DNA from: Adineta ricciae
Taxonomy: Eukaryota > Rotifera > Eurotatoria > Adinetida > Adinetidae
Direction of reading: 5' to 3'
DNA: 64,000 nucleotides
NCBI GenBank assembly: GCA_905250025.1
Contig: CAJNOJ010000017.1
Coordinates: 682,001 to 746,000, forward strand
Shown: in pieces, positions 1 through 64,000 of the stretch
Layout: each line of letters starts with the position of its first letter
Numbering within the stretch: position 1 is the stretch's first letter
Notes under the pieces: generated by a model
Seen by the model: only the letters and a program-made list of their open reading frames with translations
Told to the model about the DNA's origin: nothing
Databases searched by the model: none
Translations under genes and position numbers: made by a program

Positions 1-484
1 GGTCGTGCAGTATAAAAACGTGTGAGAAAGGAAAAATCTAAATCATATGCACCAACAAGTGATTTTGTTAATATAATCACGTTTTTTCTGGAAAATAAAA
101 TTTGAGCATAATTGGATAGATTTTTCAACTAAAAATAGATTTTGCTTACCGTTGTGTCGGTGTTCGTCCCTCGAGAATTCGTTCAAGATATTCTGGAAAT
201 AGGAAAATTTCCGACGAATTTGTATGTAGAATAAGTAGACCAGGACAATCATTACAATAATTTTTCGTTTCCACCACCTTTCGGTAATTCGCATCGAAAT
301 CATTGATGAAGCATTCTGTACTTTCTTTCACCAGACCTGAACGACGATCAGGCATAACCTGGTATCGATGAGGACCTTCTCGACGGACATTGCATTCACG
401 ATCGGTGAATGGTAAACGACAGCAATCACTATGAACATAATGAGGTAATAGCAAACATATCAACAAGAACGCAGCGTGCAACAT
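1..484 (-). CDS. secreted Cys-rich protein, 3' end outside window
   Basis: The start is the ATG at 484. Exon 1 is 150-484 and encodes 111 residues. It opens with a clear signal peptide (residues 1 to about 19, LLICLLLPHY core) and continues with paired and spaced cysteines (CC near residue 21, then four more) and one N-glycosylation site (NSS). A good donor (GTAAGC) lies at 149-145. A plausible acceptor (TTTAG) puts a second exon at 37 and below, in phase and still open at the window edge, so the gene is partial. I do not recognise the family. The product is presumably extracellular. The signal peptide and cysteines make a real gene likely; the second exon is inferred. Confidence 0.6.
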
Positions 485-1561
485 ATTCAGCGAATACCAG
501 ATGAGAAAAATCTGATTCCATTCTTAATTTCGACTTTAAATATACAAGACAAAGATAACCGTCTACGTGATCCTATGTATCGACTGTGATACGTGAAATA
601 TCAGCCGAAGAAATGTTATCTTGTAATCAAAGGAGCAACGGAGGTGTATGTGTATGTACATATTTCACTTCAACTACAGTTTCACTTCATTTGTTTATTT
701 TTACACAATGTGAAAAATGAGCTTCTCAGTAGAAGGATGTAATGTTAACAATCATATTAATGTTTATGTTTCTACACAGAAGTATGTTTCATCGGAAGAG
801 ATTTTTCAAGTGCTGCCAATGAATGCGAAGTATAATACATTGTGGTGTCGTAAGCGTTGACATACTGGAAAAATACTATGTAATAATAGATTCATAGAGA
901 TATAGGCGTGGAAAGAAGTCTGTTATTGTTTATGACAAAGAATCGACATTGAACATCTCATTCAGTCTAATGACTCCATCGTGTATAAGTGAATAGATCT
1001 AATTGCATCGAAGAATGATGAACTCCATTCAACGCTCTTTTTAAACGTATTTTGTTTATATAATGAATGAAATCATGAAATGAATTCTTTACGCGATTTT
1101 AACTACAGAAGAGGTCACAATAAATTAATTCTGTGAATACTGCGATAAAAAGTGCCCTTAAACACCCATCATGCACCGAATTACCCAGTTAGTAAAGTGT
1201 TTTTCATTGTAAACAACTTATCTTATCCCGATGTAATAACGCAATAGTTTACAAAAGGTTACCTTCTTATCAATCAGATCATATTTTTTCCTGTTACTCA
1301 TTTCAAATGTCTGTTAGCAATATCTTCGTATTGTTCTAAAATGTAATGTAAAAACATTTCATATTAATCATACTGTTGTAAAAAGGAAATGTTCGCAAAC
1401 TTTGTTTACAAGCAAATTTTTCGTTTTCATATGTCAATGACATCCACAAAAGAAAAATAAAGAAGAGGGAAGAAGAAGCCAACTATTTGAATGCCAAAAC
1501 ATCGTGTAATCTGTTTTTTTTAGAGGAAGTATGTGAAACGGAGACGGAGAAAAAAAAATGG
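485..1561. other. intergenic, no gene seen
   Basis: AT-rich sequence between the edge gene and the tRNA. I see no convincing ORF, RNA gene or repeat. Both neighbours are on the minus strand, so promoter sequence of the edge gene should lie just above 484. Confidence 0.5.
1551..1559 (-). terminator. Pol III terminator of tRNA-Ser
   Basis: A run of about nine T residues on the minus strand begins within a few bases of the tRNA 3' end, as expected for RNA polymerase III termination. Confidence 0.85.
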
Positions 1562-1643
1562 CGACGAGGGTGAGATTCGAACTCACGCGGGCAGAGCCCA
1601 TTAGATTAGCAGTCTAACGCCTTAACCGCTCGGCCACCTCGTC
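1562..1643 (-). tRNA. tRNA-Ser (anticodon GCT)
   Basis: An 82-nt class II tRNA. The acceptor stem arms GACGAGG (1643-1637) and CCTCGTC (1569-1563) pair perfectly, with discriminator G at 1562. The A box (GTGGCCGAGCGG) and B box (GTTCGAATCTC, T-loop) are intact. The anticodon stem GTTAGA/TCTAAT frames the loop CTGCTAA, giving anticodon GCT, which reads AGC and AGT serine codons. The long variable arm typical of tRNA-Ser is present. There is no intron and no encoded CCA. A run of T on the minus strand just downstream (1551-1559) is the Pol III terminator. Confidence 0.97.
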
Positions 1644-1868
1644 GAAGTTGCCCTTCAACGACTATCGTTCAAATCAAGTTCGTTAGTGAATCTTGTTGAG
1701 AGAACAACGTGAACACATGTTCGTCGAACTTCGAATAAGATTCACGAGGAGAAAAAATTTTCCAAAAACAATATTTATTCGAATGGGTGTATAAGTTTAA
1801 AATGATACAAATGACAGAAAAGCAGTTGATTGAATCAAGTTTAGGTAGAATAAAGATGTTCCGCTCGT

Positions 1869-2281
1869 TTACTCTTCGCTGCTTTCTTGCTCGATCTTTG
1901 GATCGTTAGTTTTGGCAACGTTCGAGTCAGCCGAGGCTTCATCAGCTTGTTTTTCATTACTATCACTTTCTGATTGTTGAACTGTTTTAAGAAATTCAAG
2001 CGCTTTGGTAAGTTTAGCATCTTCTTCGTATTCATTGCTGGTGGCAACAGGTAATTTTTCTTCACCACTTTCACTGTCGATTGATGGTATTGTAGTAGAA
2101 GATTCATTCGATTCTACACTGTCGTCCTCTTCACTTGCCGATAAAGAAGACTCGATTGCTAAAATAAAATGATTTACGAAAACGGAAAACGAATCTAATT
2201 CGACAACTTACGATTCCCATTTGAATAATGGATTAAAGTAACAAATAAACCAATGGAAAGAAGAATGAATAATGCTCGCAT
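1869..2281 (-). CDS. small acidic secreted protein, two exons
   Basis: Two exons: 2212-2281 and 1869-2158, joined over a 53-nt intron (GTAAGT...TTTTAG). The product is 119 residues. Residues 1 to about 22 are a textbook signal peptide (MRALFILLSIGLFVTLI, then HYSNGN). The rest is Ser/Glu/Asp-rich and probably disordered, ending in ESSEE, with no cysteines. Its composition resembles acidic matrix or gland secretions, but I recognise no family. The phase is exact across the intron and the signal sequence sits wholly in exon 1, which supports a real gene. A TATA-like ATATATATAAG stretch lies about 65 bases upstream (near 2347-2358, read on the minus strand). Confidence 0.75.
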
Positions 2282-3252
2282 TGTATTTGAAATCTTGATT
2301 AATGTATTCGAAACAAGCGCGTCTCCTGTATCTTCAAAAATCAACTCTATATATATAAGTCGATATAAAATGATAAGGGAACAAAAATTGCTCTATGACG
2401 TCAGTTGAGAGTGAAATGCCAGACGGCTTCTTCCACTACTATGCACAGTGGGAGAACATATGCGTAATAATCACCCTTATTTTTTTTAGTCTATAATCTA
2501 TGAAAATAAAGAGTCTGTTGAACTATGACTGATGTTTTTCTTTCAAACCTGCTCATGTTGAATATTCCCCTGGATGATAAATAAATATCACGACATAACG
2601 TGTGCTGTCATAAGTTAATTTGATTAAGTAAGAATGAAAGATATTTTTTCCGTTTTTATTGTCATACAGATCTGTTGCGGAAAGTTTGAGCAATGACGAA
2701 GAAAAAGGAAAAGTTAATATTTACCTGAACGCCGACAGCAAAGCTAAGGGCGACAGAAATAAATGCATGTTTGTTTAAGAATTTTTATTCCATACTATTA
2801 TGCTTTTTTTTCTCATTTCTTAACGTTCCCATAGTTATTTCAAGCATTTCTAATAAATACATATAGGTATATACACAAAAGACAATCATATATTTTCTAT
2901 CGACAACATTTTATGAATTGTAGTACGAATCGTTCAGAATTTAAAGAATGTTGATCCTGTTTCTTGACAATCGTATTTTTCTTAATTACTTCGTCGAACG
3001 TATGGAGCAGATAGTAAATGAAATGCACTATTGGTGCGTTTACACGAGTACAGATGTACGTGTATGTTTCGTTAACCGTATTTGAGTTCAGATAATGCAC
3101 ATTCAATTTTTTATTGAAAAAACGTTACTACTACTCATAATATAAAAGAAGAATATGTGTAACACAAATCGCTAGAAGTGTTTTCTCTTTATGAGATCAA
3201 GAAGGTGTATAATGGACGCTGCTTGTCAATTCAACGAATGACTTCTATTGAA
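2282..3252. other. intergenic, no gene seen
   Basis: Contains the promoter of the acidic secreted protein near 2282-2360 and the 3' flank of the Gly/Met-rich gene. I see no other supported feature. Confidence 0.5.
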
Positions 3253-3759
3253 TTAAATACCTGTTGTTACACCAAATCCAATAGGAACACCTTGTATTTG
3301 ATTACCACCGCCCAGACCACCCATAGGTGAAGCACCACCAAAGCCTCCCATCGGAGAAGCACCGCCAAAGCCTCCCATTGGAGAAACACCGCCAAAGCCT
3401 CCCATTGAAGGAGCGCCACCAAAACCTCCCATTGGAGAAACACCACCAAAGCCTCCCATTGGAGAAGCACCACCAAAGCCTCCCATTGATAGACCTCCTC
3501 CCATAGGTAAGCCTCCTCCCATTGATAAACCTCCTCCCATAGGCATACCGCCGAATCCTCCCATGGACATACCACCGCCTAGACCACCCATACCGCCGGC
3601 TGCGTTGTTATATCCACCATTAACAAATTGTTGGTAAGCAACACCAAATTCCGGAGACCATGGGACAACGATAGTTAGTTCTTGTCGGTTCGCACCATAT
3701 CCAACGCCAGCGCCACTCATTGGTCCTCTACCTATGGCAACAGTAGTGGTTGTGTACAT
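3253..3759 (-). CDS. Gly/Met-rich tandem-repeat protein
   Basis: A single-exon ORF of 168 residues. Residues 1 to about 55 are non-repetitive (starting MYTTTTVAIGRG). Residues about 56 to 155 are tandem repeats built on P-M-G-G-F-G-G and S-M-G-G-G-L units, and the chain ends in GVTTGI. There is no signal peptide and no cysteine. On the DNA the repeat array (about 3320-3590) consists of near-identical 18- to 30-base units, so the length should be unstable between alleles. Glycine-rich low-complexity proteins of this kind occur in cytoskeletal, cuticle and RNA-binding contexts; none can be chosen here. A TATA-like element (TTTATACC on the minus strand, about 3793-3800) lies shortly upstream of the ATG. 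Confidence 0.7.
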   Translation of the reverse strand: MYTTTTVAIGRGPMSGAGVGYGANRQELTIVVPWSPEFGVAYQQFVNGGYNNAAGGMGGLGGGMSMGGFGGMPMGGGLSMGGGLPMGGGLSMGGFGGASPMGGFGGVSPMGGFGGAPSMGGFGGVSPMGGFGGASPMGGFGGASPMGGLGGGNQIQGVPIGFGVTTGI

Positions 3760-4941
3760 TATGTCGAATGTTAGTCACACAAATATATACTAGGTATAAA
3801 TCTACTAATGCCGTCCTTTTTATGTATCTGTTTTTATGAATCTTGATGAATCGATAAATGTGCTGTTAATGAGAGTGACGATGTATGCGGTTATACACTT
3901 ATCTGTGGCAAGAAAAAACGGCGAAAGTAATAGAGAGAGTGAAAAAGAAAAAATGAAGATGTACAGAGACATGCAATCAGTCAGCTGGAACACAGATTGG
4001 TACTGTTACTGATTTCGATGTAGATTCTAACCTTGATCAAAATACAAGAACAGACAATTTTTTCTCTCATCAGATAGTCGAATGCGTGAAAAACAATAAT
4101 AAGCGAAGAGAAAGAAATAAAGCAATTTGTTTGCATATTTTACCATCATCTGTATATTCTAACAAACTATGAAAAGAGTCGAGTGATTACAGACAGAGAA
4201 GAGTACAAATGAGAAGAAACGGAAAAGTATCGTAGGCAGACATGTACATATACATAAGCACCGTTACTAATGAGTAGAAAATGACATAAAAACAGCACGC
4301 AGAATGAGTGTAAGTAATAATTATGTGGCTTTTTTTCGCTATTTTCTTGTCCATTTACAACATATCATTAGCAAGTAGAGTAGAACGTTTTAATTGAAAG
4401 TAATTGACGATTCTATATATAATATTACGTGAACGTAAATGATGGAAAGATGTGACAACGAGAAGAGCGAATACGGTGATTTTTTTTCCAGTTCGACGAA
4501 AACAGAAAAACGTTTTTCTCTTTTTCAAAGTTTATCCTTCATTTGATAATTAACAAAAAATACGTCCTTTTACACCTATTTTCAATTGCAAGGCTACAAC
4601 TCAAGATGAAAATAACATTTCACACGGCATTCAGCTGTTATTCAACCAGAGAATTTTATCTTGATAACAAATGACAAGCAACTTCACTCTCATCATAATA
4701 GAAGAGAGTTTTCCTATCAGCAACTATTTTTCGCACGTAATTTATTTTCTTGTCTTGCAGCACATAACACCTCTCATTACCTCGATTGATTCTGTTTACG
4801 TCGAACTAAGAATATTTTAACAAAATTAATCAATAAAATGACTGCAATCCAGGTTATTAGGAAATATTCGTTTTTCAACGGTTCTTTTTCAGTCAGCGGA
4901 ATTTGAGAACGCATTCGAGCCGTATTCGGAGGTATGACAAC
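3760..4941. other. intergenic, no gene seen
   Basis: AT-rich and purine-rich tracts. The first 60 bases carry the probable promoter of the Gly/Met-rich gene. Nothing else is supported. Confidence 0.5.
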
Positions 4942-5172
4942 TTAATTTCGTCTCGATTTTAAAAACCTGATGACATTCTGAATAGTAACTATATAATTTT
5001 CCATTCCAAGCCAGAATATCGCAAAAGACAGAATGAATACAGTAATTGATAGCTTTCTTTGAATACTAGAGTCGATTCGAATCGGTTCAATGGAATAAAT
5101 CGACCCGATATCTGTGTTTAATTGATCATCGAAGCCTCGTATGTAATTTTTCAGAATCTTTATTACGTTCAT
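4942..5172 (-). CDS. possible small single-pass membrane protein
   Basis: An ATG at 5172 opens a 76-residue ORF that ends in a basic tail (KSRRN). One hydrophobic stretch (about residues 42-60, ITVFILSFAIFWLGM) could span a membrane. No intron is needed. It lies about 110 bases downstream of the end of the 178-residue gene and on the same strand, so it could also be part of a 3' UTR. I recognise no family. Low confidence. Confidence 0.3.
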   Translation of the reverse strand: MNVIKILKNYIRGFDDQLNTDIGSIYSIEPIRIDSSIQRKLSITVFILSFAIFWLGMENYIVTIQNVIRFLKSRRN

Positions 5173-5282
5173 TTTAGCAAACAAAATTGCGCCTTAGATA
5201 AAATTATATCGTATTGAAAAAGTATCTCCTGTCTACAGAGAAAAGTCTACTCGTATTGTCTTGAAAACAAAATGTTGTTGAT

Positions 5283-5819
5283 TTAGCGTTCATATTCGTC
5301 TAAGTTCTCGTATTTGAGAATATTAGCTGGTCGTGTTGGTGGTTTCGATAGGATTTCTCCTTCTTCACGTACGTGAAATTCCCAGTTGCGAATTGGTTGA
5401 TGAACATTGTCGAATGGATAGTTAACTTCTAGAGTGGTGCCATTTGCTTTTTTCACATGGATTTTAGTTATGATTTTCACCCATCGACAGTAAGATTCAG
5501 GTAGGTCAGGTTGAAAAATTTTTCTGGGAAAATATTTCTCATCTTTCGCTGGAATTTTTACGTGAATAACTTCATTGAATGTATCTTCTTCTGGTCGACC
5601 ATTGTAATACACATCACATTCAATTGCTCCACTGGAACGATTGACAACAAAACATGAATAGACATGAGGTGGTGCACGAGGCATTTTGAATGGTGCTGGC
5701 TTTTCGTTGTCCTCATCGCTATCAACATCAGCGTTCGATTTGTTGAGACTTACAATACCATTTTTATTCGTGGTCGTAAGGCCTGTTTGTGCTAACAGGT
5801 CGTTAACGCTTGTTGTCAT
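5283..5819 (-). CDS. conserved-looking hypothetical protein, 178 aa
   Basis: A single uninterrupted coding exon of 178 residues. The first 45 residues are polar and acidic (DSDEDNE). The rest looks like a beta-rich globular domain with many aromatics (HVYSCFVVNRSSG, WVKIITKIHV, YPFDNVHQPIRNWEFHV). There is no signal peptide or membrane segment. A TTTTAG acceptor-like site on the minus strand at 5834-5839, just before the ATG, suggests a 5' UTR intron or an unidentified upstream exon. Codon use and composition argue for a real protein, but I recognise no family and assign no function. Confidence 0.6.
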   Translation of the reverse strand: MTTSVNDLLAQTGLTTTNKNGIVSLNKSNADVDSDEDNEKPAPFKMPRAPPHVYSCFVVNRSSGAIECDVYYNGRPEEDTFNEVIHVKIPAKDEKYFPRKIFQPDLPESYCRWVKIITKIHVKKANGTTLEVNYPFDNVHQPIRNWEFHVREEGEILSKPPTRPANILKYENLDEYER

Positions 5820-6767
5820 TGTCTCTTGATAATCTAAAATGAAATGAGATTACTGATGCGATGAATAGAAATACAGTAAGCTGATTCATAAACGAAATCC
5901 ATGCAAGCAAATAGATGAATAGAAACGCTTAAGCGACGCTTTTTCGATGTTTAAAGTAATAACAATGTGCAATCATGCGTTTAGCTTATTGAAGGTGAAA
6001 AACATTTTATCTAATCCAGTCATAAGAAAATATCCTCCTACATTATGTATTGTCATCGAGACAAATTTCAGTATGATGATTTTCTGAAACATGTGCCTTT
6101 TCAATTCGAAACTCATGAAAATTTTCGTACATATTAATCGACAAATAGTTTAATATTTAGTGTTTTGACTAGCTAAACCAATCAAAAACCGTTTCATATA
6201 GTAGTAGTAATGAATCAGTCGATAATGGATACTTATATTTCACATGCATTGTCAAAGCACGAAGCAAACGTCAGGTCAATCGTGGTTGCCCGACTTTTAC
6301 GTTTATCTGTAAACTGTAAAACAAGTAGAAATGTTTTGATTGATTGATATAAACGATGATTTTTCTTTTCAACGAATCTCGCAAATAGATTAGCGTTTAC
6401 ATTCGTTCATACTGAAGTCTTGCACACTTGCTTTGACCGGTAGCTATACAAACATGAAGCAAAGATACAAAAAGATGACGCATTTAATACTGAACGACAT
6501 GCAGATCAGATCAGTGGATGATTGTCAATTTCATATGTGCATCGTCGATCAGATGATCCCAACGCCATCTAGAGAATATTTATTTGTGGTAAAATGATAT
6601 CACTAATCACAGATAAATCGGGGAATATATATATATATATTTATTACCACATCGATGTAATTCTTCATTAATTTCGAATTATTTTCTCGGTGTGGAAAGT
6701 ATCGTAAATTAATTAAAGCGTACGCTTAATTAATATTCGAAGGGAAAAACACTTTTTTCTCTTTATC
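5820..6767. other. divergent intergenic region with AT repeat and palindrome
   Basis: Lies between a minus-strand gene and the plus-strand RdRP, so it should hold both promoters. It contains a TA microsatellite near 6629-6641 and a near-perfect palindrome centred at 6721-6722, about 45 bases before the RdRP start. No ORF is supported. Confidence 0.5.
6707..6734. repeat. near-palindrome upstream of RdRP start
   Basis: The core AGCGTACGCT is a perfect 10-base palindrome. It is flanked by TTAATTAA on both sides, offset by one base. It sits in the short 5' flank of the RdRP gene and could be a dimeric factor site or a stem-forming 5' element. The function is inferred only. Confidence 0.5.
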
Positions 6768-9700
6768 ATGTCTGTTTATGCAGCGGATGTAAGTAGTCGA
6801 GCGTGATACGACTTTGTTTCTTCTGGTAAAACATAGTTTATTTCTAGTATGATGACGAGAATATTTTTAATCGCACACCCTCTGATGAAGAAATCGAAAG
6901 TGAACTAGTTGAATTACAAGGCGAAGCCAGTGATTATTACCATCGTTTGGAAATTGTACAAAATGAACGATTACAAAAAGAAGAGCAAGAAATTGTTAAA
7001 CTATGGAAAGCACGAAATACTGTTTTATCTCGATTGGGATCTACAAAAGACTGTCTTGCATCACCCATTGACGAAGATGCATCTATTTCAGAGTTCGAAT
7101 ATCGATATGACGACAATCGGTCGGTCGCGTCACATCAAACAGATTGTCCAAGAGTAACTATCCCTATTCGAAATGCATCAAGTTGTTGACCGACATAGTT
7201 TTTTCAGCTTGCACCAAAACCAGTGTCGGAAAGTCCACGTTTTATCTTTTCAACACGTTTGCAAAGCCGACCACCATCAACAGTTATGCCATCTGCACCC
7301 TCATCTTCGTTTGTCAATCGAAATATTCACAATCACAATGGGCACACATCTTCGATAGCGTCACACAGTGAATTTGACGATCGCAGTTCTGGAATAAGTA
7401 GTTTGGTACCAAGTCCGGTGCATAGTCCAGTGGTACGTTTGTTTAAGTTTAGACTTTGTTGAGAATCAACAATAAACTATTCTGGCCAATTAGATGTGGC
7501 GTGCAGAAAAAATTCTTGGCCGAGGTCTCTGTTCATCGGCTATCGATTTTAAACGTATGCATATTGAAGAACCGCTTCCAGTCAAACCACATCGCCGAAA
7601 TGATACGTGTTCAGAAAGCGATGTTTTCAAAGACGTAAATAAATCAAGCATACAAGGATTTTTTGCAGCTGCACGCGAACGTATGGAAGCGGCGACAGCT
7701 TCAACAGTCGGAGGGTCAGGATACAATACACCAATGAGCTTTGATGACCAGTATGTCAATGTACCAGCACTATCAAATACAAAAAAGACTCATTTTGATT
7801 ACGATGAAGTAAAATACCTTAATTTTCTACTGATTTGTCAGGTTTGATCTTCATAGGAATTCGAATATTATCAAACACATGTTCTACCAAAGACGATTCA
7901 ACAGGAAAAAGAAAGACAAAAGCAAGAGACAACGATTGATTTTTCATTTAAAATTGGCCTCGACGAACCCGAAGCAAACACGGATGGAACAATGATCGAG
8001 GAAGAGCCCCATTTATCTATCATTGTTGATAATAATAACAATGGTTTAAAACGTGTTTGTAATATCTTCGATCAACATAAATTTGTCTGTAAGTGAAGTA
8101 CACCGACTTGTTCAACCGGATATAGAATATTTCGTATCTCAGATGATCGAGAGAATATTGTTCATGATCAATGGTTATACGGTCTCATTTCATATACCTT
8201 CCTTTTAAAGCAATCAGCGAAGATGGTTAATTCATCAGTAATGAAATTGTTACAGCAACAATTAAAACATAGTGACACATTTTGGTTGTCGAATGGACTA
8301 AAACGACGACCGATATTTAATGATCCATTTTTCAACATCGGTGAGAATACTGAATGATTGCAAGAAAAACTAAACTGTCTTTCCTCTTTCTTAGAAGATT
8401 TGCCGACAAAAGGCGCAAATGGCTTAACACCTTCAACCGCTCCAGCCGAGTCCCGAACTGAACCCGCTTCCGACGGCGACATACCGCCGATTCCTGAAAC
8501 GCGTTTGAGTAAATTTCGTCAACTAGCTCGTTGCTTTTTTCATATCAATTGCCAAATGGAATGGTCGACTGGTGCATTAATAGCAATGAATTTATTCTCA
8601 CCCTATGAGAAACTATCGAAACAGCCTCATCAAACATGGCGACTACGATTTTATGAAGATTTTGTCGATTTTATTTATCAAACAAAAGACAAATGCAATC
8701 CAAATTATGAATACATCAAACGATTGCAAGCAAATTTCATTGACAAGAGTGTTATCATTACTACGAATAGCGAAGGGTTCGTCCTCTACATCCAAATGAA
8801 AGGCAATATCATGGAATTGCTCAGTAAAGCTTTTTCCCATCGCATTCTTTTCGAACATCGAGTTTTTCTTATTAGATGTCGAACCATGGTGGATCGGACA
8901 AAAACTACGCAAGGAAAATAAGCCTGTTATGAAACCACGTGACGCTCTAAAACGCCAATCGAATTCCGGTGTACCTCTACCGATTTGTTCAACCATTCGT
9001 ATATCTATCAAAGAATCTCGACTAAAAGATAGTTCTGGCAGACGAAATGATCCTCGGTATCGAGATCAGACACTCGAAGAATATGAATATCGAATGGATT
9101 GCATCTTGAGTAATAATATTCGTATAGCCTTTCGTGAATTCTTGGCGTTTTTCTATCGTCATCGAATACAAATTTGTTTTGCTGGTTCGATTACTGAAGT
9201 GCCGAAAACACGAGCATCACGTATCGAACGCCCAATATTTAATTCATTTATCAAGAATTATTCGTGGCAAATGTTATTGTCAATCGGCTATCGTTTTCAA
9301 CAACGAGCGACACAAAAATTCATCGATTATTTAAAAGCAGTCGATACCGATAACGAATTCTATCAAGTAAAAACATATAAAGTCTTTTTCTTTTCATTAG
9401 GTAAGATTTTCCATTTAGATCGCGATCTATGTTTGGCGTCGTGCGAAGGAATATCATTTTCTTGACATCGATGAAGAACTACACAAGTTTACTAACCGTT
9501 TACTCGAAATCGGTCAAGAGACAAAGACAGCGCCTACGCATGTTGCGTCGTTAACAAATCCGCCAAAGAATAAAGCTTATGCACCGTCAGTTACAATAAC
9601 ACCCACAACCGTGTGTGTTAAACCATTTAAACTAGTTAAAACAAATCGAACCTTACGCGAACCAAAATTCGGCGGTACTTTCAATTTCTGTTTAGGTCTG

Positions 9701-12700
9701 TAGCATATGTTGACATGTACTTCTGTTCTAATCTTTCTACATCTTAGTTGAAATACGAGACGAAACCGGTGAAGCCATCCATGCGAATCATTTCGGTGTG
9801 CTTCGTCCAAAATTTGAAAACTACCTTGCGCATGGCTTTCAGTTGACCAATGACCGAGTCTATCGACACCTTCATCATTCTCAATCGCAACTGAAAGAGA
9901 AACAATATTGGTTCTATTGGTACGATGAGAAAAATAAAACAAATCTTTCTTACGAAGAGGCTTACAATTGGATGGGTGACTTTCGAAATGAACGGGTGGT
10001 GGCCAAACACTCAGCGCGCATTGCTCAATGTTTTACAAGTTCAGATGCAACGATACGTGTATGTCATTTTGTATTTCCACAGATGAATATATTTCCGCTG
10101 TATAGGTTCCTTTTGAGAAAACAGAAATCGTTGATGATATTGAACGCAATGGTTACATATTTACAGATGGAGTCGGAACATTTTCATCGTTGTTGCGAGA
10201 TGAAATTTGCTACATCATGGGTTTCCGACGTAAATTCAGTGTCATGCAAATTCGATATGCTGGCTGTAAAGGAACTGTTTCCGTCAATCCTGATTTAGAC
10301 TACACAGAAAAACAATTAATCTTGCGTAAATCTATGCACAAATTTATTTCCACTCATGATGTTTTGGAATTATGCAAAATATCAGCGCCACGTACGTAGT
10401 CTCGCAACTTATCTAAGCATTTCGAAATCGTGAATCGCATCTAGGTCCTTTACATCTCAATCGGCAAGCAATAGCTTTGCTTGAATCGCGTCTCATTCCA
10501 CATTCGATCTTTCTTCTTTTTCAAAACCAACATCTCCTATGGCTGGTAGAATCTTTGCTTTACTTACCATCGGCTTATGAATTACTCAACGAACGTCTTG
10601 CTCAACATTTACCGTTGAGAGATTTGATACTAACTGCTCATGTTGATCTCATTCACGAACCATTCTTTCGTCAAATAATAACAACAATTTGTAAACTAGA
10701 GATCAAACGAATTCAGGTAAGTGTCTTGAAATAAAAATCTATGAAACATGTTCACACTATCTTCACGTAGGATAAAACACGTATACAAATTTCGAAAAAC
10801 TCAGGTCGTAACATGTTTGGCATTGTCGATGAAACAGGCATTCTTCAATATGGTCAAGTGTTCGTTCAATATACAGAATTAGATACTGAACAATTGCAAG
10901 ATGGTGGACGACGACGTGGTGGAAATCGTGAAGAAATCAAACGGGTCGTTACCGGTAAAGTAGTTGTAACAAAGAACCCGTGTCATCATCCTGGTGATTT
11001 GCGCACATTTGAAGCGGTTGATGTACCGAAATTACGGCATTTAGTTGACTGTATAGTCTTTCCACAGCAAGGCCCACGACCACATCCAAATGAAATCTCA
11101 GGATCTGATTTAGACGGTAAAAACGCCTCGTTCTTTCGACTGAACCATGAAAGGTATCTTCTGATGTTTCCTAGGCGATGAGTACGCTGTCTACTGGCAT
11201 CCAGATTTGATGCCGACAACGGAAAACTTCGCACCATATGAATACGATTCTCAGGAGAAACCAAAGAAACTCGATCGACCAATAACACGTGAAGATATTC
11301 GTCAAGTCGTTCTCGACATATCCGAACAGGATGCCCTTGGTCGTTTATCAAATCTACATTTAGCTTTGACTGATATGTATAGTATTCGACATAAAGATTC
11401 AATCGCAATTGCCGATGCAATTGCCGAGGAAGTTGATGCTGGTAAAACTGGCAAGCATCCATTGACAGATGAGCAAATCGCGGAATATGGACGTAAATTG
11501 AATAATGCACGAGCAGATTTCTTCAATCGACCGAAACAATACGATCTCTATGCGTCATCAAATGCAATCGGTAAGACCAAGCTATAATTGATTTGTATTC
11601 ATCATTTTATCTTCAGGTATACTGTTTCGTGCTATACGTCGTTCGGAACCGAGCTGGCTGAAAATCAACCGTTGTTTACATACGAAAACAACCATTGGTT
11701 TGATACAATCATCGCATATCAGTGCACATCTTCAAATCGATCAATTTCTTATTCATTCATTAGCACATCTATACCGTGCTGATGCCGAACATTTGTTCAA
11801 GCTATACCACGATCAAATCAGTGATATTATGTACGTATATCATTTTCATTCGGAAGTGGATCTGATCTGTCGATTTGATTCTCAACAACAAACGATGTCG
11901 AAACAATATGACATTGCAGATTCAGCTCAACTCGAATTGGGTCAATTGATAAATCGAATACAGGGCTTATTCAATGATGGTCAACTACAAACTTATCATT
12001 CAGTTAAATGTGTATGTGAAGACTGTGATCAACATCGAATGGCGTTGGCATCAGCGTGTTATATTGTTACCTATGAACAACCATACACGAAAAAGATTCT
12101 TTCATTTCCTTGGTTGTTTTCTTCCTGGCTAGTTAAATTACGACGAATGAATTTAGAGAGACAAAATCTTCTCACACCGCCATCGAATTATCTCCTTGTT
12201 GGTCAAGCATTTCTTCATTCATTTTTGTTACTAATTCAACATCAATCACTTCGCTTTCGGGTGGATTTCAATTCCAACTCAGGGCTGAATAGCTGCATAC
12301 TACAGTTAGCGATTGAAGCACGACAGGAAAAAACCATTCGTGTTCGCGTGCATCTCATGGAATGGGCTATCTTGGAAATCGCGACAGGTTGGTTAGATCG
12401 ACAAGATATATTCTCCATAAAAAAGCATGCCTCGAAGACATCTTCAAGACCAACCATACTTATTCGAACATGGAAACACATTCTTACCCAGTTTTTATTC
12501 AGTAAACATCGACCTAAAACTTGTTCAAATCTTTTACTAATACAAAACAGATTTATATCCAAAAAGCAAGTAACAGTAACACATGAAAGTGGTACTACAG
12601 GTAAGTCGTTCAGAAAAACAACAACAAAGAAACACTTTGCTTATCATCAGAGTTTTTGAAATTGTAGCATCGTTTTCATTACCACAATTTGTATTGTCTC

Positions 12701-12921
12701 CATCGACAAACGAAATTCCACCTGTTGCCGACTGGTGGTCAGACGAAATGGCTTGTGAGTTTTACAAACGACTGGTGAATTTAACTGCTCAGTGTTCACG
12801 TGTACATGTGTCAAAAGCGTCATCGGAACGAATGGATATGGCTCATCTCAATGAATATTTGATACTTGGTCTACTTTCGATTGCTGCTGAAAATGAATAC
12901 GGTAATGTTACATGGCAGTGA
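6768..12921 (+). CDS. eukaryotic RNA-dependent RNA polymerase (RNAi type)
   Basis: A cell-encoded RdRP of the QDE-1/EGO-1/plant RDR family, which copies RNA to make double-stranded or secondary small RNAs. I reconstruct 16 exons: 6768-6788, 6848-7153, 7208-7432, 7494-7808, 7857-8088, 8143-8340, 8395-8823, 8876-9366, 9419-9695, 9748-10058, 10106-10391, 10445-10716, 10771-11116, 11175-11570, 11617-12600, 12668-12921. They give 1780 residues in continuous phase. Introns are 46-67 nt. The catalytic Mg-binding motif D-L-D-G-D is at about residues 1234-1238 and is split by the intron at 11117-11174. Other family motifs are FTDGVGTFS (about 954) and QIRYAGCKG. The first ~300 residues are Ser/Pro-rich and probably disordered. 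All catalytic aspartates are present, so it should be active. Bdelloid genomes are known for expanded RdRP families. The donor choices at 8089 and 9696 are the least certain. Confidence 0.93.
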
Positions 12922-13274
12922 ACTTTATTTAACGTCAGATTGGCTTATATCCGATTTCATTCGGACGGGATAGGATAGTCTCGGTTTTTGCGCATGTGTG
13001 TGTGTTGTATCTATTGTTTGTGAAAAGTGTCACTCTTTTGAACAGATTGTTAATAAAAATTTTGAAAAGAACGATGTTTATCATGTCACGCCATCTATTA
13101 CAACACATTAATTGTTTGAGATGTTCCCATTGGAGTAGACGCGTTCGCACTACTATGCTTATTAATCTAGAAATAGAAAAAGATCGGATCATTAATTCTA
13201 ACAAAATCAAATCAGCAATACATTAATGAAGATGCTTGACGAAATCTTTAAAATTGACTATTTCTCCATTTTAG
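12922..13274. other. intergenic, no gene seen
   Basis: A short spacer between two plus-strand genes. It holds the RdRP 3' UTR and the promoter of the MAIP1-like gene. A pyrimidine tract plus TTTTAG ends immediately before the downstream ATG at 13275, so a 5' UTR intron is possible. Confidence 0.5.
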
Positions 13275-14106
13275 ATGGCTTCGATTTTTGCACGTTCTGC
13301 GCGTTCATTTTTAACCCCGCTTATGAGCTATTCAAACAAACGTGTACCTTTCAAATCTGTTCGTTATGCATCTTCAAATCAGCAGCCAACAATGTTAATG
13401 GATCTCCCTCGTGTTGTCTATCCGAATATATTCTTTACAATAAAAAATTTCTTCTCTCGCATGATTATCACGGGATATTTCGATCAAACCTTTACGATAA
13501 AATCATTTTCAGAAGGTGCTCGACAAGCATTAACCGTGGTTTCGCAACTGATCGCTAATGACCAATTCGACGATCTTCAAGGTTTTGTTACACGCGAGGT
13601 AGAAAATAAAAACTTCCTTTTTCCTAACTGAATAAATGTTCTCACGGACACGACCAACTAGGCTATAAATGAAGTTAGACAGAATTATCACAAATTATCA
13701 TCGGAACAGAAGCAAAAGATTCCTGTCGAAGAATCAGAGATTGTCTTCAGTTATCCGTACTTAATTGGCATCGTCATGGACGATAAAACAAGTAAGGAAA
13801 TTCGGCAATGATGGATCGTCTTCGAGCGTAGTCATCCTATGTTTAGATACACGTATGGTCGAAATAACAATGATTTTTCACGTGCTAAGAGATCGCGAAT
13901 CATATCGACAGGAAATGTTAAATTCTCCCGGTGGCGCTGCTTCGAATTGGACATCGGCGATGAAGAAAATGCGAGATAATATCGTTGTTTGCAATTATAA
14001 ATTCTTACGAGATATGAGTAAAAATGCGACGGATGATAGTTGGATTATCAGTGGACTCAACCATTGGCTACCAAGTGAATATGAAGATCAACAAAAGCAA
14101 TCCTAA
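13275..14106 (+). CDS. MAIP1-like (Tim44-like) mitochondrial matrix protein
   Basis: Three exons (13275-13598, 13662-13791, 13832-14106) give 242 residues. The N-terminus is basic, Ser/Arg-rich and lacks acidic residues (MASIFARSARSFL), as in a mitochondrial presequence. The middle (residues about 45-110: FFSRMIITGYFDQTF, FSEGARQALTVVSQLI, LQGFVTREV) and the C-terminal beta-rich part match my memory of MAIP1/C2orf47, a matrix protein with a Tim44-like fold that binds the m-AAA protease AFG3L2 and protects EMRE before assembly. Introns are 63 and 40 nt; the second is very short but is required, because reading on hits a stop. The family call rests on pattern memory, not on an alignment. A diverged Tim44-domain protein (for example the mL45 group) is the main alternative. 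Confidence 0.6.
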
Positions 14107-14309
14107 CAACGAACTAACACTGTTTTTTTGTATTATAGAAGTTTTTCTTTGTCTGGATTGCTTTTGATTAGAAGTTTTTATTTTGTTCAGTGGGATATAA
14201 ACGCAATGGAAATAAAACAAAGAAAACTCAAAAGAACAATGTTAAGATTTTGTACTTTCAGATTGTTTGCAAATCTCTTTGATTTAATTAGTGTCTGGTA
14301 CGTCCTGCA

Positions 14310-16042
14310 ATGCTATTCAATGACCTGCCTTCAGAATTATTGCTCGAACTCTTTTCTTATCTTCATCCAATTGATCTTTATTTATCATTTCTGCCATTGT
14401 TCAATGTTCGTCTCTCAAAATTGATAACTCAAGCAGATCTATCTGTCGATCTTACCTACATATCAGTTTCTAATTTCTTACTTGTTTTAAGGCATTGTTT
14501 AGCACGACAAATTGTTTTTCTTCGTTTAACAAATCAATACTCACATGGTTTACTGATATCCGAATTCTTCGCATCGAAGCATTTTCATTCGGAACACTTT
14601 GTCCGACTTCGCTCGCTACACTTAGATGATATTATCGGAAATGAGATCAATCTTTTACCGCCATGTCTCGAAAGACTCTCCGTAAAATTTCATAAAAAAG
14701 CTGAGCATGCAGCGAAATTCTATCGACTTGCATTGCAATCAACAACATTGCGGCAATGCTATCTTATTGGCGGATACGCATTTGATAGCAAAACATGTTT
14801 TCCCATTTCATCGGGAACCATTGAACGGCTTCATATGGCGATCAAAAGCTTCCCACAAGACTTGTTTGTTGTATTACAAGCTTTGCCATCGTTAATCAAA
14901 CTGAAAAGTAAGACCAACTGGAATTCTGGATTATAATTGATTATTTTTTTTAGCTCGGATCTATACTCAATCAACGACAAGTCAGATTCCTTCTGTCATA
15001 TCATCATCACCCTTGATACATGTGAATATCGACTTGCAAGGTACTGGAATTAATTTAACTATGCTGGATTCACAGCTGCTTTCCCACCTTCCTCGAATAC
15101 AGTCATTGATCTGTCAATCCTATGAGAAATCTCCGGAGAGCGTTCACAATTTATTGAAATTATCCACTCGACTTCGACGCATTCAATTCATTCAGAAAGG
15201 TCTTTCGATCAGTACGAATATCGACGAGTACGAACTTGGAAGCAAGAATCTCGTTGTTGCTGTTCAGCAGACAACAAGCTCTCGGAATTCACGACGAACG
15301 TTAACTTTACACACCATTCCATATCCAGATAAGGTCATTCATTTACCATTTGAATACTGGAATACAACTCATCACTGCCACAATCACGGTAAAGTCTGAT
15401 TTGAATCGATTCGCTTAGAGTTCTATCTGTATTTTCCCTCTAGCAATCTATGATCGTGTTGAACGTGTTCGAATAAATCTCTCCGAATCATTCAATCCTT
15501 GCAACTTTTCTACTTGCCAAAATGTGAAACATGTAACATTAGTATGTAACGATGACATCACCAATGATACTGTTTCTGCAGATATTGTCTCGTCATTTGT
15601 TCGTCTCACTTCTGTTAGTCATTTGATCATCAATAGTCAAACAGCAATGATTGACCTCAGCTCCCTGACTTCTTTAACATCTCTACATTCACTTGACATA
15701 ACATGGTCACAACTTCGTCCCTATACGTTTCTGACCAATATCAAATCGCTCTCACTTACCAGTGAATGTGTGTCCTGGAGAGAAATTCAACACCTAATGA
15801 ACAATTTAATACCGCAGTTAGAGCATCTACGAATGAACGTGACAACCAGCGATGAATGTCGAGAAATTTTGAATTTTTTATTAGCCCCGAGTTCTACCAA
15901 TAGGTTAATTTCAATCAAAATCTGTATATGTCAAACGTTGTCAGATCAAATTCAACACGACCTGGAACCGCTTCTTCTATCTTCGCAATGGACTGAAGTG
16001 AGATGGAAGATGGATAATTGGTATCTTTATATTTGGAAATAA
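14310..16042 (+). CDS. F-box protein with leucine-rich C-terminal region
   Basis: Three exons (14310-14907, 14954-15388, 15444-16042) encode 543 residues. Residues about 4-35 form an F-box (LPSELLLELFSYLHPIDLYLS), which would dock on Skp1 in an SCF ubiquitin ligase. The remainder has irregular leucine-rich stretches (for example LRSLHLDDI, LERLSVKF, LTSLTSLHSLDITW, IKSLSLTSE), as in substrate-binding LRR regions. There is no membrane segment. F-box/LRR genes form large families in bdelloids, and substrates cannot be predicted. Both introns (46 and 55 nt) keep phase. The start is the ATG directly before the F-box. Confident on the F-box; the LRR label is looser. Confidence 0.8.
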
Positions 16043-16702
16043 GCCTTAGTTATTTGTTTGTTACTGTATCAAATACAATTGTTAAATAAATCGAATAGAT
16101 TTGAGTTTAAATCAGTTTTTTTAAACATTTCACTCCGTCTTTTTTCGGCAGAAACTGAAGTGCACGTGTACTTTGGAATACCTCATCATTGTTCTCAACA
16201 AAACATTCCTGCACAGGAATCATCCTTCTGTATCCTCAACTTTCCAAGACAACCTGTCTTGGCATTTTAGTCGGCAAGATCTAGAAAAGATTTCTAAAAC
16301 ATTGAACAAACCTTTCAAATTCAAGTTCATCAAAAGATTTGCACACTCCCCCGTTGTACTCAATAGTGAACATAGAGCTATGACGAGTGCATATGTCATT
16401 CCTACCATCCAATTCGCACTTGCCATTGCTAATCTATGAACTTTTATCATGACTAACTATTGCATAGTTGCCAGCGAATAATAATTATTTATTTATATCC
16501 ATCGTCATCGCATGACATGCATCTTGGCTTGATTCTAGTGCGTTGAGTATAAAACCATTTTCTTTTCTCTTTATTACATCGCCTAACAGTTTATTTTAAA
16601 AAACGCGCTCCCACTCAGTTTGACATCTGCTGGCACGCAAACGAATCTGCCAACAACGGTAGTCTTATTTATTAAAGCAAATAGCTGAATACATTCTTCG
16701 TC
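16043..16702. other. convergent intergenic region with possible gene remnant
   Basis: Separates the convergent F-box and GPCR genes. From about 16151, after an acceptor-like TTTTTTCGGCAG, an open plus-strand frame of about 95 codons runs to 16439 (it contains KISKTLNKPFKFKFI). It has no start of its own and no domain I recognise. It could be a decayed exon of an F-box-family paralogue, or chance. Confidence 0.25.
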
Positions 16703-19700
16703 TTAATTATAATAAAGTTGTCGTCGGCTGTCTCTTTTGAATAATCTGTTGAATGTTCTTCGAAAATGTTTGTTTGACAAAGCGTACAGAAATGGATTAA
16801 TTGTTGAATTAACATAACCGAGCCAAATCGTTGCTGTGACGACGCGTTCGGATACACACGAACCGCAAAATGCGACGACCATATAGATGATAAAATAAGG
16901 TAAGAAGCAGCATGTAAAACCAAAGACAATGGCGAATAGTTGTCGAAACGCCTTCTCTTGTTGATTCCAGACGGTCACTTGTTTGGCTTTATTTGCCAGG
17001 TGATAAGCTTGTGCGTTAGGACGTGGATTCGAGTTCGTCGGACTGATATTTCGATTCCGATTCGAAGTTGTTATCGGCGATTGAGCTTGCTTACGAATCG
17101 TCATAATTGGAACAGCATTAGCAGATGACGATGACGACGAGATTTTTCGAATTTGCTTGTACGGTTCACAATTGGCAGTTGAAATAGCATGATTGTTAAC
17201 GAAATGGTTCGAATTAATGGTAATTTCAGACGGCGCAGTTGAACAACAGTGACAGAGATTGAAAATATTCATTGTTGTCGTTGTTGTAGTCGTTTGCGGT
17301 GGAGGTGATATTTTCGTTGAATTTAACAGAGAACAACGACGACAGGTTGACGCTGCATGATGAAACGTTGTTTGATAGCGTTGATGCTGATAGAGTAACG
17401 ACGAATTGGCTGAACTACGTTTACTTTTACTTTTACTTTTACTTTTTCGTTTGCTCGAATGCGATCGACGCGCTTTATGTTCGCTTCTCGATCGAAGGAA
17501 ATGTTGATCTACATGAAGATGGTGAGAATCAGTCCGAGCATATTTGAAATTCGGTATCACCACCGGTGATTTTTGAGAGAACGACGAACGACAATAATTA
17601 CGATGTTGTGATAACCACGTTAATTCATCCTTTAACAAAACAAAGAAACTATACATCGCTTCGATGAACTCCCAGTCGATTTCTTACTTGTGCACACGGG
17701 TTTTGATCGACATAGGAGTAAGTACGTTTTAACGTAGAAGGTTGAAGCTCGGTGTATTGCATTGATTCTACTTGAGGACGAGCTTTTTTCGCTTTGAAAT
17801 TAATGCGTAAGATAGATTCATTTTTGTTGATCAAAGCCTTCGATGCAGTTTTCGACATGATTAAACTTTCGTTTTCTGTACAATTGATTGTTGATGAGCC
17901 CATTTGGCGATCACTATCACATAACGTTACTGTTATCGGCGAACGCGAGCGATTACTTGTCGGGTTGACCTTTCGGTTATAAATACTATTGTTATTCGTC
18001 GTCGTTGTCATCGGTTCATTGATTTTATTCGAATGTCGTTGTAGGAGAACACTTTTGTAACGACGTTTAATTTCATAGTAGATCCGACCATTCAATGATA
18101 TTAATACTAAGAGTGGTAAATAAAAATTAATTATCGCTGTTGACACCTTAAATACTTTGGAATGTGTGTATTCAGGTTCACATTTATCAGGCTAGAAACC
18201 GAGAAAATGATGTATTATGTCAATTTTTATAATCATTTCGTACTTCGATATATCGTTTACCATCATTGAAATGATGCCAACTGAATATGGGAACAACCCA
18301 GAGTAGAGACAAACCCCAAGCAAAACCAATTAACAATAAAGCTCGCGTACGTGTTCGTTTGCCGAGATATTGCAATGGAGACGTTATAGACCAATAACGA
18401 TCTAAGCTTAACGTTAACAAATTGAAGATAGATGCGGTTGAAGCAATGAAATCCACAGATATCCAAATTTGACAAACAATAAGACCTGAATAAATAATTC
18501 TTATAAAGACACACACTCTCTCGACCCATTAAAATCAATCTAGTTTAAACTAAGTCATTTAGATAACAGAAGAACTGTAGTCGATCTCACTGCCGGCAGA
18601 TTTTGTGCATCATCAGCAATAAAATGAGAAACAAAAAAGTAATAAAAATGTCTGAAATTGAATACTTTATTGAATGAATGCGTACGAAGTTAATCACCTT
18701 TTAATTTTTACTAAAGCACCTATGGGAATCCCCCACCTGCCCATAATACTTTCTAATTTCTTATACATTTCGCCTTGAACAATAATATCTAACGTCTGGA
18801 GGACATCTTCTTTGTTTTCATCATCTCTATTATAGACTAATTAATAAGTCTTTACAATTGAAGATATGACTGTCAAGTTTAGCGATCTTTTCAATTTGCA
18901 CTGACTTGAAAAGTATTAATAATTGATCTCTTTTCCTTTGAATTTTTTGCTTATCTGCAGAACAATATATGTAATTATTCCTTTTCTCTTGTTTTTTTTT
19001 TCCTTACACATTTATCCTCGTAGAATACCAAAGCTTACCCATATTCCATTTCTCCATAATTGCATATATACCAGCTATTGGCATAACAAAACATCCGACG
19101 ATCAGATCAGCTGTGGCGAGACTTAGTATGAATAGATTGCCGACCTAGACATAAAAAAAAGTATACAGCATTTTCTAAGATCGTCTGACACCTTTATCAT
19201 TGAAATTCGGCATTAAATTTAATCTCACTATGGTTATAAATATATCGGCAACGTTTGCTCCTCGTCACATACTTTTCTACTGAAAAAACTCGAACTAGAG
19301 ATGATTTAATATAGTCGATATGTATGCTAATTTAATTATTAAATGATCTACTATTCATAAATCAATCTTTTGTCTTGACGTGCCGATATTTTTTATGTGT
19401 ATACGAATGTATTAACATCGAACTGTGCATTACATTTCTCTGTGGAAATCGATCCTACTCTTATTTGACACTTACTGTTCGCATTCGTCGAAAACTACTG
19501 AGCACGATTAAGTTTCCAGATATTGTCAAAAAACACAGAAATGCGCAGATAAGACCAAATATAATTGTGTAGGGTAAAGGGGTCAATGGAAAATGCTGTA
19601 GAAAATCATTGTCGCTCTCGTTTGACGATCTGTCGGAGACATTAATCAAATGGATTTCGATCATGTTTCCAATTGTCAATGAGAAGGCATCGGTAACAAC

Positions 19701-19781
19701 ATCAGGAAATGTGTCCCGTTGCTCTTGCTGTTGATAGAGACGTTGATCCTCAAGGGAGACTACTTCGATGATATCACTCAT
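16703..19781 (-). CDS. histamine H1-like amine GPCR (rhodopsin family)
   Basis: Five exons (19476-19781, 19039-19144, 18244-18485, 17688-18191, 16703-17629) encode 694 residues with seven TM segments. TM1 has GNLIVL and TM2 LATADLIVG. TM3 has the amine-binding aspartate (about D149, VDFIASTAS) and DRYW (166-169). TM4 is followed by WVVPIFSWHHF. TM5 is TAIINFYLP, with Thr and Asn at the histamine H1 positions. TM7 is IWLGYVNSTINPFLY. ICL3 is very long (about 340 residues), with Ser, Lys/Arg and Thr homopolymer runs. The pattern around TM3, TM5 and TM7 is closest to vertebrate histamine H1 in my memory; muscarinic receptors are the next choice. Such receptors usually couple to Gq. The toggle tryptophan of CWxP is Phe (CFLP). 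A 553-nt intron separates TM2 and TM3. See also the alternative N-terminal exons at 21470-22421. Confidence 0.88.
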
Positions 19782-21469
19782 GTTTTTATGGATAAACAAA
19801 GTGGTTTAATTTATGTAGTTTCATATTGTTCATTGAATAGAATATCTAGCAAATGGATGGCACCGTTGTTTGCGTGCCAACATTGTTAAAAGAAGAAGAA
19901 GAATGAGAAAGACAAAGTGAAGGAGAATGAAAAGGAACAAGGAACTAAAAGAGAGAGAGAACAGAATTTTATCTTGTTCGTTAAGTAAGAGGGAGATGCG
20001 TTTGAGAAAAGAAGAGAACATATTGACAAACAAAGAACTTGTTCTCAATGAAAAAAATAACGACGGTATCTACTGTAAAACCTCAAAATTATGCTTTTAT
20101 CTTCCTATTAAGCATGCAAACTATTGTAATAATACAACGAGCAAATCATCGGCGTAATTCAATTTGAACAAACGGTTTTGGGAAACAAACACTCGAGATG
20201 AAAGGAATCGATTATGTATGATTATTCAGTCAATTTAAAAGGAAAGTTGAAATTATAACTTCTTTGGCTCATACGATTTTTCAAAGACCATGAACGAAGA
20301 CGAGTACATCGAATAAAAATTATCGAGACAATGTCGTTGTCAATATTATTTCCTTTGCGTGCATCTCTTAATCAGTTTTCTTTTTTCATCATGTCGAATA
20401 TACAATAGAGTACTCTCGTTTCATACGCTCGATTTCAAGACTTGAACTTAATGTTATTTATGACTATTTTCTGTTAATTTTCTCTCAGTCCCTCCTCAAA
20501 TGTGTTTTTTTATCAATGTCTGATTAAATTAATCCTCAACAGTCATTCTTTCATCTTTCTTAATGTTGATGTGACGTGACACATAGTTCATAACACTAAT
20601 CGTTTTTGTGATATATAGGATGTTTAATAAACTGAATAAAAATATAACAGAAACTAATCGTTCTGCGTCTTACGTTAGGTCCCGCGTATTATCCACGGAA
20701 GGAAGAATACTAAAGATTACACGCATTACTGCAAATGTAAGATGTACCTCGTTCGAAAGCTTCCGAACTACAAATAACATAATACAGACACCTGAGGAGT
20801 AATCTTGGGCGTGGAATGTTTTCTTGTTTTCATTTACGAGTGCTTTCGTCGCTGAATACAATCTGCTGATAATTTATAATCAGCTTATTTCCTTAGGAAT
20901 CTGTTTTTAATTCCTTTTAAACACAAATTAAAAACTCTACAAAGAACTTTTGGGACATGGCTAATACATACTAAAAACTTCCTCCAAGTTCTTATTGGTT
21001 TTTCTTCAGAATTCCCTAGTTCGTAGGTACTCTACTGATAATTGTCGGAACCGGGTGTATAAGATCCTACTATTCATATAAACGTAGACTACGCATGTCG
21101 TGCACTGATGAAATGAGCAAGCTCATATCTGTTATTAGTAGAACTTAACGTATTTATTAAGACTGCTACGGTTAATTGATAATCAACTAGTCAGTTTTCT
21201 TCTACAAAAAGCGCTCTATAATATAAGGGAAGTTATATTAGATATTCTTTCAGTAAAACCTATTCATGAGGACAGCCTCACTTTTCGCTTTAACGATCCT
21301 CAAAGTTTTTTTATTCTTTTGATCTTTTGCCTTTTATCCCTTTTGCTTCAGAGTGCATGTCAACTAATTCATCGAGAAGAATAAGAAGACTGTTAGTAAT
21401 CAAAACAAATTGAAAAATTTTAATTAAAGACCTTTCAAGATCTCCATAAGCAAACATCAAGTCTATTAC
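19782..21469. other. spacer between two first-exon modules
   Basis: If the upstream module splices to 19144, this sequence is part of its intron, and its lower end is the promoter of the proximal first exon. I looked for TM2-type coding sequence on the minus strand and found none. No other gene is supported. Confidence 0.45.
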
Positions 21470-22421
21470 CGTTCGTAAGTGGCGATTTGTGCGTAGTGCA
21501 TAAATCACAATAGCATTTCCCAGAACAGTCACTAATGAGAGAGTAAACATCGCCACCGCCAAAAACGCTGTATGACCAGTGGACACGTCAGCCATGTAAA
21601 CATCGATGAAAGTTGTGTTCAATCCCTCGTCGATATATCTAAGAAATTCAAATGAAATTGCAAGACATGTGGTGTACTAATGGAGCTTATTTTTACAAGT
21701 ACATGATTTCGAAGAAAACTATGTATAATTAAGACATGGTTTAAAAGCAGGTGTATGTCGACAAAGTAATTAATTTTTTTACATAGGTCATGAAATAGAA
21801 AATTTCATTTTTCTAGCAAAGAAATTTGCGTTAAATGTTTCCTGTGATATAGACGATCATTATCAAGTTTATTTTTAAACTTTTGTCTAGTGAAGATAGC
21901 CCGCTTTTTTGTTAGAACGCTGTATCATAAATGAACTACGACTAATGAAAAATTAACGCTCTCTATTCTTCAATTTCATACTATTTACACCATTCCGTCG
22001 ATTTTGTACTTTCATGTTAACTATACTACCCGATAAACATTCGCCCACTTTCCGGTCGTTTTCTCTTGTGAGTACTATCATAATAGTACTTAGTAGAATA
22101 AGGATATACACATTAGAAGAACTGATGTCTAGACTCCAGCGACATATATTCATCGGCAATACCGAATGTATTGAGCTGAATACTAATTATGGAATTCAAA
22201 TATCCACATCCGTCTGCACGCTGAAGATACATAGAGAAACGTCTCGCCTACGATTGCTCACACTTTGCTAATCCTGGATATACTTACGATGTTAACTCAT
22301 TCAATGATGTGAATGTTGTATTAACACCAATAACAAGATCATTGCTACCGAATATATCATAAGGGAACACTAAAGTATCGACTTTTGTGGTTGTATACAT
22401 AGTCGTCAATGTTGCCGTCAT
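21470..22421 (-). CDS. alternative N-terminus/TM1 exons of a GPCR
   Basis: Two exons in matching phase: 22288-22421 (ATG at 22421, MTATLTTMYTTTKVD) and 21470-21638. Together they encode 101 residues: an extracellular N-tail with NTT glycosylation sites and one TM1 helix (AMFTLSLVTVLGNAIVIYAL), ending ...RHLRT at phase 0 before a GTAATA donor. I find no TM2 to TM7 exons between here and 19781. The exon ends in the same phase and at the same residue position as exon 1 of the H1-like receptor (...RMRT), and the common TM2 exon at 19144 begins VGNLF. The simplest reading is a second promoter and first-exon set for the same receptor. A broken, separate GPCR gene is the alternative. Confidence 0.6.
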
Positions 22422-24228
22422 TATAACTGAAGATCGCCAAATGAATTTAATCTATGGGCAATATACCCTGTCTTGATCATAAATCATAATTATTAATATG
22501 ATAGGCATGATGTTGTCTAAGTATATCAGAGAGAGGGAGAGAGAGAGAAAAAAAACGGAAGAGAGAAAGTTTTATTTCTGCAGTTTTTTCAGTCGTCTTT
22601 TCTTTTGTTTGCATAGAGGATGAACATTAGCAGGAAAATTACTCAGATTAAAACAAAATAATGTCTACTCATGAAATAAACCGTCGTCTCGAACGAGAGC
22701 ATCTTGACGCGACTTCGTTGCTTCTCACACGTTCAGCGAGTACAAAATGAATAAAGATTTGATTTGAACGAAAGGGAACTTTTTGTTTCAATTAATCAAT
22801 CAATCATTCTTTGATATATTTCTTTTCCATGCCGTGTTCGCATTTCCCGAGAGGAATAGAGACACACTATTTTGACGAATTTATGATGCGTCGATGAATC
22901 AGTAACTCTTTATCGTTTGATCTAGTCAAACTATTCGACACAGAAAACTACCATAAATCACATTATTTGATTTCAGTGAACGATTTGAGTCTTTCTCCAG
23001 ATAGAAGTCTATTTTTATGAAAAAAATTAGACCAGATTGATCTCGGTGTATATATGTAGCGTTTGCTCCTTTTCAGATGTCAATCTGTCGCATACCGACA
23101 AAAAGAAAACGTCAAGAATAATGCAACTTACTTTTGGTATGTGAAACGTTCTCCAGTCAAACGTCGGCTGTCTTATAATCTGATAGCAGTTCATACGGCG
23201 TTATTAGTAGCGAATAACTAGAAGCAGCATTATGTTTGTGTTTCTGTTGTTGTAATGGTTTTGGTAATCTGATATTTATTAAATTTTATTATTAAAAAAA
23301 AGGGAACTCTCGTTGTCTGTTCTAGGCGAAGACAATAGAAGTGAAACTTATCTTATAGATTGGATTATATAGATTGAATTGAATGTGCTATTCTCAGATT
23401 TATAATGAATAACGAGAACTTATGGTCGCATCAGTCAATCATCAACGAAATTTGACATCTTTTGTAATAAAGATATTTTCAACAACATATCAAATCAATT
23501 GCTTCTTTTATGTCAAGCACAATACAATAAATCTTCCACTAGACGTATGATTAGCAATAGATGAAGCATATTCTTGATATAATAAAGACTTCATTCAATA
23601 ATGGATTGTTAATAATCACTTATTTATAGATATCGTAGAACAATTTTCTTTTATTTAGTGATTGTTGACGATCTCTGAAATGTCTTGCTATTCGCATGTA
23701 TTACTAAAGCTAGAATGTGCGAAGGCGAAGATCATCCATACAGTTCTTTCTTTAATGCTCAAATCTGGGAAAATCATGAACTGATCAAAGGAAAATTATT
23801 TCATAACTACAGGGCGAATTACATGTTTATCTTAACAATTATCGTCTATATGATTATATATATATATATAACATTTCTAATTTACTTTCACTCAGTGACG
23901 ACCATAATTTGCAACTAAAGACCTTGTTAGTAAATGCTCATATGCAGTTATTTTGGGGTGCAGTTGATAGATAAGCTTTATCTACTGATAAACACGAACG
24001 TATACTTGATTTAATCGACTTCCGATATATTAACAAACTTAAAAGCACACTTATACGACAAACGTGTAGCATTTTTCTGGTACTTGGTTAGTTAGCTGAA
24101 TGAATTGTCTGTGCCATTGTGAGACTATGTTGTCGTTATTTCAAGAGATAGTCGCCAGGTAGTAGACAGAATTCCTGTTTTGTTATTCTAATTGAATCTA
24201 TTGAAAAATAGTGTGATATTGATGGTTA
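22422..24228. other. intergenic; GA-rich microsatellite
   Basis: A GA-rich run lies near 22529-22548. A plus-strand ORF at 23715-23918 (starting MCEGEDHPYS and ending in a hydrophobic AT-rich stretch) has no domain or splice context I can support. No gene is called. Confidence 0.4.
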
Positions 24229-24906
24229 TTATTGAAGCTTTTTATTATTCCACAGTAGGAAAGCTCCTTGATTAATTGATTGTGAGGAAGTTACATTAGA
24301 CTAAATTAGTAATATTTATGATCTCAAAATGGATTATTTTGTGATTTAAAATGAGAACTTACATTCAATTTCAACTGAGACGACGATGCTGATGGTATAT
24401 CTTCACTGACAGATGGGTGAATCGACGTTAAACGAGGTGTTTCTGACGCGTTGTTTACTTTTGTAAGAATTTTGTTAACTTTTTCTCGTAAATCCTCTGC
24501 ATCTTTTCTCGATATCGGTGTCTCATCAATAATCTCAATTTTCATTCAAAGCAAATCGCTTATTTTCAATGCAACCTAAACGATTCTGTTTACTTTCTCC
24601 ATCAGACCTTCCATATGCACAATCATCTTTCGTTGTTCAACGAGTCGTTCTTGTCTTCGCTCTTGTGCTAAAACTTTACGTTGATGTTTTTCTGATCGAT
24701 TTTCAACCGCAATCGAAGGTTTTGTACGTGGCACAATCACGCCCAGATTCGCTAAATCCTGTGCTATTTTATCATCCACTTGCACATCGGCGGTTTCTTT
24801 TTGTTGATTACGAGAAGCCGTCTTGGATGCTGCTATAGACTACATGTTCATAATCCCAGAATCAAGAGATATAATACTAATTACCAATGTGAGCACCAGT
24901 GAACAT
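24229..24906 (-). CDS. small coiled-coil protein, unknown
   Basis: Four exons in exact phase (24885-24906, 24594-24832, 24363-24533, 24229-24300) give 167 residues starting MFTGAHIAASKTAS. Residues about 35-60 (DDKIAQDLANLGVIVPRTK) are followed by a highly charged helix (KHQRKVLAQERRQERLVEQRK) and a second amphipathic segment (RKDAEDLREKVNKILTKV), so a coiled coil is likely. There is no signal peptide or membrane segment. An open frame continues upstream of the ATG for about 20 codons (FESEKIPTALLCHFSRF), so an extra 5' exon is possible. The last exon is the weakest. I do not recognise the family. Confidence 0.5.
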
Positions 24907-25146
24907 GATCAGGCGAGGATCAATGAATCGAGAAAAATGACACAAAAGCGCGGTAGGAATTTTTTCACTTTCGAAATATTTTTTTGATTAACAATCGTTA
25001 CACATCTTCTCGAATTCGCTTTTTTCACATTGTTATTACGAATGAACTTGGGAAAATGTGCACAATTTTTAGTTCAGTTACTTTTATTAACAGGAGGAAA
25101 CCAACGAAAAGTCAATCGAGAAAATAGTAACAACCATCCATTATGT

Positions 25147-26743
25147 TCATTGTTCTCTTGCTGATATTGAAGATGATCTACAAGATGAGACAAAAGCCAC
25201 ATGGATACAAAAATTAGAGTATGATTTAAGCTTACGTATTAACTAAATTTGATAAATGATCCACGAGAACATCCATATTCTTGAGCTTACTATATAAAAA
25301 CAAATGAATAAACAGCAGACAGCCAGCTCTAGAAGAACGAAAGAATCCGTTACAGTGTAAAACTGATCTATTCGATATGCTCGTACAAGAGAATGAAAAA
25401 ATACATGATTATATTTGGATAATGCGATGGCGATGGCGATGACAATGATGAAACTTCGAGTCCTACAGAAACAAAGAATAGAGGATGACGATAGTCTATG
25501 GAACATACTTCTCGTGTCTTCGCTAATTGTTTGTTGTAGTGATACAAATGATAATGCATCATGACGACTCATTCGCCGACTGTGTTCATTGGATGTTATT
25601 GGAATACTCAGTGAAAGTTCACTTCGACTCAGACGTCGTTTTTCTGCAAAAAAACACGCATATTCACTTGAATGGAAAAGCAGTAGACCATCTACTCATC
25701 GTGAAATCAGTAATTAGATTCAAACGGTTATCTAGAAATCAATACTTCCAGTGATTCAGAACGTCTCGGGGTACAAATAAACATACTTAAATCTTTGAAA
25801 CATTCTATTGATGTCGAATATGTATTTTTCTCGATTAATTCTAATTAAAAACAACGTGAATAACAAATGATGATGAGAGAAGCGATACAAACGTTTTATG
25901 AAGCCGTTCACTGGTTTACAAAATCGAGCTTGCGCTGTGACACACAAATGTGTGTTTGTCGCCGATGTTTGCACAAGACAATAACGCATACCTAGCGAAA
26001 ATGTATCACTGAATTTTACACCTTGATTGAACACTTCTGCTTCAACTATATAATGAAAACCAACAACTTCCTGAACTATCGTCTAAAACACGAAACGAGT
26101 TTTCTAGTATTCGAAATCAACAATGGCTTCCTTCTCCATCGCATCTCACCTGTTTCTCGCGTGTTGTAATAGTGCTTTTTCCTACTAGTGTCGACTCATA
26201 AGGTATTTTGAAGTTCAATATGCGTTCACGACATTTTGTTTCTGGATTGAGAGTCCATTCAGTTGCTGTATCATCTAATCAAGCAAGTTAAGACAACATA
26301 TCGATAACTAATAAACGAACCAAATATGTTTTGAGATTGTCGATATGTTCGAACGAATTCATTCGTTCCAAATAGTAAATCAAATAACTTGTCCACAGTT
26401 AAACTATAATTTTGTTCTATTAATTGTTTATCATAATGTGTTTCACAGGGACATTGATTTCGATAAATTACATGATGATCAGCTGATAACGATCGTGTAC
26501 CTGACAAATATTCGTTGTCACGTGACGTAGTGTGATCTGATGATACGAGATTATTCTCTTTCCTCTTATTTTTCTTGGATTTGTTGGTTTTCGTCGAGCG
26601 ATGAAGAACTTCCCCTAATGTATTACCATCATCGTCACACACGCTCGAGATCTACAGCATTGATACTTTACAATCAATCACAAGAATAAAAATATTCTTA
26701 CACTTAGTTTTGATTTGACACGTTTCTTGAGTGAAAATGCCAT
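25147..26743 (-). CDS. Aster-like VASt-domain sterol-transfer protein without GRAM
   Basis: Nine exons: 26702-26743, 26321-26651, 26150-26274, 26082-25893, 25840-25787, 25643-25509, 25462-25387, 25328-25236 and a last short one ending near 25147. The product is about 358 residues. Residues about 85-240 are a VASt domain (LTVDKLFDLLFGTNEFVR; then IVQEVVGFHYIVEAEVF; ending FIKQLIEKNTYST), the sterol-binding START-like fold of GRAMD1/Aster and yeast Lam proteins. A Ser-rich linker and one TM helix (about 308-330, IIMYFFILLAGCLLFIHLF) follow, as in ER-anchored Asters. The usual GRAM domain that senses phosphatidylserine/cholesterol is missing: the ATG is followed by only 70 basic, Ser-rich residues before the VASt fold. 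The C-terminal exon and stop are uncertain (the acceptor at 25178 or one about 30 bases downstream). Confidence 0.8.
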
Positions 26744-27289
26744 GTTATTAAACAGAAAAAGTTAAAAAACTTGTTTGTGGAACCACCGTGTGTTGTTCAG
26801 TATACGTTCACATGCATCAGTACTTACTCATATATACGCAAGAATTTTTCTTTTTGTTTCCTCATTCTTTCTTCGACCGTCTTTTGTTGTCAATAGAGAA
26901 ACAAGAAAAAGAAAAGAAGTAAAAGAAAGAATAAGAGTTTGACATAAATGCTGCATAGAATAATTGTGTTTGAAAAGTTTGTATTATGAAATAGAAGGAA
27001 ATCAATTTTTATGGAATAGAATCAATGGAATGAAAATAAAGCTTCTCGATTGGCAAACGTGCAATCAATGGCGAAATGAACTTTCACGTTCTAGAGTATA
27101 ATAGTTGAAGTCGAGGTAACCTAGACTAATTATCAATTTGACAAAGTTTTTCAGCAATGAATGTTATTGTATTTTTTATTTTAGAACATAAATCGAAATA
27201 AGACGGTTTTTGTCCTTTCTAGCATAGTTTTACTTTGCATTTGTGAATATTACTTTGTCCGACGTCTTTTTTGTCTCTTTCAAGTAGCT
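26744..27289. other. intergenic, no gene seen
   Basis: Holds the promoter of the VASt gene (a TATA-like run near 26829-26836 on the plus-strand listing) and the 3' flank of the first D,D-carboxypeptidase gene. Nothing else is supported. Confidence 0.45.
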
Positions 27290-28864
27290 CTATTTCAAAG
27301 TGTCGAGTAGATTCCATATTTTTTGTCGCATAACACTTGTTGCACCGTTGTAGTTATTTATTATAATTGAAAAGACTTGGCGATGAATATAACCGGAATA
27401 GGAAAGAACGTTACTGATAAAACCGCTCTTCATTCGAATACCATTTATCATGGGTAATGCACGTTCAAATGACGGAAACCATGGTGCTCGTTCGCGAACA
27501 TTATGTAGAACACGTACGATAGCCCATGTTGTTATGCGGTTTTGAGGTGATAAACCGGAACCATCTCTTGTCGCTACTGCTGTTTGTTCAATACCATGTT
27601 CACTCATACAGTACGTCGGTAAGACACGATTGATACTCGAATTTAGCTTCTCGGCAACTGTTTTTATCAGCACTTCACCATACATATTGATGCTTATTTG
27701 TTCAAACCAATATACGATTTCACTCATTGGTGGTGAAACGTGTATGTCGAGTGTTATTCGATTTTTTGGTAAGTCTTCATCACTACGATAGATGATTTTG
27801 ATTGGCATCGAGTTTGACCATTGCATTCCCTGACGAAGCTCATCGGCCACAAACAATGCTGAATTGGGTACTGCACCACCAATAGAGAAGTTTTGTGGTG
27901 AATCAATACCTAAAGATCCGCGTAGATAACCATGAGTACAATCAGGACCCAAATAAACGTCGGCAAGATCGCCACTGCCCGGTGAACCTGTCACCAATTC
28001 ATTTGTAAATGTTACTGATGGAGGTAAATTTTCATAACCAGCAAGTGTGACAGGATCGCCGACAGAAGAACCAGGAGACAGAATTATACGAAATTGATTT
28101 TCGCGCCAGTTCAATGCACTACTACCCGTTGCATAGTAATTGCTAATTGAAATCAAATCAGAATAACAATAGGGTGTGACTTGAATCAATATTTGATTTT
28201 ACCCTAAACCTCCCCATGGATATCCATCTGGTACTGTTTGTGTTTCAACTGACCATGCACTCAGATCCACAACAACACCTCGACATTCTTTGATCCCTCG
28301 ACTTCTAATCGCATTCAACCAGCGTTCCATTACCACCTCACCTTTCGTCTCATTCCATCGCCAACTTCCCAAACTCGGATCACCACTTCCTATACACACA
28401 CAAACACACACATGCTTAGAAAAAGCACCGTTTTCGGCGAAGGACGGCCGCATACTAACCGACGATATAGATATAACCGTTGAGAATGCCAAACGAGTTG
28501 ATATTGCCGGAATATTGTAACATAGTCTTATAGCGATAATCTGTGCCTAGATAATGTAGAGCAGCAGCACCTGTAACCGTTTTCATCGTTGAAGCAGGTG
28601 AAAGGCCCAAGTCTTTATTGAAGGAGAAGGTGATGTTTCCTGTCGAATTATCAAAAATTGTAATCGAATAAGCTGCATGTAACAACTGAGGGTCTTTTGT
28701 GAAATTGTCCCAGGCTGCAGTAAATCTTGCATTTTCAATCGCATTCGTTTGAGGTTTAATAATCCACAGAGTAATTAGAACAGTAAGACATTGTCTCTGA
28801 TAAAAAGTTTTATGAAAGATTTATGACCACCCGAATTTTAACTTACTTTCAACCTCGATCCCAT
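27290..28864 (-). CDS. D-alanyl-D-alanine carboxypeptidase-like (peptidase S13/PBP4), copy A
   Basis: Exons 28847-28864, 28460-28796, 28203-28389 and 27290-28142 give 464 residues. The N-terminus has a hydrophobic signal segment (residues 9-19). Penicillin-binding catalytic motifs are in order: SxxK as STMK (about 76-79), SxN as SIN, DGSGLS, and KTG as KSG followed by an open C-terminal tail, the layout of bacterial DacB/PBP4. These enzymes cleave the terminal D-Ala of peptidoglycan stem peptides. Animals have no peptidoglycan and no native S13 family, so bacterial origin by transfer is likely, and bdelloids are known for such gains. Three short introns and a eukaryote-style signal peptide show domestication. 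A 4-exon model keeps phase throughout. A role in digesting or resisting ingested bacteria is inference. Confidence 0.88.
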
Positions 28865-29168
28865 CGCTGAATGTAACGAAAGAAATAAGTGAATAAAAAT
28901 ATTGTGTATTTCTATAGTCTCTTATCAAGATTCTTTATCTGCCTAAGTAAAAGGCCATATATACAGAAGTGTCGTATCTGTCAATATTTTGAAATCATCG
29001 AGACTCGACATGACTATTCTCGAAAAGATTAAAGAATTTGATTCGTATCGATAGATCGCGTAAAATAAGCAAAAGTTTCCGCTCTGTTTCTTAGTCCATT
29101 ATTTAGAATGACTTGGACTGCATAAAATACGTATACATATATATTTTATTTATAAGAACAATTGTCAG
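28865..29168. other. spacer between tandem carboxypeptidase genes
   Basis: About 300 bases separate the two copies. It contains an ATATATATATTTTATTT stretch near 29138-29152 and should hold the promoter of copy A and the 3' end of copy B. No ORF is supported. Confidence 0.5.
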
Positions 29169-30678
29169 TTAGCTAAGCGTATCTAACAAGTCAAATAATT
29201 TTTGTCGCATACTATTTCTTTGTCCATTGAAATTATTGGTGATAATAGAGAAGACTTGATTGTTAACATAGCCGGCGTATGACAGAGCATTATGAATGTA
29301 TCCGCTTTTCATTCGTATATTATTGATGATTGGTAGTGCTTGCTCGAAGGATGTGAACCACGGTGCACGTTTCCTCACATTGTGCAAGACACGTGCAATT
29401 GCTCGTGTTGTTATACGATTTTCTGGTGACAGTCCTGAGCCATCTATAGTTGCTACTTCAGCTTGTTCGATCCCATGTTCACCATTACAATATGCCGATA
29501 ATATAGTATCACTGCTAGTATTTATTGCATAAGCGATTGTTTTTATCAGCGCTTCACCATACATGTTGATACTTACTCGTTCAAACCAATATATGATTTC
29601 ACTCATTGGTGGTGAAACGTGTATGTCGAGTGTTATTCGACTTTTTGGTAAGTCTTCATCATTACGATAGATGATTTTGATTGGCATCGAGTTTGACCAT
29701 TGCATTCCCTGACGAAGCTCATCGGCCACAAACAATGCTGAATTGGGTACTGCACCACCGATAGAGAAATTTTTGGCTGTGTCGACGCTGAGTGTGCCGC
29801 GCAAATAACCGTGCGTGCCATCAGGTGCCAAGAAAAGATTTGTACGATCTCCCGTACCTACAGCACCAGTTGTAATCTCATTAATTAATGTTACGGACGG
29901 TGGTGGACGATCGACATAAACAAGAGTAACAGGATCGCCGACAGAAGAGCCAGGTGAAAGAAATAGCCGAAATTGGTTCTCACGCCAGTTCAGTGCGCTG
30001 TGACCCGTTCCGTAATGATTTCTATGCAGATTTAACACTCTGGATGTACACACAATACAAGTTACGTTGAACACAACTCACCCTAGGTCTCCCCACGGAT
30101 ATCCGCTAGGTATAGTCTGTGTTTGATCTGGCCATGCACTCAGATCCACAACAACACCTCGACATTCTTTGATCCCTCGACTTCTAATCGCATTCAACCA
30201 GCGTTCCATTACCACCTCGCCCTTCGTCTCATTCCATCGCCAACTTCCCAAACTCGGATCACCACTTCCTATACACACACAAACACACACATGCTTAGAA
30301 AAAGCACCGTTTTCGGCGAAGGACGGCCGCATACTAACCGACGATATAGATATAACCGTTGAGAATGCCAAACGAGTTGATATTGCCGGAATATTGTAAT
30401 ATAGTCTTATAGCGATAATCTGTGCCTAGATAATGTAGAGCAGCAGCACCTGTAACCGTTTTCAGCGTCGATGCAGGTGCGAGACCGAGGTTTTCATTAT
30501 GAGAGAATATAATGTTACCAGTGGAATTATCAAGAATAGTGAGTGAAAATGTAGCGTACGATAGTTGAGGGTCTTGCATGAAATGACTCCATGCTGTAGA
30601 GAAGTTTGTATTGACAGCAGCATACGTGTGACATTGAATCGACAGAAAACTGAAGAGAATTAAAACAATCCTCTGCAT
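29169..30678 (-). CDS. D-alanyl-D-alanine carboxypeptidase-like (peptidase S13/PBP4), copy B
   Basis: Exons 30339-30678, 30082-30268 and 29169-30021 give 459 residues. The second and third exons have exactly the same lengths (187 and 853 nt) as in copy A. A signal peptide (MQRIVLILFSFLSIQC) precedes the enzyme. The motifs are STLK (about residues 70-73), SIN (326-328), DGSGLS (369-374) and KSG (414-416). All catalytic residues remain, so both copies look functional. It lies head-to-tail with copy A, 304 bases away. Two stretches are almost identical to copy A while others differ widely, suggesting gene conversion. A short 5' exon ending ATG before a donor near 30735 could replace the ATG at 30678, mirroring the 6-codon first exon of copy A. 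Confidence 0.88.
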
Positions 30679-31723
30679 TCAGAGAAAATCCTCGCCTATG
30701 CATAGTTCGATACAGAAAATATTAATTTCTTACCATCCCACAGTGGCTTATCAGTTTTCAAGTAGGTAGTTCGGTATTTGAAGGAAAAAAAACTTTTATA
30801 TATTTTTTTAGAGTATGTGTAGTAGATAAAGATTGATGACAAGAAATTTGTGGATTAGATGAAATTGAATAAATATCACCTGGTCGTTTGAGACATAAAG
30901 AGAAGCAAACAATACGTTTTTCATTCTGGCCTGTCATTTTCTTCTACACTTTATTAAATATCTCCACCCTAGAAATCTTCTACCATGAGGGTCGAAAGTC
31001 GCATAACGTATTTGTACATTCAATTCAGCTGAACAGGTATAAGTATTATTAAAAAAAAGAGATAAACAGACTACAAATTAATGGGCTTTTAATAAATTTA
31101 TTATTAAGAAGATAAATAATCATATTAAAAAGAAGAAATAAAATATAAAACAGCATGACTCCTAAAAAACAGATCCCTTATCTTACGAAGAATACTGTTC
31201 CAGAGCAAAACTCCTACTATATCCATTCATTAACGTAGCATTTCATAGAGTATACTAAGAAAGGTAAAATCTATATATATGTTTGCTCATCAATCTCTGT
31301 TCGAGTAGCAGCAGGTGTCCTTTGATCACATGTATAAAAAATAGCAACATAATAGAAAAATTATATGTCATCAGATAGACTACACAATCAGAAAAAGACA
31401 ATATAACCAATCGTTGTAGAAAATTCAATACAAGCAGTAATTTTCATGAAGTCATATCGTAAATAATACATCATCATGATACTCTGTATGACGCGAGAGG
31501 AAAGAAAATATCACACGCATTTGATTAAAATCTAAATACCTGGTTATGTCATCTAGGTCGAATTGTGAAGCGTTGATCATAATCATATATCAAAAGTTTT
31601 ATAGAAAAAACATCTACTCTACGACTCGACGTGAGATTAATAAGCAATAATGTTTGTAGATTCTCTCTAACTTACTACAATCTACCAAACGCCGTATGAA
31701 TGTAGTTGGAATGTTACATTTGT
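30679..31723. other. intergenic, no gene seen
   Basis: AT-rich. It includes the promoter of copy B and the 3' flank of the fucosyltransferase-like gene. I see no supported ORF or repeat beyond short A/T runs. Confidence 0.45.
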
Positions 31724-33528
31724 TTAGGACTTTTCGTTGGTTTCAATGTTGATTTTATATTTTTTAGTATCATTCAGAGAATCCGGAGCATTTTGAGCAT
31801 ATGTGTATGATTGAAGGCCTGGTCGATGTTGTCTTTGAGCATAAATAACTTCGCGAAAGAAACGAAATACGTTGGAATCTGTATGACCAATTGTGAAGGC
31901 GGAATGTTCAATTAAAAATCGCATACTAACTAGAAATTGTTCGAAACCAATACGATGAAATGGATCAAAGCATGCTTGTGGTGCAAGAACATTGTAAAGA
32001 ATATTTCTTCCACGTAAATGTTCTCGCGCATACGATTCATCCGTACCCTTCGAATTCGGATTTGCATAGTCTTGAAGTGCCTGCATGACAGATGTATCGT
32101 CGGTCATAACAAAAATGTATTTAAACTTTTTCTTTTGTCGTTTTTCTTCGTCGACGATTCCTTTGACATATAACGAAAGATTTCGCCAATGCTGATGCTT
32201 CGCCCAGAAGGAATCTTCATTGGATTTATCCCCCCGGCGAATATATAAACCAGCAAGTTGATCGAATACATTTGTACTAGCTGGAATCGAATGTTTATCT
32301 CGGAGATAATCTAACCAATATTGGGTTAATACTCGCATGCTATATTCAATGCGCGGTGCATTTTGCGAGCCAAAATATAAAACAAACATATAACGAAGAA
32401 ATGAGCCGAAAATGTGATCTTGCCAAGTTAATTTATAACTTATATTTGAAACTAAAAGATCAGAAGAGAAGGCATCAGGTTTATTTGTGTTGATCCATTC
32501 GCCAAGCGGAACATTTTTCGCATTGTTTGGTGCGTAAATATGCTCATTAGAATGATCGATAAGAACTTTCAGAGGCGAGTCATAAGTAACTGATGTCTTC
32601 TTGCGATCGAACAACCATTTTCGTATGGGTACATGATGGTAATCCATTTTCCAGAATTCGCTCGACCATAGAGGACGGTTCTCTTTATTATTTCTATATT
32701 CAAATAGTTTACTGGTGATTGCAATACTAATCTTATTTGAATCAGATTCAATAAGGGTTTTCATAGTCTTCAATTCCGGATCTTGCTCGTATGCTGTGCA
32801 AATCGAAGATGGAAGAAAATAACGTTTTATACCTTCGCCTAAGAAATCATCCTTTTCACCACGGTCGCCACTAAAACGAGTTCCACGAAGTACAGCAATA
32901 CGCGGACTATACAATGTTTGGCCAAATTGTGCAATGAAACAGAGAACCCTACTGAAGAATCCCGACCAATGTTGCTGTAGAATAAAGATCGATTGCGCAC
33001 GGCATATGTTAAGAATTTCTTGTTTGCTCATCGATCCACTTTGAATTTCATCCAGATGTGGAAACTGTTTTTCCGAAAGATATTTGAGCATTTCGATCTC
33101 AGCAATTTTATTCCATCGAACATCACCTTGTTCATCAAGCCACAGGATAGGAGTAAGTGATTGACGAAATTTGCTTTCATCATATGTTATCGTTTCACTT
33201 GTATATTCACGTTGCAATGGTTGTTTACTCAGCTCTGTCGGGAACAGTCTAGAGCAAACGAATTATTTGCAAAAACCTATCTCGTTTCAGTCACTTACCT
33301 AACTGGTAGACTTTGTATTTGAACTAATTCATTATACATGGGTGTATCTTTAAAAGTCAATGCTGGAGTCTGCACGCGTTCATTTTGTTTGAGTGGTAAA
33401 ATCGGCTTTGAATTGTTGGTATCGTTTTCAAGTTTACTTGTCGATTGATATCGTATGATTAGGTACAACGTGACCGTCATACTACATACGATTAAGAACA
33501 TTCGGGTAGCAGAAAAACGAACCAACAT
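31724..33528 (-). CDS. type II membrane fucosyltransferase-like protein
   Basis: Two exons (33299-33528 and 31724-33248, 50-nt intron) encode 584 residues. A short cytoplasmic tail is followed by one TM anchor (about residues 9-25, MFLIVCSMTVTLYLII) and a stem, the layout of Golgi glycosyltransferases. The catalytic half has YIRRGDK at about 412-418, then VMTDDTS (about 457) and a late segment (FEQFLVSMRFLIEHSAFTIGHTDSNVFRFF). This is the motif order of FUT8-type GT23 and related GT-B fucosyltransferases, where the first motif (H-x-R-R-x-D) binds GDP-fucose. Here the leading His is Tyr and an insert makes RRGDK. No SH3 domain like that of FUT8 is visible. Probable role: protein or glycan fucosylation in the secretory pathway. 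The acceptor is unknown, and a divergent nodulation-like enzyme is possible. Confidence 0.6.
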
Positions 33529-34409
33529 GCTTCTAGTTGGTAATATTTTTCCTCGAAAGAAAAGAAAAAGAAATATTTAATTCAACTTTCTTACGTATTC
33601 TGTCGAACAAAGTGTAGGTTAAAATAAAAAGAAAGAAATGACTATTTATTTCTCTTCGCTTTCAATGCCGCCTAGTGAAAAGATAGTCGCAATTGAAAAA
33701 CAGTAAGCTAAAGTAAACATGGCAACGTTGAAATACACTGCGGTCAGTTCGCGTAGCGCAACTTGCAAAGTTCTTCTGACAACATCGATGATGATTACTC
33801 AGGTGACGAATTTTGTTTGATTATTAACTGTTAACTCATAATTTTTTACATTGACAATCAAGCAAGTAACAAAATACAAAGAAAATTTTCTTTTATTGCG
33901 TTTCTATTTGATAATTACGGGAAACAACGAGTTTTTTTCCTCCTTGTTCCTTTTTGATTGATGCGAGAAAGTACTGTGGAATAAAAAATTTTTCAGAACG
34001 ACTTGAACTACAAGGGTGTTACGTAGCGCGCCGTAGATGCAATCTGGCCATTGTCAAAATGGTATCAAACACAACGAATTGACAAACAATCCATGTACAC
34101 TCAAGACAGTTTCATTGCATTAAGTATAAATCAGCTTTTATGTTTCAACTCCGTATTTTATTAAACAGAAGAAGGAAAAGAAAAACTGGCCAAAACGATG
34201 TTTTGACTTCATATTCGTCGAATTTCAGTTGATGTTCGCTTAACAAGATAAATGATTAGTTTACTTCGGATGATAGGTTCTTCTTTTATATAGTACACAC
34301 CATGAAATTAACGAAAGAAACAGAATCTAATGTAAGACATAAACACGCATGCATACAAGAAATGAAAAATCTGACAAATAGGTAGATAGAAAACGAAACG
34401 AAAACCAAT
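33529..34409. other. intergenic, no gene seen
   Basis: Holds the promoter of the fucosyltransferase-like gene and the 3' flank of the discoidin gene. No further feature is supported. Confidence 0.45.
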
Positions 34410-36861
34410 CTACTGCTCATAAACAAATACTTCACAAAGAACAGCAGTAAATAGTTTATTCCATCGATCAGTGACACCATCAGCTTCGATATAAACAAAC
34501 CGACCACGTAATGAACGTTCACATTGAAAATGAAGACGAGATGACGAAGTCAACGCTTGATCCGTACGAGTGATAAATGAACATAAATTAGCAGTCTTGA
34601 AACGATATCGACGTGGACGATAATCTACATAAACATTGTATCGCTCTAAGTTTGCCAGATAGTCACGATAAATTGATGTTGACATGGAAGAATTAGTGAC
34701 TAAAATTATATATTGACAAAATATTATTTGCTTTAGAAGAGTGCGTATGTTTTTGTGTTCAATACCTTTGTTATTTGCATGCCATGTTCGTAACATGACA
34801 CCAGCGATATTTGTAATACGACCTAAATCGACCATCCAAACAGGTTTTCGAACAAAATAATTGTCAATCGTTGCACATTTCGACCAATCTAATGATTCTT
34901 CTAAACCGTCAACGGCTAGTGATGCATCACCATTGGTTTCTCTTGGACTGCGGTATTTCAGTTCGCTCACTCCATTTGGTTGGTGCTGACGATTTCGATC
35001 ATTTGTCCAGGTCTGCTTTTTATATGCCATATTTTCCACTTTTAAAGAAAAAGTAGAAGCGACTTTCTTCGCTATCACAAAAAATCAACGAAAAGGTGCG
35101 CTTACCACATTGAGCTTCGCTATTGACACGAAAGTAACCAGGAAAACAGGTACCTGAAATGAAAACACGACTTTCGTAAGTAGTTCTTGTTTAGGTAATA
35201 ATAACTATACCTTGATGCGGACATCCTAAAATAGCTGCTCGCATGCTAACATGATTATGCCATTCTGTTGGATGTAAGCGAACGTATCGAGCAAAGAATG
35301 GTTCATTAAGAAAATGAATACGTTCACTATCACGATCATTATTCGCCGCAAATTCCTAGATAAACAAGTTTCGTTTCATCTAGCCTTAAAACAATCGAGA
35401 AACAATCAAACCTTGGGTTCAACTTGCGATTTATCTTTATAATAGAGCCATAGGCGGCTGTCATTCGAAAACGAAACTTTATATTTTGTCACCCATTGCT
35501 CTTGACTGGTATCTCCACGGCCTTTAGTTATCAGTGATGTGACGGTTGATGGATGGCCCAAGTCGAATTCGAGCCATTGATCGTGTTCTAAAAGTAGCTT
35601 ATTACAACTATTCTCGTTTGATTTCCTCCAATACTAACTATATCGTTTCCTAGAGCACCAGCCTTTATTACTCATCAAGTATCCATCCTCTGGTTGACAT
35701 GATGCACGTCGACGATACGGCCACGATGTTGATGCACTGATCTTCCCATATGGTGGTAAACCCAGATGTTGCTTACATTCTACAACATTGAAAGAAAATG
35801 AGAAATTATGAACAATCCTATCGCACAAAAGAGATTAGTGGCTCGTACCTTGACAACCCACGATTTCAACACGCAGGGATGGATGTGAGTACCATTGAAT
35901 AGGATGAAATTTGATGAATCGAGCAACAATAGGTTCGTCGAAATAGTTGTGACGAACCGCATATGAATCAGTATTAGCAGCAAATATCTAATTTAAAGAA
36001 CACAGAAGATTGCATAGTAGACTATTGACAGATGAAGATTTACAAGGATGCGAGGTGACATTTTGTTCAAAGTCAACTAAGTCAAGGACAGTGCATCTTA
36101 AACATCTGTGGCTTTCAGTCGTAAGACAAAGGAATACGAAGAAAATGTTGGACATAAAATTTCACGCATTTTAGTAACCGCTGGTTTTTATGTGCAATAC
36201 GATTATTTCTACTTTTTTCTTTATAGATAAATGATAATGACAGACAACTATGATGTTCGAATATTAGTTCATAATGGTGATTTTTTTCTCCTCTATCGAA
36301 GGTCTATCCTCACTCCAAGAATGAAAGAAACAACACATCATCTCGATGAACAATCGAACATCTATCTTACCTTTTGATTTCCATATCGATCCACAAGATA
36401 TTGCCATCGATAAGCATCAGTACTGTACGAGACCATAAACGATGTAACATATTCCTCTTTATTCGCTCGGCCTTGAGTTAATACGCCCGATATCTATGGG
36501 CAAAAAATATCTTTACATAACCGTCAAATTCGTCCTAAAATGCTTGACATACTTTCGCAGCAATACCTAAATCAATTTGTAACCATTCGGAATCTGACTT
36601 ATGCCTTGCACACCAAGCACGATCTACAGATTGATATAGACGAGCGTTTTTCTCATGACAGTCAGGATCCCATAATGTCGACGATGCAGTGATTTGCCAA
36701 TCACGAATTTCGCCACTAATCATGCCCAATGGTCCATTACATACTAAAATTCAAAACCGATTAAACACCGAATCTAATATATATCCATATCACCTACCTT
36801 GAGTGCTAGCGCTGGTCGAATGAATCAATGAAATGAAGTAGTAAAAGCTTAGCCAGAACAT
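34410..36861 (-). CDS. secreted protein with two discoidin (F5/8 C) domains plus a third sugar-binding-like domain
   Basis: Ten exons (36798-36861, 36553-36743, 36371-36493, 35849-35987, 35639-35779, 35412-35587, 35211-35355, 35106-35153, 34766-35038, 34410-34699) give 529 residues; an in-frame upstream ATG at 36897 would add 12. A signal peptide (residues 1-17) is followed by two F5/8 C domains (about 22-165 and 165-325). Each has WLQIDLG or WLEFDLG, a TQGR/TKGR turn, VSYS/VSFS, and a final ARFIKFHP or ARYVRLHP ending in a Cys. A Cys-containing linker then leads into a third, more divergent jelly-roll-like domain (VWMVDLGRITNIAGVMLRTW; ending in VFVYEQ) resembling fucolectin-type folds. Such proteins bind sugars or anionic lipids outside the cell. 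Domain-internal introns sit at matching places in repeats 1 and 2, pointing to internal duplication. Confidence 0.85.
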
Positions 36862-36897
36862 TTTCAGTCTTGAACAGTATTGAAAATATTTAAACAT

Positions 36898-39800
36898 CTA
36901 AATAAACCAATGAAGACAAACAACAACTGCTGACTAGACTCATTTTGTAATTACAGTCAACATACGACTGGCATAGAAAATAAACTTAAAGAAAGGTAGA
37001 GAGACACTGTAATTAGACACAAGGCGTGTCCGATTTCGTTAGAGAAAATAGTGGCATACCGATCAATAGAACGACTATTATCATCATTGTCGAGACGTCT
37101 GACAAACGTGAATCGACTTCAGTCAATCGTTTTCTTCGTTTCTTTCTTTAAAAAAAAAAAAGAAGACATCTTTTCTTGTTTTCAAATATTAGAAGTATCG
37201 GTTGTCTCTTTAACGATAAACGAAGAAGAACTGCAAATGTCAGGGTCAAGGTGAATCGATCTATATTCTCGTCGTCTTCAATCTTTTCTTCTCTATTTGT
37301 CCATTCTGTCTAATGCAACATGCTGAGTGTCCGATTTCAATTCATCTTAGTACTAATATGAGCAGCAAGGTTAACAAGACGGCTTTTTCCCTTCATCACT
37401 AATCATACATTTTCGTCCGAAACTTTTATTCTTACAAAAAAACAAAACAAATCATCTATACTTCATTATTGACCAGAGATACATTAGCCAGAATCGATAC
37501 AAATGAACATACGATGTCCCTTGACACGATGTATCATCATGTTTCGATGGTATTACGAAGAAAAGAGAAAGAAATAACATCTAATTCAATCCCAAGAAAC
37601 ATATACAGGTAGTAAAGTGTCATACATCTTGCTGTGCCATTATGATCAAAAGCGTATGAGAGATTGCATCATCAAATTTCAATTCATAGCAGAGAGAGAG
37701 AGAGAACAGGACAACGATATGCATAATCATTCAAATGAATTATACTATACAAGATGCTTTTAAGGGAAGGCAAGTATACAAAAAAAGAAAACCGAGAAAA
37801 AATAAATGATAAATTGATTTCAAAACGAACAAAAAAAGATTTGTTCGTATATGTATCGAAAGATTTGAATAAAAGATATGTTCATGGCCTTTTTAACGAA
37901 TTCGAAGCGCTTACTTTGTATTTATTATAGATGCTCGAAGGCGGGATAAAAAGACAAGTAGTTTAGTCTTGATTTTATGCAAAAAAAAACAGATTGTCAT
38001 CGTAGTTCCTAATCGTCTTATATATTCGCATACAGTCTATTATAAAAAGGTCAATTTTATCTGGTATTTGTCACATATTGACCGCCTTCGGGCCTATGTC
38101 TCCTACTATCCATATGGTTCATTCGTTTTAAAAGTTAAAAGCCCGTTGACAACATCGATGATAATAGACGACAACGACAGGAGAGATCTTTTGATTAATG
38201 TAGTAAATGAAGAAATATGCGAACGAAGAGAACGATAGACAGTAGAGGGAAGAGAAGATGTATTATGTCTAATGATGATTGTTCGTGTAGAGAACGACGA
38301 GAAAGAGCGCGGTAATTATATAAAAAACGAATAATAATCATTTAGTGACTATTTCAGAGACATACGATTTAGTTCTTCAAGGCTAATCATCGCTAAAGAT
38401 TTGACTTTTATGAATCTTGGCACGTACTTACGTCATTGAATGTGCGCGTTCGTTATCAGTACAATCACCGATCATCTGAATAGACTTGTTCATAAATTAT
38501 TTTCGAATCAATGAGGAAGAACCTTGACACATACACTCTTCAACATTTTTTTATGTTCGACAGGAAAGTGTGTTCGAATCTGATCGAAATGAAGAGAAAA
38601 AAATTAGATGCGACATTGATCAAGGTAGGTAGTCTCGTACGCTTTTATGTGTGATCATCTTAGCAGAAAAAGATGTGAACATAAAAATCTCAAGCTGCGC
38701 GTTGCTTTCGAGTTCAATTATCGGTTGACGAATATGTATAGAGATGGTTCAAAGAAAAGAATCAGTGAGCTACACGAGATTACATTTCAGATCAAATGCA
38801 ACAAAGAGAACCTTTTGCGAAAATGAGATCATCGAAACTTACCTCATCGGTGTTGTTCTAGGAGAAAATCATTTGGATGAAATAGATTTATCGGAATAGA
38901 TAGCTTCAATGACAACGATGGATAGTAGTGTATAATAAACTGATGAACGTACGTGTTAGTCCCTTTTCGTATGATTTGTTATGCGAAATGAAAAAAAAGG
39001 AGAGAATGAAAGAGATGAGATTTCTTTTTTCCTTCTCTTCTCTTCCCCTCCTCTTTCTCTTTCCCTAGAGAGAATATATGTTCAATCAGTGATTTGCTTT
39101 GCCTACTCTAGTATACTATGGCGTCATCAATAGTCTTATGATGTTAGCGACGAATAGGTCTTCTGAAGTGAGTGGAAGTCATAGTTATACCGATGAGAAA
39201 TATCGAAAAAGTCCTGATCACTGACAAGTCATTATCAAGCCAAGCAGAGAAAGAAAAGGAATGTTAAGTTATACGATAATATTTTGTGTAATCGATTTTC
39301 TTTTTCTCTGTCTCCTCCTTCATCGCTGTGATCGATGAATCACATTGTATTTAGTTCGATCAAACTGTGTGTTTTCAATTCTTTTGTTTTCATGCTCAAT
39401 TAAAAAGAAAACAAGACTTAAAGATATGAAAGTATTGAACAAAATAAAACTCTTTCATTATGTTACATTTACAGATAAATACAACACTTAATGACGACAA
39501 CGACAAGCGATTATTATTGTTGTTCACTTTACTATTGTGACGACATACTGTTCACTTGCCCATTCAACACGCTTAAGCGACAGAGAGAAAAGAGAAGTAA
39601 GAGACGCGTAAAAAGCTTAGACATCATTTAACGACAAACGTATATATTCATTTATTCGCGCGAGAAAAGTGCGAAAAGTGTTAACAGATTTATTTCAATC
39701 AAAAACAAAAGACGACGACGACGACGATGACATACATTTGAGTTGATGATCATCATTAGTATAGTAAGCATTTATATACATCAAGATGGTCGAATAATGA

Positions 39801-40676
39801 AAGACGTTCGGTGACTAAAGGTATTTCTCAGTGAGAAGAGAAGAGTCAAAATGAATCCCTACATTGTGTTGTTATTGTATGAAATATGACATAACCAAAG
39901 CAATCATCGGAAGAAGTCAAACTATGATGTCTACAATATATACACAAATGCGCGGACTAGCTTTCGATTTGAAACTTGAAAATCAAACTGAAATTGAGAT
40001 TGAAAGAAAGACTAGGAGTAGTCATTTGACAATAGTAAATTAAACAACAAGCATTGTAAAGAGTAATGAAGAACGAAACCTAGTTGACTGAAGGAAAAAT
40101 AACGAGATTGTGTCATCTATACTCATCTGTAGTACCAATTGCATAATGATATCAACCGAAAACAACTTGACCGTTTTGGACAAGTAGATTTCGTCTACTG
40201 CGGAATTTTCGAAGACAAAAAAAGGATGTAACTCAATCAAGGCGATGGTTAAACATGTTTATTAATAATTTGTACGGTGATATTCACCGTGAAATTTTCA
40301 TCGTGACATATAATACAGGATTGACCGAATCGATTCATCAAAAACATTTCCATGATTCGACTGACTATGTTGCGGGCAAATTGAATTCATGATCACGTTT
40401 CAAAGATGCTAAATAGTGATGGATGCATATATGGGTTTGAAGAGAAGAATTCGAATTTTGTGAATAGTAGCGTCATCTAGTGAACACGTTAATTCATAGG
40501 TGCGAATGGCATATATCATATTTAACTTAGAGAAAAACAAGAGGAGAAAGAAATACAACTCAAGACAAATTTCTTCACGAGTAACTCGTTATTATCAGAT
40601 GTAGATATTGTTGTATTTATATGCGATATTATGGTTGTTTTTTTCTATGAGATAAAAGTCTCCAAATTTCGTAAAC
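36898..40676. other. 3.8-kb gene-poor region with simple-sequence tracts
   Basis: No convincing coding gene. It contains an AG microsatellite near 37690-37704, an uninterrupted 46-base pyrimidine tract at 39021-39066 that ends in TAG like a strong splice acceptor, and a GAC repeat at about 39713-39728. It separates divergent genes (minus below, plus above), so it may hold regulatory DNA or 5' non-coding exons of the gene at 40677. Confidence 0.45.
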
Positions 40677-41308
40677 ATGTCTGCAGATCGTTCGATCAGC
40701 ACGAATTCAACATCATCCGCATCTGCTCCCGTGTCAAAAAAACGTTTGAATGAACCCATGATAGACCCATCAAATCTTTTATACAATGATCGTCAGCATT
40801 ATCAGATTATATTCACGAATGATTCTCGATTTTTTGATACCAGTCTTCATTTATTCAAATCCTATTGTGATCTTGGTTATATTGAATCAGATCAGAAAAA
40901 ATCGAAGAAAAACCTACCGCCTTTATCCTCAAGTACATTTAAATCACAAACAAGTGGTTTTAACAGTCGATGGCGACCGAAACCAGTTGGATTTAGTAGT
41001 AATCACGATGCCAATGGAAACACGAACGGATTCTTGAAACAACCGTTCGCACGATATCACGGTAAATCTATTTCCAGCCACCATCTCGAATAATTTAAGA
41101 AGTGAACGCGATATCTGATTTAGATTATGCGATGAGCCATCGATCTGATCCAGGCACTTCAAAAGTTATAACTTCAAAGTTTACACGAGAGAATTCACCA
41201 TTGGTAGTTTCATCACAACGTCAGTCAATGCCAGTATGGAATCAGCCATCCGAAAACCACGTTGATGACGACTCTGATGATCCTGATATAATCGTAACAA
41301 GATTGTGA
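40677..41308 (+). CDS. disordered Ser/Asn-rich protein, unknown
   Basis: Two exons (40677-41061, 41100-41308) joined over a 38-nt intron give 197 residues. The sequence is polar and low in hydrophobics. A central stretch (YQIIFTNDSRFFDTSLHLF) may be a short ordered motif, and the C-terminus is strongly acidic before a hydrophobic end (DDDSDDPDIIVTRL). There is no signal peptide or TM helix. The composition suggests a nuclear or cytosolic adaptor, but I recognise no family. The intron is needed to keep the frame open and is among the shortest here. Confidence 0.6.
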
Positions 41309-42016
41309 TCGTTTGCTTCTCCGTCACATCTACATTCCAATTGTCAAGTATACGAAAAATTCCTTTTTAGCTTTTCATTCCCTCTGTCTTTTCTTCGATG
41401 CCCATCAGTCTTTCGTTATCTCACATTTGCCTCGTTTTCTTCTACACCATATACTCCGTTCGAATGTGTGTTATGAACAAATACATGAATTATTTCAATT
41501 TCATCTTATTATTATTCACTATAATTTTGCTTTTCTTGTCTGTGCTTGGGTTTTCATCGATGCATTTGTTTCTTTTTTCGTTCTAATTCTCAAATGAACT
41601 CATGCGCACGTGTGTATAGTTGGTTTTCTGTCTGTTGTTTTTTATTACTTGTTACACACAGGAACAATTTTATGATCATAAACAAAAATAGCAATACAAC
41701 TGTCTATGATGTATCTTGTTTTCGAGATTCTTTGATAATCCGAATGTAGACAAGAACAACATAGAAATTTCAAGTAGTAAATGAGAGAATGTATATATGA
41801 GACATGATGTACGATACGGTGAGGTATTCGCCGCCATGAAAGCCAAGAAAATAATGTAGCAAATTGTTTCTTCCCGATAAACGATCATGCTGTTCGAGTC
41901 AGAAGAAAACATGTATTTCTGACGCTTATCTTTCGAAACGTTGGTAGCATGTGTTATTGTAAAATGGAATATCTGTGAAGTTGCGTTTGGATAGCAGCTG
42001 CGAATGGGAAATTATT
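41309..42016. other. convergent intergenic region
   Basis: 3' flanks of two converging genes. AT-rich, with chance ORFs only. Confidence 0.4.
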
Positions 42017-42355
42017 CTAATTATTGTATTCTTCATCAAATCGTGATATGATCGAATGCATGTCAAGATTAGTCATTTCACAAGGTGAAAACATATACGT
42101 CATTTTGATGACTGATCGAAAACTTATAGCAATTTTTCTCAAAAATCTAATGCCATTTTCTGTCAAACGTTCCAATGGACACGTACAAATACGTGTTCGT
42201 GTCGTACACGGCTCAGGACAGTCAGAAAAAAGGAAGCAAACTTGAACGACCAACGTCCTTGTTGACGATATATTCAGCAAAAATGCCAAAATGACTGTAT
42301 ATTGCCAGATATATGATAAACGAAACATAAAAGTACAAAGTGTATAGTAAAGCAT
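42017..42355 (-). CDS. possible small secreted Cys-containing protein
   Basis: A single-exon 112-residue ORF. Residues about 10-33 (MFRLSYIWQYTVILAFLLNIS) look like a signal peptide if translation begins at the second Met (about 42328). The mature part has a Cys cluster (C, DCPEPC, CTC) and a later single Cys. No family is recognised. The signal peptide plus cysteines are the only support. Confidence 0.4.
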   Translation of the reverse strand: MLYYTLCTFMFRLSYIWQYTVILAFLLNISSTRTLVVQVCFLFSDCPEPCTTRTRICTCPLERLTENGIRFLRKIAISFRSVIKMTYMFSPCEMTNLDMHSIISRFDEEYNN

Positions 42356-43537
42356 GTCGTTAGACGGCTGACTGGATACGAATGTACTTGAAAAATTACT
42401 CTGAATAATAGAAAAAGCAGACCTTACTATTTTATCGATCTAGTTCAATGAACTTGATGGACATATTGTGTGAAAAATGTCTGCTGCATGATTCATCATG
42501 GAGAAGTCGTATATTAGACAAGTTCCAAATAATTTACTTCGCGAATAGCACAGATGTGTTCATATTTAGTTTTTCCTAAAAAATCCGAACTTCTTGAATC
42601 GATTGGACTTCGCTTTGTTCATTCAAGATGATTCAGACGCCTCCTATTATATATTAGTATGAATTATTAGCCTTTTCTTGGTTTTCACATAGAAAGATCT
42701 CATTTGCTATTAGATTAGTAGAACGAAAGCTGCGAAATGCTTCTCTTATGTTTCAGATGTGTAGTAACGGAGGATAAAATGGTACTGCTTTTTACAAAAC
42801 AAGAACGGTTCCTTTTGAGAGACTTGAGGGTATACGCATCATATCGATTGTTTCGCCAAAGCATGCTTCTCACAACAAAAGTTTTGGAAAAAATTGAATA
42901 ACACTCTTACACGTGTTCAGACATCACACGCCAATGTGTGTAACACGTTTGGATTCCTTGTCTACAATTATCTGCTCACTTTCTGATGTGACTACTTCAC
43001 TCTTACATCAGTGTTTTTGTCTTTGGCACATGAACTATTTTGGCGTTATGAAACACGCTTCTCAATCGTTGCACCTTGTACTTTTAGATATTTTTCTACT
43101 GATTGGAGATCAGTAAGCGTCCAGGGCCTGGGCGTACACACGTCATTGACGATCGATGAAATGTCAATGGTACAATCATACGTACGTAGAAGGACGAAAA
43201 TAAATCGAACGAATATTTTTCATAAAATTTCCTTTCATACTTTCTTCACAGATGGATAACATGACAAATAAGAAAACATAAGATGCTAACTATAACATGC
43301 ATAAATAACTTTCATCTATTACTGATCACATATTAAAATGTCGTATTGTGTTGCTTACTAAGTATTAGATTGTAAAGTATTTTTTCGATTGGTTAATAAC
43401 CTTCAACGTTATTAAATAAAAAATACCGAAAATATTGATGCGCGGAGGCGATATAGATACATCGGCCTGTTGTATATAAGCGCAAGACAGATAATGGATT
43501 TTCATTTATTAATCTTCATTGCATTTCAACGTCCAGC
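42356..43537. other. intergenic; start of duplicated segment
   Basis: From about 43.14 kb onward the sequence resembles 47.19-47.6 kb, with high identity from about 43310 (promoter of the first Gly/Ser-rich gene). The earlier part shows nothing supported. Confidence 0.5.
43472..43479 (+). promoter_or_regulatory. TATA box of Gly/Ser-rich gene 1
   Basis: GTATATAAG about 60 bases before the ATG. The same element stands at 47534-47541 before the paralogous gene. Conservation of this block between the copies supports a core promoter. Confidence 0.65.
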
Positions 43538-44257
43538 ATGCAGATTGTTTACGGCTCGATCGCTCTCTTATGCGTCGGTGTCCTAGCCTTCAACAGTGTT
43601 GATGCTCGCTCTATGAAAACATACGCTGATAGTGATGAGAGCAGTGAAATGGAGAGACGTGAGCTATACGAAGCACTGACCGATGCTCTTCTTGCTAGAA
43701 GCTCAAGACATTTCCTGAAGGGTGGAGCTCGCAAACGCCAAGGCGGCAGCGGTTCCGGTGATTCCGGCAGCGGTTATGGCGGTTTCGGCAGCGGTTCTGG
43801 TGATTCGGGCAGCGGTTATGGCGGTTTCGGCAGCGGTTCTGGTGATTCCGGCAGCGGTTATGGCGGTTTCGGCAGCGGTTCAGGCTATCGTCGCGATCTT
43901 TTTGGTGGTTCTGGCGATTCCGGCAGCGGTTATGGCGGTTTCGGCAGCGGTTCAGGCTATCGTCGCGATCTTTTTGGTGGTTCTGGCGATTTCGGCAGCG
44001 GTTATGGCGGTTTCGGCAGCGGTTCAGGCTATCGTCGCGATCTTTTTGGTGGTTCTGGCGATTTCAGCAGCGGTTATGGCGGTTTCGGCAGCGGTTCAGG
44101 CTATCGTCGCGATTTTTTTGATGGTTCTGGCAGTGGCTTCGGAAAGCGTCGTCATTTCAATCCAGTTGCCAATTATAAACGCCAACAACAACAACAACAA
44201 CAATATTACCACAAACGAAATTACGATGGAGGATATAACGGCGATCTCGACGATTAG
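43538..44257 (+). CDS. secreted Gly/Ser-rich repeat protein with dibasic sites, copy 1
   Basis: A single-exon, 239-residue protein. The signal peptide (residues 1 to about 23) is followed by an acidic propeptide-like part. Next come tandem repeats of S-G-S-G-Y-G-G-F-G-S-G-S-G (about 68-205), interleaved in the second half with YRRDLFGGSGD units. The C-terminal part has KRRHFNPVANYKR, seven glutamines, YYHKR and an acidic end. Dibasic RR/KR sites occur every ~23 residues, the pattern of a peptide precursor cut by prohormone convertases; a Gly-rich structural or adhesive secretion is equally possible. The DNA repeat unit is 69 bases with few differences, so copy number probably varies. The start is the ATG next to the signal peptide. 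A polyadenylation signal (AATAAA) lies at about 44439. Confidence 0.85.
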   Translation: MQIVYGSIALLCVGVLAFNSVDARSMKTYADSDESSEMERRELYEALTDALLARSSRHFLKGGARKRQGGSGSGDSGSGYGGFGSGSGDSGSGYGGFGSGSGDSGSGYGGFGSGSGYRRDLFGGSGDSGSGYGGFGSGSGYRRDLFGGSGDFGSGYGGFGSGSGYRRDLFGGSGDFSSGYGGFGSGSGYRRDFFDGSGSGFGKRRHFNPVANYKRQQQQQQQYYHKRNYDGGYNGDLDD

Positions 44258-45249
44258 ACGAACCACGTCTCAATATCATTCAAACAATAACATTCATTGA
44301 TCCAACATTTTCTATTCTTCATAATCATAGTACCTTTTCTTTTCCTTCTTTCAGTTTCATTCCTTATACTATGAAACATCACTTTACAATAATATCACTT
44401 ATCGTATATAATATCTACTCATATAAACAGTACATTTCAATAAAAGTAAAATTAGCGTCGAGAGACATCGGACAAGGTTAGACTTAGATATATATTCATT
44501 TTCAGCTTTTCAAGAGTGTATATAACTGTTGAGCACATTCAACTATACTAGGTGTTACTGGTATTTTCCATTCTTCACATCGAATGAAAACCAATAGTTT
44601 CTCTGATTGACAACACATACATACATATATATATATAGACATGTTTTTTCCTCTATCTCTCCAATAACACCTGTCTTGATAACGAGAATCTATTTGTCGA
44701 AACGTCGACTTACTGAATAAAAAATCTCTTTCTCTTAAGCTGCTGTTATTATTTTCTTATCATAATCAGAATTGTATTCTGTGTATATGAAAAACAGGTC
44801 GCTACAAAACGTAAGCATCAAACGATTGTATGACATAGCATTGTTAAAATACGTCAATAGATAATTGTATAAATAATGTAGAAACAATGATACGTCATGG
44901 ATGTGTTGCTGCACCATACTGATATTTTGTACATATGCGGTTTATGATGAAATTAAACGAGAAAATTCGTTTAGTAATCCTTTCATATTGAAATAAATTT
45001 ATGATTTATCAATCGATGGTATTACTGATGAAGAGAATACCGCACTTTCTTCATCAGTCAAACATTTGAATCCAGTTTCATTGCGCCTATTTTGTCCTAG
45101 TCCTGCATCAGCTGATGTTTTGAAATTATGTTACTGCATAATAAAATTTGATGCATCATTATCATTGTAATTAACTTTAACAAGCTGATCAGTGTCATCA
45201 TTGATATAGAAATTATATTCAAAGCAATGAAAATCTGACGAGATAATAT

Positions 45250-45543
45250 TTATAGATGATGTAATGCCGGATAATTCGAACATATCAGCAATGCTACATA
45301 GAAACGTTCGTTTACATATGTCAAGCGCGAAAGTATTCGAACAAAAATCATTTCAAGGAACAAACGTGTAAAGAATAACTCGTTGATATTCAGGTGGATA
45401 AGACCCGACATATTGAAGTAAAATTTTTTTTCTGTATATACAATGATGTCGGTTTTAGGTAAGTCCGTTGCTTGTGAATAGTTAATTGATATGTGATATA
45501 AACAGCTGACATACAAAATAAATATTCCAATAAGATATAGCAT
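45250..45543 (-). CDS. doubtful small ORF with hydrophobic N-terminus
   Basis: A 97-residue ORF starting MLYLIGIFILYVSCLYHI, which could be a signal peptide. The remainder has no recognisable domain and an AT-driven composition. It may be chance. Confidence 0.25.
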   Translation of the reverse strand: MLYLIGIFILYVSCLYHISINYSQATDLPKTDIIVYTEKKFYFNMSGLIHLNINELFFTRLFLEMIFVRILSRLTYVNERFYVALLICSNYPALHHL

Positions 45544-47533
45544 ACTTGAAGAAGAAAGAAGAATACTTTAATATTTTGCTAAATCTGTGATGTGTCTCAC
45601 TTGACTAACTCAGCGTCTGAATATTCATTGAAATGCGCATATTCAATCGACAAAGATAACATTATAGACAATTTCATACACCAGTGTGTGCATCTGACGA
45701 AAATACGAAGAATTGTTGCTGTCCATCAGAGGCGGGAGTATATTATTTTTTTAATAAATCCATTAATTTCTATACGTACATTTAGATATCTGTGGAAAAA
45801 TCAAGGACACAATAGACAATACCATTGGCGGATCAGAGATGGCTAAAAATATGATATACGATCGGTTACAGAAGTAAACTAATTTTGTGCTATGCGGTAT
45901 ACATCAATACACATTTGACAGTGCGTTTTTGAACTCAAGAATCTTTTTTCCGTCTTGCTTTTTACTACAGATGAAGTAGTTTCCAAAACATGCCATTACA
46001 GAAGGATCGATTGTCATTTTTCAAACCGCAGAAAGACATCTAAAATAATCTGATGGCTTCTTGTCTATCTGTTATAATTCGGTAGAACGTGTTAACTACC
46101 TAGACAAATAGTCACATAACGATCGTTTTCCAATAACTCATATCGACACAAAAGTTGTCCGAATCGACTAAGAATATCATTAAACTCTAACGTTTAATAA
46201 AAGTATTGAATATAGGAAACGTTGCATATGCATAATATTTCAAATACACATGCTCTTTCCTAATAATGAGTGTTGAAGTAAATCAGTCTTTTATAATTGA
46301 ACGACCATATCTTTTGTGTATTGGAAATAATGAGTACAATAGGACAAAAAAGCTGACAGTCCGTTCACAATGATTATAAAAATCGATCTAAAAGAACGCA
46401 TTTAAGATTTTGTAATATTTATCCATAAGCGTGTTTCTTATATGAACACTTAATTAGCGTAGCTCTGGCCGTTTATACATTGAATATCTAAGAATTGGCT
46501 TAAGTCAAGTTTCAATACAGACATATCTTTACTGGTGAATATTAAACATGCAACTAGTTTTTATTTCAGTACAACTCAACAAGGAAGATGGATGTGGGTA
46601 GCGAATATCTCAGCACGATAAGTAGAACCAGCTGAGAACGAATAAAGTAAATTAGTATTTTATCCCATCGTCACAATCATCCAATCTTGTGACAGCCTGT
46701 ATTAGCTGTCCTCACTAAATGCCCTCACCTTATAGGGTTATACGCACAAATAACCGCTTTGCCTGTGTCATCAAAAAATAACACCAAGAAACATTGAAAA
46801 AGTTATTTTCAACACTAATACTCAAAGACACAATAGCTCTACTTGCCACTATACGACATAAGTCTCTTATAAATATCATTGTTATCAAAAATCCAAAAAG
46901 TAAAAGTACATTTTCCCAATGATCTTCCAAAAACGGAAACATTGAAAATTGCTTTCAGCGTCTTCTTACAAATAATCATACGAAATCACGAATTGAATCA
47001 GATTATGCAAATTTTGAGCGTGTGTAGAAGACTAATCAAGAGAATTTCATCAGTACATGGTATCTCATTTTTTCTTTTTACGAATAATTGAAAATATGTC
47101 ATCAATATTACTGTACAATTATTGTATCTTGCATTTTTATGCTTTTTTAACGGTAGCAAATCTACAATCATCCAGTGCTGCGATGTATACAGCTCATTAG
47201 CGATCGATGAAACATAGCACATGTCATTGATGTAAATAGAAGAAAAGTAAACAAGAACGAATATAAATCGAACTAATATGTCTCATACAGTTTCTTTCTC
47301 GACCTTCGTTATTCATGGATAAGTTGACGAGTGAGAAAAAGTGAATAGTTAGCATAGCATGCATGAATAACTTTCATCGATTACTGATTACATATTAAAA
47401 TGTCATATTGTGTTGCTTACAAAGTATCAGATGGTAAAGTATTTTTTCGATTGGTTAATAACCTTCAACGTTATTAGATAAAAAATACCGAAAATATTGA
47501 TGCGCGGAGGCGATATAGATACATCGGCCTGTT

Positions 47534-47541
47534 GTATATAA
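47534..47541 (+). promoter_or_regulatory. TATA box of Gly/Ser-rich gene 2
   Basis: GTATATAAA at the same distance from the ATG as in copy 1, inside a block that is almost identical between the two promoters. Confidence 0.65.
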
Positions 47542-47599
47542 ACGCAAAACAGATAATGGATTTTCATTTATTAAACTTCATTGTATTTCAACGTCCAGC

Positions 47600-48187
47600 A
47601 TGCAGATTGTTTACGGCTCGATCGCTCTCTTATGCATCTGTGTCCTAGCCTTCAACAGTGTTGATGCTCGCTCTATGAGAACGTACGCTGATAGTGATGA
47701 GAGCAGTGAAATGGAGAGACGTGATCTATACGAAGCACTGACCGATGCTCTTCTTGCTAGAAGCTCAAGACATTTCCTGAAGGGTGGAGCTCGCAAACGC
47801 CAAGGCGGCAGCGGTTCCGGTGATTCCGGCAGCGGTTATGGCGGTTTCGGCAGCGGTTCTGGTGATTCGGGCAGCGGTTATGGCGGTTTCGGCAGCGGTT
47901 CTGGTGATTCCGGCAGCGGTTATGGCGGTTTCGGCAGCGGTTCTGGTGATTTCAGCAGTCTTTATGGAGGCTCTGGTAGTGGCTCAGGCTATCGTCGCAG
48001 TGCTGTTGATGGTTCTGGCAGTGGATGGGAAATGCTGCTCAGTCTTCTTGGTGGTTCTGGCAGTGGCTCCAGCAAGCGTCGCCATTTCAATCCAGTTGCC
48101 AATTATAAACGCCAACAACAACAACAACAACAATATTACCACAAACGAAATTACGATGGAGGATATAACGGCGATCTCGACGATTAG
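47600..48187 (+). CDS. secreted Gly/Ser-rich repeat protein with dibasic sites, copy 2
   Basis: A 195-residue paralogue of the gene at 43538. The first ~110 residues and the last ~45 are nearly identical, including signal peptide, propeptide-like region and KRRHFNPVANYKR-polyQ tail. The middle differs: the YRRDLFGGSGD units are absent and are replaced by DFSSLYGGSGSGSGYRRSAVDGSG and a hydrophobic WEMLLSLLGG segment. The two precursors would therefore release the same terminal pieces but different central peptides. The 3' UTR and polyA signal (about 48369) match copy 1 until about 48389. Confidence 0.85.
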   Translation: MQIVYGSIALLCICVLAFNSVDARSMRTYADSDESSEMERRDLYEALTDALLARSSRHFLKGGARKRQGGSGSGDSGSGYGGFGSGSGDSGSGYGGFGSGSGDSGSGYGGFGSGSGDFSSLYGGSGSGSGYRRSAVDGSGSGWEMLLSLLGGSGSGSSKRRHFNPVANYKRQQQQQQQYYHKRNYDGGYNGDLDD

Positions 48188-48679
48188 ACGAACCACGTCT
48201 CAATATCATTCAAACAATAACATTCATTGATCCAACATTTTCTATTCTTCATAATCATAGTACCTTTTCTTTTCCTTCTTTCAGTCTCATTCCTTATACT
48301 ATGAAACATCACTTAACAATAATATCACTTATCGTATATAATATCTACTCATATAAACAGTACATTTCAATAAAAGTGAAATTAGCGTCTATAGGGAAAT
48401 CATCTCCAATGTTTTGTCGTATATGATTTCAATTGTTTTACTCTATTACGAATTTTCCTCCGCAGCGAAATCCGTACTTTTGAATGTTCCTTTTTTTCGA
48501 AGATGAACAAATGATTAGATATGTACGTGACTTCGGCCTGTTCGTGCTCTGGGATATTGTTTTATGATACTACATGCTATTTATGTTTATTTTATTGATG
48601 ATATGCACAACTACGCTATCGAAACTACGAAAAGAATAATACACACATACATTCACACAGAAAAATTATTAAAGAATTA
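48188..48679. other. convergent intergenic region
   Basis: 3' UTR of Gly/Ser-rich copy 2 to about 48390, then the 3' flank of the P-ATPase. No other feature. Confidence 0.45.
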
Positions 48680-51600
48680 TTACCAAGCAATGTGTTCTAA
48701 CCAACAGCCAGGATTTCGTCGAATATACAATTTTCTTAATTCATCAATAATGAACATGAATGTGCCAAAGCCAAGTGCAGGCAAAACATAAAGTACTGGT
48801 ACTCGTTCAGTCTTAAATTGATGTTGCATAAATGGCACTTGTGTAATCAAAATACAGGTTAATGTTGATGCAATAATTCCAACAATTAACCATAGATTTC
48901 GACTATGACGAGACCAAAACGGATTGTGCGTAAAAAACGATGCATAACGTGTACGTGTTGTCAATAAGTTGAAACATTGCATAATGCATAAAGCCACATA
49001 ATAAATACATTGACCTGTTTGATTGATTGTCGTTAACTGTTTTTGCTTTTCTGGCGAGAATTGTTCTTCAAAGTGATTGAATTTAAAAAATATCATTGAC
49101 AATGGAATACCATTTGCTTGATACCACCAAAAGAAGCAAAAAAAGGAAGTGAAGCATTCGATATTACCAATGATTATATAAGCATGAAAGAGTAGTTTTA
49201 AGTTTAATAAGTGTGATTTATTTCGAATCGCTGGTGGACGGCGCATAATATCTTTCTCTGCTTTTTCCGATACCATTGCCAATGACATGAAGACATCTAG
49301 AAGAAGAGAAAAATACAAATTCATCGATTCGAGTTGTACAATACCATTCATCATGCAAAATATAGTTGCTTGAAAAGCCGATAATGCTAAGGGAATACCG
49401 AGCCAAGTGTTAAAGAAAACAGGCCAAATCTCCGACCAAGAACCTACAATACAATACAACAAGAACAGTAAATCAAACATGCCTGCTCTGATGTCTTGTA
49501 TAAGCTAAAGGCTGCTTACCTCCTGGCAGTAAATAAATGGCCACTTTCTTCAAATTGTCGCTCAATAATCGACCTGTCTCGATGGCTTTGACGATTGATG
49601 AAAAGTTATTGTCCATCAAGACCATATCACCTGCTTCCTTTGCAATATCTGAACCGGATTGCATAGCAACGCCAAGGTCAGCACGCTTCAATGCTGGTGC
49701 ATCATTAGTTCCATCACCTGTGACAGCAACAATTTCTCCGCGTCTTTGACATTCCATAACGATGCGCAGCTTATGTTCAGGTGATGTTCGTGCGAATATC
49801 AATTCTTGGTGCGACAATACCCATGTCCACATATATTCATCCACTATGTAATAGAAAGATGGATATAGGATTTTAGATAGAGAAAAGAAACTAAAGTTGA
49901 ATATGAACATACTGTAAGCAATATCACTTCCTTTGACGACCATCGCGTACGGAATGAGAACTTGTTTTACATCTCGTTCTGTTGTTGATTTCGGATCCGA
50001 AAAGTAGAAATTGATATATTCCCATGCACGTTTTATCCACGAAGCAGGTGTTCGATTTTCCTCATCGTTAGTCAAACGTATTTTCGTTGAATTTTTCTTG
50101 CTTTCTTCCAACCGATTCACTGTTCCTAATATATGTGTTTCCAGTAAGTTTCCATTTCGAAGTAACTGCACAATTGGTCGACCACTTGGCATATCAATGC
50201 CCACTAATTGAACTGTATCAACACCATTCATCTGATAGATTTCTGAAGTTAAAATATTCACTTGTCTGCCGATCGCAATTGATGTTGTTGGATGATCGCC
50301 TGTCACCATTGCTACACGAATTTTAGCTTGCCGAGCTTTGAGAACTGCATCTGGTACTTCCTCTCTTGGCGGATCAAGCAAACAGAAAAGACCAATGAAT
50401 GTGTAGCCATCTTTTGGAAGGCCATTGTATGGATCATCCGATGACGCATTCATTAACATTTGATCCAAAACATTCTTGTCAACTTGTTGTTGAAGCATAG
50501 CGATTATCCGATAACCATCTCTACCCATTTCTTCCTGTCGTTGAATGATTCGTTGACGAATATCATCTGTTAACGATTTGATATCACCTGCACTTGTTTT
50601 ATATGTCAAACACTTGTCAGGTGTTAAGACAACATCAGTTGCACCTTTTAATGTAATTAAAATGTCATTCGATTTGTTATTCAATATCGATTGATGTTTA
50701 GATGGTGACATTTGATTAGCAACAATCATAAATTTATTCGAGGAATTAAATGGTAAGCAATGAACTCGACGGTAACGTTGTCGAATATGCTCGACATCAA
50801 TGCTGAATTTTGTTTCGCATACATTATAAAGCGCAACATCAGCCGCATCGCCACTCAATGTTAAATGTTGAGCATTTTCTTGCAAGCGTTTTTCAGCATT
50901 ATTACATAGGCATGCACCCAGAACTAAATCTCTATGCGGCGTTGCTTTTGTACGAATTTCATCAATTTCTAATCGTCTTGTTTGCATAGAATCGGTCACA
51001 TTGATGCTATCAGCGGGTGTACCTGGTCGAGAACCTGACACACTTGATAAATGTCGGACAAGTGTACCGAATACAGATTTCCATTCTCGTTTATCTGCTG
51101 TTACGACGGTTGTTATTGGAACTTGATATTCACCATCAGTATCCCAGAGTAAATGTGTACAACTCATTTTATTTTGTGTTAATGTTCCAGTTTTATCTGT
51201 ACAAATCATCGAAACGGAATTGAATGTTTCAATTGTTTGGAGACTTTTGACGAGAACTTGTTGAGTTGACATGTATTTCTGCAAGAAAAATGAAAAATCT
51301 CGAGCTTTTCTTCGCACATCAAAGTTCATACTACTTACGGCAACAATAACGAGCACCAGTGTAACCGCTGACGGTAATCCAACAGGAAGAAATCCAACGA
51401 TCATTCCAACTGAATTGATAACATTCGAATTAAATGAGATATAGTTTGGATAAACTGGATTCAACCAGACAATCCACGATATCCATATGACGATGATTGA
51501 TATAACAGTACAGCAGAGAACAAATAATATAAATCGATTTACCTCGCGATGTAAACCAGTGATTTCATCCGTATTTGACGAACGTGTTAATTTACTGACA

Positions 51601-52417
51601 CGGCCTACAAATTGAAACATGAAATAAGAAAAAGTACAGTAATCATTGTCGGAATTCTACCTAACACAGTTTGATCGCCTGTAGCAACGACAATACCTTC
51701 CCCTCGACCTTCAACAACTAGTGCAGAGTAGAATACCATATTCGATGTTTCTAAAAGATGGTCATTCGTTGCCTTAAGGGTGCATTTAACAGGTTTCGAT
51801 TCGCCAGTTAACTCCGCATTGTTTACTTTAAGACTATCACACGATATGATCCGACAATCAGCAGGAACTTTATCACCAGTTTGCAACAAAATTATGTCAC
51901 CTGGAACTAAACCTTCTGTAGGAATCTGTTGTTCACATCCGTTATTACGACGAACCGTGGTCAGTTTTGGTAAAATCTGAGCAAATGAACGAATTATTTT
52001 GATTGACTTCATCTTTTGATAAACATTCAAAACAGCATTGGCAATGATAACAATGCCGAGAACAACACCCAAACCTAAATTTGTTGTATCTGGGTCTGGC
52101 CAGCCAAATGGTTCATAAGCGAGAAAAGCGAAGATCGCAGCAATCCATAACAATGCGTTAAAGCCAGTAAATGCTTGAATGAAAAACAATCGTATATATC
52201 CCGGCTGTGGAACAGGAGCCGGCTGATTTAAACCGTATTTTGCTTGCGCTTCATGAACTTGAAGCGTTGTTAAACCAGAACGTACATTACGAAGATTCAG
52301 TTGTGAACATAATTCGTCTAACGGCATTTTATGGGGCTGACTTAAAGATAAATCACTCACAATTGGTCGTTGTTTTTGCATGTTATCCAGCTGTATTGAT
52401 ATGGTATTGGATGCCAT
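48680..52417 (-). CDS. divergent P-type ATPase of the Na,K-ATPase alpha (P2C) group
   Basis: Exons 51661-52417, 51339-51604, 49913-51278, 49520-49843, 49345-49443 and 48680-49296 give about 1142 residues, slightly longer than Na,K-ATPase alpha. TGES is at 204-207, the phosphorylated Asp in DKTGTLT at about 369, then MVTGDHP, and TGDGTNDAPALKRADLGVAM. About ten TM helices are present. The C-terminus (YVLPALGFGTFMFIIDELRKLYIRRNPG) is characteristic of Na,K/H,K-ATPases. The catalytic cycle should work. The ion site is unusual: TM4 reads PVGLP instead of PEGLL, and in TM5/TM6 several carboxylate and amide positions are changed, although a TM5 Glu and one TM6 Asp remain. Transported ions are therefore uncertain. 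Three introns are multiples of three without stops. No beta-subunit gene is nearby. Confidence 0.88.
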
Positions 52418-53939
52418 GGCTGGAAAACAAAACTAAAGCAATGGACAGATTTCGTCTTGAGAAATACCTGTTTCCACTGACTTACTGCAAGATTATTAGA
52501 AGTGGCCAAAAGAATGTCAATTGTCACCCGGTCAACCGGCGTGTGTATGAACTGGCTTCGGTATATACGTATGTATATATATATGTGCAGGCAGACACTT
52601 TTTCTCTTTTTTTCTCTCTCTCTCTCTCTCGCTCTCTTTGCTATTCTACGTCTCCGACATTTCAATTGTTTAAACACATACAAAAGAAGAAAATCTACTT
52701 TTGTCTTCTCCTCGACTTTGCACTAGTTCAGTTGATTTATTCACATAGAAGTGCCTTTGCCCAGTATTCATTGTATACAGTTGTATATAAAGATGAAGTA
52801 ATGAACGATCACATTGAAACTTCAGACAGAATGAACAAACAGTTCATTTTCTTATATAATAAATACAATTTTTGTGGTGTCACCTGATGACTACAGCCAG
52901 TACTTCTGATTCATGAAGTGATGTATATTTACTACCAAGCGCAAAAGTTCATAAGAATTTTCGAATGCATTTCGTCTATTCAAGATAATATCGCACGGTC
53001 CTATGCATTAAATAAGATGATTCATCGCGATATACCGTTGACGCCAGTGTGCATTTATTGTTTCTTTCTTACTATTCTTTGTGCACCGATGTCCTTTTAT
53101 TTCTTCTTCGACTAAGTGTCCTGCCTGGAGGCACATAAGGTATAACGACATATATTCGGGTACATGTTTCAGTTGAATTATGAATGGCTATGAACTCTAA
53201 CGCTAAATTATATGGGTGTGCTCATTGTTATAGATGAACTTCACTTCTATGTATTTCGATATGAGTGGTGTCAAAGGTACAATGCTTATTATATAGATGT
53301 GTGCGCGTTTTCAGTTGAATCCTGTTAGGATTAATGAGAAACTAAAAAATACACGTTGCATTTCATTATAATCTAATTGATTGGTTCGAAAGATCATATA
53401 ATGTAGGAGTTCGTTGCAGAAACAAGATATTCAGCCGAGAAATATATTCTATTGGTCAAATGCCAAGTTCATACAGCCCTGGTCATACTCTACTATTTTA
53501 TAATAGATTTCTATAATGTAAATCTGCTTCAATTTCTAACTTTTAGTAATGCATAAACAGCAACAGTTCATATCTCATTGAATCGAGTCAGATAAATGAA
53601 CGAATAGTGAATTGTTGTCGTAGAGTTGAAAAGAAAAGACAATGACATTGTATTAGCCCAATTTGTTTTCGTATATGATTGTTACTTTAATCTCTTGGTA
53701 AACAAAAGAATCTAACGTAATTTACTATATTTCTACTACATAACTTTTCGATAATATCCATTATTGACAAGGAGGGCGTAGCACGTTAAAAAAAATCGAC
53801 GATCGATCGCATTTCGTTCACGAAAACAAAAAGAGAAAAAGTGCATTTACTTCATCTTTCTCATCTCTCAACGAACAGTATCGTCATAACGAAGGATAAT
53901 CGTACGTAGAATACAGCATACTATTTTTACAATAAGGCT
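52418..53939. other. divergent intergenic region; CT microsatellite
   Basis: Separates the minus-strand P-ATPase from the plus-strand PAP2 gene. A CT run lies at about 52607-52631. The long open plus-strand frame that starts in 52207 is antisense to ATPase exon 1 and is not called. No gene is supported. Confidence 0.5.
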
Positions 53940-54995
53940 ATGAGTAAAACACAAGATTCTGTCGTTGTGATGCAACAGACTGATCTGGACAATCCTCGGA
54001 ACGATTGTTCAATATCTGAAAATGAACCGATGACATTTCGAGTTTACTTTCACACATTTTGGATGGATTATTTTCTGATGGCTATCATGGGTGCACTCGG
54101 TCTTGGCATTTATTTCCTTCGACCAGTGCCCAATCGTGTCTTTCCTGTTTATTTCACGAATGGTGAAATCGTGAATCCAGAATTTGGTTATCCCTATCAA
54201 AAAAATATCGTTCCGATTTGGTTAGCCGCACTGCTCGCATTCATCGTTCCATTTCTGTTCATTATGATCATGCAAATACGTCTTCGTAGTTTCAATGACG
54301 CTAATGCAGCAATCATGGGTCTCCTCTTTTCATTAATATCAGCTGCTGTCTTTCAAGTTTTTATCAAATGGCTCATCGGAGGATTACGCCCACATTTCTT
54401 CTCTGTTTGTAAACCTTATATTAATCTGTCGAGCTATGGAACTGGCACCGGATTTGATGGGATGATGTTTGATCGGTCAATCTGCACAGGAGATAGAAAA
54501 CAGATTAACGATGCTCTCGAATCAATGCCATCTGGTCATTCAACAGCAGCATTCGCCGGTCTTTTGTACTGTTCATTGTATCTAAATGGTAAACTGAAAA
54601 TTTTCGCTAATTATCGTCCACAATATTGGAAGTTAATCGTCTTCTATGCGCCTATACTTGGCGCTGTTCTTATTGCAGCATCATTAACCATCGATCATTA
54701 TCATCATTGGTACGACATTCTAGCTGGGGCAGTTATTGGAATTATGTTCGCTCTTGGATCTTATCGTTTTCAATATGCCAGCATTTGGGATTATCGATTC
54801 AATCATATTCCCTTGCCACGAATGAATTCCGATGAAGGCTTTGATTATCATCTTGATCATTTGAAACATTATTTAAGTGCATCAAAGAAGGGTGGGTGGG
54901 CGAATGAACGTATCTACGGAGCACCATTTGATGCGTCGGGTACATTATCAGTTTTAAAGTCATCCGGTTCGGTTATAACCGATATCAGACTATAA
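53940..54995 (+). CDS. PAP2-family lipid phosphate phosphatase, fungal-type, intronless
   Basis: A single 351-residue exon. Six hydrophobic helices are interspersed with the PAP2 signature: motif 1 K143-x6-R150-P151 (KWLIGGLRPH), motif 2 P-S-G-H at 197-200, motif 3 with the catalytic His and Asp in SLTIDHYHHWYD (about 248-259). The enzyme should dephosphorylate phosphatidate, lysophosphatidate or diacylglycerol pyrophosphate in a membrane. Motif 3 has Leu where animal LPPs have Arg (SR...). The combination of SLTID-x-H-x-WYD, NGKLKIFANYRPQYWKL and ASIWDYRFNH is what I remember from filamentous-fungal PAP2 proteins, not animal LPP1-3. With the absence of introns this suggests transfer from a fungus. 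Composition does not stand out from neighbouring genes, so any transfer is old. Confidence 0.88.
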   Translation: MSKTQDSVVVMQQTDLDNPRNDCSISENEPMTFRVYFHTFWMDYFLMAIMGALGLGIYFLRPVPNRVFPVYFTNGEIVNPEFGYPYQKNIVPIWLAALLAFIVPFLFIMIMQIRLRSFNDANAAIMGLLFSLISAAVFQVFIKWLIGGLRPHFFSVCKPYINLSSYGTGTGFDGMMFDRSICTGDRKQINDALESMPSGHSTAAFAGLLYCSLYLNGKLKIFANYRPQYWKLIVFYAPILGAVLIAASLTIDHYHHWYDILAGAVIGIMFALGSYRFQYASIWDYRFNHIPLPRMNSDEGFDYHLDHLKHYLSASKKGGWANERIYGAPFDASGTLSVLKSSGSVITDIRL

Positions 54996-56775
54996 GTTCA
55001 CATATTCGTAATATAATATTTATGAAACCTCTATTCAGATATTCAAATAGAAATAAAGAGATGTATATATTGTCTGGGGTACTGGATAAATATCATCTGC
55101 TTCAAGACATAATTGGATGAGGTTTTTTGTCGTGATTATCAACAAAAATTTACAGTTAAAAAGGTCGACATTTATGGTATAGGGAAAGAATGTTTCTAAT
55201 TCAATGAATCTCAACATTCTCTATTCATAGAAGATTTCTGTGAGGTTCTAATAAAAACAGGACATCACGTCTCTTATTTTTAATCGCAAAGTATATCTAC
55301 TTTTAGTTAACGTGTATCCATGTGATAATGATCAACACTTATTCACAGAAAATCTATATTTAGAATAATGAAAAGCACTTGAACAGAATGGAGATAAATT
55401 TATACTAAAATGTTCTATATAATGAATAAGAGTTGACAGACGTCAATATTGAGTTTTGTCAGTAATCACGCCTTTAAAAAAGAAAATAAGTGTTTGTAAA
55501 AGAAAGGGTCTAATTTCTATATAAAGTTGAATAAAAAAAAGCAACTGTCGTGAGCAAATTATAAGGGAAGAATGAAAGAAATACATTTCATTCTTCGTTT
55601 TCTGTTGATAATTAGAAAAACCCTCATCCTGAAACAACTTCGCTTAATGCTATTTCCATTCGGTTAGATTTTTTACAATTTTAATTTAGTTTTTCTATCA
55701 TAATGTTATGAGTTGATTAATGAAAAGAAACAAATCGCATTCAGCGAGAAATTGCTCGTCTTCGTTGAACTTTAGTGTATTCATAAGAAGCGATATAATA
55801 CGGTCCGATTTGCTCGTCGAATTACAGTCGTTATCTGACAAATGATAATGAGAAGACAAGAAAAAGAAAGACGAAGGCAACTTCTTCTGTTTCTTTTTCC
55901 GCTAAGAACTAATTGTGGGTGGGTGCTACAATAAGAGAAGGAGGCAGAGAAAGAACGTCAACATTAAGAACAAACACGCTTTCTTCTGTCGAGTTATGTA
56001 GTCGTTGCATGCTTGTCGTTTTAAGAAACTAGTATAAAGCAGAAGAACAACGTTCATTTCTTTCTCCGTTTCTTTTCTCATCTGACACTGCTATTAATAA
56101 AAGCACAGATTAGATCGAATTCCGTGCTTTAACTTACTCGGTGAATCCATCATGACCCCTGTCATCATATGCGTGCACCCCACACACATCTCTGTACCTG
56201 TGCGCTCAAGGTGAATTTGTAGTTGTGAGAAATTTCTTTGTATTTTCATAATCGCGGTAATTTCCTTTACAAATGATAATGCAAATATGATTAGGTATGC
56301 CTATTAATGATTTGACATACTTTTAAAAACTTACTATTAGATCAAAGTAGAACCAAAAGGCCTATGACGCATAATTTTCATCGAAACTGAGCGGATTTTC
56401 CCCTCCCTCTTCAATCTCATGATTGTGAATAGGAAGAGATATGGTTATCATTAATCTTTTTCTCATATATTATTCTTTGTTGCTTCCGGTGAGATTTTTT
56501 TATATTCTTGATTTCACACATTGTTATATTTGGACATCTAGGATCTTCCACGTCTAATTTTCATTGAGAATAGCTGTTAAATCAATAAAAGGACTCTAAA
56601 CATATCGTTTAACCTTCATAGCCATAAAGAACATACCCGTCATATTTTACTAAGGAACAAATAAGTGAAAAGATTAAAAGTCAATAGAGAAAATTGTTTT
56701 CCTTACCAATCCTAATCATTAGTATCCTTGTCTGTCTGTGAGTTATATGCCTTTTTGAAGATAGAGTAGCAAATT
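54996..56775. other. intergenic, no gene seen
   Basis: Contains the PAP2 3' end and the synaptotagmin promoter. Small ORFs here are AT-driven and unsupported. Confidence 0.45.
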
Positions 56776-59628
56776 ATGCGTATTTCAAATCGTCTACGGC
56801 AAGCAGTCGAGTTAAATGATAATGGCAACGAACAGGATGGTGAATATGATGACAAGGAAGAAGAAGAAGACTATCAATCATCGGAAACGAGTTTATCACC
56901 AATCGATTATCAATCAATAACAACAATGGAAAGTTCGTATGACAAGGCCAAAGCAATCGGAGAAGTTATAAAAAAAGTTCCAAGTAAGTGTTAAGAAGCC
57001 ATTCTATCACAAGAAAAGATTAGAATAACATCGACAGTCTAATGACAGACGCAGACATTCATATTTGATGATACTATCTCTAATATATTCGAATGTCGGA
57101 TTCTTCATTATCGTGAAGCCAAGATAAGAGTGTATAATTCGTCCGTAGTAAAATCTTCGATGTGAAAAAAAGCAAGAAACACATTAGCAACACGATATGA
57201 TTTCTCGTATAGATGTCGTCTATCTATTGGAGAATACCGAGCTACAAAGATTTCATCGTACTAATTGACGTTTATCACTTGACAAAAACAAACGAAGTAA
57301 TTCTATATAAAGTATTTGTCATTGAAAATTAACCTCTAAATACATCTAATTGCGTGGGAATATCTCTTATTTGTCATTCTGTCATAGTCAATCTACAGAT
57401 CATTAAACACATAAAACAGAACTGTACATATATATATATACACCATCTTTCCCACTTGTTGTATAGGAGAATTTCTTTTCTTCTTGTGTTTCCTCTACAT
57501 ACATATACATCCTTTTCTGTTTGCTTTCTTTTCAATATCTTGTTCGTCTGGACATTCTTGTTTCTTGGTGACATTCTCAAGTCAAATAATGCGTGATAGT
57601 CAATACACGGCTAGAAATGACGCTATCGAATGATTAATAAAAAGAACGGAAACAAAGCACATTACTCGAGTATGTTATGAGCGTTGATGTACAACTATAG
57701 TAGACGAGAAGACCAGTAGCGAAAAATGAAACCCGACTTGTATTGTTTTGTTGCACGCTATTACAAACTATTTTTCGCGTTTAATTTTTCCGCGCAGCTG
57801 GAGAACTGCGACGAGCGAAATACGTATCAATACGAAACACGTTACCATTAGTGTAGATACAACATAGGTTGGATGCTTTCCATCGTTTGGGTGCATGAAA
57901 AATACAGGTAAAAATGTTTACGTGAAAGTCGAAATTAGTCGCGTCAACTCATCGACGTCCGGTAAAACAATCATTTCAAACCAGAGCGATTCGTTAGGTC
58001 AGAAAAGTATGCATATTTGAAATTTTATATTTTATTTTGAGAATAGCAGCCTAGTAGTAAAATGTTGATATTGTATGAGAGAATAAGATGAATGTGTATA
58101 AGTTGTTTTTCTTTTATCGAATTTTAGTGTCGCCATGGATGGTTATCATTCTTGCAATCGTTATACTCATGATATTGAGCATATGTCTAACATGTTTCAT
58201 TCGTCGTGCCTGTAAAAGGCTATGGAAAAAGAAGGGGGTGAAGGCTGGCAAAGGTATCGATCTCGAAGCTGTAAAATCGCTTAGCTTACACAAAGAAAAG
58301 GTAGGATTCGTCAGGCATTCATTTTCAAGGTATTATCGATACGATGAGTCGTTACTTGCCTATTGGTTGCGAGCGTATAAAAACACGCGTTGTTGACGTA
58401 GATGAATACGTCGTCATTGATATAATCTCTTCTCAGGTTCAACCGGATGTTGATGATTTAATTCAAAATATGGAAGATAATGAAGGAAGTGGATACAAAC
58501 GAGTTGAATTTGAAAATTTGGGTAAATTGGAGTATTCACTCGATTATGATTTTCAAAAACAAGAGGTACGAATTGCGTCGATAAATTATTTGGATAGATA
58601 TGAATGGATTTCTTTAGCTGAAAGTTGAAGTTATTCAAGCTCAGCAGTTACCAGCAATGGATTTGAGTGGAACGTCCGATCCGTATGTTAAATTGTATAT
58701 TTTTCCGGATAAAAAGAAAAAATTCGAAACCAAAGTTCATCGGAAAACGCTGAATCCAGTTTTTAACGAAACGTTCGTTTTCAAGGTGAGAATTTCATGG
58801 AAAACTTCCTTGAAGAAAGTTGTTTTTTTCGTATAGAATTTGCCGTATGGAGAAATCGGTGGGAAAACACTGGTTTTTGCTGTTTTTGATTTCGATCGTT
58901 TTTCTCGACATGATCAAATTGGTGAATTACAAATTCCATTAAATACAGTCGATTTAGGTAAAATAATTCGAGAAATAAAAGATTTAATTCCTCCACCCGG
59001 CGAACGAGACGCGGTACGTCGATGAACGACTATTGCTTCTTCTTGATAAATATCTCGTGTTATCTAGGAAAACAAATTGGGTGACATTTGCTTTTCGTTA
59101 CGATATGTTCCAACAGCTGGCAAGTTGACAGTGACAATACTTGAAGCTAAGAATCTCAAAAAGATGGATATGGGTGGGCTTTCTGGTGAGATAAGATCAA
59201 ACGAGTAAATCGAATTCAATTAACTTGTCGTTTTCGCTGCTTAGATCCGTATGTGAAACTAGCAATCATGATGAATGGAAAACGTTTGAAAAAAAAGAAA
59301 ACGTCCATTAAAAAATGTACATTGAATCCGTATTATAATGAATCATTTACATTTGAAGTGCCGTTCGAACAAATTCAAGTAAGTTGATTATTATCGAACA
59401 TAGAACATTGATTTAACTCTACTTTTGTTTTACTAGAAAATTCAATTATTGGTTACTGTTGTCGACTATGATCGTATTGGGACGTCTGAACCCATTGGAA
59501 AAGTTCTATTAGGCTGTAGTGCAACCGGAAGTGAATTACGTCATTGGTCGGATATGCTTGCCTCGCCTCGGCGACCTATTGCCCAGTGGCATCCACTGAA
59601 AGAAGCTGAAGAAGACAAAATGTCGTAA
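56776..59628 (+). CDS. Syt1: synaptotagmin 1
   Basis: Eight exons (56776-56983, 58128-58300, 58437-58565, 58618-58785, 58837-59013, 59068-59185, 59245-59378, 59437-59628) give 432 residues. A short acidic lumenal part is followed by one TM helix (about 72-92, [21 protein letters not shown]) with Cys and basic residues after it. Two C2 domains follow (about 145-262 and 275-415). C2A keeps the Ca2+ loops ([22 protein letters not shown]); C2B has [14 protein letters not shown] and [13 protein letters not shown], the KKKK basic strand and the WHxL motif near the end. The C2B tail ([20 protein letters not shown]) matches insect Syt1 almost exactly as I recall it. The protein is the Ca2+ sensor for synaptic vesicle fusion. 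Intron 1 is 1144 nt, by far the longest in the gene, and may carry regulatory DNA. Confidence 0.96.
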
Positions 59629-61594
59629 AGTAGCCTTTTTTTTCAGTGAATTGAAATACATCAAAGAAAAAGTGAAGACATTCCGTATTTTATTTTATAT
59701 CTCTTTCTTTATATTGTGCAATATCAGTACAATCATTGTTGTTCGTTATTGTTAAAGCCTAATCAATATTCACTTATATTGCAATTTTCTAATTGTTGTT
59801 AGACCAACGATTGTGCATGTATGTTAACCTATGCTTGATTGTTCGTCTTTTCTATCAAAAACACTTGTTGTTCGTTTTTTTTTCTCCCGAAAATAACAAT
59901 TTATTGATATTGATGTGTACATGATTACATATATAAACGAAATCAGTTTATTCTTGTTAGATATGCGTTTGTGTAAGCGAGAGAACAGAAAGTGATGGAA
60001 TTTTGTACGAAAATAAAAGAAGCTTCATCAGGACGGTTTGGTCTTAACCAAAAAATGAATGTTGTTCATAAGAGAGAGTCAGGTGGTAAGTACAAAGGCG
60101 TAAGAAGTGCAGCCTATGCTGAATTTATTTTATACTTTTCAAAAGCACTGTAAATATGGTCAGGTCAGGATGGCCAGGTAAACTCAATTTGGAACGTTTT
60201 TAATTATATTTCTTAATGACATTTTGTCTCGTTTCCTTATCAAAGAAAAACATCATGCATCACCATTCGTAATTACCATTTGCTATCACAAACAGACAAA
60301 TGACTTATCGGCTACAACTGACTCGTTGAATATTATACATTAGCTTGAATTCGTTCATTTTATAAGTTGATCTTGATTACGCATACTAAATTCCGGAAAT
60401 TTGTGTGCAGTCAAGGATGAAGAACTTGAGTCTATGCCCACATCAGTAGACATCCTTGAAAAACAAAAAACTTATATAGTTTTAGTCCGACAAGCCAATA
60501 TTTGTTCAATTCTGACGACATCAGGCGCTATTTTACAGCCTATGCCTCCACAAATACAATACCCTACTATAAAATTAATTGTTGAATCCGATCACTGATG
60601 TCATGTGTGTTTCGATGTTTACCTGCGAGTGACTTTCCACTTCAGAATCAGCTTAACAAACATCACAGCAAGTTTTGTACTTAAGTCCGCGTGCTCGATA
60701 GCGATTAAAGCCGACAAACACGATACTACTAGATAAAATTTCTGTACCTATGTCATTCTGGTTTGCATTCTTGTGTTATATGAAGATTAATAATGCTCTA
60801 ATCTATCTGTAACGAACGTAGAATAAATAGGATGTCTAATACATTGAGGTTAATAATTATACTTATTGTAAGCCGTAAGAAATCCGTAGTTTATTTTGTA
60901 ATCAAGATTTTTCCATATTCTTCACGATAAAGTGGGACGTTGTCATATCGAGAAGAACGCACAAAGTTTTCTTATGTTAAACAGTATTGTGTTTGTGGAT
61001 TTACTGAGAAGAAATCCTTATTCTTGATTTATACGAATTCAACGAGCTCTAATTCTTGTTTATTCTCTATTGAACAAACGTTATCAGCCTAGTATTTTCT
61101 TAAACAACTCTAACCTTCATGCTCTATTCCATAATCTACATACCTTCACAAAACTGAGTTGATCAGTCGCGTGAATTTCTGAGTTGCGACGTTCGATCTA
61201 TTCATTCTTATCTATATAGTTAATAGTTTCTCTTGAATGAACTGTCACTAGCAGGGGTAGTAAAACTACATATGTTTCATTGGTCGGACAGCTGAACTCT
61301 AATTAGTCAACCTCAGAATAGTTTGAAAACAACGACTTGCGGTACATGATAAGGCTTGGAGAAGTGCACTGAAATTATCCACGAACTGAACGACTTTTAT
61401 CGATACTTCTAGTAAACTAAGTCGATTAAATTTTCATTTGATACCAGGTAAAGAAAACTAATTTTATTGAGAGAATCCAAGTGTTCCCTTTCCGTCTTCA
61501 AAAACATAGCTCTAAATAAAAACAATTCAGTCTTCATAGATCTGAATACGTCAAGTGCTTATTCCTTTCGAATTATCTGAACGTAAGACTGGCA
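59629..61594. other. intergenic, weak ORF only
   Basis: Begins with the synaptotagmin 3' UTR. A plus-strand frame at 60410-60598 follows an acceptor-like TTTGTGTGCAG (VKDEELESMPTSVDILEKQ...) but has no partner exon I can find. No gene is called. Confidence 0.4.
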
Positions 61595-62669
61595 ATGTAT
61601 CCCAACGTAATATTTCTACGTGCTCCGAATAATTCCAATACTTTATCTGTAAATATGACTGCATCTGTTGCTAATCATCGTTCTGTGAAACTCGCGATTC
61701 TCTTGCCTTGTCAAGTATTGTCACTTTTATTCTCCTTATTCATATTCATGAATGTCGTATATGGCTCATATAAACTATTTCGACCAGTCCGAAACCATTT
61801 TATTGCAGTTTTATTGATAACAAGTTTCATTCAAGTATCAACAGAGTTATCCATGGTTGAAAGCTATTTACATACAGGTGTTGTGCGTCCATCTACACCA
61901 AGTTATTGTTCATTCTTCAATTGGTTTGAATTCTCATTAAATGGTATCAGTTTACATGTTAGTAAGTCATTTGTTTTTATTAAATTTTACTCAAATGGCA
62001 TAATCTACGATGTTTCATTTAGTGTTTTGGACATCGATTGAACGGCATATTCTCATATTTTCTCATGTGAGCCTTCGCACTCCGTGGAAATGTCTTCTAT
62101 TTCATTATATACCGTTACTTGTGAGTGTTGCGTACGCACCAAGTATTTATGGCTACTTTATTTTTATCTATGAATGCGTCAATCACTGGGATTACAATGA
62201 ATTGCTTTGTACAGCACCGTGTTTCTATCAAAATAAACTTCTTGGCATTATCACATGGTTAGCTAATATAATTATCCCTGCGTTTTCAATTGCAATAGCG
62301 AATATGATCTTAATCATTCGTGTGACATGTCGGTCTGCGGATCTACAAGTAAATATTCGACGAATGAAAAAGAATCGTAAGATGACGATTCAATTACTCG
62401 GTATTTCTTCACTTTTTCTGATCTTTTGGTTGCCAATATCAGTAACGGGTTTGATTCAACAATTTATCTCTCCAACTTTCTTGATCGATGTACAATTCAA
62501 TGTTTTCTTTTATTTAATCTATTTTATTCAACTTTTTCTTCCATTTGTCTGTTTCGTATCTTTACCCGAACTGAAAAGTCGAATTAAGCAATCCATTCGA
62601 CGTCTCCAAGGACGAAACGCCATCGGTGATATGATAACTCTACAGATGGCTCCCACAATACAATACTAA
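61595..62669 (+). CDS. orphan seven-transmembrane receptor
   Basis: Two exons (61595-61961, 62023-62669) encode 337 residues. An extracellular N-tail with NNS, NMT-type glycosylation sites is followed by seven hydrophobic segments. TM3 ends in SIERHILIF, an ERH version of the DRY motif, and the intron falls just before it. Two extracellular cysteines (SYCSF before TM3 and LLCTAPC in loop 2) could form the conserved disulfide. A basic ICL3 (RRMKKNRKMT) precedes TM6 with FWLPISV. The GN of TM1, LAxxD of TM2 and NPxxY of TM7 are absent. This looks like a lineage-specific rhodopsin-type receptor, perhaps chemosensory; the ligand is unknown. Phase is exact across the 61-nt intron. Confidence 0.8.
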
Positions 62670-63125
62670 CTTTTGTGAAATGTTGAAATCTCAAACAGTA
62701 ATGCTGCGTTGTCATCTCCAATCTCATACGATCAATAAATCATTGCATAGCTATGTTAGATGATTATGAGATTTATCCTACTTATATTCCAAGAGTAGCA
62801 TGACTGTTTGTGTTTAGATTCGAATAATCAGTGACGCCATCGATCACAGTATTGCTATTCGAATTCATTGTATTATTAATATTTCTCATCAATTATGGAT
62901 TGATTGTGTATTCACTGATTTACAAGAACAAATATTTCTATACTACTGCATTCATATTCAAAAAACAAGAATATTTACTAGCAATATATTTCATAAACGA
63001 AATCTTTTCGATGCTCGTTGTAAATCGGGTTTATCTGAAGATTTATTTCAAAACGAACCATTAGACAACATTAAAACCGAGCGAATGCACAAGTCTGTTT
63101 TTAGTTTTGTATTGCACCGTAATAT
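62670..63125. other. convergent intergenic region
   Basis: 3' flanks of the orphan receptor and the cystine-knot-like gene. An open plus-strand frame at 62831-63064 with a hydrophobic start (ITVLLFEFIVLLIFLINYG) lacks an ATG and is not called. Confidence 0.4.
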
Positions 63126-63476
63126 TTATCCACGAGCAACACAATGGCGGCCTCGTTTTGCATTACCATCGTAGCACATTAAGCCAGGACAACATGGTGG
63201 TAAATTAGGACCACAAGTCCAGATGTGTGGGAGACACATTTGTTGAAATTGTCCCGGTTGTTGGTGTTGCATCGGAAAAAATGGAAACATTTGTTGTTGA
63301 CGAATAGCGTATTCATCATCCAAATTTCCGTGTTTCATTGTGTCTTGATGCGCTGACCGTTGTTTCGCGTACATGCTCAAAAACCGTTCGTAATCATTTG
63401 TTGGAGGATTTGGATATGCAAACAGTAGTGGTAAGAATAGAAGAAAAAAGTATTGAACTAACTTCATTTGTTGCAT
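63126..63476 (-). CDS. secreted cystine-knot-like peptide precursor
   Basis: A single-exon 116-residue protein. The signal peptide (residues about 4-20, LVQYFFLLFLPLLFA) is followed by a Gln/Met-rich propeptide-like middle and a C-terminal module with six cysteines spaced C-x6-C-x6-C-C-x4-C-x10-C. That is the C-C-CC-C-C framework of inhibitor cystine knots, found in many invertebrate secreted peptides with roles in defence, signalling or ion-channel binding, and in agouti-type proteins. A KR site lies inside the last loop. Which role applies here cannot be told from sequence, and a venom-like role should not be assumed. The fold is inferred from cysteine spacing only. Confidence 0.72.
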   Translation of the reverse strand: MQQMKLVQYFFLLFLPLLFAYPNPPTNDYERFLSMYAKQRSAHQDTMKHGNLDDEYAIRQQQMFPFFPMQHQQPGQFQQMCLPHIWTCGPNLPPCCPGLMCYDGNAKRGRHCVARG

Positions 63477-64000
63477 TTGAATTTATTCGATATAAAAATA
63501 AAAATAAGGGTTTAGATACGCGTGCAGTTTCGTTACTGGCAAGTGTCAATATAATAGTGTAATGATCTGTGTGTGCGTACGTGTGCAGTTTATATCTATT
63601 TATCAGCGATCGAAGATAGAGATAGAAAAAAAAAGAGATTACATGTAATTCCGCTTGTCATATGTGTAAGAAGATCTGCCTATAGAGTTGTTAAAAAAGA
63701 GAGAAAATGCTATAGTACTGAGAGTGCGAAACATAAAGTGTCGTAGTACTTAATCACGAGGAAAACCGATGACGTCTTTCAGATCAAGCACAGAATTATG
63801 ATTAGCATCGAACATAACTCGAACACTACAATCATAATTAAATATATGAAGTTCTCTAAATATTCGCGTAACTGACAGCAGAGCTGAGCTGACGTGCGTT
63901 GTTGTCAAAGACAAGTCAAATATTTGCATGACGTCAGAAAAAACTATTGATTTCAAACGAACATCAGTTGTAAATGAGTAACATTTTTAAACACTCTCTA
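63477..64000. other. window end; possible partial ORF
   Basis: Besides the promoter of the cystine-knot-like gene, a minus-strand frame at 63750-63929 could be a last exon (see separate entry). Confidence 0.4.
63750..63929 (-). CDS. doubtful ORF with EF-hand-like loop, possibly a terminal exon
   Basis: From the ATG at 63929 the frame codes 59 residues ending DVIGFPRD. Near the end D-A-N-H-N-S-V-L-D-L-K-D has acidic or amide residues at loop positions 1, 3, 5, 9 and 12, as in a Ca2+-binding EF-hand or dockerin loop. There is no flanking EF helix pair. It may be the 3' exon of a gene beyond the window, or chance. Confidence 0.3.
   Translation of the reverse strand: MQIFDLSLTTTHVSSALLSVTRIFRELHIFNYDCSVRVMFDANHNSVLDLKDVIGFPRD

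Follow-up and report, generated by a model that had tools for sequence, protein, structure and literature searches.

Splicing-based diversity of G-protein-coupled receptors (GPCRs) is known mostly as altered tails or as truncated 6TM or 1TM forms. Opioid receptor genes, OPRM1 among them, are described as producing 7TM, 6TM and 1TM forms through alternative first exons (PMC8534031, PMC8159799). TM1 of OPRM1 is encoded in exon 1, and the upstream exon 11, transcribed from its own promoter, may skip exon 1 and be joined to the TM2 exon (PMC8534031, PMC8159799), an arrangement resembled by that of the rotifer locus analysed here. In the mouse, exon 11 encodes 27 residues in which no membrane helix is predicted, and its joining to exon 2 gives a 6TM form (PMC8534031, PMC8159799) in which, by the account in PMC8159799, the missing first TM has no replacing sequence. 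In Drosophila, Gr39a (and likewise Gr23a, Gr28b, Or46a and Or69a) is reported to join alternative large 5′ exons to common 3′ exons (PMC2204066).

The window, a stretch of 64,000 nucleotides from the bdelloid rotifer Adineta ricciae (contig CAJNOJ010000017.1, positions 682,001 to 746,000), was analysed and, judged from its sequence, very probably contains one H1-like amine receptor gene with two alternative 5′ coding modules that would swap the N-tail, TM1 and loop 1. All exons lie on the minus strand. The distal module comprises a putative first exon for the N-tail (22288..22421, 134 nt, open from an ATG to a gtaagtat donor) and a TM1 exon (21470..21638, 169 nt, phase-0 donor gtaatag), together 101 codons; the proximal first exon (19476..19781, 102 codons, phase-0 donor gtaagtg) encodes N-tail and TM1 in one piece. 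The shared body is preceded by an acceptor (..tctag) and opens in phase 0 at 19144 with VGNLF. Exon e2 (19039..19144; TM2, VGNLFILSLATADLIVG..) was delimited by open frame and copy comparison, and e3 (18244..18485; TM3-TM4), e4 (17688..18191; ECL2/TM5 and the start of ICL3) and e5 (16703..17629; end of ICL3, TM6-TM7, C-tail and stop) by these and by alignment to the histamine H1 receptor (H1R). Proximal- and distal-start isoforms are both open, at 694 and 693 aa. An earlier note on this DNA had given the coordinates, lengths and phase-0 ends of both modules, with which the re-check agreed exactly, and a single TM2-TM7 set beginning in phase 0 with VGNLF, which was recovered as e2-e5 (19144-16703); the R-x-R-T ending that it gave to both modules held for the proximal one (RMRT) and failed for the distal one (HLRT). 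When a TM1 profile was searched against 4,615 open frames from the window and 13 loci, the window had two good matches (3.3e-16 and 1.5e-14; next best 0.62), a count that shows the number of TM1 exons and not their identity, since both modules were included in the training of the profile.

Both isoforms were assigned to class A (rhodopsin-like) GPCRs by Pfam 7tm_1 (proximal 176.3 bits, distal 187.4, cut-off 30.5). In a phmmer search against PDB the best match of the distal isoform was the histamine H1 receptor (E 5.2e-77), the next family being muscarinic M3 (1.6e-60). Models of the database proteins P0001 and P0006 both had an H1R structure (8yn2) as top Foldseek match, with muscarinic M5 a close second for P0006. 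By sequence and model comparison the gene is thus predicted to encode a histamine-H1-like receptor. At the positions that we take to form the H1 pocket (D3.32, T3.37, K5.39, N5.46, Y6.51, F6.52 and W6.48), the H1R alignment read by eye has D, T, K, N, Y and F kept and W6.48 replaced by F (CCFLPYF).

The order distal TM1, proximal TM1, single TM2-7 set was found in all four gene copies detected in the A. ricciae genome (the window, C33, C1 and C27), and such a layout in every copy is more than chance; each copy keeps both TM1 exons. The copies form two near-allelic pairs, A/B and C/D, which represent old duplicate lines with saturated synonymous sites (dS 1.8-1.9 for shared e2 and e3, 2.1-3.0 for the core) and 54-60% amino-acid identity in the distal TM1. 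In the A/C blastn comparison the two TM1 exons aligned (E 1.8e-5 and 2.4e-9), as did the shared exons and part of a presumed neighbouring gene, the remaining pieces being three short ones at E 0.35. The distal module of duplicate C reads as a single exon with its own ATG. A small scan for a second TM1 at other receptor loci returned one TM1 match each in C32 and C22 (5-6 kb of upstream DNA) and in C236, C149 and C34 (about 1.5 kb).

In the proposed mechanism, a transcript starting or capped at the distal module would be spliced from the donor at 21470 to 19144, skipping the proximal exon, and one starting at the proximal module would be spliced from 19476 to 19144. The TM2-TM7 body would be identical in both forms, with N-tail, TM1 and loop 1 exchanged. 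An in-frame stop precedes the proximal ATG by 8 codons (A and B) or 16 codons (C and D), and the interval contains no AG, so that the distal frame is barred from running into the proximal start; over this stop-to-ATG interval, joint inclusion of both modules gives no full product in any of the four copies. Both forms are probably used in A. ricciae, and the choice may be set by separate promoters, as the earlier note proposed, or by the choice of spliced-leader acceptor. The latter is a variant of the main reading, with which its odds overlap: a single promoter upstream of the distal module would yield a long pre-mRNA, spliced-leader trans-splicing before the proximal exon would make the proximal mRNA, and trans- versus cis-splicing would set the swap. 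We regard it as possible but rather doubtful. A 23-nt leader is reported on over half of the transcripts of two bdelloid species (PMC1925144), and a YAG stands 5 nt before the putative distal ATG of A and B, 16-17 nt before the distal ATG of C and D and, in pyrimidine-rich DNA, 57 nt before their proximal ATG. YAG is, however, frequent by chance, and copy A has one (at 64 nt) and copy B none at up to 150 nt from the proximal ATG.

That the distal module is instead an unused relic of a truncated tandem duplicate receptor, the alternative raised in the earlier note, is improbable. With both modules retained in four copies, a genuine exchange of parts is more likely than a damaged duplicate, and the distal module has been kept, with its donor, despite saturated synonymous divergence. 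Because dS was saturated, dN/dS between the old duplicates (several NG86 values undefined, YN00 without values in many cells) was replaced by counts of nonsynonymous (N) and synonymous (S) changes. Over the last 41 codons of the distal TM1 an excess of synonymous change was obtained between the old duplicates (p 2.3e-5 to 8.7e-5, in a test that is crude for multiple hits per codon and whose four comparisons are not independent), by which the distal TM1 is under purifying selection. Within pairs, the same test gave p=0.006 for the distal TM1 exon in A/B, and weak evidence of selection for the distal module in C/D (7 N, 6 S, p=0.07) and the proximal module in A/B (p=0.09). For exon 22421-22288 the A/B differences (7 nonsynonymous, 4 synonymous) are compatible with neutral change (p=0.26), which would suit a relic; the exon occurs in copy B and had no aligned counterpart in duplicate C in the A/C blastn, and its coding status, assumed in the earlier note, was not confirmed.

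Database proteins bear on the relic from both sides. Proximal-type TM1 was found in 11 of 13 (P0002-P0012), distal-type in P0001 and none in P0013; the named bdelloid gene models among the 13 either begin with the proximal exon or have no TM1, and none of them carries the distal TM1. P0001, on the other hand, has a distal-type TM1 (...GNTVVIYALQTDRHLRT) followed directly by VGNLF and the whole body. It is a single protein cluster of 547 aa from a 1,813-base contig, is intronless and begins inside TM1; its reading frame is uninterrupted, whereas four introns divide the genomic copies, and from this we infer that it derives from an mRNA. Its core falls within the C/D clade (core tree, 97/99), which places it among bdelloids, and Adineta and Rotaria are present in both duplicate clades. 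P0003 (2,009-base contig) is a proximal-type, spliced-looking counterpart of P0001, perhaps of another species. A second protein search for shorter distal-type fragments returned only the paralogue P0121. The A. vaga model P0013 begins after TM1.

Least probable is a separate short gene for a one-helix protein ending in the intron, for which the frame stays open for 52, 52, 50 and 45 codons past the distal donor in A, B, C and D and one-helix OPRM1 fragments offer a parallel (described in PMC8159799), but the sequences read past the donor in A/B and in C/D look unrelated by eye, A/C similarity ends 5 bases (blastn) or 8 codons (tblastx) after the donor, and P0001 shows the joined form. Mutually exclusive N-tail and TM1 modules of one H1-like receptor, as the earlier note had put forward, are therefore favoured by four-copy conservation, selection on the distal TM1, conserved phase-0 donors, the stops and P0001.

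The swapped modules differ in loop 1. The spacing from the TM1 asparagine to TM2 is 16 in the distal module, the usual H1-like value, and 13 in the proximal one; this three-residue difference, absent from the earlier note, is new here, and the short proximal-type spacing was also found in monogonont rotifers. Through loop 1, the two forms may differ in how they reach the cell surface, pair or couple to G proteins. We tentatively propose a rotifer switch in which first-exon choice would toggle between a usual-loop TM1 and a rotifer-type TM1 with loop 1 shortened by about one helical turn, which would alter coupling or delivery and leave the ligand pocket untouched; the proximal type would have arisen earlier than the divergence of bdelloids and monogononts, and the dual state earlier than the split of the duplicate lines.

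Two complete, selected TM1 modules on one body would constitute a natural experiment on the roles of TM1 and loop 1 in a class A receptor, and their differing loop-1 lengths make differences in coupling and trafficking directly testable. The comparison also suggests that public bdelloid gene models miss an isoform (compare P0013). The human histamine H1 receptor, best sequence match of the distal isoform and top fold match of both model types, differs from the bdelloid gene, in which TM1 comes in two modules and the proximal loop-1 spacing is 3 residues shorter. The gustatory receptor family of Gr39a is not known to be G-protein-coupled. Gr39a is similar in having tandem-duplicated, mutually exclusive 5′ exons under selection with a common 3′ end, but each of its large exons is described as encoding six of seven gustatory receptor helices (PMC2204066), whereas the rotifer gene would swap only a class A TM1. 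The C. elegans tyramine receptor gene ser-2, reported to have several splice variants and four first exons used as alternatives (PMC3614513), is an amine receptor gene that shares the first-exon choice. Among the matches listed in a search of open-licence literature (titles and abstract openings), there was no description of a swapped complete TM1 in receptors. The nearest precedent is OPRM1, whose alternative first exon lacks TM1; the rotifer alternative module, in contrast, is predicted to bring its own TM1, so that both rotifer forms would be 7TM.

In the window (682001-746000 of contig C17 in the 130 Mb genome searched) a distal module (22421-22288 and 21638-21470; 101 codons) and a proximal module (19781-19476; 102 codons), each encoding an N-terminal tail and TM1, precede a single set of shared exons (19144-19039, 18485-18244, 18191-17688 and 17629-16703), all on the reverse strand. 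Both joined isoforms are open to a common stop codon (694 and 693 residues) and match the Pfam family 7tm_1 (proximal 176 bits, distal 187 bits). The top solved relative of the distal isoform was the histamine H1 receptor (E 5.2e-77), followed by muscarinic M3 (1.6e-60). When 4,615 frames from the window and 13 loci were scanned with a TM1 profile that had been trained on both modules themselves and on homologues (stretches of 40 residues), the window gave two good matches and no third, the next having E 0.62. The layout proposed in the earlier note, two TM1 modules for one TM2-TM7 set, is thus borne out. The R-x-R-T ending described for both modules does not apply to the distal one, which ends HLRT; the lengths and joined frame of its two exons were correct, and exon 22421-22288 is unproven. 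That exon may or may not be used in copies A (the window) and B; a Met in frame inside 21638-21470 of both would, if used, give a short tail similar to that of copies C and D.

Elsewhere in the window, two tandem 302-residue frames, open from stop to stop (27290-28198 and 29169-30077, reverse strand), were clearly similar by eye, with ALNWRENQFR and PNSALFVADELRQGMQWSNSMPIKIIYR in both. On the forward strand, 43457-44257 and 47519-48187 are two very similar open frames with signal-peptide-like starts and GSGSGYGGF-type repeats of differing copy number, and 61520-62669 holds two overlapping open frames that by eye resemble another multi-helix (7TM-like) receptor. The stretch 49473-52432 (reverse strand) contains DKTGTLTQNKM and TGDGTNDAPALKRADLG, motifs by which it resembles a P-type ATPase gene in pieces.

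Whole-genome searches gave four matches to the proximal exon, five to the distal frame 21676-21470 (the fifth on contig C32, at the site of a paralogue) and 68 to the TM3-TM4 exon, four of these at 74-100% identity and the others at 50% or less. The order distal TM1, proximal TM1, single TM2-TM7 set was found in all four receptor copies: A, B on C33, C on C1 (distal 1406108-1405947, proximal 1404545-1404246) and D on C27 (distal 615823-615984, proximal 617349-617648). The core of copy B is identical to that of P0007, a database protein named Adineta ricciae, the bdelloid rotifer to which this DNA most likely belongs. Non-coding identity was 88-95% within the near-allelic pairs A/B and C/D; between pairs, the shared TM2 and TM3-TM4 exons had dS 1.8-1.9 and protein identity of 86-88%. 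In blastn of locus A against C, both TM1 exons aligned, the distal one (to 5 bases beyond its donor) with E 1.8e-5 and the proximal one with E 2.4e-9; so did the shared exons, a stretch of a presumed neighbouring gene and, at E 0.35, three short pieces. The two pairs are old duplicates of each other and, because the neighbouring stretch aligns too, probably bdelloid ohnologues. The distal module of C and D is a single 54-codon exon with its own ATG; coding is unlikely to begin further 5', given a one-base difference between the two copies immediately upstream.

An in-frame stop lies 8 codons (A, B) or 16 codons (C, D) upstream of the proximal ATG, and in the stretch between this stop and the ATG no AG was found in any of the four copies; a splice to any site before the proximal ATG therefore cannot join the distal frame to the proximal start. 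As the earlier note had it, both module donors are phase 0, and among the shared exons the first with a phase-0 acceptor begins at 19144. The acceptors of the exons 18191-17688 and 17629-16703 are likewise phase 0, and their use would lose TM2-TM4 or more.

Nonsynonymous (N) and synonymous (S) differences were compared by a count test, with a neutral expectation of 71.5% N for the last 41 distal codons. Between A/B and C/D these codons gave 24-25 N and 29-31 S (p 2.3e-5 to 8.7e-5), and the proximal TM1 gave p 7e-4 to 1.9e-3, the four between-duplicate comparisons not being independent of one another. Between A and B, the counts were 1 N and 5 S in exon 21638-21470 (p=0.006), 7 N and 4 S in exon 22421-22288 (p=0.26) and 4 N and 4 S in the proximal exon (p=0.09); between C and D, 7 N and 6 S in the distal module (p=0.07) and 8 N and 7 S in the proximal module (p=0.04). 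The distal module is hardly a dead duplicate, which would not be expected to persist as the conserved island that its TM1 forms between A and C.

Residues 1-137 of the distal isoform were searched against about 5.8 billion predicted proteins, and 13 of 224 candidates had E<=0.001. In one of the 13, P0001, the distal-type TM1 GNTVVIYALQTDRHLRT continues directly into VGNLFILSLATADLIVG and the full body (score 102 with the distal module, 12 with the proximal). P0001 has 547 residues and lies on a 1,813-base contig, which, because the genomic copies interrupt that stretch by four introns, is read as mRNA-derived; a retrocopy origin would still imply such an mRNA. Among shorter fragments (about 140-444 residues) no further distal case was found, the sole match, P0121, being a paralogue. 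The proximal TM1 occurs in 11 of the 13 proteins (P0002-P0012). P0013 (Adineta vaga model I4U23_009279) begins MRTVGNLF; this public gene model without TM1 looks incomplete, as do P0017 and P0039 (Rotaria sp. Silwood2), whose models have no TM2 exon.

Loop-1 spacing, taken as the distance between the conserved asparagine of TM1 and the TM2 start, was determined for the modules and for 121 database proteins, 14 of them without a recognisable TM1 motif and 24 without a recognisable TM2 motif. Each of the four distal modules had a spacing of 16, as did 69 of the 121 proteins, including P0001; the value was 13 for each of the four proximal modules and for 14 proteins (P0002-P0012, P0014 and the Brachionus proteins P0015 and P0016). 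Against the proximal modules the TM1s of the last three scored 49-60, against the distal ones -13 to -23, whereas H1-like receptors of other animals with a recognisable TM1 preferred distal over proximal. From spacing and module scores, the distal module looks like the retained ancestral form, and the proximal module is a rotifer form that apparently arose before bdelloids and monogononts separated. Two AlphaFold models, one of the distal-type P0001 and one of the proximal-type P0006 (core identical to copy C), had helix pLDDT mostly >80 and a disordered ICL3, with H1R as first PDB match for both. A short loop-1 helix (residues 23-25) separates TM1 and TM2 in P0001, where the TM1 start is uninformative since the outer part of TM1 is missing; in P0006, TM1 ends at residue 97 and TM2 runs from 101, without the loop-1 turn.

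In a core tree of 27 rows, with a long-branch warning chiefly for outgroups, P0001 fell inside the C/D clade (97/99). Adineta and Rotaria proteins occurred in both duplicate clades, so the duplicate split predates that of these genera. In this genome each duplicate line carries the two modules, so the dual state goes back at least to the duplicate split, unless conversion copied it. The TM2 motif was recognisable in 97 of the 121 proteins; a TM1-like stretch immediately preceded it in 85, seven had none, and five had <17 residues there (P0071, P0076 and P0112, not TM1; P0013 and P0050, cut-off TM1 ends). Five of 10 odd proteins carried an FQ ending, as expected of a read-through splice acceptor. 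As a hint drawn from gene models, this suggests that the post-TM1 intron is old in protostomes and that it makes TM1 a movable unit.

Alternative first modules joined to one receptor body are the best supported reading. The choice between them may be made by two promoters. According to one study, a 23-nt spliced leader is carried by more than half of transcripts in two bdelloid species and was not found in Brachionus (PMC1925144); the same swap could therefore arise if some transcripts are trans-spliced and others cis-spliced. Candidate acceptors lie close to the distal starts and to the C/D proximal start, and none was found near the copy B proximal start. The ligand pocket of the receptor, formed by TM3, 5, 6 and 7, is common to both isoforms, so that effects of the swap on delivery, pairing or G-protein contact via loop 1 would be likelier.

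Among the matches listed from open-licence literature, no published report of a swapped complete TM1 was found. In OPRM1 the exons work on the same principle, except that the alternative first one encodes no helix (PMC8534031, PMC8159799); in Gr39a, which belongs to a different receptor family, six helices are swapped (PMC2204066); and C. elegans ser-2 has four alternative first exons (PMC3614513).
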